DNA from: Thermophilibacter provencensis
GTDB lineage: Bacteria; Actinomycetota; Coriobacteriia; Coriobacteriales; Atopobiaceae
Direction of reading: 5' to 3'
Length of the DNA stretch: 64,000 bases
Assembly (NCBI RefSeq): GCF_030372065.1
Contig: NZ_JAUDEA010000010.1
Coordinates: forward strand, 1 to 64,000
The notes beneath the pieces are model-generated. The model searched no databases. It worked only from the letters and a program-made list of their open reading frames with translations, and was not told the origin of the DNA. Positions 1-64,000 of this stretch are shown here, in pieces. Position numbers and translations under genes: made by a program. Positions within the stretch are counted from its first letter, which is position 1. The number at the start of each line of letters is the position of its first letter.

Positions 1-78
1 CCCCCGCCCCCCCCCCCCCCCCCCGCGCCCCTTTTCGGCCCGCGCCCCTTTTCGGCCCGCGCCCCTTTTCGCCGCGCG
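1..78. repeat. C-tract followed by three 17-bp direct repeats
   Basis: The first 24 bases are almost all C. Three tandem copies of a 17-base unit (CGCGCCCCTTTTCGGCC) follow at 24-40, 41-57 and 58-74, the last one diverged at its end. No gene lies in 1-295. The upstream gene is outside the window, so this may be part of a 3' intergenic region. The function is unknown. Confidence 0.7.
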
Positions 79-89
79 CTGTTTTTCAG

Positions 90-164
90 AGTCCTGAAAT
101 TTTGGGGTATGGCACGCCGAAGGCGATCAATCCGTGCCCTACCCCCAAATTTCAGGACTTTTTA
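90..164 (+). terminator. Long hairpin with T-tract, rho-independent terminator-like
   Basis: Arms at 90-115 and 134-159 (26 nt each) pair with two mismatches around an 18-nt loop, and a run of five T follows. This would terminate transcription entering from the left edge of the window. The arm length is far more than a terminator needs, which links it to the other long intergenic hairpins here. Confidence 0.6.
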
Positions 165-295
165 GCGCCTCGTTGTGCCACGGTCCCGATTTTCAGGACA
201 CGCCCGGCGGCCGCGCCGCAGCGCACCAAAAACACCACGCGCCCCAACGTCCTTCTCGCCTATCATCTCCTTGTGCGAACAGCAAAGGAGCAGCC

Positions 296-958
296 ATGCC
301 ACGTGAGACCAAGCAGGCAAAGATTGATCGCGCCGTTGAGGTGTGCCGCCGCCTGGACGAGAAGTACGGTCCCGTTGAGTGCTTTTTGGACCACGCCAAC
401 CCCTTCCGCTTGACCATCGCCGTGCTGCTCTCTGCCCAGACCACAGACGCGCAGGTCAACAAGGTCACGCCCGCGCTCTTTGAGCGCTTTCCCACTCCGG
501 AGGCCATGGCGGCCGCCACGCCCGAGGAGGTCTCCGAGTACATCCGCAGCCTGGGCTTCTACAAGTCAAAGGCGCGCCACTGCGTGGAGTGCGCGCAGAT
601 GATCGTCTCGGAGTTTGGCGGCGAGGTGCCGCACACGATGGACGAGCTCACGCGCCTGCCCGGCGTTGGCCGCAAGACGGCAAACATCGTGATGAACGTG
701 GGGTTTGGCATCGTGGAGGGCATCGCGGTGGACACGCACGTCAACCGCATTGCGCACCGCCTGGCACTCTCGCCCAAGACACACGCGAAGGAGCCGCTCA
801 AGACGGAGCAGGACCTGCTGCGCCTGCTCCCGCGCGAGCTCTGGGGGCCGGTCAACCACCAATGGATAAAGCACGGCCGCGACACCTGCACGGCGCGCGG
901 CCCAAAGTGCGACGGTTGCGTCCTCGAGGACATCTGCCCGAGCGCGCACCGGTGCTAG
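296..958 (+). CDS. nth: Endonuclease III (DNA glycosylase/AP lyase)
   Basis: Predicted 220-residue base-excision repair enzyme that removes oxidised pyrimidines and cleaves the abasic site. The helix-hairpin-helix LPGVGRKTAN carries the catalytic Lys (K127), and the catalytic Asp is D146 in VDTHVNR. Four Cys at 198, 205, 208 and 214 (spacing C-x6-C-x2-C-x5-C) form the family's 4Fe-4S cluster. The ATG at 296 is chosen because AAAGGAG lies just upstream and the family N-terminus begins there; the frame is open further upstream but that part has no family similarity. The length is normal. It converges on the deformylase-like gene. Confidence 0.96.
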   Translation: MPRETKQAKIDRAVEVCRRLDEKYGPVECFLDHANPFRLTIAVLLSAQTTDAQVNKVTPALFERFPTPEAMAAATPEEVSEYIRSLGFYKSKARHCVECAQMIVSEFGGEVPHTMDELTRLPGVGRKTANIVMNVGFGIVEGIAVDTHVNRIAHRLALSPKTHAKEPLKTEQDLLRLLPRELWGPVNHQWIKHGRDTCTARGPKCDGCVLEDICPSAHRC

Positions 959-959
959 G

Positions 960-978
960 GGCGCCGGAGACCGGCGCC
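960..978. terminator. Short symmetric hairpin between convergent genes
   Basis: A perfect 8-bp stem (GGCGCCGG and CCGGCGCC) closes a 3-nt loop between the end of nth and the end of the deformylase-like gene. There is no clear U-tract. It is a possible bidirectional terminator. Confidence 0.4.
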
Positions 979-997
979 GCCAGACCAGCTAGATCAA

Positions 998-1417
998 CTA
1001 GACCAGCTTGCCCTTGCTGTGGTCCACCATGTGCTGGATCATCTGGGCAACCCAGCCGGTGAAGTCGCGGCGGCGGCTCTTGAGCTGGCCGTCAACGAGC
1101 TCGTCGTAGGCAACCTTGATCTTGGCAAAGCGCGTCACCATCACGGGATCGTCGTGCGTGAGGCAGCTCTCGTAGGTCTTGGCGGCGTTGAGGCCCATGA
1201 GGATCTTGGCGTTGTACATGACGTGGTCCTGGCCGTTGTCGTCACGGTAGACAAAGAGGTTCTTGGTCACGCCGATCTGGTTGGCGGCAAGGCAGGTGGC
1301 GTCCTCGATGGAGGAGAGCGTGTCGATGAGGTCCTGCGCAACCGGAGCGTCGTCGGCGGTTGCGGGCTCGCACGGAACGGAGAGGACGGCCTCGTCCTGA
1401 ACCAGGTCCTTGATCAT
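998..1417 (-). CDS. Peptide-deformylase-family protein lacking the catalytic Glu
   Basis: This 139-residue protein belongs to the short deformylase-like family. The three deformylase motifs can be aligned. Motif 1 is CLAANQ (residues 42-47, with Cys for the usual Gly). Motif 2 is ESCLT, with metal-ligand Cys85. Motif 3 is HMVDH (residues 129-133) in place of HExxH. Both metal-binding His are present, but the general-base Glu is Met130, so classical deformylase activity is doubtful. The ATG at 1417 is preceded by GGGAAC; a 12-residue upstream extension is unlikely. It may bind metal without hydrolysing formyl-Met, or act on something else. Confidence 0.8.
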   Translation of the reverse strand: MIKDLVQDEAVLSVPCEPATADDAPVAQDLIDTLSSIEDATCLAANQIGVTKNLFVYRDDNGQDHVMYNAKILMGLNAAKTYESCLTHDDPVMVTRFAKIKVAYDELVDGQLKSRRRDFTGWVAQMIQHMVDHSKGKLV

Positions 1418-1452
1418 ATGGTTCCCTTTCGATCGGGTGTGTTGCTCACGCA

Positions 1453-1458
1453 ATTATA
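1453..1458 (-). promoter_or_regulatory. Candidate -10 box for the deformylase-like gene
   Basis: The minus strand reads TATAAT here, about 35 nt upstream of the ATG at 1417, which would give a leader of roughly 30 nt. No convincing -35 hexamer is visible at 17 bp. Confidence 0.4.
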
Positions 1459-1538
1459 GCGAGAGTGGCCCGCGCCACATTCCGCTCGGAGAGGTTACAC
1501 TTTCAGGAGCATGGGCAACCAACAAGGGGTGATGCGAG

Positions 1539-3083
1539 ATGCGCCATCAAGCTGGCCTGACGTTTGTGACCGTCGCACTTCTGGGAGCACTCTCCCTGGC
1601 TGGTTGCACCGGGACGCCCCCACAGTCGCCCGATTCTCCCGAGGGCACGTCGCAGCAGGAGGCCGCACCAGAGCCTCAGAAAGATCCCAAGGCAGAGGCA
1701 TACGCCCTCTATGCGGAAAAGGTTCGCGAGTACGTTGACGCCTACGGCGAGCCCTCATACGAGGGGCCGGCGAGCTCGGACTATGAGACGCAGACCGGCA
1801 CCGGCCTCAACCTGGTGCTTCTCCGCGATTACAACAAAGACGGCGTTGAGGAGCTCGTGCTCGGCCACCGCAACGCGGACGATGCGGACTACATGCACCC
1901 CTATGTGATCGAGGTCTGGGCGGTGCGCGACGGTGAGCTCGTGCTCGCGCTCGATGACCCGGACGCCTTCTCTCACGGCCAGGACGTGCTCACCGGTTTT
2001 GAGGACGCCACGCTTGACGGCGAGCCCGTGGTGCTCACCACCATCTATGGGCCCTCGGAGCTGGGCGAGCAGTCCGGCGGCGGCGCGTACGCGCTCAGGG
2101 ACGGCTCGTTTGTCCAGACCCTCTCCTACCTTCAGGACTACAGCTTCGACGGATCCGTGAACAACTTCACGGTTGACGGCGAGAAGAGCGACGCCGACGG
2201 TTTTCTTGCCGCCATGCAGCGCCCCGTGGTGAGCGACTACTGGTCGCTCATGGGCTACGGCGCCGCAACGCCGGGCGAGGGCGTGACGCTGCACACCGTT
2301 CCCGAGACCGTCGCGGAGGCGCAGCGCGTGATTGCGCTGCTCGAGGAGGCTGTCGATGGCGGGGCAACCGACGAGGCCACCGGCGAGACAACCTACGCCG
2401 CACACGACGTGAGCCAGGAGGTCACCGTCAACGCCTACCAAGCCGGATCTGGCTCATGGGAAGAAACAAACACCTGGTCATACCCACAGTTTGAGACCTC
2501 TAACGGAGACGTACCCAATCAGCTGGAGACGCTCAACGAGTCCATCAAGGCAGACTTTGAGGAGCGCCTTGCCACGCAGGAGTCCATGACCGAGGAGGCG
2601 GCCGCCGGAGACAGCCAGGGCGTTCCCGAGCAGACCCTCTGGTGCCACGACACAACGACCTCGATTGACGGCGCGATCGCAAGCGTGCGCCTGGACCGCT
2701 ACTCCTACTACGGAGGCGCCCACGGGACGCGCTATGTGAGCGGCCGCTTCTACAACCTGGACTCCGGCGAGGAGGTTCCTGCCACCGAGGCGCTTGGGAT
2801 GAGCGAGAACGAGCTCAAGCTCGCCGCCAAGGAGGGGCTCCAGGCGTTCTTTGCCGTGACCCCGAGCGACCTTGGGGCAGACATCGATTACGACCGCGCG
2901 GTGGACGACCTCTTTCTCGAGAACCGCACCTTCATCTACCGCACCGACGACGCCATTGTGGCGTGCTTCACCGAGGGCACCGTCGGCTCGGTGGGGTTTG
3001 GCGGGCATGAGATCGTGATCTGCTCGCTCACCGACCGCGTTGCCGTTGGCGACGACCTCGTCGGCAACTACCCCGTGCAGTAG
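1539..3083 (+). CDS. Secreted lipoprotein with a C-terminal DUF3298/RsiV-like domain
   Basis: A 514-residue protein with a lipoprotein signal: a hydrophobic segment ending in LAGC, with Cys23 as the lipidation site. A short acidic, Gln/Pro-rich linker follows. A middle part resembles calcium-binding repeat proteins (RDYNKDGVEEL near residue 97). The C-terminal third contains a pattern like DUF3298 (YSYYGGAHGTRYVSGRFYNLD near 390, then NELKLAAKEGL), a domain found in RsiV and PdaC-type cell-envelope proteins. It is probably an outer-face membrane-anchored protein of unknown ligand. It is followed after 12 bp by trmL. Confidence 0.7.
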   Translation: MRHQAGLTFVTVALLGALSLAGCTGTPPQSPDSPEGTSQQEAAPEPQKDPKAEAYALYAEKVREYVDAYGEPSYEGPASSDYETQTGTGLNLVLLRDYNKDGVEELVLGHRNADDADYMHPYVIEVWAVRDGELVLALDDPDAFSHGQDVLTGFEDATLDGEPVVLTTIYGPSELGEQSGGGAYALRDGSFVQTLSYLQDYSFDGSVNNFTVDGEKSDADGFLAAMQRPVVSDYWSLMGYGAATPGEGVTLHTVPETVAEAQRVIALLEEAVDGGATDEATGETTYAAHDVSQEVTVNAYQAGSGSWEETNTWSYPQFETSNGDVPNQLETLNESIKADFEERLATQESMTEEAAAGDSQGVPEQTLWCHDTTTSIDGAIASVRLDRYSYYGGAHGTRYVSGRFYNLDSGEEVPATEALGMSENELKLAAKEGLQAFFAVTPSDLGADIDYDRAVDDLFLENRTFIYRTDDAIVACFTEGTVGSVGFGGHEIVICSLTDRVAVGDDLVGNYPVQ

Positions 3084-3095
3084 CGGGTGACGCCG

Positions 3096-3680
3096 ATGTT
3101 CAACGTTGTTCTCGTGGCACCGGAGATTCCGGCCAACACCGGAAACATCGGGCGCACGTGCGTGGTCACGGGCTCGCGCCTGCACCTTGTGGGGCCGCTC
3201 GGCTTCTCGCTGGACGAGAAGTCCCTCCATCGCGCGGGTCTTGGCTACTGGGAGAGCCTCGACGTGACGACCTACGAGACCTGGGCCGACTTCGTTGAGG
3301 AGAACGGGCTCGCCGACCCCAGCGACCGCCGCGTGCACCTCCTCACCAAGAAGGCGCGGCGCACCTACGCGGAGGCGCGCTACGCAGACGGCGACTTCCT
3401 TGTCCTGGGCTGCGAGAGCGTGGGCCTCCCGGAGCGGCTCCTTGCCGAGCGTCCGGGGAGCTGCGAGCGCATTCCCATGCTGCCCGACGCCGTCTCGCTC
3501 GCCAACGCACGGCAATGGCGCAGGGGCGCGCCGCTCAGTCACGCTCCCCTGCGCCAGCAGGATGTGTGCGGGAACTTCGTCGACCCGGAGGACTGGCGCA
3601 TCAGCGCCCTCAACCTCTCGAACGCCGCCGCGGTCGTGCTCTACGAGGCGCTGCGCCAGACCGGCTTCCCGGGGATGTGA
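3096..3680 (+). CDS. trmL: tRNA (cytidine(34)-2'-O)-methyltransferase, SPOUT family
   Basis: A 194-residue SpoU/TrmL-type methyltransferase, predicted to methylate the wobble-base ribose of tRNA-Leu. The family motifs are present in order: PEIPANTGNIGRTC at the N-terminus, LGCESVGLPERLL near the middle and NLSNAAAVVLYEA at the C-terminus, which builds the trefoil-knot cofactor site. About 30 residues between the second and third motif (around QWRRGAPLSH) lengthen the protein over the E. coli enzyme. The ATG at 3096 matches the family N-terminus; a GTG at 3087 in the same frame is the alternative. Confidence 0.92.
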   Translation: MFNVVLVAPEIPANTGNIGRTCVVTGSRLHLVGPLGFSLDEKSLHRAGLGYWESLDVTTYETWADFVEENGLADPSDRRVHLLTKKARRTYAEARYADGDFLVLGCESVGLPERLLAERPGSCERIPMLPDAVSLANARQWRRGAPLSHAPLRQQDVCGNFVDPEDWRISALNLSNAAAVVLYEALRQTGFPGM

Positions 3681-3723
3681 GGAGGGGCGCCGCGCGGGGC
3701 GAGCTCGAGGGGCTTCTCGCCGA

Positions 3724-3960
3724 GTGCGCGGAACGCTCACGCTCGAGTGCTCCGTGGCGGAGCTGCAGAACCAGCCCTACGGCCTGCGCGTGCTCGGGCG
3801 CATCGAGAACGTGCTGGCGGAGGAGTCGGTGCCCGGCGAGGACGGCAAGGTCGACCCCGCCAAGCTGGGCGCCTTTGCCTTCGACCAGTTCCGCAGCGGC
3901 TACTACGCAATGGGCGAGAAGGTCGGGCAGGCCTGGGAGAGCGGCAAGCGCCTGGCGTAG
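3724..3960 (+). pseudogene. C-terminal remnant of a flavin-reductase-like protein
   Basis: About 75 residues (from TLECSVAELQNQPYG to GEKVGQAWESGKRLA) look like the C-terminal part of a flavin reductase/FMN-binding split-barrel protein, but no N-terminal part precedes them. The sequence upstream is trmL in another frame. A GTG at 3724 could start a short ORF, but there is no good ribosome-binding site. It is most likely a 5'-deleted relic. The family call rests on recognition of the C-terminal pattern only. Confidence 0.5.
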
Positions 3961-3968
3961 CGCACGGT

Positions 3969-4097
3969 TCATTTGTTGGGTGGTTTTTCGAGAAGGTACA
4001 AAGTATCGCTTCTTTTGACAGGCCTCTGAGCTGCGCTTTCTCTGACGGACGCAGGGCTCGTACTTGAGGCGACCCCAAAATAGTACCCAGCAAATGA
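3969..4097. repeat. Degenerate long palindrome between convergent genes
   Basis: Outer arms TCATTTGTTGGGT (3969-3981) and ACCCAGCAAATGA (4085-4097) pair with one mismatch, and imperfect pairing continues inward. It lies between the flavin-reductase relic (+) and the DUF218 gene (-), the same convergent setting as the perfect palindromes further on. Confidence 0.5.
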
Positions 4098-4125
4098 GCG
4101 CCCGCTGGCAAGGGCCCCACGGGGG

Positions 4126-4953
4126 TCACCCGCGCGTCGCAAACGCGGGGTTCGCCTCGCGGACGAGACCGGGCAGGGCCTCATGCAGACGCTCCCAGGC
4201 GGCACGGACGCGAGCGGGCACGTCGACGTGGGCGATGTAGCCGCGGCCGCGCGGGCCGTAGCCGCACTCGTCGTCGGTGAGGCGCGGGACCTCTCCCATG
4301 AGCAGGGTCACGTAGCGCGGCACGTCCCACATGCCGAGGGGCGGGTCGACGACCCACAGATCGTCGAGGCTCGCCTCGGCACGTGCGGCCGCACCCGGCC
4401 GCGGCGCCACGCGCGCGACGTACGTGGCGAAGTTGACCACGCGCACGTCCGGCGCCTCCCGGCGAACGCCGGCCTCCATGCGCCGCTGCATCGTGGCGTC
4501 CTGCGCGAGGATGAGGCTCTCGCACGCCACGCCCCGTTCTCCGAGAAGCCCCAGCAGGTAGGTGACGTTGTTGCCGCAGTTGGTGGACGCGTGCTCAAGC
4601 AGGTCGGCCTCCAGGCCGTGACGCCGCGCGAGGTAGGCGGCAAAGACGTCGGCCTCGGGCGCGTCGTCGGCGAAGGCGACGTCCGGGCAGAGCTCGCGCA
4701 CGCGGGCGCGCAGGGCCTCGGTGGTGTGGCCGGTGCCGCCCACGATCACGTACGTGCGCGCCGCGCGGGCGCGGATGGCCTCGGCGAGCACATCTCCCCC
4801 GGCGAGGATGCTGCCGCCGAAGAGCGCCATCACGTCCGCCCGCCGCGTGCCGACCGCGCCCTCGAGCGCGTCGGGCATCAACGCGGGCACGTCGCGCGGC
4901 CCGAGAAACTCGGCGAGATCGTTGACGTCTTGCGCAAGCTGGTCGGCGGTCAT
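4126..4953 (-). CDS. DUF218 (YdcF-like) domain protein
   Basis: A 275-residue soluble protein with the DUF218 pattern: [12 protein letters not shown] near residue 38, [11 protein letters not shown] near 66, then [15 protein letters not shown] and [14 protein letters not shown]. This family, which includes E. coli YdcF and the SanA group, has a Rossmann-like fold and poorly known function; YdcF binds S-adenosylmethionine. No signal peptide or membrane segment is visible. The ATG at 4953 has AAGGAGCG eight bases upstream. The open frame runs much further upstream, but that part is antisense to the lysR gene and is not coding. Confidence 0.8.
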
Positions 4954-5049
4954 GGGCGCTCCTTCGGGAGTCTGGCGGGAGGGACGGCACGGCCCCGCCC
5001 GCCCATTATCCCCCAGTCGCGCGCGGGTGGGGGCACGTACAATGCCGGC

Positions 5050-5080
5050 TTGTGATGCCAGCATGCGACAGGGGTATAGT
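5050..5080 (+). promoter_or_regulatory. Candidate promoter of the LysR gene at 5123
   Basis: TTGTGA (5050-5055) and TATAGT (5075-5080) are separated by 19 bp, about 43 nt upstream of the ATG. The spacing is slightly long. Confidence 0.35.
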
Positions 5081-5082
5081 GA

Positions 5083-5096
5083 TAACCCAGGGGTTA
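5083..5096. promoter_or_regulatory. Candidate LysR-type operator
   Basis: The dyad TAACC-N4-GGTTA sits directly downstream of the candidate -10 box, between the divergent DUF218 and lysR genes. This is the usual position for autorepression by a LysR-type regulator. Confidence 0.4.
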
Positions 5097-5122
5097 CAAC
5101 CAGCTCGGACGCGGAGGTGCCC

Positions 5123-5965
5123 ATGGAACTCGAGCAGCTCAGGCAGCTGGACGCCATCGCGCGCGCAGGGACCATCTCTGCCGCCGCCGAGAGCCTGCAC
5201 ACCTCGCAGCCGAGCGTGAGCCGCTCGATGCGCGCGCTCGAGCGCGAGCTGGGCTGCGAGCTCTTTGAGCGGACCCGCAACCACGTGGAGCTCAACGAGG
5301 CCGGACGCGTCGCCCTGCGCCACGCCCGTGCGATCCTCGCGGAGGAGCGGCGCATGCGCGACGCCTTCGACGAGCTCACGCGCACGAGTCGCACCATCGC
5401 GATTGCCTCGGTTGCGCCGGCGCCGGTCTGGCGCCTGACCGAGCGCGTGACCGAGCGCCTCCCGGGGACGATCCTCACCTCGGAGCTCGTCGACGACGAG
5501 CGCGAGGTCGAGCGCCGCCTCTTCGACCGCTCCGCCGACCTGGCGATCACGCGGCGCCCGATGGGGCTGCCGAACGTCGTGTGCGCGCCGCTGATGGTGG
5601 AAAACCTCTCTGTCTTCGCCCCTGCCGACGACGAGCTCGCGGGGCGCACGAGCGTGAGCTTTGCCGAGCTGGACGGCCGCACGTTCCTCATGAACGCCGA
5701 GATCGGCTTCTGGGGTGACGTCGTTCGCGCCGCGATGCCGAGCGCCCGCATCATCGAGCAGACGGACTCCACCGTGCTCTCGCAGATGATTCGCTCGTCC
5801 GACCTGCTCGGCTTCGTCACGGACGTCACCGGCGCGCAGCACGAGGACGAGCGTCGCGTGCGCGTCCCCATCCGGGACGCGGACGCGCACGCGACGTTCT
5901 ACGTGGTGGCCCTTGTCGACGCCCCGCGCGCCGTGCTCGACATCGTGGAGCTCGTGCGCGGCTGA
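5123..5965 (+). CDS. LysR-family transcriptional regulator
   Basis: A 280-residue regulator. The winged helix-turn-helix occupies about residues 1-60 ([20 protein letters not shown], then [18 protein letters not shown]), followed by a periplasmic-binding-protein-like effector domain from about residue 90. The ATG at 5123 has GGAGGTG upstream. It is divergent from the DUF218 gene, so that gene and lysR itself are the likely targets. The effector is unknown. Confidence 0.93.
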
Positions 5966-5987
5966 CGGGGCCCTGCGCCCGGCGGCG

Positions 5988-6836
5988 CTACTCCTGAGCG
6001 TCGAAGTCGGGCTTCATCGCCGCATAGCCGGCGAGGGCCTCCTCAGTGGCCTCGTAGTACTTCTTGGTGCCGTCAAGCTTGGCGATCTTGGACATCTCCT
6101 CGTCGGTCAGGCGGAAGTCAAAGATGTCGGCGTTGTCGGCGATGTGCGCGGGGTTCTTGGAGCCCGGGATGATGGACGTGCCCATCTGGGTGTGCCAGCG
6201 CAGGATGACCTGGGCGGGCGTCTTGTCGTACTTCTCGCCGATTTTGACAAAGACCGGCTCGGCCTGGAGGGCGGCGTCGCCGTGGCCGAGCGGGTACCAC
6301 GCTTCGATCACGATGCCGTACGTGCTCAGGTACTCGCGCAGCCCTGCCTGGGCGAAGTAGGGGTGGCACTCCACGGTCACGAGCTGCGGCTTGATCTCCG
6401 CGTGCTCGATGACCTCGGCGATCTTGTCCTGTGGGAAGTTGGAGAGGCCAAGCGCGCGGACCTTGCCCTCCTTGTAGGCCTTCTCCATGGTCCTCCAGGC
6501 GGCCAGGTAGTTGCCCACCGGCTGGTGCAGGATCAGCATGTCAACGTAGTCGAGGCCGAGGCGCGCCAACGTGCCGTCAACGGCGGCGTCACCTGCCTCG
6601 TAGACGGACGGCCAGAGCTTGGTGGAAACGAAGAGCTTGTTGCGCTCCACGCCGCTCTTGGCGATGGCGCGGCCCACGGCCTTCTCGGTCATGTAGGCGT
6701 TGGCCGTGTCGATGTGCTCGTAGCCGGCCTCGAGCGCCGCGAGCGACGCGGTCTCGGCCTCGGCCGGGCTCATCAGGAAGGTTCCAAGACCCTCCACGGG
6801 CATCTTGACGCCATTGTTGAGCTCCAGGTACTCCAT
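5988..6836 (-). CDS. Aldo/keto reductase
   Basis: A 282-residue NADPH-dependent oxidoreductase of the 2,5-diketo-gluconate-reductase type. The catalytic tetrad is visible: D43 and Y48 (DTANAY), K73 (STKLWP) and H104 (LILHQPVG). The cofactor-binding part includes SIIPGSKNPAHIADN. The length is normal. The ATG at 6836 has GGAGGAG upstream. The physiological carbonyl substrate cannot be told from sequence. A dyad at 6922-6940 upstream of it recurs upstream of the second reductase. Confidence 0.93.
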   Translation of the reverse strand: MEYLELNNGVKMPVEGLGTFLMSPAEAETASLAALEAGYEHIDTANAYMTEKAVGRAIAKSGVERNKLFVSTKLWPSVYEAGDAAVDGTLARLGLDYVDMLILHQPVGNYLAAWRTMEKAYKEGKVRALGLSNFPQDKIAEVIEHAEIKPQLVTVECHPYFAQAGLREYLSTYGIVIEAWYPLGHGDAALQAEPVFVKIGEKYDKTPAQVILRWHTQMGTSIIPGSKNPAHIADNADIFDFRLTDEEMSKIAKLDGTKKYYEATEEALAGYAAMKPDFDAQE

Positions 6837-6921
6837 GGTCTCCTCCTCGCTTTGGGAATGCTTTCACAACCTCATGGTCGCGTCGCTCGGGCGAGAAGTA
6901 CAATGTCGGCTCCGCAGCTCA

Positions 6922-6940
6922 GTATGCACACAGCGCATAC
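6922..6940. promoter_or_regulatory. Dyad upstream of aldo/keto reductase 1
   Basis: Inverted repeat GTATGC-N7-GCATAC, about 86 bp upstream of the ATG at 6836. Its core ATGCACACAGCGCAT matches 13 of 15 bases of the site at 8106-8124, and similarity continues downstream into CGAGCCC in both. It is a candidate operator for a shared regulator. Confidence 0.45.
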
Positions 6941-7021
6941 CGAGCCCCAGCACTTGCGAATCGGAGGCGAAGGGGTCAAGGCGCTCGTCGGAGAGGCGCC
7001 AGCAGGCCGACGTCTCGGGAG

Positions 7022-8017
7022 CTACCCCTGGACAGAGTGCCCGCCAAAGACGGCGAGGTCCATCCCGTCGAGGGCGCGGTCGATGCGCGCGACCTCCTCG
7101 GCGCTCAGCGCGACGTCCGCCGCGCCCAGGTTCTCGCGCAGGCGCTCCGGCTTGCGGCTGCCGGGGATCGGCACGATCCACGGCCTCTTGCACAGCATCC
7201 ACGCGAGCGAGACCTGCGCCATCGTCGCGCCCTTCTCGCGGGCGATGTCGCCGAGAAGGCCGAGGACAGCGCGGTTCCTCTCGTAGCCCTCCTTGGTGTA
7301 CTGCGGCATGCTGTCGCGATAGTCCTGGGTGCCCTCGAACTTCGTGGAGGGCGAGTACGCGCCCGTGAGAAAGCCGTTGGCCATCGGGCTGAACGCCACG
7401 AGCGCCACGTTCAGCTTCTCGAGCACGGGGAAGAGCGGCTCGTGCCAGCGGGCGAGCATGGAGTAGCGGTTCTGCACCGCGGCAACGGGGCGCACCGCGT
7501 CTGCGCGCCGCAGGTAGCCCTCGGTTGCCTCCGAGATGCCCCAGGCGCGGACCTTGCCGGCCTTGATGAGCTCGGCCATCACGCCCGCGACCTCCTCGGG
7601 GGCCACCTTGGAGTCAATGCGGTGCTGGTAGTAGGGGTCAATGTGGTCTGTGCGCAGGCGGCGCAGGCTGCCGTCGACCGAGGCGCGGATGGTCTCGGGG
7701 CTCGAGTCCACCGTGAGCGTCTTGTCCGCGTTGTGGCGCACGCCAAACTTGGTGGCAATGACAGCCTGGTCGCGCACGGGGCGCAGCGCCTCGCCCACCG
7801 CATCCTCGTTGTGGAGGGTCTGGCCAGCAGCGCTCTTGCCCACATAGCACTCGGCCGTGTCGAAGAAGGTGTAGCCCATCTCAAGCGCCGCGCGAATCAC
7901 GCGCGCCGCGTCCGCCGTGTCCATTGCGTCGCCGCTCGCATGGGTGAGGCCCATGCAGCCCAGCCCCAGCGCCGAAACCTCGATGCCGCTCTTGCCGAGC
8001 ACGCGTCCCTCTGCCAT
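7022..8017 (-). CDS. Aldo/keto reductase (YajO/PLR-like)
   Basis: A 331-residue aldo/keto reductase, distinct from the shorter enzyme next to it. Tetrad residues are D53 and Y58 (DTAECY), K90 (ATKFGV) and H132 (YYQHR). The cofactor loop is IVPIPGSRKPERLREN near the C-terminus. The N-terminal RVLGKSGIEVSALGLGCMG is typical of the family. The ATG at 8017 is chosen because the family motif begins there; the 35 residues of open frame before it have no family character. A broken HxlR regulator lies divergently upstream. Confidence 0.93.
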   Translation of the reverse strand: MAEGRVLGKSGIEVSALGLGCMGLTHASGDAMDTADAARVIRAALEMGYTFFDTAECYVGKSAAGQTLHNEDAVGEALRPVRDQAVIATKFGVRHNADKTLTVDSSPETIRASVDGSLRRLRTDHIDPYYQHRIDSKVAPEEVAGVMAELIKAGKVRAWGISEATEGYLRRADAVRPVAAVQNRYSMLARWHEPLFPVLEKLNVALVAFSPMANGFLTGAYSPSTKFEGTQDYRDSMPQYTKEGYERNRAVLGLLGDIAREKGATMAQVSLAWMLCKRPWIVPIPGSRKPERLRENLGAADVALSAEEVARIDRALDGMDLAVFGGHSVQG

Positions 8018-8105
8018 GCCCGCCTCCGTTCCTCGGGTGTCCTGGGTGTCCTTCCCCAGTCTGGCCCCATGGGGGCGCGACGGCGCAAACGGACTCGACA
8101 TGCCA

Positions 8106-8124
8106 CCATGCGCGCAGCGCATGG
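8106..8124. promoter_or_regulatory. Dyad upstream of aldo/keto reductase 2
   Basis: Perfect 8-bp arms CCATGCGC and GCGCATGG around GCA, about 89 bp upstream of the ATG at 8017. It is nearly the same core as the dyad at 6922-6940 and at the same distance from a reductase start codon. Confidence 0.5.
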
Positions 8125-8548
8125 CGAGCCCGGGCTTCTCTCCGACAAGGACTGGCGGCCCGCGTCAGCCCAGCAGGTCTCGGTAGATGGCAAGGTCATC
8201 GTCCTTGAAGACGTTGGAGACCACGCTCACCCTTTCATCCGCGACAAGTGGACCGTGCTCGTCCTGCGCGACCTTCTCGGCGGCACCAAGCGCTTCGGGG
8301 AGCTCAAGCGCTCGCTCGGGAGCGTCTCGTAGAAAGTGCTGACTGCTCGCCTGCGCGAGATGGAGGAGTGCGGCCTGGTGTCGCGCACCGTCTACGCCGA
8401 GGTGCCCCCGCGCGTGGAGTACGCGCTCACGCCGCTGGGGCTGAGCCTGAGGCCGGTCCTGAGCGCAATGTGGGACTGGGTCTGCGGCTACCAGCACGCC
8501 AAGGACCCCGAGCGCCCGAGCGCCCTCCCCAAGCCCTGGGAGACCTGA
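8108..8548 (+). pseudogene. HxlR-family regulator interrupted by an amber codon
   Basis: The frame encodes a recognisable HxlR winged helix (DKWTVLVLRDLLGG, KRFGELKRSLGSVS, then KVLTARLREMEECGLVSR and YALTPLGLSLRPVL). A TAG at 8330-8332 falls where the family has Gln in the SQKxLT segment, a single C-to-T change from CAG. The same frame continues intact to a TGA at 8548, so nothing else separates the halves. The N-terminal Cys-containing segment of typical HxlR proteins is also not evident, so the 5' end may be eroded. It is probably non-functional. Confidence 0.75.
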
Positions 8549-8565
8549 CCGAAATTAGGGACCGA

Positions 8566-8661
8566 AATTAGGGACGTGGTTTTTCTCTCAGAGAAAAAGG
8601 GACAGGCCGTGCTACGCAGCCTGTCCCAAATTCTCTGAGAGGAAAAACCCGTCCCCAAATT
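8566..8661. repeat. Intergenic palindrome, family A (imperfect)
   Basis: The arms contain GGTTTTTCTCTCAGAG, GGGACAGGC and their complements, with several mismatches. The sequence family is the same as at 10690-10807 and 17057-17094. A duplicated ACCGAAATTAGGG precedes the left arm. It lies between the convergent HxlR relic (+) and yeiH (-) and could act as a two-way terminator. Confidence 0.65.
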
Positions 8662-8675
8662 CACCAAATTCACGT

Positions 8676-9710
8676 CTACCAGATGCCCAGGACGTGCTGC
8701 ATGCCAAGCGAGACCGCGGCAATGGCAACCCAGCAGCAGAGTCCCATGAGGATCGGCTTGCCGCCCGTGCGAACGAGCCGCACGATGTTGGTGTTAAGGC
8801 CGATCGCCGCCATCGCCATGACGATGAGGAACTTGGAGAGCTCCTTGATGGGGGCGGTCACGCCCGCGGGCAGCGAGAAGACCGTGGTCGTAACGCTCGC
8901 CAGCACGAAGAACACGATGAAGGTCGGGAATGCGCGCCTGAGGCTGAAGGTGCTCTGGGCCTCTCCGCCCGCACGGTGCGCCTGACGCATCTGCCAGAAC
9001 GCGAGCGCCAGCGTAATCGGGATGATCGCCAGCGTGCGCGTGAGCTTCACGATGGTGGCGGAGTCGAGCGTGTTGGCACCGGGGTGCATGCCGTCCCACG
9101 CCGCCGCGGCGGCAGTGACGGAGGAGGTGTCGTTCACCGCAGTGCCGGCAAAGAGCCCAAAGCCCTCGTTCGTGAGGCCGAGCATGCCGCCGAGCGTGGG
9201 AAACACCAGGGCCGCAACCACGTTGAAGAGGAAGATCACGCTGATGGCCTGAGCAATCTCCTCGTCGTCCGCTTCGATGACGGGCGCCGTCGCCGCGATG
9301 GCCGAGCCGCCGCAGATGGAGGACCCCACGCCGATGAGGGTGGAGATCTTGCCGGGGATCTTGAGCGCGCGGCACAGCAGGAAGGACACGACGAGCGACG
9401 TAGCAATCGTGGAGACGATAATGGGCAGCGACGTGGCACCCACCTGTGCGATCTGTGCCAGGTTGAGGCCAAAGCCAAGCAGGATGACGGCCCACTGGAG
9501 CACCTTCTTGGACGTGAACCTGACACCGTCCGCGAGCGGTTGGCCCTTCTCGGCAGGGATCGCAAGCGCCAGCGCCATGCCCATGAGGATGGCAAAGACC
9601 GGGCCGCCCACGACCTCAAACTGCTTGCCCAGAAGCCACGCCGGCACGGCGATGACCAGCGCAAACAGCACACCCTTCCACAGCCTGCCAAAGTCCTTGA
9701 TGAGCTCCAT
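8676..9710 (-). CDS. YeiH/UPF0324 family putative sulfate exporter
   Basis: A 344-residue integral membrane protein with about ten hydrophobic helices and the family signatures [16 protein letters not shown] and [15 protein letters not shown]. The family is annotated as putative sulfate or sulfonate exporters; the substrate is not proven. The ATG at 9710 opens [14 protein letters not shown] divergent LysR gene lies upstream, matching the YeiE/YeiH gene pair known from enterobacteria, so it is probably regulated by that gene. Confidence 0.88.
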
Positions 9711-9785
9711 GCGCCCCGCCCTTCTCGCTTCCCTCTGTTCCAGAAGAGGCTACCGCCAGACGTTATAATCAAATGCACACAGTTG

Positions 9786-9801
9786 CTTATAGACCCATAA
9801 G
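9786..9801. promoter_or_regulatory. LysR box between yeiH and its regulator
   Basis: The inverted repeat CTTAT-N6-ATAAG fits the T-N11-A LysR consensus. It lies between the divergent starts at 9710 and 9823, about 20 bp upstream of the regulator. A plus-strand TATAAT lies at 9764-9769. Confidence 0.5.
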
Positions 9802-9822
9802 TATTTGTCGACAAGGACGCGC

Positions 9823-10692
9823 ATGCTCGACTATCGCACGCACACGTTCCTGACCGTCTGCCGCACGGGCAGCCTCACACGCGCCGCGGTGGAGCTCCAC
9901 GTGACCCAGCCGGCAGTCTCGCAGCACATACGGCAGCTCGAGCGCCACTACGGCGCTCCGCTCTTTTCCAAGACGGGCCGCGGGGTGGAGCCCACGCCCG
10001 CGGGTCAGCTCCTCTACCGCCAGCTGAGCGTGATGGAGAACGACGAGGCGCGCCTGCGCTCGGAGCTTGCCGCGCTCAGTGGAAACAGGGGCGCGCGCCC
10101 GCCGCTGCGCCTTGGCTGCACGCGCACTGTGGCCGACTTCGTTGCCCCACGCGTGCTGGCAGGGCACCTGCGCCGGCACCCGGACGAGCGGCTGCTCTTG
10201 CGCACCGGCAACACGACCGAGCTCGTGGACCTTCTCGACCGTGGCGAGATTGACCTTGCGCTGGTGGAGGGGTCGTTTGACCGCGCGCTGTTTGAGAGCG
10301 AAACGTTCTCGCGCGAGCGGTTCGTGGCGGTGGCGGCAACGGGCGCGCGGCCCGCCCGCATCACCGACCTGCTGGGGATGCGCCTGGTGCTGCGCGAGAA
10401 GGGGTCCGGCACGCGCGAGATCCTCGAGCGCCACCTTGCGGCGCGCGACCTTGCCGTGGACAACTTTGCCGGCGTCATCGAGCTCGCGAGCATCCCTGCC
10501 ATCAAGGCCTGCGTGGCTGCCGGGGCGGGTGTGAGCTTCCTCTACCGCGTTGCAGTGGAGGGCGAGCTGAGCGCGGGCGAACTCGCCGACGTCACGCCCG
10601 CGGACTTTGTCATCGAGCACGACCTCAGCCTTATCTGGCAGCGCGGCAGCCGCTACGGTGCGCGCTGGCGCACCCTGCTCCGCGAGTGGTAA
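9823..10692 (+). CDS. LysR-family regulator (YeiE-like)
   Basis: A 289-residue LysR regulator. The winged helix lies at residues 1-60 (TGSLTRAAVELHVTQPAVSQHIRQLE), and the effector-binding domain starts near residue 90. The ATG at 9823 has AAGGA upstream; a TTG six codons earlier is less likely. It is divergent from the YeiH-type transporter and likely controls it. Its TAA stop codon forms the first bases of the perfect palindrome at 10690-10807. Confidence 0.92.
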   Translation: MLDYRTHTFLTVCRTGSLTRAAVELHVTQPAVSQHIRQLERHYGAPLFSKTGRGVEPTPAGQLLYRQLSVMENDEARLRSELAALSGNRGARPPLRLGCTRTVADFVAPRVLAGHLRRHPDERLLLRTGNTTELVDLLDRGEIDLALVEGSFDRALFESETFSRERFVAVAATGARPARITDLLGMRLVLREKGSGTREILERHLAARDLAVDNFAGVIELASIPAIKACVAAGAGVSFLYRVAVEGELSAGELADVTPADFVIEHDLSLIWQRGSRYGARWRTLLREW

Positions 10693-10807
10693 TTTGGGGA
10701 CGCGTTTTTTCTCTCAGAGTTTTTGGGACAGGCCTGCCGAGTGTTATTCCAAGGCCTCGGCAGGCCTGTCCCAAAAACTCTGAGAGAAAAAACGCGTCCC
10801 CAAATTA
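10690..10807. repeat. Perfect 52-bp palindrome spanning two convergent stop codons (family A)
   Basis: Arms 10690-10741 and 10756-10807 are exact reverse complements around a 14-nt loop. The outermost three bases on each side are the stop codons of the LysR gene (TAA) and, on the other strand, of the AEC transporter. It holds the family-A core (TTTTTTCTCTCAGAG, then GGGACAGGCC). It would form a very stable RNA hairpin in either direction. Confidence 0.9.
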
Positions 10808-11716
10808 CAGGGCAGCAGCGCCCAGGGAGATGAGCAGGGGCAGCGATATGATTGAGAGGATCGTCGTGGTGCAAACGGTGAGCACGGCGGTCTTGTAGTC
10901 GCCATCGTACTGGGCCGCGTAGATTGCCACGTTGGCACCCGTGGGCGCCGCCGCGGCAATGAGCAGCGCAAGCCCCACCACGCCATGGCCCCACGGCAGC
11001 ACCGCGAGCAGCAGCAGCGTCAGCAGCGGCACAACCACCAGGCGCACGCCGCAGACCGCCCACACCCCGCGGGACTCGGAAAAGTCGCGCAGCCGGGCCT
11101 GCGCCAGGTACGACCCGCACACGATCATGGCCGCCGGCGTGTTGAGCCCCGCAATCGTGGCCAGCACGTCGCCCACAAAGGCGGGCTCCGGCGCCCCAAC
11201 GGCATACAGCGCGAGCCCCAGCGCAAACGAGATGATGATGGGGTTGGTGGCAATGGCGCGCGGCCGCACGCTCGCGCCGTCTCCCGTGATCATGAGCACG
11301 CCCACGCTGGCCTGCAGGGCGTTCAGCCACCCGATCATGCAGACGATGTAGATGACGGCGCCCTCCCCCAGCGCGGCCTGCACCAGGGGAATCCCCACAA
11401 ACCCCGCGTTTGAGAAGGCGGCCGAGAAGGCCAGGAGCCCGTCTCGCCTAAAGACGAGCCGAGACACCACGATGGCCAACACGAGCAGCGCGAGCGAGAG
11501 GAAGAACGTCTCCACGATGACCGCGGTGGTCTCCTCGGAACGCTCGGTCCAGAGGCTCCGCACAATGACCACGGGAATCACCACATAGAGCAGCAGCGAC
11601 CCCAGGTCCTTGGCGCCGGCGGTGCCCATGCGACCCGTCCTGAACAGCAGCACGCCCACCGCCATGAGGACGAACATCTGCGCAATCTGGGCAAAGATGA
11701 CAAGGCCGTAGCTCAC
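10805..11716 (-). CDS. AEC-family (auxin efflux carrier type) transporter
   Basis: A 303-residue membrane protein with about ten hydrophobic helices in two halves, typical of AEC secondary transporters that export or import small carboxylates. The N-terminus (IFAQIAQMFVLMAVGVLLFR) and the mid motif NAGFVGIPLVQAALG are characteristic. The GTG start at 11716 overlaps the stop of the upstream gene (GTGA), so it is translationally coupled to the PTS operon and probably handles a related metabolite. The substrate is unknown. Confidence 0.88.
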   Translation of the reverse strand: MSYGLVIFAQIAQMFVLMAVGVLLFRTGRMGTAGAKDLGSLLLYVVIPVVIVRSLWTERSEETTAVIVETFFLSLALLVLAIVVSRLVFRRDGLLAFSAAFSNAGFVGIPLVQAALGEGAVIYIVCMIGWLNALQASVGVLMITGDGASVRPRAIATNPIIISFALGLALYAVGAPEPAFVGDVLATIAGLNTPAAMIVCGSYLAQARLRDFSESRGVWAVCGVRLVVVPLLTLLLLAVLPWGHGVVGLALLIAAAAPTGANVAIYAAQYDGDYKTAVLTVCTTTILSIISLPLLISLGAAAL

Positions 11717-12171
11717 TTCTCGCCATCTCCCCCGAGCTTCTCAGAGCAGATCGCGGCAAGCAGGCGCCGATGCGCGTCCGTGCGCTTGCCAGCGTACACC
11801 TCAAGAAACGCGATCTTGGTCCCGGAGACCACCGCCTCCACGCTCAGGCCTCCCAAGCCGCCGCGCGCCCTGAGCGCCGCGACGTCCTCCCAGCGACCCG
11901 CGCACGAGAGCGTGGTCCCCCATGTGGAGCCAAACGCCGCAACGCCCCCGTCCGCGACCACGAGCGCGCCCGTTGCCCGCTCGGGAACGGGCACAAACTC
12001 GTGAAAGACGGAAAGCTCGCCGAGAAGAACCAGCTTAACCGCATCGTCCTCGGCGATGAGCTCGCACGCGCCGGCGATGTTGGCCCGCGCGGCCCTTCCC
12101 GGATGCACGCCGTCCGCCGCCAGCAGGGCGCGAACGTCCTCTCGCATGTCCGCCAACTTACTCGTCGTCAT
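11713..12171 (-). CDS. Uncharacterised 152-residue protein, possibly PH-like fold
   Basis: I do not recognise this gene with certainty. It is soluble, with an N-terminal helical part and a beta-rich middle (GALVVADGGVAAFG, then VEAVVSGTKIAFLEVYAG) that weakly resembles bacterial PH-like (YokE-type) domains. It starts at an ATG inside the end of the EIIA gene and overlaps the AEC transporter start by 4 bp, so all three are probably co-translated. A regulatory or accessory role in this PTS operon is an inference from position only. Confidence 0.6.
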   Translation of the reverse strand: MTTSKLADMREDVRALLAADGVHPGRAARANIAGACELIAEDDAVKLVLLGELSVFHEFVPVPERATGALVVADGGVAAFGSTWGTTLSCAGRWEDVAALRARGGLGGLSVEAVVSGTKIAFLEVYAGKRTDAHRRLLAAICSEKLGGDGEK

Positions 12172-12562
12172 CACCCATCTCGAAGGTGAGGTCGTTCATG
12201 ACGACGATTCCCTGCCGGGACTCCTCCACCATGTCCCTGACCTCCTCGAGGGTGACGTCTCCCGTCACCATGGCAAGCTGCAGGAGCAGCGGGAGGTTCA
12301 TGCCGGCCACGATGATGGTGTTCTCGCGCCCGAGCCAGGGCATCACCGTCTGGTTGGCGCTGCCGCCCATGAGGTCCGAGCAGATCACGACCTGCTCGTC
12401 ACCGCAGGCGTCAAGGAACGCCGTGACGTCCTCGGCGAGGCCCTGCGCCCCGCGCTCGATGGAGACGCAGGCGGAGGAGACCTCGCTCATTCCAAAGAAG
12501 TTGGAGAGCACGCTGGCCATTCCGGCGGCGAGGTCTCCGTGGCTCACGAGCAGCAGCTTCAT
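12158..12562 (-). CDS. PTS mannose-family EIIA component
   Basis: A 134-residue phosphocarrier domain. The N-terminus LLLVSHGDLAAGM contains the His (H8) that accepts phosphate from HPr, and SDLMGGSANQ matches the second family motif. Start at the ATG at 12562, which has AGAGGA upstream; 19 residues of open frame before it overlap the intergenic gap and are not family sequence. It is the last PTS subunit of an operon ordered EIIB, EIIC, EIID, EIIA. Confidence 0.93.
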   Translation of the reverse strand: MKLLLVSHGDLAAGMASVLSNFFGMSEVSSACVSIERGAQGLAEDVTAFLDACGDEQVVICSDLMGGSANQTVMPWLGRENTIIVAGMNLPLLLQLAMVTGDVTLEEVRDMVEESRQGIVVMNDLTFEMGDDDE

Positions 12563-12624
12563 CTTCAGTCCTCTCAATGCGGGGGCGGGCCGCCCAAAGA
12601 CGGCCCGCCCGAGGTTCAAAAGCG

Positions 12625-13458
12625 CTAGGCGCAGATTCCAAAGGCGCCGAGGGCGATGGCGACGATCATGACGATCCAGACCATCTTTCCGGGGCTCATG
12701 CCCTTGATGTCCAGGCCAAGGTAGATGGCCAGCATGGTGATGAGGTTCATGAAGCTCGGGAGGATCCCGTTCAGAAGCTCATCGAGGTTCTGGGTGAGGT
12801 CGCCAACGGTCCAGGAGATTGCCAGGTGCACGTCAACCGTGGAGACGGTGAGCGCGCCGATGACGATGATGCCCAGGATGGCGCAGGCGTCCGTGAGGTG
12901 GGCCAGCGACTGGCTCTTCTCGGTGATGAACGAGATGCCCTTGTCGTAGACCGTGTAGGAGAGGCGCCAGAACACGAGCCAGAGCAGGATGTTCACGGCA
13001 ATGGCCATCACCCAGCCAACGAGGGAGCCCTCGAGCGCCGAGTAGGACGCGATGGCGCCCACGACCGTGGGGAGAAGGACCCACACGATGGAGTCGCCCA
13101 GGCCGGCGAGCGGGCCCATGAGGCCGGTACGAACGTCAACCGCGGTCTGCGTGGCGTCCGGGTCGCGCGTGGTCTCGATGGCAAGGGCGGCCATGAGAAT
13201 CAGGCGGCCAAACCACGGATGCGAGTTGAAGAACTTGTAATAGGACTTGTACTTCTCGCTCAGGACCTGATCGTCCGGGTAGAGCTTCTTCATGGCGGGG
13301 TGCATCGACCAGACCCAGCCCGCGGACTGCATGGTCTCGTAGTTGAAGCAGATCTGGGCGCTCATCACATAGCGGAGAAGTACCTGGGTGAGGTCCTTCT
13401 TGGAGAGGCGCTCGACCCCCTGCTGCACCGTCTGGGTGCCCGTGGTCTCGTTACTCAT
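12625..13458 (-). CDS. PTS mannose-family EIID component
   Basis: A 277-residue membrane subunit. The family region NYETMQSAGWVWSMHPAMKKLY near residue 45 and GPLAGLGDSIVWVLLPT near 120 are diagnostic, followed by several C-terminal transmembrane helices. With EIIC it forms the sugar-translocating channel. The ATG at 13458 overlaps the EIIC stop codon (ATGAGTAA), indicating translational coupling. Confidence 0.95.
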   Translation of the reverse strand: MSNETTGTQTVQQGVERLSKKDLTQVLLRYVMSAQICFNYETMQSAGWVWSMHPAMKKLYPDDQVLSEKYKSYYKFFNSHPWFGRLILMAALAIETTRDPDATQTAVDVRTGLMGPLAGLGDSIVWVLLPTVVGAIASYSALEGSLVGWVMAIAVNILLWLVFWRLSYTVYDKGISFITEKSQSLAHLTDACAILGIIVIGALTVSTVDVHLAISWTVGDLTQNLDELLNGILPSFMNLITMLAIYLGLDIKGMSPGKMVWIVMIVAIALGAFGICA

Positions 13459-14245
13459 CTTCCATGTCACCCCCAGCAACGGCAACGGCCGGCATCGCGG
13501 AATCCTTCTCGAGGTCCTGGAACACGTAGACGCAGATCACGGCGCCGATGAGGGCGATCGCGAGAACGCTGAGCCCCGCGTAGGAGGCCAGGACGTAGCC
13601 CAGGATCAGGAAGTAGCCGTACTTCTTGATGGGCAGGTAGTGCAGGAGGATGGCAAAGCCCATGGCGGGGAGCATGCCGGCGGCAACGTTGAGGCCGGTG
13701 GAGAGCCAGGCCGGGAAGTTGTTGACGAGCATCTCGACGGCACCGGAGCCCGCGGTCATGAGGATGGCGATGGGCAGGGCGTTGAGGCCGAGCATCGCGA
13801 TCTGGGAGGCCCAGGTCCAGGTGGCCATGCCCTTCCAGTCGCAGTTGTCGGAGCAGGCCATGGCGCGGTGGATGAAGAACGAGCCGCTCATCTTGCCGAG
13901 GACGTCGAGCTGGACGCCGAGCGCGGCAACGGGAACGCCAACGGCGAGCGCCGTGGAGAGCGCCTCGTCGCCAGCCTGGCCCATGCCGATGGCAAAGACG
14001 GTGCCGGCGATGCAGCCGAGCTGGTAGTTGGGAACCGAGGACCCGCCGTAGCCGGCGAGGCCGAGGCTCATGAGGCACATCGTGCCGCCAACCAGAAGGC
14101 CGGTGTTGAGGTCGCCCATCACCAGGCCACAGAACGCGCCGATGCCCACGACCTGCGCGTAGTACAGAATCTGCAAGTTGTACTTGTGCCACGTCATCAG
14201 CGCCGTGAACAGCGTGATGACAACTATCTGGAACACGTTGAACAT
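13451..14245 (-). CDS. PTS mannose-family EIIC component
   Basis: A 264-residue polytopic membrane subunit with GLVMGDLNTGLLVGGTMCLM near residue 42 and GMGQAGDEALSTALAVGVP near 87, both typical of the sorbose/mannose EIIC family. The ATG at 14245 is preceded by GGGGG; a GTG one codon earlier is the alternative. It forms the transport channel with EIID. The sugar cannot be read from sequence. Confidence 0.95.
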   Translation of the reverse strand: MFNVFQIVVITLFTALMTWHKYNLQILYYAQVVGIGAFCGLVMGDLNTGLLVGGTMCLMSLGLAGYGGSSVPNYQLGCIAGTVFAIGMGQAGDEALSTALAVGVPVAALGVQLDVLGKMSGSFFIHRAMACSDNCDWKGMATWTWASQIAMLGLNALPIAILMTAGSGAVEMLVNNFPAWLSTGLNVAAGMLPAMGFAILLHYLPIKKYGYFLILGYVLASYAGLSVLAIALIGAVICVYVFQDLEKDSAMPAVAVAGGDMEDE

Positions 14246-14310
14246 CACAGACCCCCTTCTTGATTCGTAGTCACTCCGGATTTGTTACCCTTGCGCGCGA
14301 CGCCTGCCGT

Positions 14311-14796
14311 CTAGCCGAGCAGCGCCGACACGTCCTGCTCCGCGTCGCCCGGCAGGAACCGAACCGTGATCTTCACACCCCCATCCCTCATCTCGCGCAG
14401 CATCTCCCTCTCCTCGTCGGAGACGCGAACGGTCTTGTCGAGCACCGTCACGTCACCGGTGTTCTGGGTCACGTTGCCAAGGTTGAGCTGGGGCATGGGA
14501 ACGCCCGCCCGGAAGAGCTCGTAGGCACTGTGGATGTAGCGGAACACGCAGAAGACGCGCTGGTTTGCGTACTTGCCCGCGAGGATGTTGGTGATGGCCT
14601 TCTCGCAGTCGATGACGGAGAGCGCAACGCCCGGAGGGCACGCCATCTTGAGCGAGGAGCGCACGACGTCGTTGGTGGAAGCGGGGCCGTCAACCACCAT
14701 GGCACGCGTTGCCTTGGAGGTGGGCACCCATTGAGTTGCCACGATGCCGTGGAGCATGCGGTCGTCGACCCTAAAGTGAATGATTCCGGTTCCCAT
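14311..14796 (-). CDS. PTS mannose-family EIIB component
   Basis: A 161-residue cytoplasmic phosphotransfer subunit. The active-site loop HFRVDDRMLHGIVATQW places the phospho-accepting His at about residue 16. The C-terminal LNLGNVTQNTGD region is typical for the family. The ATG at 14796 has AGGAGAGG upstream. It is the first PTS gene after the hydrolase gene at 14865-15692; the 65-bp gap to EIIC holds no visible terminator. Confidence 0.94.
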   Translation of the reverse strand: MGTGIIHFRVDDRMLHGIVATQWVPTSKATRAMVVDGPASTNDVVRSSLKMACPPGVALSVIDCEKAITNILAGKYANQRVFCVFRYIHSAYELFRAGVPMPQLNLGNVTQNTGDVTVLDKTVRVSDEEREMLREMRDGGVKITVRFLPGDAEQDVSALLG

Positions 14797-14864
14797 GTCC
14801 TCTCCTATCTGTTTTGTGGCCGCCCGGCCACGCACTTGTACCCGTCGTACCCGTCTGATGCCCG

Positions 14865-15692
14865 CTAGCGAATGCGGTCCGGAAGATAGAGCAGGTTGCC
14901 CTCGCGGCCGTCCACACGGCGGCCCGTTGCGGGGTCCGTCTTGCCGGCGCGCAGACAGGGGGCGCCGTTGTGCTCGGTCGGCTCCGCGGCGTCCTTGCCG
15001 GCGAGCACGAGGTCGCAGAGCTCCAGGTTGTCCTCGAGGACGCGCTTGGTGGAGACGCAGGTCCCGTGCTGGCGCAGCACGATGGCGTAGCGGTCCTCGT
15101 ACCCCTTGAGGTGCAGGAGGCTCTCGCGGTAGCGCTCGACGGTCGTGGAGTGCGGCAGCATGATGAGCGTGCCCACGCCGCAGGCGTCGCCAAAGAGGGC
15201 GATGCCCTCCTCCACCACGAGCGGCACCATCGTTCCCGGGGTGTGACCCGGGACCGCGATCATCTCAACGTGAACGTCGCCCAGGTCAAAGACGTCGCCC
15301 TCCGCCAGGGGGCGCATGACGCTCACGTCAACCGGGGCGTAGTCCTCGGGCACCACGTCCCTGAAGTCCGAGTGGGCGCTCGCATCGATCTTTGCGTGGC
15401 GGCGCTCGAGCGAGCAGAACTCCTCGTAGATGTCGTTGTCGAGCGGGCTCATGAAGCAGCTCTCAAACTCGGACGCGCCGGCGGCGTGGTCGATGTGGCC
15501 GTGTGTGAGCGCCACGTCATAGGGCTTCTCGCCCAGTAGGCCCTCAACGTAGCCGCGCAGGTCGCCCACGCCGTAGCCTGTGTCGATGAGCAGGGCTCGC
15601 CCGGAGCCCTCCACGAGGTACATGCAGACGTCACCGTTTCCGCAGATGCGGCGAACGTGTCCCGAAATCGCCTCGGTGTAAAAGTGGACCAT
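14865..15692 (-). CDS. Metallo-beta-lactamase-fold hydrolase
   Basis: A 275-residue MBL-fold enzyme. The metal-binding motif is THGHIDHAAG near residue 63, followed by VPGHTPGTM near 147, FGDACG near 167 and QHGT near 211, which supply the remaining ligands of a two-metal site. The ATG at 15692 has GGGAG upstream; a TTG four codons earlier is less likely. It is the promoter-proximal gene of the PTS operon and faces the RpiR regulator. Substrate unknown; by position it may hydrolyse a product of the imported compound. Confidence 0.88.
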   Translation of the reverse strand: MVHFYTEAISGHVRRICGNGDVCMYLVEGSGRALLIDTGYGVGDLRGYVEGLLGEKPYDVALTHGHIDHAAGASEFESCFMSPLDNDIYEEFCSLERRHAKIDASAHSDFRDVVPEDYAPVDVSVMRPLAEGDVFDLGDVHVEMIAVPGHTPGTMVPLVVEEGIALFGDACGVGTLIMLPHSTTVERYRESLLHLKGYEDRYAIVLRQHGTCVSTKRVLEDNLELCDLVLAGKDAAEPTEHNGAPCLRAGKTDPATGRRVDGREGNLLYLPDRIR

Positions 15693-15748
15693 GGCTTCTC
15701 CCAACGTCTCTTGGCTGTGGAGCTTTCCTCATCGCCATAGTACGAAGT

Positions 15749-15942
15749 ATGAATGGAGCATCCATCCATTCATCGGTAAACGGTAATTTCATTCATTCAA
15801 CCGCCTGCCGACGCTTTGGCTCAACGTCTGTACAACACCATGCTTTAACGTGGGTTTTGCTGTATGGTGTGCGGTGTGAGCAGAGTTTCTGAATGGAATT
15901 TTCAGATTTTGGTGTTATCGGTGAACGGCTCATTCATTCACC
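15749..15942. promoter_or_regulatory. Regulatory region with repeated TGAATGA-like boxes
   Basis: Between the divergent hydrolase/PTS operon and the RpiR gene lie four related sites: a perfect dyad ATGAATGGA-N7-TCCATTCAT (15749-15773), TTCATTCATTCAA (15788-15800), CTGAATGGAATTTTCAG (15889-15905) and a GTGAA...CATTCATTCAC block ending near 15941. They are plausible binding sites for the RpiR regulator on both promoters. Confidence 0.55.
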
Positions 15943-15965
15943 AACCGAGAAGAACGAGGTCCCCC

Positions 15966-16718
15966 ATGGATGCCCTGTCCCTCATCGAGCTGCACAAGGA
16001 CAGCTACACGGCACGAGAGCTCGAGGTGTACGAGGCCGTCAAGGCCAACCCCGAGTCCGTTTTGGGCAGCAATGCCACGCAGTTCTCGGAGGCTTACGGC
16101 TTTTCTCAGAGCGCGGTGAGCCGCTTTTGCAAGCGCGCGGGCTTTGAGGGGTACGGAGACTTTAGGATGGCCATGCACCAAGCCGTCTACCAGCGCGGGC
16201 TCGACCAGTCATCGGAGCGCGAGGGCAACTTCTCGAGCGATATCTTTCGGCTCTGCTCGCTCTTGGAAGAGACGGTGGACCACGGGGAGGTCGACCGCCT
16301 TGTGCGGAGGATCTGCTCATCCAGGCGCACGTACCTGCTGGGAATGGGTGCGAGCAGCATCTCTGCCCGGGCGCTCGCCCTTGGCCTGACGCTCAGGTCC
16401 GTTCCGTCAACGTTTGTTGAGACGGGCTGGGAGGAGGAGTCGCTCCACTGCGTGGACAACGAGGACACGTATGTGGTTTTCTCGGCAAAGAACCCCTCGT
16501 TTAGGGGGTTTCTTGCCACCGCGAGCGGTCTTAAGCCCGAGATGCGCCCGCATATCACCCTCGTGAGCCTCACCGACCGCCACCCGCTCAGGGACCTAGT
16601 GGACCAAAACATCGTGCTGCCCCACAACGCCGCAGCTGGCGGCGGCTATCTCGACTCCTTTGTGTCCTCGACCCTCTTTGCCGAGCTTCTGGCAAGCCTC
16701 GTCGGCCGAAACATATAG
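15966..16718 (+). CDS. RpiR-family (HTH plus SIS domain) regulator
   Basis: A 250-residue regulator. The N-terminal helix-turn-helix (NATQFSEAYGFSQSAVSRFCKR, about residues 34-60) is followed by a SIS sugar-phosphate-binding domain (YLLGMGASSISARALALGL near 122, then VVFSAKNPSFRGFL). The ATG at 15966 has GAGGT upstream. It is divergent from the PTS operon and very likely controls it in response to a phosphosugar. It shares the repeated TGAATGA-type boxes in the gap. Confidence 0.92.
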   Translation: MDALSLIELHKDSYTARELEVYEAVKANPESVLGSNATQFSEAYGFSQSAVSRFCKRAGFEGYGDFRMAMHQAVYQRGLDQSSEREGNFSSDIFRLCSLLEETVDHGEVDRLVRRICSSRRTYLLGMGASSISARALALGLTLRSVPSTFVETGWEEESLHCVDNEDTYVVFSAKNPSFRGFLATASGLKPEMRPHITLVSLTDRHPLRDLVDQNIVLPHNAAAGGGYLDSFVSSTLFAELLASLVGRNI

Positions 16719-16790
16719 GAGCCGCCTATCTTGGCGCAACATCTGCGGCGTATACTTGATGATATCGTTCTCACTTACCGGGAGGTTCCC

Positions 16791-17048
16791 ATGGACATCG
16801 TGTCCATCGTGCTTGGGGTGCTCGCGCTCGCCACGGCATTTGCGCCGTTTATCTGGCTGCAGCTCATCGGAGGATGCGCGGGCATCGCGGGCATCGTGCT
16901 CGCACAGCGCGCCAAGAAGGCAGACTATCGCAAGAGCCTCACCACGGCCATCGGCATGCTCTGCTCCATCACGGGCACGCTGCTGTGCTTCATTGCTCCG
17001 GTTCTCTCGCTGATCAGCAACATCCTCCTCTTCTTCATGACCCGCTAG
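16791..17048 (+). CDS. Small membrane protein of unknown function
   Basis: An 85-residue protein with two or three hydrophobic segments (about residues 3-40 and 52-84) separated by a basic stretch (QRAKKADYRK). It resembles DUF4190-type small membrane proteins in layout. The ATG at 16791 has GGGAGG upstream. Its 3' end abuts the repeat region at 17057-17259. Nothing indicates a specific role. Confidence 0.7.
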   Translation: MDIVSIVLGVLALATAFAPFIWLQLIGGCAGIAGIVLAQRAKKADYRKSLTTAIGMLCSITGTLLCFIAPVLSLISNILLFFMTR

Positions 17049-17056
17049 CAGCAAAA

Positions 17057-17094
17057 AGGGGACGGGTTATTTCTCTCAGAGTTTTTGGGACAGG
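17057..17094. repeat. Half copy of family-A palindrome
   Basis: Only the left arm of family A is present (GGGGACGGG, TTTCTCTCAGAGTTTTTGGG, ACAGG). Its partner arm is missing and a family-B palindrome follows 4 bp later, as if one element had landed in or recombined with another. Confidence 0.6.
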
Positions 17095-17098
17095 TCCC

Positions 17099-17259
17099 CG
17101 GCAGAGGCGATGGCAAGGGCGGCAGGGTAGGTTGACAAAGGTGATGACAAAGGTGACAGGGTAGATTGTCACCATCAGTAAGATGGTGACAATCTACCCT
17201 GTCACCTTTGTCATCACCTTTGTCAACCTACCCTGCCGCCCTTGCCATCGCCTCTGCCG
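17099..17259. repeat. Perfect 78-bp palindrome (family B)
   Basis: Arms 17099-17176 and 17182-17259 are exact reverse complements around the 5-nt loop AGTAA. The inner part (TGACAAAGGTGACAGGGTAG, then ATTGTCACCAT) is shared with 38458-38580, with half-copies near 26661 and 31731. It lies between the convergent small membrane protein gene and the giant secreted protein gene. Confidence 0.92.
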
Positions 17260-17263
17260 CCAA

Positions 17264-17303
17264 CAACGGGGCCGCCGGGTCTACCACCCGGCGGCCCCCG
17301 TTG
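17264..17303 (-). terminator. GC-rich hairpin after the giant secreted protein gene
   Basis: Arms of 17-18 nt (CAACGGGGCCGCCGGGT and complement, one bulge) begin three bases beyond the stop codon of the 17306-23038 gene. There is no U-tract, and the family-B palindrome follows immediately. It may act as a terminator or mRNA 3'-end stabiliser. Confidence 0.5.
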
Positions 17304-17305
17304 GG

Positions 17306-20300
17306 TTACGTCGCGGAGAGCCCGTACCAGGCAACGCCCTCGTCGCGCCAGCCGATCTTCATCAGCGCATCGCGCTCGTCAGCGTCGGACGTGTAGTGGT
17401 GGGTCGTGGTCTGCTCGTAGGGGTTGAAGAGACGGTAGAGCGGTCGCGCGCCCTCGTCCTTCTCGCCCGCGGAGTGCCAGGCAACGCCCTCCTGCTCCCA
17501 GCCCAGCTTTGCCAGGGCCTCGTACTCCTCGGCATCCATAGTGTAGTGGTGGTCGCCACCCTCGGCGTAGGGGTTGTAGAGGCGATAGACCTCGGCCCCC
17601 TCCCTGGGCGCAATCCAGCCCACGCCCTCGTCGGTCCAGCCGATGCCCACGAGAGAGGCTCGCTCGGCGGGGTCGCTCGTGTAGAAGTGCTCGCCGCTCC
17701 AGCGGTTGTAGAGCCGGTACATCACCTCGGAGTCCCTGGGCAGCGCGGGAATGACCTCACCCTCCTTCACGACCTCCTCGCACACGGAGCAGACCTGGTC
17801 GCCGGTGTATCCCTTGGATGTGGTCGTTGCCTCCTTGGCGCCCACGAGCTCGATTCTGTGGTCAGCCTTGACGATGGTCTCACCCTTCTCCAGAAGGGCG
17901 TCGCACTCGGAGCAGACCACGTCACCCGTGTAGCCCTCAGCGGAGCAGGTGGCCTCGCGCGCGCCCACGGTCACGGGTGTGTGCTCGACCCTCTCGATGG
18001 TCTCTCCGCGGCCAAGAAGCGCGCCGCACACGGAGCAGACCTTGTCGCCGGTATAGCCCTCGGAAGCGCAGGTGGCCTTGCGTGCTCCCTCCATCTTGGG
18101 CGTGTGACCCGTCGGCGCAATGTCGCCAAGCTCAAGGGTGTCCGAGAAGGACTTCCCTCCAAGCTCGACCGTCGCCGTATAGGTGGCAACGCCCTCGCCG
18201 GTGCATGTGGGGTCCTCGCTCGTCCTGGACGTCACCGTGGCGTCAACGGTCTGGACGTGGCTCGCGTCGTGCGCGCACGCAAACGTTGCCGTGGCGGAGG
18301 AGCCGTCCTCGGACCACTCCCACGTGGGCTCGCCCCACTCGTGATCAATGGCGGGGATGACGTCCCCGTCGCGCTTGTCGGTAAAGCGCGCGCCCTCAAA
18401 GCTCACGGCAGCCGTGACGACCATGCGGCCGTCGTCGGTGCAGGTGGCATCAGGCTCGGGAGCCGTGGTGACCGTAGCCTCCACGTCCCTCTTCTCGCCG
18501 CAGGCGCATGCAAAGTGCGCGGTGACGGCGGAGTTGTCCGTCTCCCAGGTCCAGCTGGGCGTGCCCCACTCATGCGAGTGAACCACGTTCTCAACGATCG
18601 TGGCCCCAATACTCACGGGTCCCGTCACCAGGTACGTCTCGCCCGGCGTAAACTCCTCGCCGTTCACCGTAAGGCCAACCAGGATGTAGCCCTCGTTCGG
18701 CACGGCGTTGATCGTGATGACGTCGCCGTAGCTCAGGGCGCCGCTGCCCGGGATGACAGCGCTCCCGCCGCGCTCGACGATGACGCGCCCGTTAGTCACG
18801 GTCGCCGGGACGCTCAGGTCGTACTGCTCGATCTTCCCAAAGTACGCGTCAACGGAGCTGTTGGCTACAAGCGTGAGCTCGTAGCTGTCTTCGGTGACCA
18901 GGCCCTCGTCCGCCGCAACAAACGTGGTGACGGTGCCCTTGGTCACGCCCCACTTGGTAAGGCGGCTGCCGTCGCCGGCAGCGGCGGCAAAGTCCACCTG
19001 CGTGTTGGGCACGAGCTTATCGCCGCTTGTGAGCTGCGCCCCGTTGGCCGCTGCGGTCAGCGTACCGCTGCCGGCAGCGTCCTCGGACACTGCGTCAAAC
19101 TCAAGCGTGTAGAGCAGATCGGCCTCAAACGTGGCGCCCACGGTGAGACTGTCAAGGACCCGCAGCGTGACGCTGTCTGCGTCGTCCCCATAGTCCTCAA
19201 AGCTTTCGGTCCAGCCGATGAAGTTGTAGAAGTCGTCAGGCACCGCCGTGAAGGTCAGCTCGGTGCCGCGCGCAACGGTGATGGTGCCGCTGTCATCGGG
19301 GGCAAGTACGCTGTCGCCGCTCTTGACCTCGATCTGGCCGCCGTCTCCCACGCTGAGCGTCACCGTGCGCGAGACCGCCGGGTCGGTGATCGGCACAAAG
19401 ACTGGCGTGACCTTGTGCTCGTTCTCATACGGATAGAAGGTGAGCTCGTTGCCAACGGCGTCAATCACGCTCGTGCCCAAGGACGAGGAGACGTGCCACT
19501 CCTTGAGGGCGTACCCGTCGGCGGGCGTGGCGACAAACTCGACCGCCCCGGAGACCTCTGCCCCGGAGGCATCGATCTTGTTGCCGGAGGTGGTGTGCGC
19601 CTCAACGGTTCCGGTGACGTTGCCGTTTGCGTCCTTGACCTCGTCCTCGTAGCTCACGACGCTCTTGTCGACCACCTTCTCGCTCGTGACCTCAATGGAC
19701 GTGTCCTCGTACATGACGAAGTTGAACTGTCCGTCGGTCATGTTGACGGACTCCGGCTCCTCGCCCTCCTGGGTGAGCGTCACGCCCGTGATGGTGTACC
19801 CGTCCTTGGGAACAACGCTCACGTAGACGATGGTCTCCTCAGGGACCTTCTCGCCGCTCTGGATGTCAACGTTGCCCAGGTGAGAGGCCGTGAGCTCGAC
19901 CTCGTCGTCATCATAGGCAAGGGTGAGCGCCTTCATGCCCTTGGGTGTCTTAATCGCGGCCTCGTTGGACCAGACGCTCTCCTTGTCTCCGCTCAGCGTG
20001 GTGACCACAAAGACGTAGTCGGTGTTGGACTTCAGGTTCTCAACGCGGTACTCGCACGTCTCCTTGGACAGCGGATCGCCGTTGAGCTTCCGGTACGTCC
20101 CGTCCTCATTGCGCATGTACACATTGTATCCGTCAACGGTGGAGCGGCCGTCAACCGAGGGGTCGACCCAGCTGAGATCGACGCTCGTCTCGTCCGCCTG
20201 GCGCGCCTCGAGCTCGCTCACCGCTGGCGGGGGCGCTGAGATGTTTGAGACGTTGTAGCCAATGACCAGGGCTTTTATGCCCGCAACGCCCAGATCAACC

Positions 20301-23038
20301 TCCTTCTTGCCCAGGTTCCAGGTAAAGCCGTAGGAGCGCGTGACGCTCTCGGGGATGCCGTACTCCTCAAGCAGGTACTTCCAGTCGAGGTCCTGGACCG
20401 TGCCGCTCGTCTCGGTCTCGCTCGAGGTGGTCTTTGAGGTGCTGTTTCCCTTCATCTCCTCGAGGCTGTAGTTGACGCCGGCCATCACGGAGAACATCCC
20501 CATGTTGAAGCCCGTCGTCGCGGAGATCTCAAACGAGAAGCCCGTCTCCTGCTCGATGGTCTCGGTCGTTGCCTGGCCGGTCGAGCTCGCGCTCGACGTC
20601 TCGCCACCGTTGTAGCCGAGCTGGTAGGTGTTGTTGCTCACCTGGTCGAGCGGGGTCCCGTAGCCCCAGGGGTTGCCCTCCTGGCCCAGGTAGCCGAGGT
20701 CGAGCTTCTTCATGGCGGTGAACGTGTCGTCCGTATCCGCCGTCTCCTCCGCCATCATGGCGTTGTAGACGTCAACGAAGTTGTTGTAGTCGTCCACGGA
20801 CATCTGCACATAGGTGGGTGTCTTGGGCACCGAGATGGTGAGACCCGCCTCCTCGAGGTCGACCCACTGCGTGCCGTCCTCGCTCATGAGCTGATAGTTG
20901 TAGTTGAAGACGGGCGTGCGGTAGAGCACCACGCTGTCATAGGCCTTGGCGGTGAAGCTGTCCGTGACGGAGCGCGTGAGCGTGTTCTCGAAGCTCCGGG
21001 TCCAGCTGTTGGCGTAACCCGCCTCGACCTCCACGTTGACGGCGGGGGTCTCCACGCCAAAGGCGCCGCCGATGCTGTAGGACTTGCTCTCGGAGGTGCC
21101 CTCCGTGTACTCGTAGGTGCGCGTGAAGGCGTAGGTGGTGGCGCCGGCGTCGTTGCCAATGTCGATCTCGTCGAAGTAGGGCGCCATCTGGAGCACCGTG
21201 AGCACCTGCGGGTCGGCGTAGACGTAGGACTTGCCCGCGTAGCGCGCCATCGCGCCGTCCTTGTCGCGGTCCATGGGCGTGATGACGAGGTTGGTGCGGT
21301 GACCGCCGCCCGTGTTGGAGATGATGAAATCGCTCGTGACGTCGAAGAAGCGCGTCTGATCCGTGCCGCCCTGGCTTCCCACGGGTCCGCCCTCGCCGTC
21401 GTAGTTGGCGCCGCCGATCATGCCGAGGCGGTAGTAGTAGTCGTTCTTGCTCCGGTCCTTCATGACGATCACGTACATGACCTGCTCGTAGCCCCACTCG
21501 TTGCCGTCGAAGTTCCCGGCCACGACGGACTGCACGTAGTGCTCGTCGACTATCTGACTGCCCACCCCGTCATCGTCCTTGTTGAACACGCCGGGGGTGT
21601 GCAGGCGCTCCGGCGTCGACGTGCTCAGGTCGAAGAGCGCACCGCCCATGAAGACGTACTCCGCGGCGGCTGCGCCGTTCATGGCCACGCACTCAACGTC
21701 CATCGGGGAACGGCGCTTCTCGCCTCCCGTTCCGCCGGCGAACCACGCGTTGGAGCCCACCTCAGAGAGGGTGGTCGTGCCCGCCTCCCCTCCCGGGTCT
21801 GCGAACGTGCCGTCCTCGCGGGCGTTCAGCGTGATGATGACCCAGCTCTCGCCATCAAGATCCCATTGGTGTTCCACGTCCACGTCGTAGGAGTTCGACT
21901 TGGACGTGATGATATTCTTGGTCCCCGCGACCACGATCTCGTCCACGCCGTCCCCGTCAACGTCACCGGCGGCGATGCCCGGGGCGGCGGGTGCGGTTAG
22001 CTTGTACTTCAGCCCGTCACGATCCTCGCGCCTGAGCTGGCAGAAGCCGCTCTTTTGGTTGTCGAAGACCACGCCGCCATCGCTTGCGCCATAGGCAACG
22101 TTCAGCATCGGGAAGTAATAGGCGCAGTCCCAGCTTACGCCCCTCGCTCCGCCGTTCAGGTAGGACACGACGGCGAGGTCGTCGATGCCGTCACCGTTGA
22201 AGTCTCCGGTGGCGAGGTCGGCGGACATCTTGTCTTGCTCATAGCCATTGTTGTCATCGAGATCCTGACCGTGGTTCTCCTCCACGTACTTCCAGTGCAG
22301 GAGGGACTTGTCCCGCTCGCTCATGCAAGAGATCGTGTTCGAGCCCGCATCGTAGGAGAGCTGCGCCAGACCATACGTGTCGTCGTTGGTCAGCACGTGC
22401 GCCACGAGCGTCTCGTGTCCCGAGCCATCGTAGTCGCCAGCGGTGATGGCAAGGTAGTTTCCACCGGTCCATGCTTCGACCCCGCTCAGCCAGCCGGCGT
22501 TGTCCTCAAAGCGGTACGTGGCACTCTCGTTGTCCCGCGTGGTATCGACAACCACGATGACGATATCGTCCTCGCCGTTTGCGTCATGGCCGATGTAGGC
22601 AACGTGGTCTTTGCGTCCGCTGCCCGTGGGGTCAAAGGCCACCGACTCGACGTGGAACAGCTCCTTGAGCACGTTCGGCGCACTGCTGCCGTAGAGCCCC
22701 GCGCTCTCAAAACCGTTCGTGTCGCCATTGACCTCGAGATAAAGGCCGCTGTCCAGCCGCGTGTCGTACCAGCCGAGGTCAACGTCGTTGCCGTTGTCCT
22801 TGTTGCGGTACACCATGAGCTCGCTCTCGGTGTTCAGCAGGAACGGCTGGTCTTTGGGCTGTCCGTACGGGTTCTCCTCGCTGTTCTCGTCAAAGCCGGC
22901 GGGCTTCACCGAGTCCATCTCAAGGATGGTGTCAAACTGATTGCCCCCATCAGCCGCCAGGGCAGGAACCGCCGCAAACGGAAGCGAGGAGAGCGCGAGG
23001 GTCGCGCTCAGCGCAGCGGACACGATTCGTTTGCGCAT
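17306..23038 (-). CDS. Giant secreted multidomain protein with FG-GAP, Fn3 and DUF5648-like repeats
   Basis: A 1910-residue exported protein with a cleavable signal peptide (residues 1 to about 29, ending PALAA). Residues about 60-560 hold FG-GAP/VCBS-like repeats with calcium loops (AGDYDGSGHE near 198, TGDFNGDGIDD near 277, AGDVDGDGVDE near 358). Residues about 620-920 form a Ser/Thr-rich domain with alternating polar and hydrophobic residues. One fibronectin type III domain starts near 933, followed by several beta-repeat units of the kind with GWT/EW signatures. About 1580-1765 are HEWGEPTW and CSVCGALL-type repeats, and 1773-1910 are three RLYN...HFYT/HHYT (DUF5648-like) repeats. No LPXTG anchor is seen. 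AAGGAGG precedes the ATG. The role is unknown; adhesion or surface enzyme are both possible. Confidence 0.85.
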   Translation of the reverse strand: MRKRIVSAALSATLALSSLPFAAVPALAADGGNQFDTILEMDSVKPAGFDENSEENPYGQPKDQPFLLNTESELMVYRNKDNGNDVDLGWYDTRLDSGLYLEVNGDTNGFESAGLYGSSAPNVLKELFHVESVAFDPTGSGRKDHVAYIGHDANGEDDIVIVVVDTTRDNESATYRFEDNAGWLSGVEAWTGGNYLAITAGDYDGSGHETLVAHVLTNDDTYGLAQLSYDAGSNTISCMSERDKSLLHWKYVEENHGQDLDDNNGYEQDKMSADLATGDFNGDGIDDLAVVSYLNGGARGVSWDCAYYFPMLNVAYGASDGGVVFDNQKSGFCQLRREDRDGLKYKLTAPAAPGIAAGDVDGDGVDEIVVAGTKNIITSKSNSYDVDVEHQWDLDGESWVIITLNAREDGTFADPGGEAGTTTLSEVGSNAWFAGGTGGEKRRSPMDVECVAMNGAAAAEYVFMGGALFDLSTSTPERLHTPGVFNKDDDGVGSQIVDEHYVQSVVAGNFDGNEWGYEQVMYVIVMKDRSKNDYYYRLGMIGGANYDGEGGPVGSQGGTDQTRFFDVTSDFIISNTGGGHRTNLVITPMDRDKDGAMARYAGKSYVYADPQVLTVLQMAPYFDEIDIGNDAGATTYAFTRTYEYTEGTSESKSYSIGGAFGVETPAVNVEVEAGYANSWTRSFENTLTRSVTDSFTAKAYDSVVLYRTPVFNYNYQLMSEDGTQWVDLEEAGLTISVPKTPTYVQMSVDDYNNFVDVYNAMMAEETADTDDTFTAMKKLDLGYLGQEGNPWGYGTPLDQVSNNTYQLGYNGGETSSASSTGQATTETIEQETGFSFEISATTGFNMGMFSVMAGVNYSLEEMKGNSTSKTTSSETETSGTVQDLDWKYLLEEYGIPESVTRSYGFTWNLGKKEVDLGVAGIKALVIGYNVSNISAPPPAVSELEARQADETSVDLSWVDPSVDGRSTVDGYNVYMRNEDGTYRKLNGDPLSKETCEYRVENLKSNTDYVFVVTTLSGDKESVWSNEAAIKTPKGMKALTLAYDDDEVELTASHLGNVDIQSGEKVPEETIVYVSVVPKDGYTITGVTLTQEGEEPESVNMTDGQFNFVMYEDTSIEVTSEKVVDKSVVSYEDEVKDANGNVTGTVEAHTTSGNKIDASGAEVSGAVEFVATPADGYALKEWHVSSSLGTSVIDAVGNELTFYPYENEHKVTPVFVPITDPAVSRTVTLSVGDGGQIEVKSGDSVLAPDDSGTITVARGTELTFTAVPDDFYNFIGWTESFEDYGDDADSVTLRVLDSLTVGATFEADLLYTLEFDAVSEDAAGSGTLTAAANGAQLTSGDKLVPNTQVDFAAAAGDGSRLTKWGVTKGTVTTFVAADEGLVTEDSYELTLVANSSVDAYFGKIEQYDLSVPATVTNGRVIVERGGSAVIPGSGALSYGDVITINAVPNEGYILVGLTVNGEEFTPGETYLVTGPVSIGATIVENVVHSHEWGTPSWTWETDNSAVTAHFACACGEKRDVEATVTTAPEPDATCTDDGRMVVTAAVSFEGARFTDKRDGDVIPAIDHEWGEPTWEWSEDGSSATATFACAHDASHVQTVDATVTSRTSEDPTCTGEGVATYTATVELGGKSFSDTLELGDIAPTGHTPKMEGARKATCASEGYTGDKVCSVCGALLGRGETIERVEHTPVTVGAREATCSAEGYTGDVVCSECDALLEKGETIVKADHRIELVGAKEATTTSKGYTGDQVCSVCEEVVKEGEVIPALPRDSEVMYRLYNRWSGEHFYTSDPAERASLVGIGWTDEGVGWIAPREGAEVYRLYNPYAEGGDHHYTMDAEEYEALAKLGWEQEGVAWHSAGEKDEGARPLYRLFNPYEQTTTHHYTSDADERDALMKIGWRDEGVAWYGLSAT

Positions 23039-23083
23039 TGCTTCCTCCTTTGTCTTGTTTCTCTCTCGTCTTGGGTCGAACGG

Positions 23084-25213
23084 TTACTTGCCCTCGGGCG
23101 CCTCAACGCCATACCAGGCGATGCCCTCGTGGCGCCAGCCGAGGTCGACCAGGGCGTCGTTCTCCTCGCGACTGGTGGTGTAGTTGTGGGTGCCGGTCTG
23201 CGCGTACGGGTTGAACTGGCGCAGGATGGCAACGACGTTGTCGTCGAGCTCGTCGGCAGAGCGCCAGCAGACGCCCTCCTTCTCCCAGCCGAGCCCGCCG
23301 AGCGCGTCGTACTCCTCCGCGCTCATGGTGTAGTGGTGGTCGCCCGTCTCGGAGTAGGGGTTGTAGAGGCGGTAGACCTCGGCGCCCTCGGTCGGCGCAT
23401 ACCAGCCGATGCCCTCCGGGGTCCAGCCGACGGTCACCAGGACGTCACGCTCCTCGGCGCTGCCCGTGTAGAAGTGCTCGCCGGTCCAGCGGTTGTAGAG
23501 TCGATACATTGCCTCAACGCCCACCGGGAGAGCGGGGATGACCTCGCCCCTCTGGATGAGCTCGTCGCAGACGGAGCAGACGACGTCTCCGGTGTAGCCC
23601 ACGGAGCTGGTGGTTGCCTCCTCGGCGCCCACGAGCTTGGGAGTGTGGGCGAGCTTGGGCGTGGCCTTGCCCTTCTCCACAAGGGCATCGCAGACGGAGC
23701 AGACCTCGTCGCCCGTGTAGCCCTCGGAGCTGCACGTGGCATCCTTGGCGCCCATGGTCTTGGGAGTGTGGGCGAGCTTGGGCGTGGCCGTGCCCTCCTC
23801 GACAAGCGCACCGCAGACGGAGCAGACCTCGTCGCCGGTAAAGCCCTCGGAGGTGCAGGTGGCGTCACGTGCGCCCTTGACCTCGGGCGTGTGCGGGAGC
23901 ACGTCGACGTCCGCGAGCTCCGTGGTGGTTGTGTAGGAGGTGCCCTCAAAGGTCAGCTCGGCGGTGTAGACGGTCGTGCCCTTCTCGGTGCAGGTGGGCG
24001 CCTTGCCGGCGGCTGAGCTCACCTCGGTGTACATGACCTTGAGGTGGGTGCCGTCGTTCTTGCAGGAGAAGGCAGCCGCACAGACGCCCCCGCCCTCGTA
24101 CCACTGCCAGGTGGGCTCTCCCCACACGTGATTGGAGAGGTCGAGCTCGCCATACTCCTCGCCGCAGTACTCGCAGACGGCACGTGCGGTGCAGGTGGCG
24201 GGGTCACCGGAGTGGACGTGGCGAAGAATGCGCACGTAGGCGGCATTGCTCAGACCGTGGTAGCTGTTGAGCGTGACGGCGCTGGCAAACGGGGACCTCT
24301 GGGTGCCGTCCGCGCTCGCGTAGTGGGTGGCCTCGGCCTCGGAGGCGCCGGTCCACAGGTCGACCTTCTCGCCGGCAACGGGCTCGATGGAGACACCCCT
24401 CTCGCCAAAGACGCCGCCCCGGGCCGTGACGACGGAGTCACCGGTGACCGAGATGGTTCCGCCCCCGGAGCGCAGGCTGTTGGGCTTGGACTCCGTGGTC
24501 ACCGTAGCGTCCGAGAAGTCAATGTCGCCGTCCACGTTCACCGCAACGGACATGCTGCTGGCACTGAGCGTGGCGTCCGTCACCGAGAGGTCCTTCTCGG
24601 CAACCAGACCATAGGCTCCCGATCCGTCTGCGGTGAGAGAGCTTTCCTCGAAAAGGGAGATGCTCTGGTCAGTTTTGACGGAGGTGCCCGCGGAGGTCAG
24701 GCTGACCTGCGCTCCCCCGCCCACCTCAAGCGAAAGGCCCTCGAGCACGATGCCCGAGTGCTCGGTAGACGTCAGGCTGAGCACAACGTCGTCAATGGAG
24801 AGCACGGCAGGAGCGGTGGTGTCATCCACCTGCAGGGCGTCCGAGCCGGACTCGACAACAAGGCTTGCGCCCTCGTCTCCGGCAATGGCCACGGAGCCCT
24901 TCTCCACGCCGTTGCCGTAGATGCCGCGCTGCGAGGAGGTGATCTTGTTGGTGCCTGTCAGCTCGATGTTCAGCGGGCCCGTGAACCGGATTCCGTCGCC
25001 GCTTCCAGCATCGATGGTGGCGTTGTCGAGCGTGAGGGTGTTAGTGGTGGCGTCGTAGCTCGCCGCGCCCTCGCCGCACGTCAGAGAGCCCTGGGCGGAG
25101 AGCATGTCGGTGCCGAGTATCCGCAGCTCCGTCACGCTCTCCGCCGATGCCACGGAAGGCATCAGCGCCAACACACATGCAGACGCAACGAACGCCACAA
25201 ATCTCTTCTTCAT
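23084..25213 (-). CDS. Secreted protein with the same modular C-terminus as its neighbour
   Basis: A 709-residue exported protein with a signal peptide (residues 1 to about 24, ending ASA). Residues 25-330 are beta-rich, with serial short strands (NATIDAGSGDGIRF, SIDDVVLSLTSTEHSG) suggestive of a solenoid of the carbohydrate-binding kind. Residues 370-560 hold a HVWGEPTWQW unit and three GYTGDEVCSVC-type repeats. Residues 569-709 are three DUF5648-like RLYN/HFYT units. The ATG at 25213 has AGGAGAG upstream; the open frame continues 29 codons further, but the signal peptide fixes the start. It lies 45 bp upstream of the giant gene and they are likely co-transcribed. Confidence 0.84.
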   Translation of the reverse strand: MKKRFVAFVASACVLALMPSVASAESVTELRILGTDMLSAQGSLTCGEGAASYDATTNTLTLDNATIDAGSGDGIRFTGPLNIELTGTNKITSSQRGIYGNGVEKGSVAIAGDEGASLVVESGSDALQVDDTTAPAVLSIDDVVLSLTSTEHSGIVLEGLSLEVGGGAQVSLTSAGTSVKTDQSISLFEESSLTADGSGAYGLVAEKDLSVTDATLSASSMSVAVNVDGDIDFSDATVTTESKPNSLRSGGGTISVTGDSVVTARGGVFGERGVSIEPVAGEKVDLWTGASEAEATHYASADGTQRSPFASAVTLNSYHGLSNAAYVRILRHVHSGDPATCTARAVCEYCGEEYGELDLSNHVWGEPTWQWYEGGGVCAAAFSCKNDGTHLKVMYTEVSSAAGKAPTCTEKGTTVYTAELTFEGTSYTTTTELADVDVLPHTPEVKGARDATCTSEGFTGDEVCSVCGALVEEGTATPKLAHTPKTMGAKDATCSSEGYTGDEVCSVCDALVEKGKATPKLAHTPKLVGAEEATTSSVGYTGDVVCSVCDELIQRGEVIPALPVGVEAMYRLYNRWTGEHFYTGSAEERDVLVTVGWTPEGIGWYAPTEGAEVYRLYNPYSETGDHHYTMSAEEYDALGGLGWEKEGVCWRSADELDDNVVAILRQFNPYAQTGTHNYTTSREENDALVDLGWRHEGIAWYGVEAPEGK

Positions 25214-25346
25214 ACGCCCCACTCTCCTTTTCTGGAATGCCCGTGCGGCATGAGACAGCGTCTCCTCAATTTTCACTTGAGCGAGAGGCGCTGCCATCAC
25301 CCGTCTGAGTGGGGAAAATGGGTATTGTGCTGCGTGCGTGGGCCGC

Positions 25347-26549
25347 CTATGAAAGCATGAATCGGCTCAGGTCCTGACGGCGCGCGATGCCGAGCTTTTG
25401 CAGCGAGCTGGAGATGTAGCTCTTCACGGTGTTCACCGAGACGCCCATATGCTGTGCGATCTCCTGGTTGGTCCAGCCGCGCACGGCCAACATGGACGCG
25501 GCAAACTCCGTGGTGGTGAGGTCGTCCGCCACGGCGGCACCGGTTGCGGGGTTGTGGATGCGCCGCCAGCCCGCGGAGAAGCGATACGTGATCGCGATGA
25601 TGCGCTTGAAGTCCTCGGGCCAGGTGGGCTTGATCGCCGCCTCGAGCATGCCGCCCAAAAGGCCGTGATGCTCGCCAAAGGCCTCGATGAGGTCATCTGG
25701 GAGGGCGAGCTCCCACGCGGCGAGCAGGTGACGGCGGGCGTCATCCGTGCGGCGCAGGCTCATGAGATCCATCACGGCAATAAGGTGCAGGTAGATGCTG
25801 GGAATGGGATAGACCTCATCCTGCACCATAAGGGACGTCTCGGCAATGCCCAGACTCAGGGAGTAGTCACCCTTGAGGTAGACGGCGTGGGCACGAACAT
25901 AGCACGCAAAGGCACGCAGCCCCGGCGGAAGGAGCGGGAGCATCTCATGCGCGTCAGGCAGGTTATCAGGCGCAGGGAGGTGCAGGAGCACGCTTGCCGC
26001 TTGGGCGATGAACGCCTCGGCGACGCGGAGCTGCGGGTTCTCCTCGGAAGCGGCGGCAAGAACGCCGCGCGCTCCCTCGAGGGAACTTCTTGCCAGGTCA
26101 ATGCGGCCCAGGGGCAGGTTCGCATAGGCACAGATGAGGCAGGCGGAGAGGCGCGTGTCAAGGTCATCGCTTCCGAGATGTTGCTCGGCAAGCGCAAGCG
26201 CCTCCTCGGGATGGCCGCCAAAGTAGGCAAGCTCGGCACGCGCGATGTCTCGGCGCGGACCTTCCTCAAGGGACTCCACAAACTCGCGGCAGTGGCCAGG
26301 CGCAAAGGCGGTGTTCATGAGAGGCATAAGGTTGGCGTGGTCGCCCGAGATGCGGCGCGGGCGCAGTGCGGGATGCTGCGTCAGACAGGCACGACGCGGG
26401 TCAGACGGCTTGAGGGCAGAGACCGGAATTCGCCACGAACCGCCGAACTTCTCGGCACCACTAATGCGACTCTGGGCACACAGCTTCTGAACAAGACGCT
26501 CGGAGATGCCCCAGCGACGGGCCGCATCCCGTACGGTCATGAATTCCAA
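25347..26549 (-). CDS. LuxR-type regulator with an N-terminal excisionase-like HTH
   Basis: A 400-residue regulator with two DNA-binding parts. Residues 1-50 resemble a MerR/excisionase helix-turn-helix (TVRDAARRWGISERLVQKLC, then GSWRIPVSAL). The C-terminal 65 residues are a LuxR helix-turn-helix (GWTNQEIAQHMGVSVNTVKSYIS). The middle is helical and TPR-like. This architecture is common in Coriobacteriia. Start at TTG 26549, because the MEF prefix is typical of the family; the ATG at 26540 is the alternative. It is upstream of and in the same direction as the two secreted-protein genes, so it probably controls them. Confidence 0.85.
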   Translation of the reverse strand: MEFMTVRDAARRWGISERLVQKLCAQSRISGAEKFGGSWRIPVSALKPSDPRRACLTQHPALRPRRISGDHANLMPLMNTAFAPGHCREFVESLEEGPRRDIARAELAYFGGHPEEALALAEQHLGSDDLDTRLSACLICAYANLPLGRIDLARSSLEGARGVLAAASEENPQLRVAEAFIAQAASVLLHLPAPDNLPDAHEMLPLLPPGLRAFACYVRAHAVYLKGDYSLSLGIAETSLMVQDEVYPIPSIYLHLIAVMDLMSLRRTDDARRHLLAAWELALPDDLIEAFGEHHGLLGGMLEAAIKPTWPEDFKRIIAITYRFSAGWRRIHNPATGAAVADDLTTTEFAASMLAVRGWTNQEIAQHMGVSVNTVKSYISSSLQKLGIARRQDLSRFMLS

Positions 26550-26660
26550 ACTGCACCCCCGCCCTCCTCCTCAGCTCTCATAGCATAACCTCATGCAATG
26601 GGAAAGCGTTCGGGATTTCGAACACTTTATTTACGGGAGGGGGGCTTTGAGGACAACTTC

Positions 26661-26700
26661 CGGCAGGGGTGACAAAAGTGACAGGGTAGATTGTCATCAT
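26661..26700. repeat. Half copy of family-B palindrome
   Basis: The segment GGTGACAAAAGTGACAGGGT and its continuation AGATTGTCATCAT match one arm of the family-B palindromes with a few changes. No partner arm follows. It adjoins the truncated signal-peptide relic at 26680-26785 and overlaps its reading frame. Confidence 0.65.
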
Positions 26701-26785
26701 CCGTATCCTCTGCCAGAGCCGAAATGGTGCCCAGCGGCAGTGACGGGAGCGCGAGAAGCGCACTCTGCGCCGCGGCCGTAATGCG
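26680..26785 (-). pseudogene. Relic of a signal peptide like that of the giant secreted protein
   Basis: Minus-strand translation gives RITAAAQSALLALPSLPLG followed by TISALAEDTDDD, clearly similar to the signal peptide of the giant protein (RKRIVSAALSATLALSSLPF, then ALAA). A stop codon directly precedes it, there is no start codon, and the frame runs into the half family-B repeat. It is a decayed duplicate. I see no other gene between 26550 and 27447. Confidence 0.6.
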
Positions 26786-26825
26786 TCAAGGCGTGTGCAT
26801 GGGGTCGCGCTCGCATGAGAAAGCG

Positions 26826-27030
26826 GATGCCGCTTACGCCTTCGCCGTCAATCGTAGCGTTCTGAAGGGTCAGTGTGTTGGTCTGTGCATCGTAGCTGGC
26901 AGCTCCCTCGCCTCAGGCCACAGAAGACGTGACAAGCGGGTCCGTGCCAAGGACGCTCAGCGTGACTGCGCCCTCAGCAGGCACCGGTGCGGGCGAGAGC
27001 AGCGTCACGCAAATACGGACGCAGCGAGTT
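26826..27030 (-). pseudogene. Relic of the N-terminus of a paralogue of the 709-residue protein
   Basis: Minus-strand translation gives VTLSVLGTDPLV, a stop, then GEGAASYDAQTNTLTLQN and ATIDGEGVSGI. The intact neighbour has VTELRILGTDMLS and GEGAASYDATTNTLTLDN at the matching positions. A TGA replaces the Cys codon before GEGAAS. With the signal-peptide relic at 26680-26785, this repeats the gene order of the intact two-gene locus. Confidence 0.7.
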
Positions 27031-27159
27031 TATTGCCCCTTCTTCTCATATGCGCTATCTCCTTACGCGGCGGTTCAGTTACAGAAGTCATTAATTGGTA
27101 GGAGAGGTGGGAGGAATGGGAGGTTTTGAGGCGCATCCTTCTTACCATCACTCCATTGG

Positions 27160-27247
27160 AAACCTAGCAGGTAGTGGTTGTTTGACAAATTTGTGCGTAA
27201 TTTGATTTATTCATTACTTTGTCAAACTTCCACTACCTGCTAGGTTT
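27160..27247. repeat. Long hairpin, family C
   Basis: Arms 27160-27189 and 27218-27247 (30 nt) pair at 27 or more positions (AAACCTAGCAGGTAGTGG and TTTGACAAA with complements) around an AT-rich 28-nt loop. The sequence is unrelated to families A and B. Confidence 0.8.
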
Positions 27248-27303
27248 GGAGCTGAAGGCGTGACGCATGGGCTCGCGCCGCAAGCGGCCGCCTACGTAGC
27301 CCC

Positions 27304-27404
27304 CCGGAAATTAACGCGGTTTGGGTTCCTGAAAATGGTCATCTTATCAACAAAAGCCCAGTTGATGCTATTTCTTCAGGAACCCAAACCGCGTTAATTT
27401 CCGG
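27304..27404. repeat. Perfect 30-bp hairpin, family D
   Basis: Arms 27304-27333 and 27375-27404 are exact reverse complements (CCGGAAATTAACGCGG... and complement) around a 41-nt loop. It lies downstream of the methyltransferase gene and 57 bp after the family-C hairpin. Confidence 0.85.
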
Positions 27405-27447
27405 AGCAAGGGTAAAAGAAGCTGGCCCAACGCTACATTCTCGCCAC

Positions 27448-28032
27448 TCAAGGCTGGAATCGGCGGATGGTGAAGTGCTGCGGGCAGTCTCCCTCCTCGC
27501 CCGGCAGCTCAAGGAAGCCCTCTCGTAGCGTGACCCAGCGCGTGCGCCCAGCGTAGGCAACCCACTCGCCGTTGTCGGACATGTGCACGAGCGTCGTGGG
27601 CCCCGTGGCCTCGCGCTCCAATTTGTCGAGAAAAGCCACGAGCACCGGTGTGTCAAAGGGGTTGAAGAGGTAGATGTGCGTGTATCCGGTAAGCGGCAGG
27701 TCGAGCACGCTGCCTGAGATCACGTTCGCTTGCTTGTAGCGCATGGACCACGCGACCGCCTCCGCAGCGAGGTCGGCGTCCAGCTCAACGCCCGTGACGA
27801 ATCCCGGCAGGCCCGAGCCCACAAAGTACGCGAGCACACGACCAGCCCCACAGCCCACGTCAAGCAGGTGCGATCCCGCGTCAAAATCCAGCCCGCCGAG
27901 AAGGTCCTCGAGCACGGAATACGGCGTCGCCGTTGGGTCGTGCGCGCCCTTTGCGGCGTGACGGGTCTTCTCGGCTCGCCCGAGCGGACGACCAGCAATG
28001 GCAAGGTCCCGAAGGGCATCAACGTCAAGCAT
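27448..28032 (-). CDS. Class I SAM-dependent methyltransferase
   Basis: A 194-residue Rossmann-fold methyltransferase. The cofactor motif LLDVGCGAGRVLAYF lies near residue 55, with an acidic residue in GVELDAD near 80 and LFNPFDTP where the family has the substrate-side motif. The ATG at 28032 is chosen over an upstream in-frame start because AAGGAG precedes it. The substrate is not evident. It is not visibly linked in function to the GMP synthase-like gene upstream. Confidence 0.82.
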   Translation of the reverse strand: MLDVDALRDLAIAGRPLGRAEKTRHAAKGAHDPTATPYSVLEDLLGGLDFDAGSHLLDVGCGAGRVLAYFVGSGLPGFVTGVELDADLAAEAVAWSMRYKQANVISGSVLDLPLTGYTHIYLFNPFDTPVLVAFLDKLEREATGPTTLVHMSDNGEWVAYAGRTRWVTLREGFLELPGEEGDCPQHFTIRRFQP

Positions 28033-28094
28033 AGTGTTCGAGCTCCTTAACTGGACGGCTTTTCGCTGGAGCACAGATCAAAGAGGAACGCGAG

Positions 28095-28127
28095 AAAAGC
28101 GGAGCCGCAGGATCCCCGCGACTCCGC
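28095..28127 (-). terminator. Rho-independent terminator of the GMP synthase-like gene
   Basis: On the minus strand GCGGAGTCGCG and its near complement form a stem after the stop codon at 28157, followed by TTTTC. Near-identical GGAGCCGC arms occur in the guaA terminator at 35008-35042. Confidence 0.7.
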
Positions 28128-28156
28128 TCCAGCTCACAAGTAATTGATTAAATTTT

Positions 28157-29143
28157 TTATTCCCACTCGATCGTTCCGACGGGCTTTGGAGTGAGGTCGT
28201 ACGTCACGCGGCAGATGCCCGGCACCTCGGCGAGGATGCGGTCGGTGATCTTCTTGAGCAGCGCCCAGTCGAGCTCGGGCACCGTGGCGGTCATGGCGTC
28301 GACGGTGTTGACGGCGCGGATGATGGCAGGCCAGTCGTAGGCGCGCTTGCCGTCGCGAACGCCGGTGGCGCGCATGTCGGGCACCACGACGAAGTACTGC
28401 CAGACCTTGCCGGCAAGGCCCGCCTCGGCAAACTCCTCGCGCAGGATGGCGTCGGCCTCGCGCAGCGCCTCCAGGCGGTCGCGGGTGATGGCGCCGAGGC
28501 AGCGCACGCCCAGGCCCGGGCCCGGGAACGGCTGCCGCTCGACCATGCCCTCGGGCAGCCCGAGCGCGCGGCCCACCACGCGAACCTCGTCCTTGAAGAG
28601 CAGGCGCACGGGCTCCACGAGCTCAAACTGCAGGTCGTCGGGCAGGCCGCCCACGTTGTGGTGTGCCTTCACGCCGTCGGACTCAACGATGTCCGGGTAG
28701 ATGGTGCCCTGAGCCAGGAAGTCCACGTCGTCGGCCACCTTACGGGCCTCCTCCTCAAAGACGCGGATGAACTCGGCGCCGATGATCTTGCGCTTGCGCT
28801 CGGGCTCGGCCACGCCGGCAAGCAGGTCGAGGAAGCGGTCGGTGGCGTCAACGTAGACGAGGTTGGCGTCCATCTGGTTCTTGAAAACGTCAACGACCTG
28901 CTCGGACTCGCCCTTGCGCATGAGGCCGTGGTTCACGTGCACGCAGATGAGCTGCTTGCCGATGGCCTTGATGAGAAGCGCGGCAACCACAGAGGAGTCA
29001 ACGCCGCCGGAAAGGGCAAGAAGGACCTTCTTGTCGCCAACCTGCGCGCGGACAGCATCAACCTGCTCGTCGATGAAGGCCTGCGCGAGCTCGGGGGTGG
29101 TGATGCGCTCCATGTTGTCTGGGCGCTTGTTGGGAAGGTCCAT
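28157..29143 (-). CDS. GMP synthase ATP-pyrophosphatase subunit, without glutaminase domain
   Basis: A 328-residue protein covering only the C-terminal two domains of GMP synthase. The PP-loop ALSGGVDSS lies near residues 43-51, the XMP-binding/dimerisation part includes RQPFPGPGLGVRCLG near 210, and it ends in TPKPVGTIEWE, as full-length GuaA does. The class I glutamine amidotransferase domain is absent. Such stand-alone subunits pair with a separate glutaminase in archaea; none is next to it here. A complete guaA lies 6 kb away. It might use free ammonia, borrow another glutaminase, or have a different substrate. The ATG at 29143 has AAGGAG upstream. Confidence 0.88.
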   Translation of the reverse strand: MDLPNKRPDNMERITTPELAQAFIDEQVDAVRAQVGDKKVLLALSGGVDSSVVAALLIKAIGKQLICVHVNHGLMRKGESEQVVDVFKNQMDANLVYVDATDRFLDLLAGVAEPERKRKIIGAEFIRVFEEEARKVADDVDFLAQGTIYPDIVESDGVKAHHNVGGLPDDLQFELVEPVRLLFKDEVRVVGRALGLPEGMVERQPFPGPGLGVRCLGAITRDRLEALREADAILREEFAEAGLAGKVWQYFVVVPDMRATGVRDGKRAYDWPAIIRAVNTVDAMTATVPELDWALLKKITDRILAEVPGICRVTYDLTPKPVGTIEWE

Positions 29144-29183
29144 GCCAGCTCCTTTGTTCGGGGACTTTCAGCCACCCACAATT

Positions 29184-29906
29184 CTACCGTGTGCGCGGCG
29201 GCACAACGATGACGTCGTAGCGAACGGCCTTGCCGGAAAGCTGGTGGCTCGGCCTCGCGCCCGCGAGCAGCGGGCCCTTGGGCGGTCGCTTGATCACCAC
29301 CTTGCGCGGGCGCGCGGCCAGCGCCGCCCCCAGAAGCTCCGCCTCGTCATCGCACGGCCGCTCCAGGCGATGTAGCAGCTGAAACTTCTTCTTCACCGCC
29401 GCGCTCTTGGTGCGCTCGGGAAACATGGGGTCGAGAAAGACCACGTCGGGCGCGGGCCCGCTCGCGGCCAGCCCACGCAGGCCGGCGATGGAATCGCCCT
29501 GCACAAGCTCCATGCGCGCCACGATCGGCGCCAGCTCCGGCACGGCCGTCGCCCGCCCGAGCGCATCTTGCAGCAGCGCCGCAATCACCGGGTCCTTCTC
29601 GTACATGACTACCGAGAATCCCGCGGCCGCCAGGAGCAGCGAGTCCTCCCCCAGCCCGGCCGTTGCGTCAACCGCCACCGGCGCCTCCACGCCGCGCACC
29701 CGCGCCGCGCGCACGAGCAGCTCGCGGCCCAGACGGTCCGGGCGCAGGCGAGGCAAGAGCCGCGTGAAGTCCGCGCGCAGCACCATGCCGTCCCCCACAA
29801 GGGCGAGGCCCTCGTCGTCGCGCCGCAGCTCGACGCCGCCGTCTTGAGTCGCTTCCGTCAAAGTCACCACCCCCTCTCGCACGGCGTCGCCACTTTGTTC
29901 TAGCAT
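29184..29906 (-). CDS. RsmJ-like class I SAM-dependent rRNA methyltransferase
   Basis: A 240-residue protein resembling 16S rRNA (guanine-1516-N2)-methyltransferase RsmJ. Signatures: VDATAGLGEDSLLLAAAGF near residue 80, YEKDPVIAALLQDAL near 103 and FLDPMFPERTKSAAVKKKF near 155. The ATG at 29906 has only a weak ribosome site, and translation may start elsewhere nearby. It is divergent from the YoaK-like gene, 36 bp apart. Confidence 0.8.
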   Translation of the reverse strand: MLEQSGDAVREGVVTLTEATQDGGVELRRDDEGLALVGDGMVLRADFTRLLPRLRPDRLGRELLVRAARVRGVEAPVAVDATAGLGEDSLLLAAAGFSVVMYEKDPVIAALLQDALGRATAVPELAPIVARMELVQGDSIAGLRGLAASGPAPDVVFLDPMFPERTKSAAVKKKFQLLHRLERPCDDEAELLGAALAARPRKVVIKRPPKGPLLAGARPSHQLSGKAVRYDVIVVPPRTR

Positions 29907-29942
29907 GACACGCAACCCACGGCGAGTCGAGCAGGAGGACGC

Positions 29943-30620
29943 ATGGAACAGGTACAGACGGCGAGAAAGACCAAGGTCCCCGTTCGGCTGGGCCTCACCG
30001 TGATCTGCGCGGGCGGCTTTATGGACGCGTACTCGTACCTGCTGCACGGCAAGGTCTTTGCCACGGGGCAGACGGGCAACATCGTGCTCCTGTGCATGAA
30101 CCTTGCCGAGGGAGCGTGGCTGGGCGTCCTGCACTACCTCGCCTCGATCCTTGCCTTTGTCCTGGGCATCATGCTCTCGCGCCACGTGCTCGTGCGCGTT
30201 CACGGGCACGCCACGCACCGCATGCAGCGCTGGGTGGCCGTCTTTGAGGCGGTGGCGTTTGCGGGCATTGCGCTGATTCCGTTGAGCGCGCCCGACCTCC
30301 TGGTGAACAGCGCCATCTCGTTTTGCGCTGCCGTCTCCTACGAGAACTTCCGCCAGTTTGGCACCAAGTCCGCCTACGCGAGCGTCTTTTGCACCGGCAA
30401 CCTGCGCTCCTTTGGAGAGACCCTCTACGACGGCATCTTCGAGAAGGACCGTCACGAGCTGCATCGCTCCGCCCGCTACGCGGCGTTGGTCATCTCGTTT
30501 TGCGTGGGCGCCGTGGCGTGCAAGTTCCTCATCGGCCTCGTGGGTCAGTACGCCTGCCTGGCGATAAGCGCGCTGTTCCTGCTCTCGCTGCTCTTCATCT
30601 CAGACCCGCAGGCCTCCTAA
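29943..30620 (+). CDS. YoaK/DUF1275 family membrane protein
   Basis: A 225-residue membrane protein with about six hydrophobic segments. The N-terminal GGFMDAYSYLLHGKVFATGQTGN and later ENFRQFGTKSAYASVFCTGN match the DUF1275 family, whose members have unknown transport-like roles. The ATG at 29943 has GGAGGA upstream. It converges on the nuclease gene. Confidence 0.88.
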   Translation: MEQVQTARKTKVPVRLGLTVICAGGFMDAYSYLLHGKVFATGQTGNIVLLCMNLAEGAWLGVLHYLASILAFVLGIMLSRHVLVRVHGHATHRMQRWVAVFEAVAFAGIALIPLSAPDLLVNSAISFCAAVSYENFRQFGTKSAYASVFCTGNLRSFGETLYDGIFEKDRHELHRSARYAALVISFCVGAVACKFLIGLVGQYACLAISALFLLSLLFISDPQAS

Positions 30621-30647
30621 CCTGGCACTTGACACTAGCGTCAGGCA

Positions 30648-31718
30648 TCACGGGTCGCAGCGCTTGCAGGGGTCGTAGCCCTGCGCGATGACCTCGTCGC
30701 GCGTGCCCGTGAACTCCAGCTTGTTTTTCTCGCTCATCTGGTCGACGGACGAGCACTCGGGATAGTGGAACTTCCTTGTGTTGAGGTTGAGGATGTAGGT
30801 GGTCCCCGGAGAGGCCTCGGGCGGCACGACAACGGGCGCCTCCGGAGCGGCCGGCTCCTCCGAGGTCTCCTGCTCGGCCGACGGAGCCTCCTCTATGCGC
30901 TCGCTCTCCCCCGTTGCGTAGTCGATCTCTATCCCCGGCTGCACGTTGTAGCAGAAGACGTTGAACTTAACGCCCGCGCCGTTGTCCTCCATGGAGAGCG
31001 CCTCAAGGTGCACGCCGCGCGCCACCAGGTCGTTGCCAACGAACACGGGCGTGGCGCGGTACAGCACGTGGTTTCCCGTGCGCTCAACGTAGTCCGCCAC
31101 CTCGTTCTCAAAGGACAGCATGCCCTCCACGTTGAGGTAGCGCGTCCCGGTTATGAGGTTGAGCTCGTTGGCGTTCTCGCCCGTGAGCTGGTAGCCAATG
31201 AGATGGCAGCGATTGTAGAGGTAGCGGCCGTCAATGAGGTCGTCGTAGCGGACGGTGTGCCAGCCCGAGGGCTTGATCATGCCAATGGAGCCGCGCTCCT
31301 CGGTGGGCATGGTCTCTGGGCCAACAAGGGCAATGGCGGTGCCGCAGCGCCCCAGCGAGTCGAGCGCCGAGTACGACTCCAGGGCCTCGGGGGCGTCTGC
31401 CGCGCTGAGCTCCGGGGCGTCGTCGGCGAGAATCACGTAGGGGCTGCCGGAGTACACGGGGACCTGGGAGGGATCGAAGGGCTCCGGGGCGGGGACGGGG
31501 TCTGCGGCGGGCTCGGGCTCTGGCGCAGGCTCTGCCGCCGGCTCTGGCGCAGGCTCCTCCTCCGGTTCCGACTCCTCCTCCGGCTCAGCGCTCTGGACGA
31601 CGCTCGGGGCGTCCCCCGTCGGCGAGGCCGCCTCCCGCGGCTCCGAAGCGCAGCCAACCACGAGCGCCACCGACAGGAGCAGCGCAGCAAGGAGTGCTCT
31701 CACGCGAGAAGTCCGCAT
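30648..31718 (-). CDS. Lipoprotein DNA/RNA non-specific endonuclease
   Basis: A 356-residue surface nuclease. A lipoprotein signal ends in VVGC (Cys23), and a Pro/Glu-rich linker covers about residues 27-85. The nuclease domain spans about 90-260 with RCHLIGYQLTGENANELN, holding the presumed catalytic His and metal-ligand Asn of the EndA-type beta-beta-alpha nucleases. After a second linker, a small Cys-rich C-terminal segment (FHYPECSSV, then YDPCKRC) resembles a metal-binding tail. The ATG at 31718 is favoured by AAAGG upstream; an ATG at 31733 lies in the half family-B repeat. It may act in nutrient or DNA scavenging. Confidence 0.85.
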   Translation of the reverse strand: MRTSRVRALLAALLLSVALVVGCASEPREAASPTGDAPSVVQSAEPEEESEPEEEPAPEPAAEPAPEPEPAADPVPAPEPFDPSQVPVYSGSPYVILADDAPELSAADAPEALESYSALDSLGRCGTAIALVGPETMPTEERGSIGMIKPSGWHTVRYDDLIDGRYLYNRCHLIGYQLTGENANELNLITGTRYLNVEGMLSFENEVADYVERTGNHVLYRATPVFVGNDLVARGVHLEALSMEDNGAGVKFNVFCYNVQPGIEIDYATGESERIEEAPSAEQETSEEPAAPEAPVVVPPEASPGTTYILNLNTRKFHYPECSSVDQMSEKNKLEFTGTRDEVIAQGYDPCKRCDP

Positions 31719-31730
31719 TTCTCGGCCTTT

Positions 31731-31776
31731 CATGATGACAATTTACCCTGACACCATTGTCATCACCATTGTCAAC
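31731..31776. repeat. Diverged half copy of family-B repeat
   Basis: GATGACAATTTACCCTGACA followed by CCATTGTCATCACC matches the right arm of the family-B palindromes with several changes. It fills the gap between tex and the nuclease gene and contains an in-frame upstream ATG for the nuclease. Confidence 0.55.
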
Positions 31777-31782
31777 AAGCGG

Positions 31783-33939
31783 CTAGCTGTCTTCCACCAT
31801 GGTGAGGGAAATCTTTCCGCGGTCTCGGTCAACGCGCTCAACCCAGACCTTTACCGTGTCGCCGGCAGCCACCACGTCGCTCGGATGCTTGACAAAGCGC
31901 TTGGCCATCTTTGAGATGTGCACGAGGCCGTCCTGGTGCACGCCAATGTCCACGAAGGCGCCGAAGTCCACCACGTTGCGCACGGTGCCCGTGAGCTCCA
32001 TGCCGGGCTGGAGGTCGTCGATCGAGAGGGCCGCACGGCTGAAGACGGGCTCCGGGGCGTCGTCGCGCGGGTCGCGCCCGGGCTTCTTGAGCTCGGCGAT
32101 GATGTCGAAGAGCGTGAGGTAGCCGCAGTCCAGCTCGCCCGCGAGCGAGGCCACGCTGCCCAGGCGCTTCTCGATGTCGGGCACGCCGCCGCGCGTGAGC
32201 TCGTCTGCACCCACGCCCGCGCGCTCGAGCAGCGCCGTGGCCACCGCGTAGCTCTCGGGGTGCACGGCCGTGGCGTCGAGCGGGTTTGCGCCACCCGCAA
32301 TGCGGAGGAACCCCGCGCACTGCTCAAAGGCCTTGGGCCCGAGCTTGGGGACGTCCATGAGCTGCCGGCGGTCGGTGAAGGCGCCATGCTCTTCTCGGTA
32401 CGCCACGATATTGCGCGCCACGGCGGACGTGATGCCAGAGACGTAGCCCAGAAGGCTCGCACTTGCGGTGTTTGCGTCCACGCCCACGCGGTTGACCACG
32501 TCCTCCACCACGTAGCCCAGGGTGCGCGCGAGCTCCGTCTGGTCAAGGTCATGCTGGTACTGCCCAACGCCGATGGACTGGGGCGGAATCTTCACCAGCT
32601 CGGCAAGCGGGTCCTGCAGGCGGCGGCCCAGGCTCATGGCGCCGCGCGTGGTGACGTCGAGGTCCGGGTACTCCTGGCTCGCGAGCTCGGAGGCCGAGTA
32701 GACCGAGGCGCCCGCCTCGTTGACGATGGTGTAGCGCAGGTCCGGCGCGGACTCGGCGATGAACTCGGAGACCACCTCCTCGGTCTCGCGGCTGGCCGTG
32801 CCGTTGCCGATGACGATGGTGTTGATGTTATAGCGGCTCACCAGGCGCGCGAGCTCGCCCTTGGTGCCTGCGACGTCGCGTCGCGGCACCGTGGGATAGA
32901 CCACGCCGTGGTCGAGCAGCTTGCCCGTCTCGTCCAGCACGGCCACCTTGCAGCCGGTGCGATAGCCCGGGTCGAGCGAGATGATGCGCGCGCCGCGCAC
33001 CGGGCGGGCCGAGAGCAAGCTCTCAACGTTCTTGGCAAAGACCTTGATGGCGTCCGTCTGGGCGCGCACGGTGAGCTTGGCGCGGACCTCGCGCTCGAGC
33101 GAGGGCGCCATCAGGCGCTTGTAGCCGTCCGCGATGGCGGCGTCAAAGACGGGCGCAAAGACGCCCTGGCGGCGGGGCCAGCGCGCGGCGAGACGAGCCA
33201 CGGCGGCCGCCTCGTCCACGCGGACGCGCACGCGGAGCTTCTCCTCGCGCTCGCCGCGGTCGATGGCCAGCACGCGGTGGTTGGGGATCTTGGAGGCGGG
33301 CTCGGAGAAGTCGTAGTAGGGCTCATAGGGGGTCTTCTCGTTGGCGTTTGTCGCCACGGAGACGATGTCCGCCGTTGCCTCCGTGAAGGCGCGCAGGTCG
33401 GCCACGTTCTCGGGATCCTCCGCCACAACCTCGGCCACGATGTCCGCCGCACCGGCGAGGACCTTCTCGGCCGTGTCAAAACCGGCATCAGCCGCCTCCG
33501 GCGTCACAAAGCGCGCCGCCTCGTCAAGCGCGGAGCCCTTGGCGGCCACCTGCATGAAGATCATGTTGGCAAGCGGCTCCAGGCCGGCCTCGCGCGCCTT
33601 CTGGGCGCGGGTCATGCGCTTCTTGCGGTAGGGCTTGTAGAGGTCCTCCACGCGCTGGAGCTGCGTGGCGGCGCGGATCTCTGCCTCGAGCTCGGGCGTG
33701 AGCTTGCCCTGGGCGTTGATGAGGAGAAGGACGTCCTCCTTGCGCTGCTCGAGGTTGCGCAGGTAGGAGAGGCGCTCGTCGAGGGCGCGCAGGGCAACGT
33801 CGTCCATGCCGCCCGTGGCCTCCTTGCGGTAGCGCGCGATGAAGGGGATGGTGTTGCCCTCGTCGATGAGCTTGACGGCGGCGTCGACGGCCTCCGGCTT
33901 GAGGTTGAGCTCTTCTGCGAGCGTGGCGATAAGATCCAT
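31783..33939 (-). CDS. tex: Tex-family S1 RNA-binding protein
   Basis: A 718-residue nucleic-acid-binding protein of the Tex/YqgF-domain type, implicated in transcription or RNA turnover. Order: Tex N-terminal helical domain (EGNTIPFIARYRKEATGGMDD near residue 28), YqgF-like RNase H fold (SLDPGYRTGCKVAVLDETGK near 320), helix-hairpin-helix repeats (ITSAVARNIVAYREEHGAF near 505), and a C-terminal S1 domain (GMELTGTVRNVVDFGAFVDIG near 640). The ATG at 33939 starts the family sequence; 45 open codons upstream are not part of it. Confidence 0.95.
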   Translation of the reverse strand: MDLIATLAEELNLKPEAVDAAVKLIDEGNTIPFIARYRKEATGGMDDVALRALDERLSYLRNLEQRKEDVLLLINAQGKLTPELEAEIRAATQLQRVEDLYKPYRKKRMTRAQKAREAGLEPLANMIFMQVAAKGSALDEAARFVTPEAADAGFDTAEKVLAGAADIVAEVVAEDPENVADLRAFTEATADIVSVATNANEKTPYEPYYDFSEPASKIPNHRVLAIDRGEREEKLRVRVRVDEAAAVARLAARWPRRQGVFAPVFDAAIADGYKRLMAPSLEREVRAKLTVRAQTDAIKVFAKNVESLLSARPVRGARIISLDPGYRTGCKVAVLDETGKLLDHGVVYPTVPRRDVAGTKGELARLVSRYNINTIVIGNGTASRETEEVVSEFIAESAPDLRYTIVNEAGASVYSASELASQEYPDLDVTTRGAMSLGRRLQDPLAELVKIPPQSIGVGQYQHDLDQTELARTLGYVVEDVVNRVGVDANTASASLLGYVSGITSAVARNIVAYREEHGAFTDRRQLMDVPKLGPKAFEQCAGFLRIAGGANPLDATAVHPESYAVATALLERAGVGADELTRGGVPDIEKRLGSVASLAGELDCGYLTLFDIIAELKKPGRDPRDDAPEPVFSRAALSIDDLQPGMELTGTVRNVVDFGAFVDIGVHQDGLVHISKMAKRFVKHPSDVVAAGDTVKVWVERVDRDRGKISLTMVEDS

Positions 33940-34048
33940 GTGGTTGCAGCTCCCATTGTTGCGTGCGTGCAAGAGCCACCTAGCATACCCGCGCGCCGCC
34001 GGGCGCGCAACGCGGCGCGGCGGGCGCCGTAGCCCCTCCCGACTGTCT

Positions 34049-34273
34049 CTATGCTGCCCTCCGCTGCTGAACAAAGGAATCGTGTTCTCTCAGGGCCGCC
34101 TCGGCAACATCCAGAGAGGCCCCAAGATAGCGAACTGCCCACTCCGTCTGCTCTCGCCCCTCTTCATCTTTTGGGAGCATTATCCGGTTCATCGACTCAA
34201 GCAATAGCTCCCTAATTATCTCGACCCGGTTTGCGCACATGTCGTATGCATCAACAGCATCTAGGTTAAACAT
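34049..34273 (-). CDS. Small helical protein of unknown function
   Basis: A possible 74-residue protein (starts MFNLDAVDAYDMCANRVEII, ends HDSFVQQRRAA), largely helical and acidic. The ATG at 34273 has AGAGGAACGG upstream; a longer frame to 34510 exists but lacks such a signal. It is not recognised. Its codon use is less GC-biased than its neighbours (many AT-ending codons), which suggests recent acquisition. The region 34274-34629 upstream shows no other gene. Confidence 0.55.
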   Translation of the reverse strand: MFNLDAVDAYDMCANRVEIIRELLLESMNRIMLPKDEEGREQTEWAVRYLGASLDVAEAALREHDSFVQQRRAA

Positions 34274-34629
34274 TCCGTTCCTCTCTACGTCAATCGTATT
34301 CCCCACCTCGTCATACGGCGGACAGGCAAGACAATAGACCCCACACCGGACAAAACGCGTCGGCCTGCGCGACGGGATGCACCACGAGTCCTCCTCGGCA
34401 CGCAAACGGACCCAATGTGACGATTTGCGACGCGGCATCGACGCCCTTCTCGCCAGATTGCCGCGCTCGCCGGCGACGGAGGTCCGCCCACCGAGAAGCT
34501 CGCCGGCCAACAGGCAAAAACAACCCTGATGACCTGCGGCGTCAGATACGTGAAAGCTAGCCGCAAGACAACAGGAAGCTCTTCGGTCCTACCATGTGCC
34601 CACCAAAAGCGACGAACGGAGGAACCACG

Positions 34630-34899
34630 ATGAGCTTGTATTGGCCCGAGCAGAAGGTTGCCGTAGAGATTGTTGACGATTCGCTGGCGCAGCCCTTCGA
34701 CCGCGCCGCCCACCCGGACGTGCGCGTCCTGCAGGTGACCTGCGACGAGCTAGACAACTGGGTGAGCAGCATGCAGTTCATGGACAAGGTCTGCGACGCG
34801 CTCGGCCAGCCCAGGCCGTCCAAGACGCCCCAGTGGCTCGCCGCCAACCACCGGCTCCACAAGGCCCTCACCTGCGACACTCCCAAGTACTGGAGGTAG
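34630..34899 (+). CDS. Small protein, possibly a nuclease-fold remnant
   Basis: An 89-residue protein, MSLYWPEQKVAVEIVDD at the N-terminus. The segment WPEQKVAVEI followed later by HPDVRVLQVTCDEL recalls the strand pattern of PD-(D/E)XK or DUF559-type endonucleases, but the catalytic set is incomplete. The ATG at 34630 has GGAGGA upstream. It could be a free-standing gene or the 3' part of a larger lost gene. Confidence 0.5.
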   Translation: MSLYWPEQKVAVEIVDDSLAQPFDRAAHPDVRVLQVTCDELDNWVSSMQFMDKVCDALGQPRPSKTPQWLAANHRLHKALTCDTPKYWR

Positions 34900-34950
34900 A
34901 CGGCAATCGATTCCACCTTGGGGATCATCCGCAGGCACGGGCACCCGACT

Positions 34951-34997
34951 CCCTCCCAAAACCACGTTCTGGCGAGAAGAACGTGGATTTGGGAGGG
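34951..34997. repeat. 20-bp hairpin
   Basis: Arms 34951-34970 and 34978-34997 (CCCTCCCAAAACCACGTTCT and complement, one mismatch) enclose a 7-nt loop. GCGAGAAG spans loop and arm at 34972-34979. It sits between the small gene (+) and guaA (-), which are convergent. Confidence 0.75.
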
Positions 34998-35007
34998 GCC
35001 TGGGCAA

Positions 35008-35042
35008 GAAAAAACGGAGCCGCGAGACTCACGCGGCTCCGT
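35008..35042 (-). terminator. Rho-independent terminator of guaA
   Basis: An 11-bp perfect stem (ACGGAGCCGCG and CGCGGCTCCGT) is followed on the minus strand by a T-run, 29 bp after the guaA stop codon. Confidence 0.85.
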
Positions 35043-35070
35043 AGCAACACAAGTGCGATTAGTTGGGTTT

Positions 35071-36660
35071 TTACTCCCACTCGATCGTGGCGGGCGGCTT
35101 GGGCGTCACGTCATACACCACGCGGTTCACGCCCGGCACCTCGGCCACAATACGGCTCGAGATGCGCCCGAGCACGTCGTACGGCAGCTTCGCCCAGTCA
35201 GCGGTCATCGCGTCGGAGCTCTCCACCGCACGCACGATCACCGGGCGCGCATACGTCCGCTCGTCGCCCATGACGCCCACGGAGCGGATGTCCGGCAGCA
35301 CGGCAAAGTACTGCCAGCAGCTGTGCTCGGAGTTGCGCTCGCCCGTCTCCTCAAAGAGGCGCTCGTTGTAGGCGTCCAGCTCCTCGCGCACGATGGCGTC
35401 GGCGTTCTTGAGGATCTCGAGCTTCTCGGAGGTTACCTCGCCGATGATGCGGATGGCCAGGCCCGGGCCCGGGAACGGCTGACGGTAGACCATGCGGTCC
35501 GGCAGGCCGAGCGCCACGCCCAGCTCGCGCACCTCATCCTTGAAAAAGTGGTCGAGCGGCTCGATAAGGTCAAAGTGCACGCCCTCGGGGAACGGAATCA
35601 GGTTGTGGTGGCTCTTGATCGTGGACGCCTTGCCGCCGGTCTTGCGCGCACCAGACTCGATGATGTCCGGGTAGATGGTGCCCTGCGCGAGCATCTCCAC
35701 GCCGCCGATACGCTGCGCCTCGTCGAAGAAGACCTTCCAGAACTCGGAGCCAATGCGGCGGCGCTTCTCCTCCGGCTCGGTCACGTCGGCAAGCAGGCGC
35801 TCGTAGCGGCGCTCGGCGTGCACGTGCACGAGCGGCATCTGGAACTGGTCGCGGAAGACCTCCTCGACCATCTCGGGCTCGCCCTTGCGAAGCATCCCGT
35901 GGTTCACGAAGACGCAGGTCAGCTGGTCGCCAATCGCGCGGTGCACGAGCGCGGCCACCACGGAGGAGTCCACGCCGCCGGAGAGGCCCAGGATGACCTT
36001 GCGGTCCCCCACCTGCGCGCGAATCTCCGCGACCTTCTCGTCAATGATGTTGTCCATGGTCCACGTGGCCTCAAGCCCGCAGATGCCAAAGAGGAAGTTC
36101 TCCAGCAGCTTGCGGCCATGCTCGGTGTGGCGCACCTCCGGGTGGAACTGCGTCGAGTAAAGACGCCGAGAAGGACACTCCATGGAGGCAACAGGGCACA
36201 CGCCCGTGGAGGAGGTGACCACAAAGCCCTCGGGCACGCGGCTCACGGCGTCGCGGTGGCTCATCCACACGGTCTGCTCGTCGGGCGTTCCGGCAAAGAG
36301 CTCGGACTCGCCGCTGCGGGAAATCGTGGCCGGGCCGTACTCGCCCACCTCGGAGTGCGCGACCTCTCCGCCCAGCGTCACGGCCATGATCTGGTGGCCG
36401 TAGCAGAAGCCCAGCACCGGTACGCCCAGCTCGAGGATGCCCGGGTCGATCTTGGGCGCATCCTCGGCGTACACGCTCGCGGGGCCACCGGACAGGATGA
36501 GCGCGGACGGCGCCATGGCGGCCAGCTCACCCGCCGAGATGTCACACGGGACAATCTCCGAGTAGACGTGCAGGTCGCGCACGCGACGCGCGATAAGCTG
36601 CCCATACTGGGCACCAAAGTCCAAAACCGCAACAAACTGCCTGGGGGTGGCCTCGCTCAT
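35071..36660 (-). CDS. guaA: GMP synthase, glutamine-hydrolysing (full length)
   Basis: A 529-residue enzyme converting XMP to GMP with ATP and glutamine. The N-terminal class I amidotransferase has the nucleophile C86 (GFCYGHQ) and H173/E175 (QFHPEV). The PP-loop GLSGGVDSS lies near residue 225, RQPFPGPGLAIR follows in the dimerisation domain, and it ends with PPATIEWE. The length is normal. It is the second GMP synthase in the window and the only one with its own glutaminase. The ATG is preceded by GGAGG. Confidence 0.97.
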   Translation of the reverse strand: MSEATPRQFVAVLDFGAQYGQLIARRVRDLHVYSEIVPCDISAGELAAMAPSALILSGGPASVYAEDAPKIDPGILELGVPVLGFCYGHQIMAVTLGGEVAHSEVGEYGPATISRSGESELFAGTPDEQTVWMSHRDAVSRVPEGFVVTSSTGVCPVASMECPSRRLYSTQFHPEVRHTEHGRKLLENFLFGICGLEATWTMDNIIDEKVAEIRAQVGDRKVILGLSGGVDSSVVAALVHRAIGDQLTCVFVNHGMLRKGEPEMVEEVFRDQFQMPLVHVHAERRYERLLADVTEPEEKRRRIGSEFWKVFFDEAQRIGGVEMLAQGTIYPDIIESGARKTGGKASTIKSHHNLIPFPEGVHFDLIEPLDHFFKDEVRELGVALGLPDRMVYRQPFPGPGLAIRIIGEVTSEKLEILKNADAIVREELDAYNERLFEETGERNSEHSCWQYFAVLPDIRSVGVMGDERTYARPVIVRAVESSDAMTADWAKLPYDVLGRISSRIVAEVPGVNRVVYDVTPKPPATIEWE

Positions 36661-36846
36661 ACATCCTCCGGTCTTCTCGCCTGCGCTCTTGCGCCATAAG
36701 TCCGTACCATTATTGCATTTTCTTAAGAATAGGAGCGTTTTTACCCTCCTTCATGCGGCTTGCATATAACTCTCGTATCATTGACCAATCTGACTGATCC
36801 AGCCGGCGGGGCAAAATCATGCCTCTAGCGAACAGAAAGGTCCCTT

Positions 36847-38400
36847 GTGGCCGACAGAAAAACCCACAGGCAGATGACGAGCGCCGAGCAGGCACATCGC
36901 TCGGGCAGCCGTTTTAGGCGAGATCAGGCCGCAGGCGCCTACGCTCGCGGCGCTGCGGAGCAACCCCGGACCACCCTGCGGACGAGCTCGTCCGGGCCGC
37001 GCCACATTGCCTCGCGCTCCGACGGCATTGACGCCTACACTGCCAAGAGAAGGAAGAAGACCCGTGGCCGCGTCCTCAGGGCCGTTGCGGTCACGCTGCT
37101 CCTGGCGTTTGTCGGCGTTGTTGTGGCGGGCGCCGCCTACATCATGAACATCAACAACCGCCTCACGCAGGACCTCCCCGAGGAGGTTCGCCAGCAGCTC
37201 GTTGCCGTTGACCCACAGGAGCCCTTCTACATGCTGCTCCTGGGCGTGGACAAGAGCGAGGAGCGCTCGGGCGAGTGGGGCGGCTCAACCGCCAACTTCC
37301 GCGCGGACACCATCATCCTCGCGCGCGTGGACCCGCCCGCCCAGAAGGTCACGCTCGTCTCCATCCCGCGCGACACCATGGTCGACATGGGCGAGCACGG
37401 CGAGGACAAGATCAACGCCGCCTATTCGTACGGCGGCGCCGCCTACATGGTCGAGGTGGTCTCCGACTTTGCCGGCGTGGACATCTCCCAGTATGCGGAG
37501 ATTGACTTTGAGCAGTTCACCTCCATCGTCGACACCATCGGCGGCATTGAGGTCACGCTGCCCGTCGACGTCGTGGACGAGACCTGGGCCGGCATCAACC
37601 TCACCGCGGGAACCCACCAGCTCGACGGCGCCACGGCGCTCGCTCTCGTACGCTCGCGCCACGCCTATGACGCCTACGGTGGCGGCGACTTCTACCGCGC
37701 CGCCAACCAGCGCGCCGTGATTGCCGCCATCGTACGCAAGATCCTCCAGCAGGACCCCTTCACCATGGCGACCACGGTCTCCGAGCTCGCGGGCAGCGTG
37801 ACCACCTCCATGAGCGTCACGGACATCGTGAGCCTGGCGATGCAGTTCCAGAACCTGGACGTTGACCACAACTTCTACTCGGGCCAGACCCCCACCACCT
37901 CGGAGTACATCAACAACCTCTGGTACGAGATCCCCGACGAGGAGGCCTGGCGCGAGATGATGGAGCGCGTCGACGCGGGCGAGTCCCCGTACTCCGACGC
38001 CAGCCAGGACTTCACCTCCGGCGCGACCATCGTCATTGGCGAGAACGTCTCCAGCTCCGATGAGGGCGGCGAGAACAGCGGCGAGACGAGCACGGGCGAG
38101 GAGACCGCTGAGCCCGTGTTCTCCGGCAGCGTCCTCGTGCTCAACGGCGCGGGCGTGAACGGCCTTGCCGGCGAGAAGTCCACGGTTCTTGAGACCGCCG
38201 GCTTTAGCCCCTACGCCGAGACCGCCAACTCCTCCGACTACACCACAAGCTCGGTCTACTACAACGGCGACGCGCGCGGCGCGGCGCTGGGCGTGGCACA
38301 GACGCTCGGCATCGACGAGGCCAACGTCAGCGAGAACACCGAGGGCTACAGCTCGGACTACGAGGTCATCGTGGTCCTGGGCGCCGACCAGGCCAACTAG
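36847..38400 (+). CDS. LytR-CpsA-Psr family protein with a LytR_C domain
   Basis: A 517-residue envelope enzyme. A basic cytoplasmic N-terminus (1-75) precedes one transmembrane helix (about 77-100). The LCP domain holds the conserved Arg/Asp residues in FRADTIILARVDP, SIPRDTMVDMGEHG and LVRSRHAYDAYGGGDFYRAANQR. A Ser/Glu-rich linker leads to a C-terminal LytR_C domain (VLNGAGVNGLAGE near 433). LCP proteins attach teichoic-acid-like or other glycopolymers to peptidoglycan. GTG start at 36847 with AAAGG upstream. A glycosyltransferase cluster lies 3-6 kb away. Confidence 0.92.
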   Translation: MADRKTHRQMTSAEQAHRSGSRFRRDQAAGAYARGAAEQPRTTLRTSSSGPRHIASRSDGIDAYTAKRRKKTRGRVLRAVAVTLLLAFVGVVVAGAAYIMNINNRLTQDLPEEVRQQLVAVDPQEPFYMLLLGVDKSEERSGEWGGSTANFRADTIILARVDPPAQKVTLVSIPRDTMVDMGEHGEDKINAAYSYGGAAYMVEVVSDFAGVDISQYAEIDFEQFTSIVDTIGGIEVTLPVDVVDETWAGINLTAGTHQLDGATALALVRSRHAYDAYGGGDFYRAANQRAVIAAIVRKILQQDPFTMATTVSELAGSVTTSMSVTDIVSLAMQFQNLDVDHNFYSGQTPTTSEYINNLWYEIPDEEAWREMMERVDAGESPYSDASQDFTSGATIVIGENVSSSDEGGENSGETSTGEETAEPVFSGSVLVLNGAGVNGLAGEKSTVLETAGFSPYAETANSSDYTTSSVYYNGDARGAALGVAQTLGIDEANVSENTEGYSSDYEVIVVLGADQAN

Positions 38401-38457
38401 CACCCGAGCCACGAGCCACCGACAGGGTAAGGCGACAAAGGCGCTTGGTGACAAGGG

Positions 38458-38580
38458 TGGTGACAAGGGCGACGGGGTAGATTATGACAAAGGTGACAGG
38501 GTAGATTGTCACCATGGGCTTCATGGTGACAATCTACCCTGTCACCTTTGTCATAATCTACCCCGTCGCCCTTGTCACCA
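38458..38580. repeat. Perfect 59-bp palindrome (family B)
   Basis: Arms 38458-38516 and 38522-38580 are exact reverse complements around the 5-nt loop GGCTT. They share the family-B core with 17099-17259, but the outer parts differ. A second copy of GGTGACAAGGG lies just outside the left arm. It lies between the convergent LCP gene and ychF. Confidence 0.92.
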
Positions 38581-38608
38581 AGCTGCCGCCCCCGCGGCGG
38601 GAGTGCGG

Positions 38609-39685
38609 TTACACGTTGAAGCGAAAGTGCATGACGTCGCCGTCCTGGACGACGTAGTCCTTGCCCTCGATGCGGAGCTTGCCGGCGTTCTTGCAGCCGG
38701 CCTCGCCGCCGAGCGCGACGTAGTCCCCGTAGCTGGCCACCTCGGCCTTGATGAAGCCGCGCTCAAAGTCCGAGTGGATGACGCCGGCGGCCTCGGGGGC
38801 CTTGGCACCAATGCGCACAGTCCAGGCCTTGACCTCCATCTCGCCCGCGGTGAAGTAGCTCTGCAGGCCGAGCAGCCTGTATGCCGCCTGCGCGAGCGTC
38901 TCCAGGCCGCTCTTCTCCAGACCTAGGTCCGCCAGGTACTCGGCGGCCTCCTCGGGCTCGAGCTCGGAGAGCTCGGCCTCAACCTTGGCGCAGATGGGGA
39001 TCGGCGTCACGCCGTCGATGGGGGCAAGCTCCTCCCCCAGCTGGTCCTCGTCGACGTTGGCCACGTAGAGGATCGGCTTCATCGTGAGCAGGAAGAGACC
39101 ACGCGCCTCGGCACGCTCCTCGTCGGTCATCTCCATCGTGGCGGCGCGGTTGCCCTCGTTCAGCCAGTCGAGCAGGCGGCGCGCTACGTCGGCCTTCACC
39201 GCAAGCTCCTTGTCGCGCTTGGCATCCTTCTCCAGGCGCGGGAGCTGCTTCTCCAAGCTCTGGATGTCGGCCAGGATAAGCTCGGTCATGATGGTGTCGG
39301 CGTCACCCGCGGGGTCAACGAACTCGCCCACGCGCCCGACCTCGCGCATGACGTTGGGGTCTGTGAAGTAGCGCACCACCTCGCAGATGGCGTCGGTCTC
39401 GCGGATGTTGGCCAGGAACTGGTTGCCCAGGCCCTCGCCCTCGTTGGCCCCCTTGACCAGGCCCGCGATGTCCACAAACTCAACCGTGGCCGGCACAATG
39501 CGCCCGGGGTGCACGATCTCCGCCAGTTTGCCGAGGCGCTCGTCCGGCACGTCCACGATGCCCACGTTGGGGTCGATCGTGGCAAAGGGGTAGTTGGCCG
39601 CGAGGCCGCCCTTCTTGGTAAGCGCGGTGAACAGGGTCGACTTGCCCACGTTGGGCAGGCCCACGATGCCAATCGAGAGAGGCAC
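38609..39685 (-). CDS. ychF: Redox-regulated Obg-like ATPase YchF
   Basis: A 358-residue P-loop ATPase of the Obg/OLA1 group that binds ribosomes. G1 is [11 protein letters not shown] at residues 8-18, and the downstream [19 protein letters not shown] is a family signature. The C-terminal TGS-type domain ends in [18 protein letters not shown] start at 39685 with AAGGAGAAGG upstream; the 19 open codons before it are not family sequence. The length is normal. Confidence 0.96.
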
Positions 39686-39695
39686 GTCCTTCTCC

Positions 39696-41006
39696 TTACT
39701 TCTCGCTCTTCTGGGAGCTGGGGGCGCCCGCGCCGTCGTCATCCGCGAGCTTCTCGAGCGCGTCCGCCGCGCGGTTGAGCTGCTTCTTGCCCTTCTCCAC
39801 GTACTCGTTGGCGCGCACCTTGGCCTCGGCCTTCTTGCGCGCCACCTCCTCGGCCACCTTGTCGGGAATCACGAGCTCGCTCGCGTCGAGCGACTCCATG
39901 ACCAGCGCGCCCTCCTCGCACACCATCACGCATGCGCCGCAGTTCACGCAGTACGGGTTCTGGATGGTGACCACGCCTGCCTTGTTGATGTCGAGCGCGT
40001 GGACCGAGCAGGCCCGCGCGCAGTCGCCGCAGGCGGTGCACAGCGTGGAGTCCCACACGGGCACCTCGAGCTTCACAAAGCGCGCGAGGTCATCGTTGTG
40101 CTGGAGCGCGCCCATCACGAGCTTGCGGCCCTGCGTGAGCGTGCGCATGCGGCTGGTTGAGGTCTTGGCGCCCACGGCGTTCTCAAGCTCCTTCTGGAGG
40201 CGGTTGAGCCGCTGCGTGTGGTCAGAGAGCTTCTTGGCCACCGCCTTGGCGCCGGCAAGGGCGGGGTTGGTGCGCGTGACCAGCCGTTCGGCTGAGTGGA
40301 TGGCCCCGCTCACAAACTGGCTGCGCTTGTAGGCGCGCGTGAACTCGTGGGTCATCTCCCGCTCGTCGGCCACCAGGCCAAGCCCCGCGTCGGCCCACTC
40401 CTCCGCCGTGGCAATCTGGTCTGCGTAGACCTCCTCACCGGTGGTGGTTCGACAGCGGTCGCAGATGCCCACGGGCAGGTAGACGTTGATGTTGTCGTAG
40501 TCAGCGAGCAGCGAGAACCACAGGTCGCGCGAGATGGCGCCCACGCAGGCAAGCACGACCTCGTTGCCCTTGGGGAGCCTCTTGAGCGCGCGGGTGCACG
40601 TCACGTAGCACTGCTCGTAGGAGGATGCGGCGCGCGCGATCTGATCGTAGACCTGGCGCGGCATGTGACGGCGCGTGGAGAAGACCTCCGTGGGGCACGC
40701 CGTCACGCACAGACCGCACCTGCGGCAGTCCTCGTTGATGGTCACGGACTTCTTGTGGACGGTAATCGCGTGCGTGGGGCACACGTCAAGGCAGCGCGAG
40801 CAGATGTCGTCGCGGTCCGCCGCCCCGCGCAGGCAGCGCGTGGAGTTGGCGAAGGGCTTCTCCTTGTAGTCGGCGGGGTTAAAGACCTTGCGCTCGCCGT
40901 CCTCGCCAACGAGCGAGCTCATCATGGAGTTGGGAACCTCCTTGAGCGAGCGCCAGTCGCTCTGAAGGTCTATGAGCTCATCGAGAAAGTCCCTCTTCTC
41001 GGCCAC
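39696..41006 (-). CDS. 4Fe-4S ferredoxin-type protein with two double-cluster regions
   Basis: A protein of about 436 residues with two ferredoxin-like parts. The N-terminal part has CSRCLDVCP and CRRCGLCVTACP, the C-terminal part CTACGDCARACS and CVNCGACVMVC, each pair binding about two 4Fe-4S clusters. Between them are helical segments and a CDRC pair near LPVGICDRCRT. The C-terminus is Lys/Ala-rich. It is probably a soluble electron carrier; partners are not visible nearby. The start is uncertain: GTG 41006 is chosen because a candidate -10 lies at 41045-41050, which puts the GTG at 41036 close to the transcription start. Confidence 0.8.
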   Translation of the reverse strand: MAEKRDFLDELIDLQSDWRSLKEVPNSMMSSLVGEDGERKVFNPADYKEKPFANSTRCLRGAADRDDICSRCLDVCPTHAITVHKKSVTINEDCRRCGLCVTACPTEVFSTRRHMPRQVYDQIARAASSYEQCYVTCTRALKRLPKGNEVVLACVGAISRDLWFSLLADYDNINVYLPVGICDRCRTTTGEEVYADQIATAEEWADAGLGLVADEREMTHEFTRAYKRSQFVSGAIHSAERLVTRTNPALAGAKAVAKKLSDHTQRLNRLQKELENAVGAKTSTSRMRTLTQGRKLVMGALQHNDDLARFVKLEVPVWDSTLCTACGDCARACSVHALDINKAGVVTIQNPYCVNCGACVMVCEEGALVMESLDASELVIPDKVAEEVARKKAEAKVRANEYVEKGKKQLNRAADALEKLADDDGAGAPSSQKSEK

Positions 41007-41044
41007 AGGTCTACCGTCCTCTCCGCTTGCGAACACAATATTTT

Positions 41045-41050
41045 ATTGTA
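41045..41050 (-). promoter_or_regulatory. Candidate -10 box of the 4Fe-4S gene
   Basis: The minus strand reads TACAAT, followed by an AT-rich stretch. Transcription would begin near 41038. No clear -35 hexamer is seen. Confidence 0.4.
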
Positions 41051-41076
41051 CGACGTAAGCGCGCAGGAAAGAAGAC

Positions 41077-42069
41077 CTACCCGAGTGGGGAAACCGGCTC
41101 CCAGGAGGGGTCCCTCTGAATCTGACGGGCGGCCCGCCAGCCGGCAAACAGCCGCTTGGTCCCGGAGACCACGCAGCCACGGTCGACCATGAGAATCCGC
41201 GCGAACTCCTTGGCAAACGTGAGCAGCGTCCCGAGGGCAAACCCGGCCGGGTTGTAGTCGCCGTACACCTGGAAGTAGCGCGCCAGGTAGCCGCGGTTGC
41301 GCGTGATGTAGTAGCGCGTCATGTCCGAGGTCGAGTTGAGCTGACGCACCGAGCCGATCCCCTGGTTGGGAATCTCGCGGCTGCGCGAGAGGATGTAGTC
41401 GGGCACGTAGATGACGTCGGTGACCTTGCTTGCCAGGTAGCCGTAGAGCGCGTCGTCAAGATAGATAAAGAAGCGGGCGTCGGGCAGGCCGATCTGCTCG
41501 ACCACGCGCCTTGAGAAGCAGCAGCCCTCAAAGCACAGCACGTTGCACAGCTTGAAGCGCTCGCCGGGACGCCAGCGGTCGCGCGAGAAGGGGTTATAGA
41601 TCCCAAGCGTCGTGGAGAATCGGTGCTGCCAGTAGAAGTGGCCGCCGTCAAAGTCCCTGCGCTGACCCATGATGGCCTCGGCCTCGTGGCTCCAGCGCTC
41701 CAGGACGTCAAGCCCCTCGGGGAGCACCGTGACGTCGTCGTCCATGACCCAGAACCAGTCCGCGCCCAGCTCGTAGGCGCGCCTCACGCCCTCGGAGAAG
41801 CCACCGGAGCCGCCGGTGTTCTCGGGCATGGGATCATAGACCGCGCGGGAGGTCCCGCCCTCGGAGTCGGGGTCCTGGGCCATCCTCCCCCAGAGCTCGT
41901 CCGCACGCTCGCCAAACGAGGCGACGATCTCCTGCGTCTGCGCGGAGTTCTCGTTGTCCACCACCACGACGCGCCACGGGGCGGTCCGCAGCTCCAGGAT
42001 GGAGCCGAGCACCTGCTCGAGCAGCTGCTGACGCTTGTACGTCACGATGATGATGGCAGGTCGGCGCAT
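41077..42069 (-). CDS. Family 2 glycosyltransferase (galactofuranosyl/rhamnosyltransferase type)
   Basis: A 330-residue GT-A fold enzyme. The N-terminal nucleotide-binding part PAIIIVTYKRQQLLEQVLGS is followed by VVVVDN, PENTGGSGGFSEGVRRAYE near residue 84, and the DxD-type WFWVMDDDVT near 106. The QNT-like GGSGG motif is typical of GlfT2/rhamnosyltransferase relatives acting on cell-wall polysaccharide. It is divergent from the next glycosyltransferase gene. Confidence 0.85.
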   Translation of the reverse strand: MRRPAIIIVTYKRQQLLEQVLGSILELRTAPWRVVVVDNENSAQTQEIVASFGERADELWGRMAQDPDSEGGTSRAVYDPMPENTGGSGGFSEGVRRAYELGADWFWVMDDDVTVLPEGLDVLERWSHEAEAIMGQRRDFDGGHFYWQHRFSTTLGIYNPFSRDRWRPGERFKLCNVLCFEGCCFSRRVVEQIGLPDARFFIYLDDALYGYLASKVTDVIYVPDYILSRSREIPNQGIGSVRQLNSTSDMTRYYITRNRGYLARYFQVYGDYNPAGFALGTLLTFAKEFARILMVDRGCVVSGTKRLFAGWRAARQIQRDPSWEPVSPLG

Positions 42070-42164
42070 GCCTCACCCCTTTCGAGCCTCTCCGCGACCG
42101 GCAGATGGACAACCCCTAGTATTATAGGGTAGCCCGTACGGGCGCCACGTTGCAGGGAGGGCGT

Positions 42165-43280
42165 ATGAACGTTTCCGCTACAAACGCCGGGCAACGCCTG
42201 GTCTCGGTCATACTACCCATTTACAACGCCGAGAAGACCCTCGACCGCTGCCTCGCGAGCATCGAGTCCCAGACGCACGACGCCCTCGAGATCATCTGCG
42301 TCAACGACGGCTCCACCGACTCCTCCGCCCAGATCATCCGCGACCATGCCGCCCGTGACACGCGCATCGTCCTTGTCGACAAGCCCAACGAGGGCTACGG
42401 CGCGTCCTGCAACCGCGGCATAGACATCGCGCGCGGCACGTGGGTCTCCATCGTCGAGCCGGACGACACGCTCGAGCCCACGGCCTACGCGGACCTCCTG
42501 TCCTGCGCCGAGAAGTACGGCGGGGCCGAGGGGGTCGACGTGGCAAAGGGCGCGTACTGGCGCATCTTCCTCGACGAGACGGGCGCCGAGACGAGCCGCG
42601 TGAACTGCCCGTATCGTGGGCGCGTGCGTCCGCGCCGCCAGCCGTGCGCCATTGGCGACGCCGCCGAGCTCCTGCGCCACCACCCCGCCATCTGGTCCGC
42701 CATCTACCGCAGGGAGTACCTGAACGAGCGCAAGATCCGCTTTGTGGAGGTCCCCGGCGCGGGCTGGGTGGACAACCCGTTTCTTGCGAGCTCGCTCTTT
42801 CAGACGGACCGCATCGTCTACACGGACGCGTGCGTCTACGACTACGTGGAGCGCGACCTGCGCGAGGCGGAGTCCTTTGCCGGCCGCTCCCCGCTCACAC
42901 CGCTCGAGCGCTGGAACGAGATGATGGACGTGGCCGCTCTCGCGGGGGTCGAGGACCGTCGGGTGCTCGCGGCGCTCGCGCTGCGCGGCGTGAACTACTC
43001 GCTCATCACCGTCGAGGGGGCGGGCATGGACGCGCCCGGCGTGCGCGAGCTCGTCACCAGCTCCATGGAGCGCCTCGAGCCCGAGCTCGTCCTCTCGGAC
43101 CGCACCATCAGCCCCGCGGGAAAGCGGCTCTACGCGCAGGTGAGGGGCCTTCCCGAGCCACGCGGCGGGCGCGCGGGGCACCTCCTCCACCTTGCCGGCG
43201 AGGCGCTCTATCGCATTAGGACAAACGGCCTCTCGTTTGCCCTCAAGACGGCCAGGAGCCGCGAGCGGCGCATCGGCTAG
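42165..43280 (+). CDS. Family 2 glycosyltransferase
   Basis: A 371-residue GT-A glycosyltransferase: SVILPIYNAEKTLDRCLASI at the N-terminus, IICVNDGSTDSSAQI near 43, and the metal-binding EPDD near 95 in SIVEPDDTLEP. The C-terminal half is specific to the subfamily and is probably acceptor-binding. The ATG at 42165 has GGGAGG upstream. It probably adds a sugar to a surface glycan together with its neighbours. Confidence 0.88.
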   Translation: MNVSATNAGQRLVSVILPIYNAEKTLDRCLASIESQTHDALEIICVNDGSTDSSAQIIRDHAARDTRIVLVDKPNEGYGASCNRGIDIARGTWVSIVEPDDTLEPTAYADLLSCAEKYGGAEGVDVAKGAYWRIFLDETGAETSRVNCPYRGRVRPRRQPCAIGDAAELLRHHPAIWSAIYRREYLNERKIRFVEVPGAGWVDNPFLASSLFQTDRIVYTDACVYDYVERDLREAESFAGRSPLTPLERWNEMMDVAALAGVEDRRVLAALALRGVNYSLITVEGAGMDAPGVRELVTSSMERLEPELVLSDRTISPAGKRLYAQVRGLPEPRGGRAGHLLHLAGEALYRIRTNGLSFALKTARSRERRIG

Positions 43281-43304
43281 GCGGCGCAAGGGCAGGGGGA
43301 CGGC

Positions 43305-44357
43305 TCACACAAAGAGGTCCGGCACCATGTCCGTGGCGCGACCGTGCCAGAGCAGCGAGAGCAGGCGTGCCTGGGCGCAGACGAGCGCGACGTTTTGCGA
43401 GCGTATGGGAACGAGCATCGAGCGCACGTGGCTCCCCATGGGACGCGCCACGCTCACCGCCAGGCGCGCGTGCTCGGTGCCGAGCATGGCCGAGACGACC
43501 CTTCTCTGCTCCGCCGCGCTCGAGCCGGCGCGGGAGCCGCACACCTCCTCGACGCACGCCACGAGCTGCTCCACGTAGCGGTTCTGCAGGGTGCCCATGC
43601 TCGCGGCGTCGCCATCGAGCCCCCAGTGCCGGTAGAGGCCCAGCAGCACGTTGTGCTCGCGCTCCAGGCGCAGGTAGCTGTTGGGCACGCCCCCAATGCG
43701 GCGCGGGGGAACGAGCGCCCGCTCAACGCGGCAGCACTCCCCCGAGAGCACGCCGACGCGCTCCACGTCCCTTAGGACGCCGGCCACAAAGGCGTGGTCG
43801 GTCTGCGGGTCCGCCGAGAAGCGCGCGCCGCACGACGTCACCCACGCGCGCGAGAAGAGCTTGGCGCTTGCGGGGAGGAGCTGCCCCGAGGAGAGCAGCC
43901 GCCAGGAGTCTGCCCGGAAGTCGTGCTGGGTGGGATAGGAGACGTCCTCCGTGGCCACCGCGCGCTCGCCGAGCGGGGTGCCGCGGTCCGAGAGGGCGAG
44001 GGTGAACCCACCGATGACGAGGTCGAGGGACTTGTCGCTCGCCAGCGCGAGCATCGCGGAGAGCATCGTCGGGCGCATGACGGCATCGGGGTCCATCACC
44101 GCGAGGTACGTGCCGCGCGCACGTTCCAGGGCGAGGTCGAGCCCCTCCTGGCGGCTGCACGCGCCGGCGCGGACCACCTCGACCCTGATGTCGCGCTCGG
44201 ACATGGTCTCGAGCTGGCGCAGCGTGGAGTCCGAGGACCCGGCGTCCACTACGATGAGCTCGAGGTTTCTGAGGGTCTGGTTCTGGATGCTCTCGACGGC
44301 GCGCCGCACGGTCTTCTCGGCATCATGGGCAACCATGAGCACCGATACGTCCGGCAT
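43305..44357 (-). CDS. Family 2 glycosyltransferase
   Basis: About 350 residues. The GT-A part has VSVLMVAHDAEKTVRRAVES at the N-terminus, VVDAGSSDSTLRQL near 35, and AVMDPDAVMRP near 85, where the family metal-binding DxD sits. Start at ATG 44357 because the family N-terminus begins there; GTG 44390 is the alternative and neither has a strong ribosome site. It converges on the glycosyltransferase gene at 42165. Confidence 0.85.
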   Translation of the reverse strand: MPDVSVLMVAHDAEKTVRRAVESIQNQTLRNLELIVVDAGSSDSTLRQLETMSERDIRVEVVRAGACSRQEGLDLALERARGTYLAVMDPDAVMRPTMLSAMLALASDKSLDLVIGGFTLALSDRGTPLGERAVATEDVSYPTQHDFRADSWRLLSSGQLLPASAKLFSRAWVTSCGARFSADPQTDHAFVAGVLRDVERVGVLSGECCRVERALVPPRRIGGVPNSYLRLEREHNVLLGLYRHWGLDGDAASMGTLQNRYVEQLVACVEEVCGSRAGSSAAEQRRVVSAMLGTEHARLAVSVARPMGSHVRSMLVPIRSQNVALVCAQARLLSLLWHGRATDMVPDLFV

Positions 44358-44487
44358 TGTTGGCGTGAAATGCGGCACCGCCCGCACCATCCCATCTTGA
44401 GAAACCGCGCGTCAGAGCACAGTTCCAAGAGTATCAGCGCGCGGGGCGCACAAAGCGCTCGCCGCCCTCCTCGGCAAAATGAGCACA

Positions 44488-45270
44488 CTAGGCGGCGGGG
44501 GCGAGAAGCCCCAGGGCAAGCCCGAGCTGGGCGCGGTCGATCACCTGGTAGCCGGTCTCGGTGACGTTGCCCTCATCGTCGGTTGTGGTCTCGGGAACGA
44601 GGGGCGCGTCCGTTGCGGAGAGGCCCGCCGCCCCAACGGACGCGATCTTCTCGGCAAGGGCGAGAAGATCCTCGGCGTTGCAGTCCGTCCTCATGGCGGA
44701 GAGCAGCCCCGCGGCACTTCTCAGCAGCTCGTCCGCGCTTGTCCCCGCGGCGGCGGCCACCTCCGAGAGGACGTTGTCCGTTGCCACGATGACGTGCGAG
44801 AGGCTCACGTTTGCCGCGCTCGCAACGGGCTCCACCACGGCGGCCGCGCCCTCGGCGGAGAAGAGCTCGGAGAGCGTGGTGGGCGTCTCGGAGCTACCGA
44901 CTCGCGCGTCAAGCGGGACGTTTGCGAGACTCGCCGTGCCCTGCGTCGTGTTTATCGCCAGAATCTGGGCGGACTCGAGCGACGCGCCCTCGTCGAGCGA
45001 GCTTGCCGTGAGGAGCAGCACGCACTCGTGCTCGTCTGCCGAGGCGGCGTAGCCCCCGTCGGGGACCACGAAGGAGCCCTGGTCGGCCACGGCGTCAACG
45101 AGGAACGAGTCCTCCAGGTGGCTCTCGAGCGTCGCGCGCGTCCAGGCAAGGTAGCCAATCGCCGCCGCCCCCGCCAGGACCACGACGCACACCACGGCGC
45201 CCACGGCGCTCCTCAGCGCGCTTGGCCGCGGCACGTCGCTCCGCTCGAACCTCTCGCGCCTCCTTGCCAT
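44488..45270 (-). CDS. Membrane-anchored LCP-like protein, degenerate
   Basis: A 260-residue protein with a basic N-terminus, one transmembrane helix (about 18-40) and an extracellular domain that follows the LCP layout in shortened form (AQILAINTTQGTASLANVPL DARVG near 100, then LSELFSAEGAAAVVEPVASA). The Arg/Asp residues that bind the pyrophosphate lipid in active LCP proteins (SRHxxx-R...NQR) are not seen. It may be a regulatory or non-catalytic relative, and its place in a glycosyltransferase cluster fits an envelope role. Confidence 0.6.
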   Translation of the reverse strand: MARRRERFERSDVPRPSALRSAVGAVVCVVVLAGAAAIGYLAWTRATLESHLEDSFLVDAVADQGSFVVPDGGYAASADEHECVLLLTASSLDEGASLESAQILAINTTQGTASLANVPLDARVGSSETPTTLSELFSAEGAAAVVEPVASAANVSLSHVIVATDNVLSEVAAAAGTSADELLRSAAGLLSAMRTDCNAEDLLALAEKIASVGAAGLSATDAPLVPETTTDDEGNVTETGYQVIDRAQLGLALGLLAPAA

Positions 45271-45294
45271 GGAACGCCCCCTTTCAGCAGCCCT

Positions 45295-46200
45295 TTAGAA
45301 CAGGATACCCAAGGCGCCCGCAAAAAGACCCACCGCAACGGCCACGCCGTAGACAAAGGCGGTGATGATCGCGTTTTGGCCCGCGCTCGCGTTGGTGCGC
45401 CACAGCACGAGCAGGCCCACCCCGCCCGAGGCGAGAAGCCCCGCGAGCATGGGACCGGTGGCAAGGACGCCGTCGAGGTAGAGCTCCGTGACGGCAACGC
45501 TGGCACCGCAGTTGGGAATCAGCCCGATGAGCGCGGCAAGAAACGTTGCGCGCACGGGGTGGTTGGCGAGCAGCGCGCCCAGGGCGTCCTGACCCACGTA
45601 CTCGATGATCAGGCCAAAGACGAAGGTGACCACAAAGATGAAGAAGGTCACCTGGGCGGTGTGCACGAGGGCGGAGCGCACGATGGCCCAGCGGCCGTGA
45701 CCGTGCTCGTGGCCGTGGTCGTTGGCGTCGTCGTCACAGTGGCAGTGCTCGCGCTCGCAGAGCTCGTGGATGTGCAGGTGGCCGTCGCCGGCACGGTGCC
45801 AGGCGCGCAGGGCAACGTCAACGAGCAGGCCGACCGCAACGCCCACGACCACCTTGACGGCCATGATCGCCAGCATGCGCGTCACGGGCTCCTGATGGGC
45901 AAGAAACACGGGCACCATCTCGTCCGAGGTGGAGAGGATCACCGCCACGAGCGTGCCCGCCGTCACCACGCGCCCCGCGTAGAGGGTGGCCGCCATGGCG
46001 GAGAAGCCGCACTGGGGAAGCGCGCCGAGAAGGGAGCCCACCACGGGCCCGGCCTTGCCGGAGCGCTCCACCGCGGCCTGCACGTGGGCGCTGGCGGAGT
46101 GCTCGATGGCCTCCATGGCGAGGTAGGTCAGAAACAGAAACGGAACGAGCGCCAGCGTGTCAAAGAAGCTGTGCTCGAGCACATGCAGCAGAAGGTCCAA
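45295..46200 (-). CDS. Putative 10-TM heavy-metal exporter (ArsP_2-like)
   Basis: A 301-residue membrane protein with an internal duplication. The two halves carry matching reentrant-type motifs, GALPQCGFSA near residue 58 and GLIPNCGASVAV near 220, which fit the PF11449 family annotated as heavy-metal or manganese exporters. The loop between them is rich in His, Asp and Cys (HELCEREHCHCDDDANDHGH), a likely metal-sensing or binding site. The metal is unknown. Confidence 0.8.
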   Translation of the reverse strand: MDLLLHVLEHSFFDTLALVPFLFLTYLAMEAIEHSASAHVQAAVERSGKAGPVVGSLLGALPQCGFSAMAATLYAGRVVTAGTLVAVILSTSDEMVPVFLAHQEPVTRMLAIMAVKVVVGVAVGLLVDVALRAWHRAGDGHLHIHELCEREHCHCDDDANDHGHEHGHGRWAIVRSALVHTAQVTFFIFVVTFVFGLIIEYVGQDALGALLANHPVRATFLAALIGLIPNCGASVAVTELYLDGVLATGPMLAGLLASGGVGLLVLWRTNASAGQNAIITAFVYGVAVAVGLFAGALGILF

Positions 46201-46225
46201 GTTGTTGCCTCCAGGGTGAGACGCC

Positions 46226-47029
46226 CTACTCCCAGGGCGTCAGCAGGTTCTCGGGGTATTCTACCCCCACGAAGGTGAGTCCTTTCGCGGGCGCGCAGGG
46301 GCCGGCGGCGGCGCGGTCGCGCGCCGCGAGCACCTCTGCCACCCAGGACGGGTCCCGATGGCCGCGGCCCACCTCCACGAGCGTGCCCGCTATGGTGCGC
46401 ACCATGTTGTGGAGGAAGGCGTTTCCGGTGATGTCTATGGCCACAAGCTCCTCGCCCGCCTCCTCGGCGCGCCGGACGTCGAGCGCTCCCACAAAGCGGC
46501 AGGTGGGCTTATCGACCGCGGAGATGGCCTTGCAGAAGCTCTTGAAGTCGTGCTCGCCGACGAGCGTGCGTGCGGCGGCGGACATGGCGTCAACGTCGAG
46601 CGCGCCCCGATACCACCACGCGTGGTCCCAGGCCAGGACGGGCCGAGCCTCGGAGGTGGCGATTCGATACCGATAGCTGCGGCTCAGGGCGTCAAAGCGC
46701 GCCGAGAAGCCCGCGGGGGCGCGGTAGAGCCCGCGGATGGAGATGTCGTCCGGCGTGAGCGCCACGAGCGAGCGCGTGAGGCGGGCGCCCGGGAGCTCAA
46801 GCTCGTCCACACCCATGGGCACGCTCACGTACTGAGAGAGGGCGTGGACCCCCGCGTCCGTTCTGCCGGCACAGGCGAGCTCACACGGGCGGCGCAGCGC
46901 GGTCTCCAGCGCGCGCCGCAGCTCGCCGGCCACGGTGCGCACGCCGCCCGGCTGCTCCGCAAAGCCGGCAAAGTCCGCCCCACGGTAGCCGAGCCGTATG
47001 ACCAGCGTTGCGCCTTCGCTTTCGGACAT
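46226..47029 (-). CDS. truA: tRNA pseudouridine(38-40) synthase
   Basis: A 267-residue enzyme modifying the tRNA anticodon stem-loop. The catalytic Asp is in CAGRTDAGVHALSQ (D near residue 58); SFCKAISAVDKPTCR and GNAFLHNMVRTIAGTLVEVG are family signatures. The length is normal. The ATG at 47029 has AAGGAGGAAC upstream. It follows ecfT, as in the widespread rplQ-ecfA-ecfT-truA order, here with a 145-bp gap containing repeats. Confidence 0.96.
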   Translation of the reverse strand: MSESEGATLVIRLGYRGADFAGFAEQPGGVRTVAGELRRALETALRRPCELACAGRTDAGVHALSQYVSVPMGVDELELPGARLTRSLVALTPDDISIRGLYRAPAGFSARFDALSRSYRYRIATSEARPVLAWDHAWWYRGALDVDAMSAAARTLVGEHDFKSFCKAISAVDKPTCRFVGALDVRRAEEAGEELVAIDITGNAFLHNMVRTIAGTLVEVGRGHRDPSWVAEVLAARDRAAAGPCAPAKGLTFVGVEYPENLLTPWE

Positions 47030-47060
47030 GGGTTCCTCCTTCGCACCCTAGGGTAACACG

Positions 47061-47174
47061 CGTCCGCGCGCCGCCCGCACTTCTCGCCGTTCCAAACCGT
47101 CCGCACGCCGCCCGTTCTTCTCGTTGGGGCGAGTTGTGGACGTTTCCGGGGCGCAAACCGTTCGCGAGCCGCCC
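47061..47174. repeat. Three spaced GC-rich repeats between ecfT and truA
   Basis: Copies of CGTCCGC(G/A)CGCCGCCCG begin at 47061, 47098 and 47159 (the last diverged); the first two are followed by CTTCTCG. They fill the gap within an otherwise tight operon. The function is unknown. Confidence 0.45.
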
Positions 47175-47933
47175 CTATAGGAGCGCCGCCGCCACGGCCC
47201 ATGCCACCGCGCCGATAAGCACCACCAACTCGCGGCGCGCCAGCGGGCCGAGAAGTGCGGTCTGCTCGCCGGTGTAGCAGCGGTCCGTCATGGCACTCGC
47301 CAGCTCGTCCGCCCGGCGGAAGAGGCCCACCACAAGCGGCACCAGGACCTGTCCCCAGCCCCGCAGGCGGCGCAGCGGCCCACCCTCGTCGAGCAGGGCG
47401 CCGCGAGCGCGCTGGGCGCAGCGGATCCGGTCAACCTCCTCAACCGTGAGCGGAATGAACCGCAGCGCCACGGAGGCGGACATCGCAATGGCGCCCACGG
47501 GCACGCCCACACGACGAAGCGGCGCCATGAGGGCCGCCAGGCCGTCCGCGATAGCGGGGGGCGGCGTCGTGGACGAGAAGGACAGCGCAAAACCCACCAC
47601 CAGCGCAATCCGGCACACCACGAGCGCGCCCCTTACCAGGCCGTCGGGCGAGAAGCCCGGCTGGCCCACGAGCACGAGCGCGTTGGAGGCAACCGAGAGC
47701 GCGAGAACGACCGCGGCCGGGCGCAGCCCCATGAGCACCGTTGCCGGGGAGGTCCTGCTCGCCACGAGGGCGGCGGCAAGGCCTACGGTCATCATGAGCA
47801 GGCCCAACGGGGCGGGGGCGGCAAAGGTTGCCACCGTGGCCACGAGGAGCATCATGAGCTTGACCCGCGGGTCAAGGCGGTGCAGAGGGGTGCTGCCCGG
47901 GGCGTAGGCGCCCGGGACGCGCGGCCTAAGCAT
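47175..47933 (-). CDS. ecfT: ECF transporter energy-coupling membrane protein EcfT
   Basis: A 252-residue integral membrane protein with about five or six helices. The coupling-helix region RCAQRARGALLDEGG near residue 172 contains the Ala-Arg-Gly motif that docks on the ATPases. The ATG at 47933 overlaps the end of the ATPase gene. It shares the module with the fused ATPase and would serve vitamin S-components encoded elsewhere. Confidence 0.92.
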   Translation of the reverse strand: MLRPRVPGAYAPGSTPLHRLDPRVKLMMLLVATVATFAAPAPLGLLMMTVGLAAALVASRTSPATVLMGLRPAAVVLALSVASNALVLVGQPGFSPDGLVRGALVVCRIALVVGFALSFSSTTPPPAIADGLAALMAPLRRVGVPVGAIAMSASVALRFIPLTVEEVDRIRCAQRARGALLDEGGPLRRLRGWGQVLVPLVVGLFRRADELASAMTDRCYTGEQTALLGPLARRELVVLIGAVAWAVAAALL

Positions 47934-49488
47934 GCTCCGCTCCCCCCTCGAGCTCCGCGCGAAGCTCCACCATGAACGGGGCCTCAAGGCCCACCGCCAC
48001 GAAGAGCTCCGGACTCGAGGCGGCAACGTGCGCCTCAACCTGCTGGACCACGGCACCGTCTCTCAGAAACGCGACGCTCGTGGCCTCCTCCAGCCACTCG
48101 CCCGCATCATGGGTGACAAGGACCACGGGGTCGCCGCCCTCAACGAGGCCGTGCACCAGGCGGCGAAGCTCAGCGCGCGAGGGGCCATCGAGACCCGCCG
48201 TTGGCTCGTCAAAGACGTAGGCTCCCGACTCGCACGCAACAACGCCTGCCAGCGCCACGCGGCGCATCTGCCCTCCGGAGAGATCAAACGGGGAGCGGTC
48301 AAAGAGCTCCTCCCCCACGCCAAGCCTCGCCGCCGCAGCACGCACCGCCGCGTCCACGTCGCGCTCGGAGGCACCCCGCGCGCGGGGGCCGTAGGCAATG
48401 TCGTCGTAGACGGTCTCGCAGAAGAGCTGGTCACCAGGACGCTGAAAGGCAAGCCCCACGCGCCCGGCACGGACGGGTCGCCCGTCGAGCAGGACGTCTC
48501 CGGCGTCGGGGCTCATCACACCCGCCAGCAGGCGCGCAAGCGTGGTCTTTCCGGAGCCGGAGGGGCCAAGCACAAGCGTAAGGCCACGCAAATCGAGGGA
48601 GACATCCCTGAGGCTAAAATGCGAACCTCGCGCGAAGGCCATTTTGGAGGCCAAAAAGGGTCGGAAAAGCGCCTTCGTGTGAGATTGCCCAAAGGCACAA
48701 GCGTCCTCACGGACCAAATAACGTGCCACGGCGTGCGGTTCCGGCCGCAAGTCCAGGGAAAGCCCCCGCCGCGCGGCAATGCTGAGGGCGCGCGCAACGG
48801 AATCCTCGCCAAATCCGGCGCGGGCGCGCGCATCGTCGCTCTTAAGGAGCTCCCGCGGTGTGCCCTGCCACGCAACGCGGCCGCCCTCCATCACGACGGC
48901 CCGCGCGGCGCCAAAGAGCGCGAGCGGGTCATGCGCTATCTCGAGCACGCCAACGCCGCTGCCAACGAGCCGCTCAACAACCTCGTTGACGCGCCCGCGG
49001 GCAGCCACGTCCAGATGTGCTCCAACCTCATCGAGCACAAGGTAGCGCGGACGCATGGCAAGGACGCCGGCAATCGCCACAAGCTGCTGCTGACCGCCGG
49101 AGAGCTCTGAGGTCGCACGATTGCGCAGCTCACCAATGCCACAGGCGTCGAGCGCCTCGTCAACGCGCCGCAGGACCTCCTCACGAGAAAGGCCAAGGTT
49201 GCGCGGGCCAAAGGCCACCTCGTCCAAGACGACGGAGCTCACGATCTGGTTGCGCGGGTCCTGCCGCACGTAACCCACCAGACGGGCCAGGCCATCGGTG
49301 CGGCCGTCCACCAGCACGTTGCCCGAGGTGGGCTCGAGCGAGCCGTTAAGCAGGCGCGACAGCGTGGACTTGCCCGATCCATTGGCACCGAGAAGAACCA
49401 CGCGCTCCCCGGCCCCAACGCTCAGCGAGACATGGTCGAGCACGTCCCCCTCCCCGTACGAGAAGCACGCGTCGCTCACCTCGATCAT
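47926..49488 (-). CDS. ECF transporter ATPase, two ABC domains fused
   Basis: A 520-residue protein with two complete ABC ATPase halves. In half 1 Walker A is GANGSGKST near residue 34, the signature is LSGGQQQL near 128 and Walker B is YLVLDEV. In half 2 Walker A is GPSGSGKTT near 308, the signature is DLSGGQMRRV near 405 and Walker B is AYVFDEP. Most bacteria encode EcfA1 and EcfA2 separately. In half 1 the residue after Walker B Glu and the switch His (EIAHDP) are present. It follows the rplQ terminator. Confidence 0.93.
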   Translation of the reverse strand: MIEVSDACFSYGEGDVLDHVSLSVGAGERVVLLGANGSGKSTLSRLLNGSLEPTSGNVLVDGRTDGLARLVGYVRQDPRNQIVSSVVLDEVAFGPRNLGLSREEVLRRVDEALDACGIGELRNRATSELSGGQQQLVAIAGVLAMRPRYLVLDEVGAHLDVAARGRVNEVVERLVGSGVGVLEIAHDPLALFGAARAVVMEGGRVAWQGTPRELLKSDDARARAGFGEDSVARALSIAARRGLSLDLRPEPHAVARYLVREDACAFGQSHTKALFRPFLASKMAFARGSHFSLRDVSLDLRGLTLVLGPSGSGKTTLARLLAGVMSPDAGDVLLDGRPVRAGRVGLAFQRPGDQLFCETVYDDIAYGPRARGASERDVDAAVRAAAARLGVGEELFDRSPFDLSGGQMRRVALAGVVACESGAYVFDEPTAGLDGPSRAELRRLVHGLVEGGDPVVLVTHDAGEWLEEATSVAFLRDGAVVQQVEAHVAASSPELFVAVGLEAPFMVELRAELEGGAEHA

Positions 49489-49504
49489 GTCCCACCTCCT
49501 TACG

Positions 49505-49532
49505 AAAAAGGCCCCGGCACGTGGCCGGGGCC
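49505..49532 (-). terminator. Rho-independent terminator after rplQ
   Basis: A perfect 9-bp stem GGCCCCGGC/GCCGGGGCC with a CACGT loop is followed on the minus strand by TTTTT. It separates the ribosomal operon from the ECF genes, which may still receive read-through. Confidence 0.9.
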
Positions 49533-49557
49533 CAAAGAGTCAACGAAAGGCCCGATG

Positions 49558-50064
49558 TTACTCGGCGCTCTCCTCGGTGGCCTCCTCAGCGGCGGTCTCC
49601 TCGGCAGGAGCCTCCTCCTCGGCCTTGGGCTCCTCGACGGGAGCCTCCTCGACCTTGGTGACGGTGGCCTTGGGGGCGGCCTTCTTGGCCTTGGCCTTCA
49701 CGGGCTCGGTGACGAGCTCCATGATCACGATCTCGGCGGCGTCGCCCTTGCGGGGGCCGAGCTTCATGATACGGGTGTAACCGCCGTTGCGGTCGGCCCA
49801 CATGCCCTGAGCGGCCTTCTCAAAGACCTCGCGGACGATGTCCTTGTCGCCAACCTTGGCGATGGCGAGACGACGGCTCGCGATGTCGCCCTTCTTGGCC
49901 CAGGTGATGACCTTGTCAACGTCGCCGCGGATGGCCTTGGCGCGAACGTCGATGGTCTTGATGCGGTCGTTCTCAAACAGGGCGCGGACAAGGCTCTTCT
50001 TCATGGCCTTGGTGTGGCTCGCGTCGGTGCCGAGCTTCATGCCCCTCTTCTTGTTGTGTCGCAT
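49558..50064 (-). CDS. rplQ: 50S ribosomal protein L17
   Basis: A 168-residue protein, last gene of the alpha operon. The conserved core (MRHNKKRGMKLG through GPRKGDAAEIVIMEL) takes about 118 residues. About 48 extra residues rich in Ala, Glu and Lys form an acidic tail not found in the short L17 of many bacteria. It binds 23S rRNA near the exit tunnel. Confidence 0.97.
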   Translation of the reverse strand: MRHNKKRGMKLGTDASHTKAMKKSLVRALFENDRIKTIDVRAKAIRGDVDKVITWAKKGDIASRRLAIAKVGDKDIVREVFEKAAQGMWADRNGGYTRIMKLGPRKGDAAEIVIMELVTEPVKAKAKKAAPKATVTKVEEAPVEEPKAEEEAPAEETAAEEATEESAE

Positions 50065-50094
50065 TTCTTGCTTCTCCTAAATCCGGCGGCGCGC

Positions 50095-51036
50095 CTAGGC
50101 CTTGAGGGACAGGCCCATGGACTCGAGCTTGTCCTTGACTTCCTCGATGGACTTGACGCCAAAGTTTCTGATGTTGAGAAGGTCGTTCTCGGAGAACTCG
50201 ACGAGCTGGCGCACGGAGTGGATGCCAGCGCGCTTGAGGCAGTTGTAGGAGCGGACGGAGAGGTCCAGGTCCTCGATCTGCTTGTCAAGCTCGATGTTGT
50301 CCTCCACGGTGCCCGCGGCAAAAATCGAGGAGTCCTCGACGGGCTCGTCCTCGTCGGTCAGGCTCATGAACGCAGCCATGTGCTGGTTGATGATGTTGGC
50401 GGCCTCGACGACGGCCTCACGCGGGGTGATGGAGCCGTTGGTCTCGACCTCGAGCACGAGGCGGTCGTAGTCCGTGTGACGGCCAACGCGGCAGGCCTCG
50501 ACGGCCTTGGCGCAGCGGCGCACGGGCGAGTAGAGCGAGTCGACGTGAATGATCCCGATGGGGTCGTTCTCGCGCTCGTTGTCCTCGCCGGACACGTAGC
50601 CGCGGCCCACGCCGATGCGCATCCTCATAGTGAGGTGGGAGCCGGCGCCGAGCGTGCAGATGACGTGCTCGGGGTTGACGAGCTCAAACTCGGCGGGAAT
50701 CTCGAAGTCGCCGCCGGTGACGGTGCAGGGGCCGTCCACGGAGATGGACGCCTCGGCCTCGTCGCCGATGCCCATGGAGCGGAAGACCAGGCCCTTGACG
50801 TTGAGCACGATGTCGGTGACGTCCTCGTAGACGCCCTCGACGGTGGTGAACTCGTGCTGAACGCCATCGATCTGGATGGCCTCGACCGCAGCGCCCGAGA
50901 GCGAGGACAGCAGGACGCGGCGCAGGGAGTTGCCCAGCGTGTCACCATAGCCACGCTCGAGCGGCTCGGCGCTCACGCGGGCGAGGTTGTCGCTTATCTC
51001 CTCGACCGACACCTGGGGTCGGATGAATTCGGACAT
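50095..51036 (-). CDS. rpoA: RNA polymerase alpha subunit
   Basis: A 313-residue subunit. The N-terminal assembly domain (GYGDTLGNSLRRVLLSSLSG near residue 30) organises beta and beta'. A linker leads to the C-terminal domain (RSYNCLKRAGIHSVRQLVE, then NIRNFGVKSIEEVKDKL), which contacts UP elements and activators. ATG 51036 has GGAGG upstream; the extra open codons before it are not family sequence. Confidence 0.97.
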   Translation of the reverse strand: MSEFIRPQVSVEEISDNLARVSAEPLERGYGDTLGNSLRRVLLSSLSGAAVEAIQIDGVQHEFTTVEGVYEDVTDIVLNVKGLVFRSMGIGDEAEASISVDGPCTVTGGDFEIPAEFELVNPEHVICTLGAGSHLTMRMRIGVGRGYVSGEDNERENDPIGIIHVDSLYSPVRRCAKAVEACRVGRHTDYDRLVLEVETNGSITPREAVVEAANIINQHMAAFMSLTDEDEPVEDSSIFAAGTVEDNIELDKQIEDLDLSVRSYNCLKRAGIHSVRQLVEFSENDLLNIRNFGVKSIEEVKDKLESMGLSLKA

Positions 51037-51060
51037 TGCTACCTCCAAATCTGGTCGGGC

Positions 51061-51654
51061 TTACTTGGAGTAGAGCTCGACGATCAGCTGCGCGTCAATG
51101 TCAAGGTCAATCTGGTCGCGCGTGGGGAGCTGGAGGACGGTGCCCTTGAGCTTCTCGATGTCCACCTCGAGCCAGGCGGGAACGGCCATGTGCTCGGAGG
51201 AGATGAGGGCCTCCTTGATGGGGAGAAGGTCCTTGGCCTTGTCGGCCACGGCAATGACGTCGCCGGACTTCACCTGGTAGGAGGGGATGTCGACGCGCTT
51301 GCCGTTCACGGTGATGTGGCCGTGGCGGACGGTCTGGCGGGCCTCCTTGCGGGTGCGGGCAAAGCCGAGACGGAAGACGACGTTGTCAAGACGGCACTCG
51401 AGGATGCTCATCAGGTTGTCGCCGGTGATGCCCTCGCGCTTCATGGCGAGGACGTAGTAGTGACGGAACTGCTTCTCGAGAACGCCGTAGATGAACTTGG
51501 CCTTCTGCTTCTCGCGAAGCTGCATGCCGTACTCGCTCTCCTGGCGACGACGACGCCTGGGCTCGCGGTTGGAGGTCTTGTTGATGCCCATCACGACGGG
51601 GTCGATGCCGAGCTGACGGCACCTCTTGAGGACCGGGGTCCTATCGATAGCCAT
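51061..51654 (-). CDS. rpsD: 30S ribosomal protein S4
   Basis: A 197-residue primary 16S rRNA-binding protein. It has the S4 RNA-binding domain (RLDNVVFRLGFARTRKEARQ, then VRHGHITVNGKRVDIPSY). The N-terminus lacks the zinc-binding Cys set seen in some bacterial S4. It lies 24 bp upstream of rpoA in the alpha operon and probably regulates it, as in other bacteria. Confidence 0.97.
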   Translation of the reverse strand: MAIDRTPVLKRCRQLGIDPVVMGINKTSNREPRRRRRQESEYGMQLREKQKAKFIYGVLEKQFRHYYVLAMKREGITGDNLMSILECRLDNVVFRLGFARTRKEARQTVRHGHITVNGKRVDIPSYQVKSGDVIAVADKAKDLLPIKEALISSEHMAVPAWLEVDIEKLKGTVLQLPTRDQIDLDIDAQLIVELYSK

Positions 51655-51669
51655 TGATATTCCTCCTAG

Positions 51670-52071
51670 CTACACGCGGCGACGCTTGCTCAGACGGCAA
51701 CCGTTGTGCGCGATGGGGGTCTTGTCCTGGATGCCCGAAACCTCGAGGCCGGCGGCCTGGAGGGAACGGATGGCGGTCTCGCGACCGGAGCCGGGGCCCT
51801 TCACGAAGACGGCGACCTTGTGCAGGCCGTGCTCCATGGCCGCCTTGGCAGCGGCCTCGGCGGCGAGCTGCGCGGCAAACGGCGTGGACTTGCGGGAGCC
51901 CTTGAAGCCGACGGTGCCACCGGACTGCCAGGAGATCACGTTGCCCTGGGGGTCGGTAATCGAGACGATCGTGTTGTTGAACGTGCTCTTGATGTGGGCC
52001 TGGCCCACGGCGATGTTCTTGCGCTCGGAGCGGCGCACGCGGGTGGTGCGCTGGTTCTTCTTCTGCGGCAT
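51670..52071 (-). CDS. rpsK: 30S ribosomal protein S11
   Basis: A 133-residue platform protein. The conserved core [20 protein letters not shown] and the C-terminal [17 protein letters not shown] are typical. It follows rpsM by 10 bp in the alpha operon. Confidence 0.97.
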
Positions 52072-52081
52072 TGTCTACTCC

Positions 52082-52453
52082 CTAGCCCCTCTTCTTGGCA
52101 CCGATCTGACGCTTCTTGCCCTTGCGGGTGCGAGCGTTGGTGTGGGTGCGCTGACCGTGGACAGGAAGGCCCTTGCGGTGACGGAGGCCGCGGTAGCAGC
52201 CGATCTCCATCAGACGGGCGGTGTTCTGACGCACCTCGCGGCGAAGGTCGCCCTCGGTGGTGTAGTTGGCGTCAATGAAGTCACGGATCTTCGTGACCTC
52301 GTCCTCGGTGAGGTCCTTGACGCGGGTATCGGGGTTGACGCCGGTCTCCGCGCAGATCTTGGTGGCGCGGGTCTGACCGATGCCGTAGATGTAAGTGAGT
52401 CCGATCTCAACGCGCTTCTCGCGCGGCAGATCGACGCCGTTAATACGGGGCAC
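52082..52453 (-). CDS. rpsM: 30S ribosomal protein S13
   Basis: A 123-residue head protein contacting P-site tRNA and the 50S subunit. It starts [20 protein letters not shown] and has the [20 protein letters not shown] signature with a basic tail. The length is normal. Confidence 0.98.
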
Positions 52454-52466
52454 TGGAGCTCCTTCC

Positions 52467-52580
52467 TTAGCCCTGACGCTGCTTGTGGCGCGGGTTCTCG
52501 CAAATAACGTAAACCTTGCCGTGGCGACGAATGACCTTGCACTTGTCGCACATCTTCTTGACCGAAGGACGTACCTTCAT
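52467..52580 (-). CDS. rpmJ: 50S ribosomal protein L36
   Basis: A 37-residue protein, [10 protein letters not shown] at the N-terminus. The zinc-binding set C11, C14, C27, H32 is complete, so it is the zinc-binding (C+) form. It lies between infA and rpsM, the standard place. Confidence 0.95.
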
Positions 52581-52661
52581 GCGTCTTCCTTCCGGTAGTG
52601 CTGATACGAACTATCTCCTCGCCCAGCCGCTGGCGTGAATATCCCAGGCTGTGATGGGGCC

Positions 52662-52880
52662 CTACTTGTAGCGGTAGGTGATACGCCCCCTCGTGAGGTC
52701 GTAGGGAGAGATCTCCACGACCACGCGGTCGCCCGGCAGGATGCGGATGTAGTTCATCCTGATCTTGCCGGAGATGGTGCAGAGAATGGTCTTACCGTTC
52801 TCGAGCTCGACGTTGAACATGGCGTTGGGCAGCGGCTCGATGACCTTGCCCTCAAGCTCGATGGCGTCCTGCTTGCTCAA
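52662..52880 (-). CDS. infA: Translation initiation factor IF-1
   Basis: A 72-residue S1/OB-fold protein that blocks the A site during initiation. It reads [20 protein letters not shown] and ends [15 protein letters not shown]. It is the usual neighbour of map and rpmJ. Confidence 0.98.
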
Positions 52881-52933
52881 AATACTTCCCTCTCAACACG
52901 CTGACAGCGACCAAATATCATACCGAAAATCCA

Positions 52934-52980
52934 AAACTGAGTCCATGCTGCATCAGACCAACACAACATGGACTCAATTG
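52934..52980. repeat. Hairpin between map and infA
   Basis: Arms AAACTGAGTCCATG (52934-52947) and CATGGACTCAATTG (52967-52980) pair with about two mismatches around a 19-nt loop. It lies inside the operon, where long hairpins are unusual, and could attenuate or process the transcript. Confidence 0.6.
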
Positions 52981-53000
52981 GAGCTTGTCTGTCAGGGCGC

Positions 53001-53792
53001 CTACTCCTCAGCGCCCCCGTACATCGGGCACCACGGGCCCTTCTCGTCCTCGGTGAGAATGACGGGGCCGTCCTCGGTGACGGCAACCGTGTTCTCGTAG
53101 TGGGCGGCGGGCAGGCCGTCGTCGGTGACCACGGTCCAGCCGTTGGCGAGCGTGTGACAGCGATAGGTGCCGAGCGTGATCATCGGCTCGATGGCGATGA
53201 CCATGCCGGCCTGGAGCTTCACGCCACGACCGCGCCTGCCGTAGTTTCTGACCTCGGGGTCCTCGTGCATGACGCGGCCAACGCCGTGGCCGACGTAGTC
53301 ACGGACGACCCCGTAGCCGTTCTTCTCGGCGAGCTCCTGGACCGCGGCGCCAATGTCGCCGAGGTGGTTTCCGGGAACGGCCTGCTCGATGGCGGCCTTG
53401 AGGCAGTCACGCGTGCACTCGCAGAGCCCCTTCCACTCGGCAGAGGGCTCGCCCACGTAGAACGTCCACGCGTTGTCGCCCACCCAGCCCTGGTAGGTGG
53501 CTCCGGTGTCGATGGAGATGATGTCACCCTCCTGGAGGATGGCGGCCGGGGAGGGGATGCCGTGAACGATCTGCTCGTTCACGGAGGAGCAGATGCTCGC
53601 GGGGAAGCCGCCGTAGCCCTTGAAGGTGGGGACGGCACCGTGGAGCCGGATGAAGCCCTCGACGATCTGGTCGATCTCCTTGGTGGAGACGCCCGGGCGC
53701 ACAAGGGCCCCAGCACGACGAAGGGCCGCCTTGGACAGGGCCCCGGCGGCCTTCATCTGCTCGATATCAATAGGAGACTTGATATTGATCAT
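53001..53792 (-). CDS. map: Type I methionine aminopeptidase
   Basis: A 263-residue metalloprotease removing the initiator Met. The metal ligands are in SIDTGATYQGWVGDNAW (two Asp), YVGHGVG (His), IAIEPM and HYENTVAV (two Glu). The start overlaps the end of adk. It lies in the usual secY-adk-map-infA order. Confidence 0.97.
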   Translation of the reverse strand: MINIKSPIDIEQMKAAGALSKAALRRAGALVRPGVSTKEIDQIVEGFIRLHGAVPTFKGYGGFPASICSSVNEQIVHGIPSPAAILQEGDIISIDTGATYQGWVGDNAWTFYVGEPSAEWKGLCECTRDCLKAAIEQAVPGNHLGDIGAAVQELAEKNGYGVVRDYVGHGVGRVMHEDPEVRNYGRRGRGVKLQAGMVIAIEPMITLGTYRCHTLANGWTVVTDDGLPAAHYENTVAVTEDGPVILTEDEKGPWCPMYGGAEE

Positions 53793-54415
53793 AGAGCGAG
53801 GCGCTCCTTGACGTCGGCGTAGACCTCATCGACGGGACGATCGCCGTCGACCTCCTTGAGAATGGAGTGGCCGCGATAGTACTCGATCAGCGGCGACGTC
53901 TGCGTCTCGTAGACGTCAAGGCGGCGCTGAATCGTCTCGGGCTTGTCGTCATCACGCTGGTACATCTCGCCACCGCAGCGCGGGCAGGTGTCCACGCCTG
54001 CCGGGGCAGTGTAGCCGCAGGCGCGGCAGGTGCGACGGGAGCTCAGGCGCTCGACGATGACCTCTGACTTGACGTCGATGAGCAGCGCGGCGTCAAGGGT
54101 GCGACCCATGGCGGCGAGCTCGGAGTCAAGCGTGACGGCCTGCGCGGTGTTGCGCGGGAAGCCGTCGAGGATGAAGCCCTTCTGGGCATCGTCGGCCTCG
54201 AGACGCTCCTTCACCAGGTCCACGACGAGGTCGTCGGGGACGAGCTGGCCGGCATCCATATAGCCCTTGGCCTTCTTGCCGAGCTTGGTGCCCTCCTTGA
54301 TGGCGGAGCGAAGAAGGTCGCCGGTGGAGATGTGGGCAAAGCCAAACTCCGCGACGAGCTTCTGGGCCTGGGTGCCCTTGCCGGATCCGGGGGCGCCAAG
54401 AAGAACGATGTTCAT
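53789..54415 (-). CDS. adk: Adenylate kinase, zinc-lid type
   Basis: A 208-residue nucleotide kinase. The P-loop GAPGSGKGT starts at residue 7. The LID contains CRACG and CPRCG, four Cys that bind zinc as in Gram-positive enzymes. The stop overlaps the map start by 4 bp. Confidence 0.97.
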   Translation of the reverse strand: MNIVLLGAPGSGKGTQAQKLVAEFGFAHISTGDLLRSAIKEGTKLGKKAKGYMDAGQLVPDDLVVDLVKERLEADDAQKGFILDGFPRNTAQAVTLDSELAAMGRTLDAALLIDVKSEVIVERLSSRRTCRACGYTAPAGVDTCPRCGGEMYQRDDDKPETIQRRLDVYETQTSPLIEYYRGHSILKEVDGDRPVDEVYADVKERLAL

Positions 54416-54469
54416 GATGCCGACCGCCTTTCTCTTGCCGTGCTCCTACGCATGTCTTCCTATGACGGG

Positions 54470-55747
54470 CTACTTGAAGAACCCGTCATAATTGTGCATC
54501 TTGAGCTGGCTCTCGATGGAGGAGAGCGTGTCCATGGCAACGCTCACCATGATGAGCACAGAGGTTCCGCCAAAAGCCTGGATGAGCGGGTTCTGGGTGA
54601 ACGAGAAGATGATCGACGGCACCACGGCGAGGACGGCCATGAAGAGCGCGCCCGGAAGCGTGATGTGGTCGATGGCGCTCTTGATGTAGGCAGCCGTGGC
54701 GGAGCCGGGACGAACGCCGGGGATGAAGCCGCCCTGCTTGCGAAGCTGATCGGCCGTCTCCGTGGGGTTGAACACCATCGAGGAGTAGAAGTACGCAAAC
54801 GCCACGATGAGAACAACCGACAGCACCCAGTTGATCCAGCCGGTGGAGAGGGCGTTGGCAAAAGCCTGGACCCAGTCGACCGACGGGAAGAAGACCGCGA
54901 GCTGCGCCGGGAGATAGAGAATCGCGGACGCAAAGATGATCGGGACCACGCCGGCCGTGTTGACCTTGATCGGCAGGTAGGTGGTCTGGCCGCCCATCAT
55001 GCGACGACCCACGACGCGCTTGGCGTACTGGATGGGGATGCGACGCTGGCCGCGCTCGACAAAGACGATGATCGGCACGATCGCGATGATCACGATGAGG
55101 GTGATCACGGTGATGATCAGGCTGCCGGTGTCCGTGAGCGAGGAGATGAGCGAGGTGGGCAGGCCGGACATGATGTTGCAGAAGATGATCAGCGACATGC
55201 CGTTGCCCACGCCGCGCTGCGTGATGATCTCGCCGAGCCACATGATGACCATGGCGCCCACGACCATCGTGAAAACGACCATGATGTCGATAAGGACCTC
55301 GGGAGCGGCAAGACCGGAGAGGCTCACGCCGTAGCTCCTGAAGAGGAACAGATAGCCAATGGCGTTGAGCAGGGCGAGGCCGATCGTAAGATAGCGCGTG
55401 TACTGCGTGATCTTACGCTGACCGGCCTCGCCCTCCTTGGCAAGCTCGCCCAGGGAGGGAATCACGGCCTGCAGCAGCTGCAGAATGATCTGAGCCGTGA
55501 TGTAGGGCATGATTCCGAGGCTGAAGACGGACATGCGGGAAAGCGCGCCACCTGAGAACAGGTTGAGCACGGCCATCGCTCCGCTCGAGGAGAGCCCGGC
55601 CTGATAGGCGCCGAGCAGGTCCTGGAACGGCGCGCCCGGAACGGGCAGATACGCACCGAAACGGTACAGCAGCAGGATTGCCGCAGTGAGAAGAAGCTTC
55701 TGCCTGAGCTCCGGAACGCGAAACGCGTTGGCGATTCCCTTTAGCAC
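54470..55747 (-). CDS. secY: Preprotein translocase subunit SecY
   Basis: A 425-residue protein with ten transmembrane helices, the channel of the Sec translocon. The N-terminus [20 protein letters not shown], the plug-side [12 protein letters not shown] and the loop [17 protein letters not shown] are typical. Its start overlaps the end of rplO. Confidence 0.98.
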
Positions 55748-56190
55748 GCCTGCTCGACCTTTCCTCCGGCCGCCTCGATCTTAGCCTTTGCGGAGGCGGA
55801 GACCTTGTCCACCTTGACGGTGAGCTTCTTGGTGATCTCACCGTCGCCGAGGACCTTCACAGGAACATAGTTGTGCTTAATGACGCCCTTGGCAACCAGG
55901 GTATCGGCGTCGACGGTCTCACCGTCGGCGAACAGCGCCTCGAGACGGGCGACGTTCACCGGGGCGTACTCGACGCGGTTGTGGTTGATGAAGCCGGGAA
56001 GCTTGGGGAGACGCATCGCGAGCGGCTGCTGGCCACCCTCGAAGCCCTTGCCCTTGCCGCCTCCGGAGCGGGAAAGCTGGCCCTTGGTGCCGCGGCCGGC
56101 AGTGGTGCCGTGACCGGACGAGTTGCCGCGGCCGATGCGCTTGCGGTTCTTGCGCGAGCCCTCAGCGGGACGCAGATCGTTGAGCTGCAT
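55741..56190 (-). CDS. rplO: 50S ribosomal protein L15
   Basis: A 149-residue protein with the N-terminal Gly/Arg/Lys-rich part ([19 protein letters not shown]) and the C-terminal globular part. It is directly upstream of secY and overlaps it. Confidence 0.98.
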
Positions 56191-56199
56191 GAGTGACTC

Positions 56200-56385
56200 C
56201 TAGTTCTCTTCCACGACAACAAGGTGCTTGACCTTGAAGATCATTCCACGGATGCTCGGGTTGTCCGGCTGCTCGACGACGTCGCCGATCTTGCGGAGGC
56301 CGAGGGCGCGGCAGGTAGCGGTCTGGTCCTTCTTGACGGACGCGACGGCGCTGCGCACGAGCTTGATCTTGAGGGACTGAGCCAT
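56200..56385 (-). CDS. rpmD: 50S ribosomal protein L30
   Basis: A 61-residue protein, starting [20 protein letters not shown] and containing the [20 protein letters not shown] signature. It is in its normal place between rpsE and rplO. Confidence 0.97.
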
Positions 56386-56387
56386 GA

Positions 56388-56909
56388 CTAGTTCTCCTTC
56401 CCGACGAACATCTCGCCAACCGTGAGGCCGCGGCGCTCGGCGGTCTCGGCGGGGCTGGAGAGCTCCTTCAGGCCCTCGGCGGCAGCCTTGATGATGTTCA
56501 TCGCGTTGCTGGTGCCGAGAGACTTGGAGAGCACGTTGGTGATGCCGGCGAGCTCGAAGAGCGGGCGGACGGGGCCGCCAGCGATGACGCCGGTACCCTC
56601 GATGGCCGGCTTGATGAGCACGTGCCCCGCGCCATAGTGGCCCTCGACGGTGTGGGGAATGGTGCCAGCCTCGGTGACGGGCACGTGGAACATGTTCTTC
56701 TTGGCGTCCTCGACACCCTTGGAAATGGCCATGGGCACCTCGGCGGACTTGCCCATGCCGAGGCCGACGTTGCCCTTGCCGTCACCGACGGCAACGAGGG
56801 CGACGAGGGACATGCGACGGCCGCCCTTGACGGTCTTGGAGACACGGTGGATGAAGACGACGCGCTCCTGAAGATCCGTGTCCTGCTGGCGCTTACGATC
56901 TCGTGCCAT
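56388..56909 (-). CDS. rpsE: 30S ribosomal protein S5
   Basis: A 173-residue protein with the double-stranded RNA-like motif ([20 protein letters not shown]) and the C-terminal domain ([18 protein letters not shown]). It is important for decoding fidelity. Confidence 0.98.
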
Positions 56910-56918
56910 TGAATCCTC

Positions 56919-57287
56919 CTAGAACTTCAGGCCCGCGTTGCGGGCACCGTCTGCCAGAGCCTTGACACGGCCGTGATAGATGCGACCACCGCGGTCGAAG
57001 GTGACCGTGGTGACGCCCTTCTCGACGGCACGCTTGCCCACGAGCTCGCCAACGAACTCGGCGGCCTCCTTGTTGGAGCCGATCTTGCCGGTGGCGCGGA
57101 ACTCGGGGTCGAGGGTCGAGGCAGAGCAGATCGTCTTGCCGTCGGCGTCGTCGATGACCTGAGCGTAGATGTTTGCGTTGGTGCGGTGCACGCTGAGGCG
57201 CGGGCGCTCAGCGGTGCCGAAGATCTTGGCGCGGACGCGGCGCTCGCGGCGCTTGAGACCGGCCTTCTTCGCCTGCTGCTTGTTCAT
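56919..57287 (-). CDS. rplR: 50S ribosomal protein L18
   Basis: A 122-residue 5S rRNA-binding protein. It has the [19 protein letters not shown] core and the C-terminal [20 protein letters not shown]. It is preceded by a 59-bp gap to rplF with a small hairpin. Confidence 0.98.
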
Positions 57288-57346
57288 TCCTTCTCCTTAG
57301 ACGTGCCACCACCTGACGGGGTGATGGTCTTTGTACGGCCCAGATA

Positions 57347-57883
57347 CTACTTGGCGGCCTTGCCGAGCTTCCTGCGGATGTGCTCGCCCTCGTAGTGAAT
57401 GCCCTTGCCCTTGTACGGCTCGGGCGGGCGCTTCATGCGAATCTCAGCGGCGACCTGGCCGACCTGCTCCTTGGAGATGCCCTTGACGGTGATGTGGGTG
57501 TTGTCGGGCACCTCGAAGGTGATGTTCTCGGGGCAGGTGTAGATCACGGGGTGAGAGTAGCCAAGGGAGAGGTCAAGATCCTTGCCCTTGAGCGTGGCGC
57601 GATAGCCGACACCCGTGAGCTCGAGCTTCTTCTCAAAGCCGTCGGACACGCCGATGACCATGTTGTGAAGGAGCGTGCGGGTGAGGCCCTGCTGGGCGTT
57701 GGACGCGGTGGACTCGTCAACGCGGACGACGTGGAGCTCCTGGCCCTCCTCCTCGATCTTCACCAGATCGGAGAAGGTGCGGGTGAGCTCGCCCTTGCCG
57801 CCCTTGACGGTGACGGTGCTGCCATTGACTGTCACAGTGACTCCGGCCGGAACCTGGACAGGCTGCTTACCAATTCGAGACAC
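57347..57883 (-). CDS. rplF: 50S ribosomal protein L6
   Basis: A 178-residue protein with two related domains and the C-terminal signature RMKRPPEPYKGKGIHYEGE. It binds near the GTPase centre. Its length is normal. Confidence 0.98.
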   Translation of the reverse strand: MSRIGKQPVQVPAGVTVTVNGSTVTVKGGKGELTRTFSDLVKIEEEGQELHVVRVDESTASNAQQGLTRTLLHNMVIGVSDGFEKKLELTGVGYRATLKGKDLDLSLGYSHPVIYTCPENITFEVPDNTHITVKGISKEQVGQVAAEIRMKRPPEPYKGKGIHYEGEHIRRKLGKAAK

Positions 57884-57911
57884 GGTAGTCTCCTTTCATT
57901 CCTGCCGAGAG

Positions 57912-58310
57912 TTACCAGACGTAGGCGATGACCTCGCCGCCGACGCCGAGCTTGCGGGCGTCGCGGTCGCACATCATGCCCTTGGAGGTGGAGATGACTG
58001 CGGTGCCGAGGCCGCCGAGGACGCGCGGAAGCTTGTCGGCGGTGGCGTAGATGCGCAGACCCGGCTTGGAGATGCGGCGGATGCCACGGATGACCTTGGC
58101 GTGGCGGGCGCCGTACTTGAGGGTGATGTGGAGGGTCTTCTGCGGGGTCGTGTCCTCGACCTCGTAGCCGGCGATGTATCCCTCCTCGCAGATGACGCGG
58201 GCAACCTCAACGAGCACCTTGGTCGAGGGCATGGAGACCTCGGCCTTGTTGGCAGCGTTGGCGTTGCGAATACGCGTCAGCATGTCAGAAATGGGATCAG
58301 TAATCTTCAT
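57912..58310 (-). CDS. rpsH: 30S ribosomal protein S8
   Basis: A 132-residue 16S rRNA-binding protein, [20 protein letters not shown] at the N-terminus, ending GGEVIAYVW. The ATG at 58310 is preceded by GAAGGAGAAG; 17 open codons upstream are not part of it. It is the classical spc-operon regulator. Confidence 0.98.
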
Positions 58311-58400
58311 GGATCCTTCTCCTTCGGTAATGATGAACCTGCGCGTTCGGTTCGTCCGCACCCTTAGCGCGGACGCCTGGACGCGAGAGCCGTGAGCGTC

Positions 58401-58586
58401 CTACCAGCTGGCCTTGCGGACGCCCGGAAGCTCGCCCTTGCTCGCAAGCTCGCGGAAGCAGACGCGGCAGAGGCCGAACTTGCGATAGACGGAGTGGGGA
58501 CGCCCACAACGCTGGCAGCGGTTCTGCGTACGCGTCGAGAACTTCGGCTCGCGCTGAGCCTTGACGATCATCGATGTCTTAGCCAC
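58401..58586 (-). CDS. rpsN: 30S ribosomal protein S14, zinc type
   Basis: A 61-residue protein. Cys24, Cys27, Cys40 and Cys43 form the zinc site, as in the short (Z) form of Gram-positive bacteria. It sits between rplE and rpsH. Confidence 0.98.
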
Positions 58587-58648
58587 AAATCCTCCTTCAG
58601 TGCACTCTGGTCCCTCCGGCCGCGCCGGAGGGCCGATTGATATTTGAC

Positions 58649-59206
58649 CTACTCAGCTTTGAACGGGAAGCGGAAGGCCTTGAGCAGCGCCTTGCCCTCC
58701 TCGTCGGTCTGAGCGGTGGTCACGATGGTGATGTCCATGCCGCGAGTGTGGTCGACCTTGTCGAAGTCGATCTCCGGGAAGATGAGCTGCTCGGTGACGC
58801 CCATGGAGAAGTTGCCACGGCCGTCAAAGCTCTTCGGGGAGATGCCACGGAAGTCGCGGATGCGCGGGATGGCGATGGCGATGAGGCGATCGAGAAACTC
58901 CCACATGCGGTCGCCGCGCAGGGTCACCTTGGCGCCAATGGGCATGCCGGCGCGCAGGTGGAAGGTGGCGATGGACTTGCGGGCGTGGGTCACGAGCGGC
59001 TGCTGGCCGGTGATGGCGCGAAGGTCGGCAACGGCGCCGTCGATGGCCTTGGCGTCCGTGGCGGCCTCGCCGACGCCCATGTTCACGACGATCTTCTCGA
59101 TCTTGGGAATCTGGTGAACGTTCTTGTAGCCAAACTGCTTCTGGAGCTCGTCACGAACGGTGGCGAAATACTGCTCCTTGAGACGCGGGACGTACTTGTC
59201 TGCCAT
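58649..59206 (-). CDS. rplE: 50S ribosomal protein L5
   Basis: A 185-residue 5S rRNA-binding protein. It includes [20 protein letters not shown] and [23 protein letters not shown] 59206 has AAGGAG upstream. It is separated from rplX by about 610 bp of non-coding repeat DNA, where this operon normally has a short gap. Confidence 0.97.
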
Positions 59207-59428
59207 GGTCACTCCTTAACTCTTGGGGTTCTCAGCACGGGGTTTCCAACCTCGTGCCTCCCTGCCTTGGCGGGGCCGGGAGCCTTGTCATGCGTCCGAG
59301 ACAGAGTCCTCCCTACCTACAGACGCAAGGAAACATGTTATTCCTTTGTCCACAGAATTTCCAGCTCTTCTCGCACATCGCGGGATGCACACATTCCCGC
59401 CAGCCACCCTCGACGCGCACCACACTGT

Positions 59429-59674
59429 ACCCAGAACTGGTTCTGGGTACGCATGACCCCAACCCATGAACCCAAATCCGGTTCTGGGTCGTCGCGACCC
59501 TAACCTGCGGACCCAAATCTGGTTCTGGGCTGGCGCTAGTCAGAGATTTGGACCCAGAACTGGTTCTGGGTCGGTGCGAATGAGAAATCCGGACCCAGAA
59601 CTGGTTCTGGGTCGTTGCGGGCGAGTGATCTGGACCCAGAACCGAATCTGGGTCGTCGTGGGCCTTACTACCGC
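59429..59674. repeat. Six-copy tandem array, 41-bp period, palindromic units
   Basis: Units begin at 59429, 59470, 59511, 59552, 59593 and 59634, each exactly 41 bp apart. Each starts with about 20 bp close to ACCCAGAACTGGTTCTGGGT (near-palindrome), followed by a more variable 21 bp with a partly conserved CGTCGCG-like start. Units 2 and 3 have ACCCAAATC at the left. The array sits between rplX and rplE in the spc operon. There is no cas gene. 59207-59428 shows no gene or clear repeat. Confidence 0.9.
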
Positions 59675-59698
59675 ACAGAGCAGGGCGGCGACAAGAAC

Positions 59699-59816
59699 GA
59701 GCCTGAGCGTGTCGCAACGACGCAAGGAGCCCCCGGTATTCCGGAGAGAAGTTTCGAGTAGCGCACTTCTCGTAGGAATACCGGGGGCTCCCCCTCAGGT
59801 ACGTAGGCTCAGGCTC
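59699..59816. repeat. Nested hairpin next to rplX
   Basis: Outer arms GAGCCTGAGC (59699-59708) and GCTCAGGCTC (59807-59816) enclose a perfect 17-bp pair (GGAGCCCCCGGTATTCC at 59726-59742 and its complement at 59775-59791), and inside that GAGAAGT and ACTTCTC. The outer arm ends at the base before the rplX stop codon. Confidence 0.8.
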
Positions 59817-60134
59817 TTAGAACTTGGCGCCGCACTTCTTGCAGACGCGAACCTTCTTGCCGTTGTCGTCGATGTCGTGGCCCATGCGGGAGGGCTTGCC
59901 GCACTTGGGGCAAATCACCATGACGTTGGAGGCGTCGATGGCGGCCTCCATCTCGATGATGCCACCCTGCTGGTTCTGGGCGTTGGGGCGCGTGGCCTTC
60001 TTGACGATGGCGACGCCCTCGACGATGACCTTGCCCTCGGAGGGCTTGGCAACGAGGACGGTGCCCTCCTTGCCCTTGTCCTTACCGGAGAGGACGACGA
60101 CCTTGTCACCCTTCTTCACATGCATCTTCGCCAT
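59817..60134 (-). CDS. rplX: 50S ribosomal protein L24
   Basis: A 105-residue protein with the KOW motif ([20 protein letters not shown]) and a C-terminal CPKCG and CKKCG pair that probably binds zinc. ATG 60134 has AGGGAG upstream; a GTG two codons earlier is less likely. Confidence 0.97.
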
Positions 60135-60147
60135 ATTCACTCACTCC

Positions 60148-60516
60148 CTAGAGCGTCTCAGGCGCGAGCGAGACGATCTTCATGTACTTGTGGTCGCGGA
60201 GCTCACGAGCGACGGGCCCGAAGATACGGGTGCCCTTGGGCTCGCCCTCCTTGTCGACCAGCACGCAGGCGTTCTGGTCGAACTTGATGTAGCTGCCGTC
60301 CTTGCGACGGGTCTCCTTGGTGGTGCGCACGATGACGCAGCGAACGATGTCGCCCTTCTTCACCGAGCTGCCAGGCGTGGCCTCCTGAACGGCGCCGATG
60401 ATGACGTCGGCCAGGCCGGCGTAGCGACGCTTGGAGCCACCGAGGACCTTGACGCACTTCACGCGTCGGGCGCCGCTGTTGTCAGCGACGTTGAGCATGG
60501 TCTCCATCTGAATCAT
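60148..60516 (-). CDS. rplN: 50S ribosomal protein L14
   Basis: A 122-residue protein, [20 protein letters not shown] at the N-terminus, ending REHKY-like [16 protein letters not shown]. Normal length. A 79-bp gap to rpsQ contains a GTGCGCG/CGCGCAC hairpin. Confidence 0.98.
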
Positions 60517-60595
60517 TGGTGTTCCTCCGAACGTGTGCCCTCCCAGAGGTGCGCGCAGGCGTGCCGCGCACGTGGGATGAGCTCGTCACTAATAC

Positions 60596-60862
60596 TTACT
60601 TGGCGCGCTCGACGATCTCGACGAGACGCCAACGCTTGGTCTTGGACAGCGGACGGGTCTCCATGACGGTGACGAGGTCACCGACGCCGCACTCGTTCTT
60701 CTCGTCGTGAGCGTGCAGCTTCTTGGAGATGGTCATCATCTTGCCGTACTTGGGGTGACGCTTGCGGTAGTCGATCTTCACCGTGATGGACTTGTCGCCA
60801 GAGATGGAGACGACCGTCCCGGTGACGACCTTGCGCGCGTTCCTCTTCTCGGTCTCAGCCAT
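60596..60862 (-). CDS. rpsQ: 30S ribosomal protein S17
   Basis: An 88-residue OB-fold protein: [20 protein letters not shown], then a [16 protein letters not shown] loop. ATG 60862 is chosen because AGGAG is at a proper distance; an ATG two codons upstream is too close to it. Confidence 0.96.
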
Positions 60863-60879
60863 AGTCATTCTCCTGCGAT

Positions 60880-61095
60880 CTAGTTCTGGGCAGCGGACTT
60901 CTCCGCGGCGATCTGACGGGCGCGCTGCTCGGTGAGGACGCGCGCGATGTCCTTCTTCACGGTCTTGACGCGAGCCGTGTTGTCGAGCTGGCTCGTGGCC
61001 ATCTGGAAGCGAAGGTTGAAGAGCTCGGAGCGGCCCTCCTCGAGCTTCTTGGCGAGCTCGTCATCGCTCATGGCCTGGATGTCCTTGTACTTCAT
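60880..61095 (-). CDS. rpmC: 50S ribosomal protein L29
   Basis: A 71-residue helical protein, with [20 protein letters not shown] typical of the family. It sits between rplP and rpsQ. Confidence 0.97.
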
Positions 61096-61098
61096 TGA

Positions 61099-61524
61099 CT
61101 ATTCCTTCCCGTCCTGGTCGGTGCGGGCGACAATCTTGGTCTTGATGGGCAGCTTGTGCTGGGCAAGACGCAGGGCCTCGCGAGCGACCTCGTCGGAGAC
61201 GCCGTCGATCTCGAACATGATGCGGCCCGGCTTGACAACGGCCACCCACTCCTCGGGGTTGCCCTTACCGGAGCCCATGCGGGTCTCGGCCGGCTTCTTG
61301 GTGATGGGCTTGTCCGGGAAGATGGTGATCCAGACCTTGCCGCCACGCTTCATGTAGCGGGTCATGGCGACACGGCAGGCCTCAATCTGGCGGTTGGTGA
61401 TCCAGTGAGCCTCGAGGGCCTGGATGCCGTAGGAGCCAAAGTGCAGCTGGGTGTTGCCCTTGGCGTGACCCTTCATGGAGCCACGCTGAACCTTGCGGTG
61501 AAGAACGCGCTTAGGTGCGAGCAT
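61099..61524 (-). CDS. rplP: 50S ribosomal protein L16
   Basis: A 141-residue protein starting [19 protein letters not shown], containing [20 protein letters not shown]. It binds the A-site/peptidyl-transferase region. Its start overlaps the rpsC end by one base. Confidence 0.98.
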
Positions 61525-62234
61525 TAGCGGCCCCTCCTCTCATTGCGACCGCGGCGAGGACGCGAGGAGCCCTCGAGGGCCGGGCGCGGGGTGGCCTGGC
61601 CGGGCAGCTTCTCACCGAGGTAAATCCAAACCTTGATACCGCAGGCGCCCATGGTGGTGCGAGCGGTGGACTGGCCGTAGTCGATCACGGCGCGAAGGGT
61701 GTGCAGGGGCACGCGACCCTCGCGGGACCACTCGCGACGGCCCATCTCGGCGCCGTTGAGGCGGCCGGAGCACTGGATACGGATGCCCTTGGCGCCGGCC
61801 TTGCGGGCGGACTGGACGGCCTTGCGGACGGCGCGACGGAAGGCGACGCGCTGCTCGAGCTGCTCGGCCACGGACTGGGCGACGAGGTTGGCGTCGAGCT
61901 CGGGACGCTTGATCTCGACGACGTCAACGGCGACCTGGCCCTTGTTGACCTTGGCGACCTTCTCGAGGTCGGCGCGCAGGACGTCGATGTCGGCGCCCTT
62001 CTTGCCAATGACGATGCCCGGGCGGGCGGTGTAGATGGTGACCTTCACCTTGTCGCCAGCGCGCTCGATGTCCACGCGGGAGAGGGCGGCCTTGGCGAGG
62101 CGCTTCTCGAGGTAGGAGCGGATGGCGAGGTCATTGCCGAGGGTCTCGGCGTAGTTCTTATCGGCGTACCAGCGGGAACGCCACTCCTCGGTGATACCGA
62201 GACGGAAGCCGGTAGGCTGAACCTTGTGACCCAT
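61524..62234 (-). CDS. rpsC: 30S ribosomal protein S3
   Basis: A 236-residue protein with a KH RNA-binding domain ([20 protein letters not shown]) and a C-terminal domain ([20 protein letters not shown]). The C-terminus is Arg/Gly/Pro-rich. Confidence 0.98.
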
Positions 62235-62240
62235 GCTCGC

Positions 62241-62603
62241 TTACGCCTCCTTTCGGGGAGCGACGACGACGGTGATGTGGCTCATGCGCTTGTTGATGCG
62301 AGAAGCGGAGCCCTTGGCGCGAGGACGGATGCGCTTGAGCGTGGGGCCCTCGTCAACGTAGGCGAGCTTCACGATGAGATTGTCGGCGCGCATGCCGTTG
62401 TTGTTCTCGGCGTTGGCAATCGCGGAGCGCAGGACCTTGGCGACGTCGACGGAGGCGGCGCGGGTCGAGAACTGCAGGACCTCGAGGGCCTTCTCGACGG
62501 GGAGGTTGCGGATCAGCGAGACGACGGCGCGAGCCTTGCGCGGAGCAACGCGCACGTACTTGGCGGTCGCGCGAACCTCGTTGGTTACGGTGTTCTGAGG
62601 CAT
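62241..62603 (-). CDS. rplV: 50S ribosomal protein L22
   Basis: A 120-residue protein with the tunnel-lining beta-hairpin (DEGPTLKRIRPRAKGSASRI). It sits between rpsS and rpsC. Confidence 0.98.
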   Translation of the reverse strand: MPQNTVTNEVRATAKYVRVAPRKARAVVSLIRNLPVEKALEVLQFSTRAASVDVAKVLRSAIANAENNNGMRADNLIVKLAYVDEGPTLKRIRPRAKGSASRINKRMSHITVVVAPRKEA

Positions 62604-62617
62604 CTACTTACACTCCC

Positions 62618-62878
62618 CTACTTTTCCTTGTGACCACGGAAGGTGCGGGTGGGGGCGAACTCGCCCAGCTTGTGCCCGACCATGGACTCGGTGACGAACA
62701 CGGGCACGTGCTTGCGGCCGTCGTGAACGGCGATCGTGTGACCGACCATCTCGGGGAAGATGGTCGAGGAGCGCGACCAGGTCTTGATGACCTCCTTGGT
62801 GCCGGCCTCGTTCTGAGCGGCGACACGCGCGAGGAGGCGAGTCTCCACGAACGGGCCCTTCTTGAGACTTCTGCTCAT
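62618..62878 (-). CDS. rpsS: 30S ribosomal protein S19
   Basis: An 86-residue head protein, [20 protein letters not shown], with [17 protein letters not shown] at the C-terminus. Confidence 0.98.
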
Positions 62879-62908
62879 GCTTTCTATCTCCTACTACTCG
62901 TGTTGCGA

Positions 62909-63745
<837 letters not shown>

Positions 63746-63816
63746 TGACTCTTTCCCTTCTTTTCCGTTGGCCAGCCCGCTCAGGGAGTGGCGGGTGACA
63801 CCGGATTACCACGGTA

Positions 63817-63870
63817 CCGCGCGTATCCATCATGCGCGGCATGCAAGCCCGGGCCAATTCTGACCCGGGC
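63817..63870. repeat. Two small hairpins between rplW and rplB
   Basis: CCGCGC/GCGCGG around 63818-63838 and GCCCGGG/CCCGGGC at 63847-63853 and 63864-63870. The gap of 135 bp is long for this operon. They may act as attenuators or processing sites. Confidence 0.45.
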
Positions 63871-63880
63871 GGATTGCCTG

Positions 63881-64000
63881 CTACTCGGCAGCCTGCTGGT
63901 TGCCGAAGATCTCGATCGTCTCGCCGGCGGCGAGGGTCACGACGGCCTTCTTCCAGGAGCGCGTGGTGCCAGGGGTCTGGTAGCGGACGCGCTTCTTCTT
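63881..64000 (-). CDS. rplW: 50S ribosomal protein L23 (partial, cut by window end)
   Basis: Only the C-terminal 39 residues and the stop codon lie in the window (KKKRVRYQTPGTTRSWKKA, then VVTLAAGETIEIFGNQ). The sequence and its place before rplB identify L23. The rest continues beyond base 64000. Confidence 0.9.
   Translation of the reverse strand, partial: KKKRVRYQTPGTTRSWKKAVVTLAAGETIEIFGNQQAAE

Follow-up and report, generated by a model that had tools for sequence, protein, structure and literature searches.

Why does an array of palindromes lie between rplX and rplE, two ribosomal genes that normally adjoin? The initial annotation of a 64,000-nucleotide stretch of Thermophilibacter provencensis DNA (contig NZ_JAUDEA010000010.1, positions 1 to 64,000; here "the window") described an array of exactly 41-bp period that interrupted the spc operon and that the mRNA of this operon had to cross. 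What is the array made of, where else does it occur, and what would read it?

Anatomy of the rplX-rplE gap

Six 20-bp near-palindromes follow one another at a step of exactly 41 bp, as first described, and TRF gave the same period. Units 1 (59429 to 59448), 4 (59552 to 59571), and 5 (59593 to 59612) read ACCCAGAACTGGTTCTGGGT, and units 2 (59470 to 59489; ACCCAAATCCGGTTCTGGGT), 3 (59511 to 59530; ACCCAAATCTGGTTCTGGGC), and 6 (59634 to 59653; ACCCAGAACCGAATCTGGGT) have mixed half-sites. Together with five 21-bp spacers, they make up an array from 59429 to 59653. When the window was searched for CCCAGAACnnGTTCTGGG at up to two mismatches, we found only six places, and these were the six array units.

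The gap measures 604 bp from the rplX stop to the rplE start. It had been said to hold no gene, which stands insofar as six open frames in the gap gave no Pfam match above the cut-off (one match was sub-threshold, E of 0.016) but not in the sense of an empty region, as open frames cross the gap and the longest lying wholly inside it has 134 amino acids. The array does lie in this gap of about 610 bp, but it takes up only part of it. In the direction of the genes, the order is the rplX stop, a hairpin, the array, a dyad, a promoter-like block, a leader, and rplE. The two genes, rplX (L24; 59817 to 60140, minus strand) and rplE (L5; 58649 to 59212, minus strand), were named from their sequence and the operon rather than from a family scan, and tblastn was used for rplE in the relatives. 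When whole rplX-rplE gaps were aligned, the hairpin came out in the wrong place, and that alignment was not used for gap anatomy.

The hairpin after rplX (59725 to 59792, minus strand) was delimited by folding and conservation. It is 68 nt long and terminator-like with few U residues behind it, and its RNA folds at −52.9 kcal/mol (z of −5.4). All 23 complete gaps first collected from the genus had a strong fold of 34 to 46 pairs in the 115 nt 3′ of rplX; the stem sequence changes between species while the pairing is kept. This two-part hairpin had eight further matches to similar sequence elsewhere in the genome. Between the array and the promoter-like block lies the dyad GCGGGATGCACACATTCCCGCC (59380 to 59401), a possible operator; sequences related to it were found in three relatives (G013, G019, and G044). 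The promoter-like block (about 59322 to 59357, minus strand) was recognized by pattern conservation, the pattern being fixed in 19 of the 23 gaps with variants visible by eye in the other 4.

The conserved leader (59213 to 59330, minus strand; 118 nt, two helices) precedes rplE in 23 of 23 complete gaps. It is common to other Coriobacteriia, and its two helices covary over 17 sequences, although its folding energy by itself was unremarkable (z of −0.93). A search of Rfam with E values up to 1 found no family for the leader except sub-threshold miRNA models. We regard it as a candidate site of ribosomal-protein autoregulation. Consensus scans for sigma-70 promoters and terminators called neither the block nor the hairpin; from conservation and folding, we infer that the hairpin is a terminator and that the block is a transcription start. 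Since the hairpin and leader, and the block with them, are found in gaps without the array, this boundary is more widespread than the array. The view that the array interrupts an otherwise continuous operon is not supported, given the hairpin after rplX and the promoter-like block and leader before rplE.

A palindrome family in the genome and the genus

A search of the genome for further arrays, as the initial annotation had advised, found two more of 41-bp period, one between dapB and dapD and one upstream of der. Genome-wide, the pattern CnCARWWSnnSWWYTGnG occurred at 33 places, compared to 3 for the pattern read backwards. Besides the three 41-bp arrays, they comprised a 30-bp array between leuS and rimP, an element of about 205 bp in nine copies, and a few isolated sites that look like chance matches. 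The der array stands between divergent genes and has steps of 41 (five times), 42, and 51 bp. Each copy of the 205-bp element carries four related palindromes in the layout P1-30-P2, a centre with GTCCTTCTCG...CGAGAAGGAC, and P3-30-P4; the centre is degenerate in one copy. The core CnCAnWTCCGGAWnTGnG matched no unit among the 19 in the 41-bp arrays, so these arrays are a divergent branch, and their kinship with the other members is judged from the plan they share, the CnCA at their ends, and the existence of mixed units such as CCCAAATCTGGATTTGGG. The immediate neighbors at the four array loci (rplX and rplE, dapB and dapD, der and a protein without a Pfam match, leuS and rimP) have no obvious pathway in common. 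As best aligned, the orientation of the arrays to the downstream gene is not constant between loci.

Two further repeats touch the nine-copy element. At L232:1180-1600, one copy sits within a further inverted repeat around GTGACACTGGCGTCAGAGCTGAG, an arrangement that looks like nested repeat families. The 10-mer GNNCTTCTCG, which forms the centre hairpin of the element, is itself over-represented, with 3,469 copies in the genome compared to 500 for its reversed control. It occurs 81 times in the window (e.g., at 44644 and 44661), where the 140 permutations of CTTCTCG (with the motif among them) averaged 4.0, and CTTCTCG was counted 61 times in 16.5 kb of gaps. By crude gene calls, the density of the 10-mer GNNCTTCTCG in the window was 1.06 per kb in noncoding DNA versus 1.29, i.e., not denser in noncoding DNA. 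Among 197 sampled genomes, the 13 of the genus had 1,852 to 3,476 copies; counts were above 1,900 in all sampled g42, g43, g49, and g51 genomes and in one g39 genome, where the control was high as well (1,263), and near the control in many others. This 10-mer is a candidate DNA-uptake or Chi-like signal, and we found no publication pairing "DNA uptake sequence" with "Coriobacteri."

The nearest named records were from Olsenella and Thermophilibacter, which we take to belong to the Atopobiaceae. The rplX-rplE gap of Olsenella sp. An290 equals that of G002, and the gap of T. mediterraneus equals that of G008. The core CnCAnWTCCGGAWnTGnG, which fits most of the versions outside the 41-bp arrays of the window's genome, was present in 15 of 31 genus genomes, with as many as 36 places in one genome; G019 and G008 are among the carriers. 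Elsewhere in the order, 10 of 364 genomes had it, at 1 to 3 places each, and its reversed control was present in 5 of all 395 genomes. The family is nearly restricted to the genus. In five genomes counted, exact places numbered 18 to 44, and with single chance-like sites left out, the intergenic places form groups at roughly 7 to 21 locations per chromosome.

Both motif and spacing differ between genomes. Half-sites of the CTCA type, mostly 30 bp apart, are found in G012, G017, and G022, and the version in G043 is CTCAYTTS. G018 and G016 have GGACCCAAATCCGGATTTGGGTCC spaced 133 to 136 and 29 bp, while G019 has CACAATTCCGGAATTGTG spaced 102 to 104 bp around a centre present in both orientations. 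In a 400-kb stretch of G022, the only array was at rplX-rplE; the 11 other one-mismatch matches were single, compared to 9 for the reversed control.

Occupancy of the loci is equally variable. We located rplX in 29 of 31 genus genomes, and the complete gaps rose from 23 to 24 once G018 was read further. By motif scan, 18 of the 24 had no family palindromes, including that of the sister species G013. The other six were those of the window's genome (G000; 41-bp steps), G012, G017, and G022 (mainly 30 and 84 bp), G016 (29 and 134 bp), and G018 (135 bp); G006 has palindromes in an incomplete gap. Between dapB and dapD, 7 of 29 gaps had palindromes (just one in G016), while in 12 of 29 relatives the two genes are only 22 to 26 bp apart. 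Each of these two loci is occupied in more than one clade. The initial annotation had held that a fixed array in close relatives would speak against it; we found that presence, copy number, and motif all vary.

Several array-free rplX-rplE gaps hold unrelated inverted repeats, among them the long repeats TACGCGACTTCCAACG...CGTTGGAAGTCGCGTA in G007 (L144) and G014 (L147), where the motif scan found no family palindromes. In G018 (L338), a Mutator-family transposase lies between rplX and the palindromes, and rplE follows. An HATPase_c_4 protein follows rplX in G015 (L130), and an RNB-domain protein does so in G011 (L125).

The Der protein of the sister species G013 is 98% identical to that of the window's genome. 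G013 (a 90%-complete genome) lacks any exact CCCARAWY palindrome as well as an array at rplX-rplE; between dapB and dapD it retains a single decayed unit, and a different gene lies close upstream of its der. The upstream neighbor of der is conserved in three genomes, G000, G043, and G042. The array there in G043 has steps of 41, 41, 41, 40, 31, and 40 bp, with CTCA-type half-sites as opposed to the CCCA-type of G000; in G042, we found a decayed set of a third type. A tree of der DNA, of which the topology alone was used, joined G000 with G013 (100/99), G043 with G044 (97/92), and all four together (80/96).

With the array placed between hairpin and promoter-like block, most complete gaps free of palindromes, and the family found beside unrelated genes, the claim that the mRNA of this operon must cross the array is not supported. 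At dapB-dapD, a transcript may well run through the array, because these genes are so close together in the 12 relatives.

Half-sites, helical spacing, and competing readings

In the three 41-bp arrays, the palindromes are more conserved than the spacers. Mean identities were 0.85 versus 0.46 at rplX-rplE, 0.79 versus 0.53 at dapB-dapD, and 0.84 versus 0.64 at der, with column-permutation P values of 0.0002, 0.0036, and 0.0082, respectively; the division into conserved and variable modules was right. The spacers are also akin to each other, with 0.26 expected from composition at rplX-rplE (0.26 to 0.32 over the three arrays). Perfect palindromes make up 6 of the 19 units. At variable positions of the 41-bp arrays, left and right halves agreed at 0.70 compared to 0.72 when shuffled (P of 0.83). 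Inner positions of the half-sites were likewise independent in G012, G017, G022, G016, G018, and G043 (P of 0.23 to 1.0), with the exception of position 2 in G018 (P of 0.012). When units of the window's genome were pooled over both classes, the halves did correlate (P below 0.001), an effect to be expected of pooling. The independent variation of half-sites argues against hairpin pairing.

Spacings below 100 bp between exact units fall in bands 8 to 12 bp apart, or about one helical turn. Among exact units, 119 of 119 spacings of 19 to 100 bp were in the ranges 29 to 31, 40 to 42, 51 to 53, 60 to 61, 72, 82 to 84, and 91 to 94. These seven modes fit a period of 10.45 bp with a P value of 0.001, in a test for which the modes were entered by hand and which was run second, after a wider test had given 0.15. 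That wider test used the one-mismatch set up to 196 bp, in which phasing was not significant and an off-phase spacing of 47 was present. Some of the longer spacings may simply be 30 and 41 added together across a decayed unit, and duplicated units are not independent.

Taken together, palindromes that are kept while spacers drift, halves that vary independently, banded spacings, and an orientation that is not fixed point to DNA bound by a dimer. We believe, with a probability of roughly 0.6, that the rplX-rplE array is a member of a genus-specific extragenic family of predicted dimeric-protein sites arranged in a BIME-like mosaic repeat. Each 18- to 20-bp palindrome would consist of two half-sites, in which CnCA is joined to an inner part that varies, and a sequence-specific protein would recognize them as a homodimer in double-stranded DNA. 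With units about 30, 41, or 52 bp apart, the dimers would sit on one face of the helix, where they could touch. Both the units and the larger cassettes (palindrome, centre, palindrome) would be copied and homogenized within a genome, between genes, like the BIMEs of Escherichia coli. Among the options that the initial annotation offered, a protein-binding array fits best. The arrays look more like docking sites for a DNA-binding protein than like a switch for ribosomal genes, and the one at the rplX/rplE boundary probably has no essential role for either gene.

A possible but rather unlikely alternative is that the family is a nonautonomous mobile element, in which the palindromes would be end sites for a trans-acting transposase or site-specific recombinase and arrays would arise by local insertion or recombination at polarity-free sites. 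Similar palindrome-centre-palindrome cassettes are indeed dispersed, the centre is by eye opposite in some neighboring copies in G018 and G019, and the patchy occupancy of dapB-dapD, with a single unit in one of the occupied gaps and next to no intergenic DNA in many others, would agree with insertion. Against this, we scanned 35 of 76 Y1_Tnp loci in 10 genomes, about 2 kb on either side where the contig allowed, and saw no such palindrome except one one-mismatch place; G019, with 30 palindromes, had no Y1_Tnp match, and mobility alone does not account for spacing in helical steps. Two of the nine elements were aligned to G013 with no clean boundary or duplication seen, the flanks being too diverged to judge; against G044 and G043, the flanks were likewise too diverged.

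We consider it improbable that the arrays are cis-regulatory, i.e., operators through which one regulator controls rplE, dapD, and der. The array stands upstream of the promoter-like block at rplE and between divergent genes at der, and repeated occupancy of rplX-rplE and dapB-dapD in separate clades would suit such a role. However, the sister species lacks the array at rplX-rplE and keeps a mere relic at dapB-dapD, three-quarters of the complete rplX-rplE gaps do without it, and the neighboring genes suggest no shared pathway. An RNA-level role, with hairpins in the array transcript acting in termination, attenuation, or mRNA processing, is very improbable. The RNA of four units (transcript strand) does fold strongly (z of −8.1), because neighboring near-palindromes pair with each other, but we rejected hairpin function because the half-sites show no compensating changes, either in the 41-bp arrays or at the inner positions in the six relatives; 13 of 19 units are imperfect, orientation varies between loci as best aligned, and the array is placed between the hairpin and the promoter-like block. 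Chance or an assembly artifact has a negligible probability: the genome is a 35-contig draft, yet three separate 41-bp arrays have different spacers, the same plan recurs in separate genomes, and the reversed-pattern controls rule against chance.

Other origins were rejected as well. Eight plasmid records gave a best E value of 0.7, there was no phage match, neither of two paired patterns turned up in a viral contig, and the inverted repeats drew nothing from Rfam except miRNA models below threshold.

Should a dedicated protein bind the arrays, the genus would be a natural series in which the motif differs per species, the architecture is constant, and array-free relatives serve as controls. 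This would allow a direct test of how genome-wide binding sites and their reader protein change together, and also of what mosaic palindromic repeats do without a RAYT. Should they turn out to be no more than self-spreading repeats, they would show that the known transposase is not needed for BIME-like mosaics to arise.

Comparison with known systems

Judged by titles and abstract openings, we found no publication on such repeats in Coriobacteriia. A CRISPR shares the regular alternation of repeat and spacer, but its repeats are constant and its spacers unrelated, while the array has varying 20-bp repeats, related 21-bp spacers, and a period of 30, 41, or 52 bp; the initial annotation was correct to deny this likeness. 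Intrinsic terminators and tandem hairpins are also inverted repeats in intergenic DNA, and one terminator-like hairpin adjoins the array. In contrast to them, the array has no U-tract, mixed half-sites, and no fixed strand.

REP, BIME, and REPIN sequences are closer. They too are extragenic, dispersed, species-specific palindromic units, in mosaics with characteristic inter-unit segments, and in the portion of PMC2817692 that concerns us, REP/BIME units are bound by gyrase, IHF, and Pol I. Taken in a wide sense, for any mosaic that combines palindromic units with the segments between them and is dispersed outside genes, the term BIME covers our family. However, it is spaced in helical steps, and its exact places are fewer than the usual figure of more than 100 REPs per genome given in one abstract. 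A passage on Stenotrophomonas REPs reports selection for complementary mutations, whereas the half-sites here mutate independently. Membership in the REP/RAYT class fails on three features. The scanned Y1 genes are not flanked by palindromes, which, with the lack of any Y1_Tnp match in G019, led us to reject a RAYT-driven REP; no hairpin is kept by compensatory change in the 41-bp arrays or the six relatives, except at position 2 in G018; and the terminal GTAG or CGTC tag, a REP/REPIN feature according to the part of PMC3733652 consulted, is missing: of the 19 units in the 41-bp arrays, none has GTAG, CTAC, or CGTC beside it, and 2 have GACG.

In the section of PMC9178275 that describes it, the sopC site of the F plasmid (parS_F) is a run of 12 tandem repeats of 43 bp; a ParB_F dimer binds the 16-bp inverted repeat that each of them contains. 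Its plan and length are nearly those of the 41-bp arrays. Our family differs in being chromosomal, at many places per genome, and of another sequence, and no partition gene is among the immediate neighbors at the four loci. We offer as a speculation, and a doubtful one, that the genus has its own chromosomal sopC-like system: a dimeric protein of changing specificity on phased palindromes would form same-face stretches for nucleoid organization, segregation, or insulation, and motif and protein would turn over together at loci and helical spacings that stay the same. The arrays that G000 and G043 have upstream of der would be an example of such turnover. In its genome habit, the family is a BIME-like mosaic repeat, with sopC its nearest counterpart in architecture.
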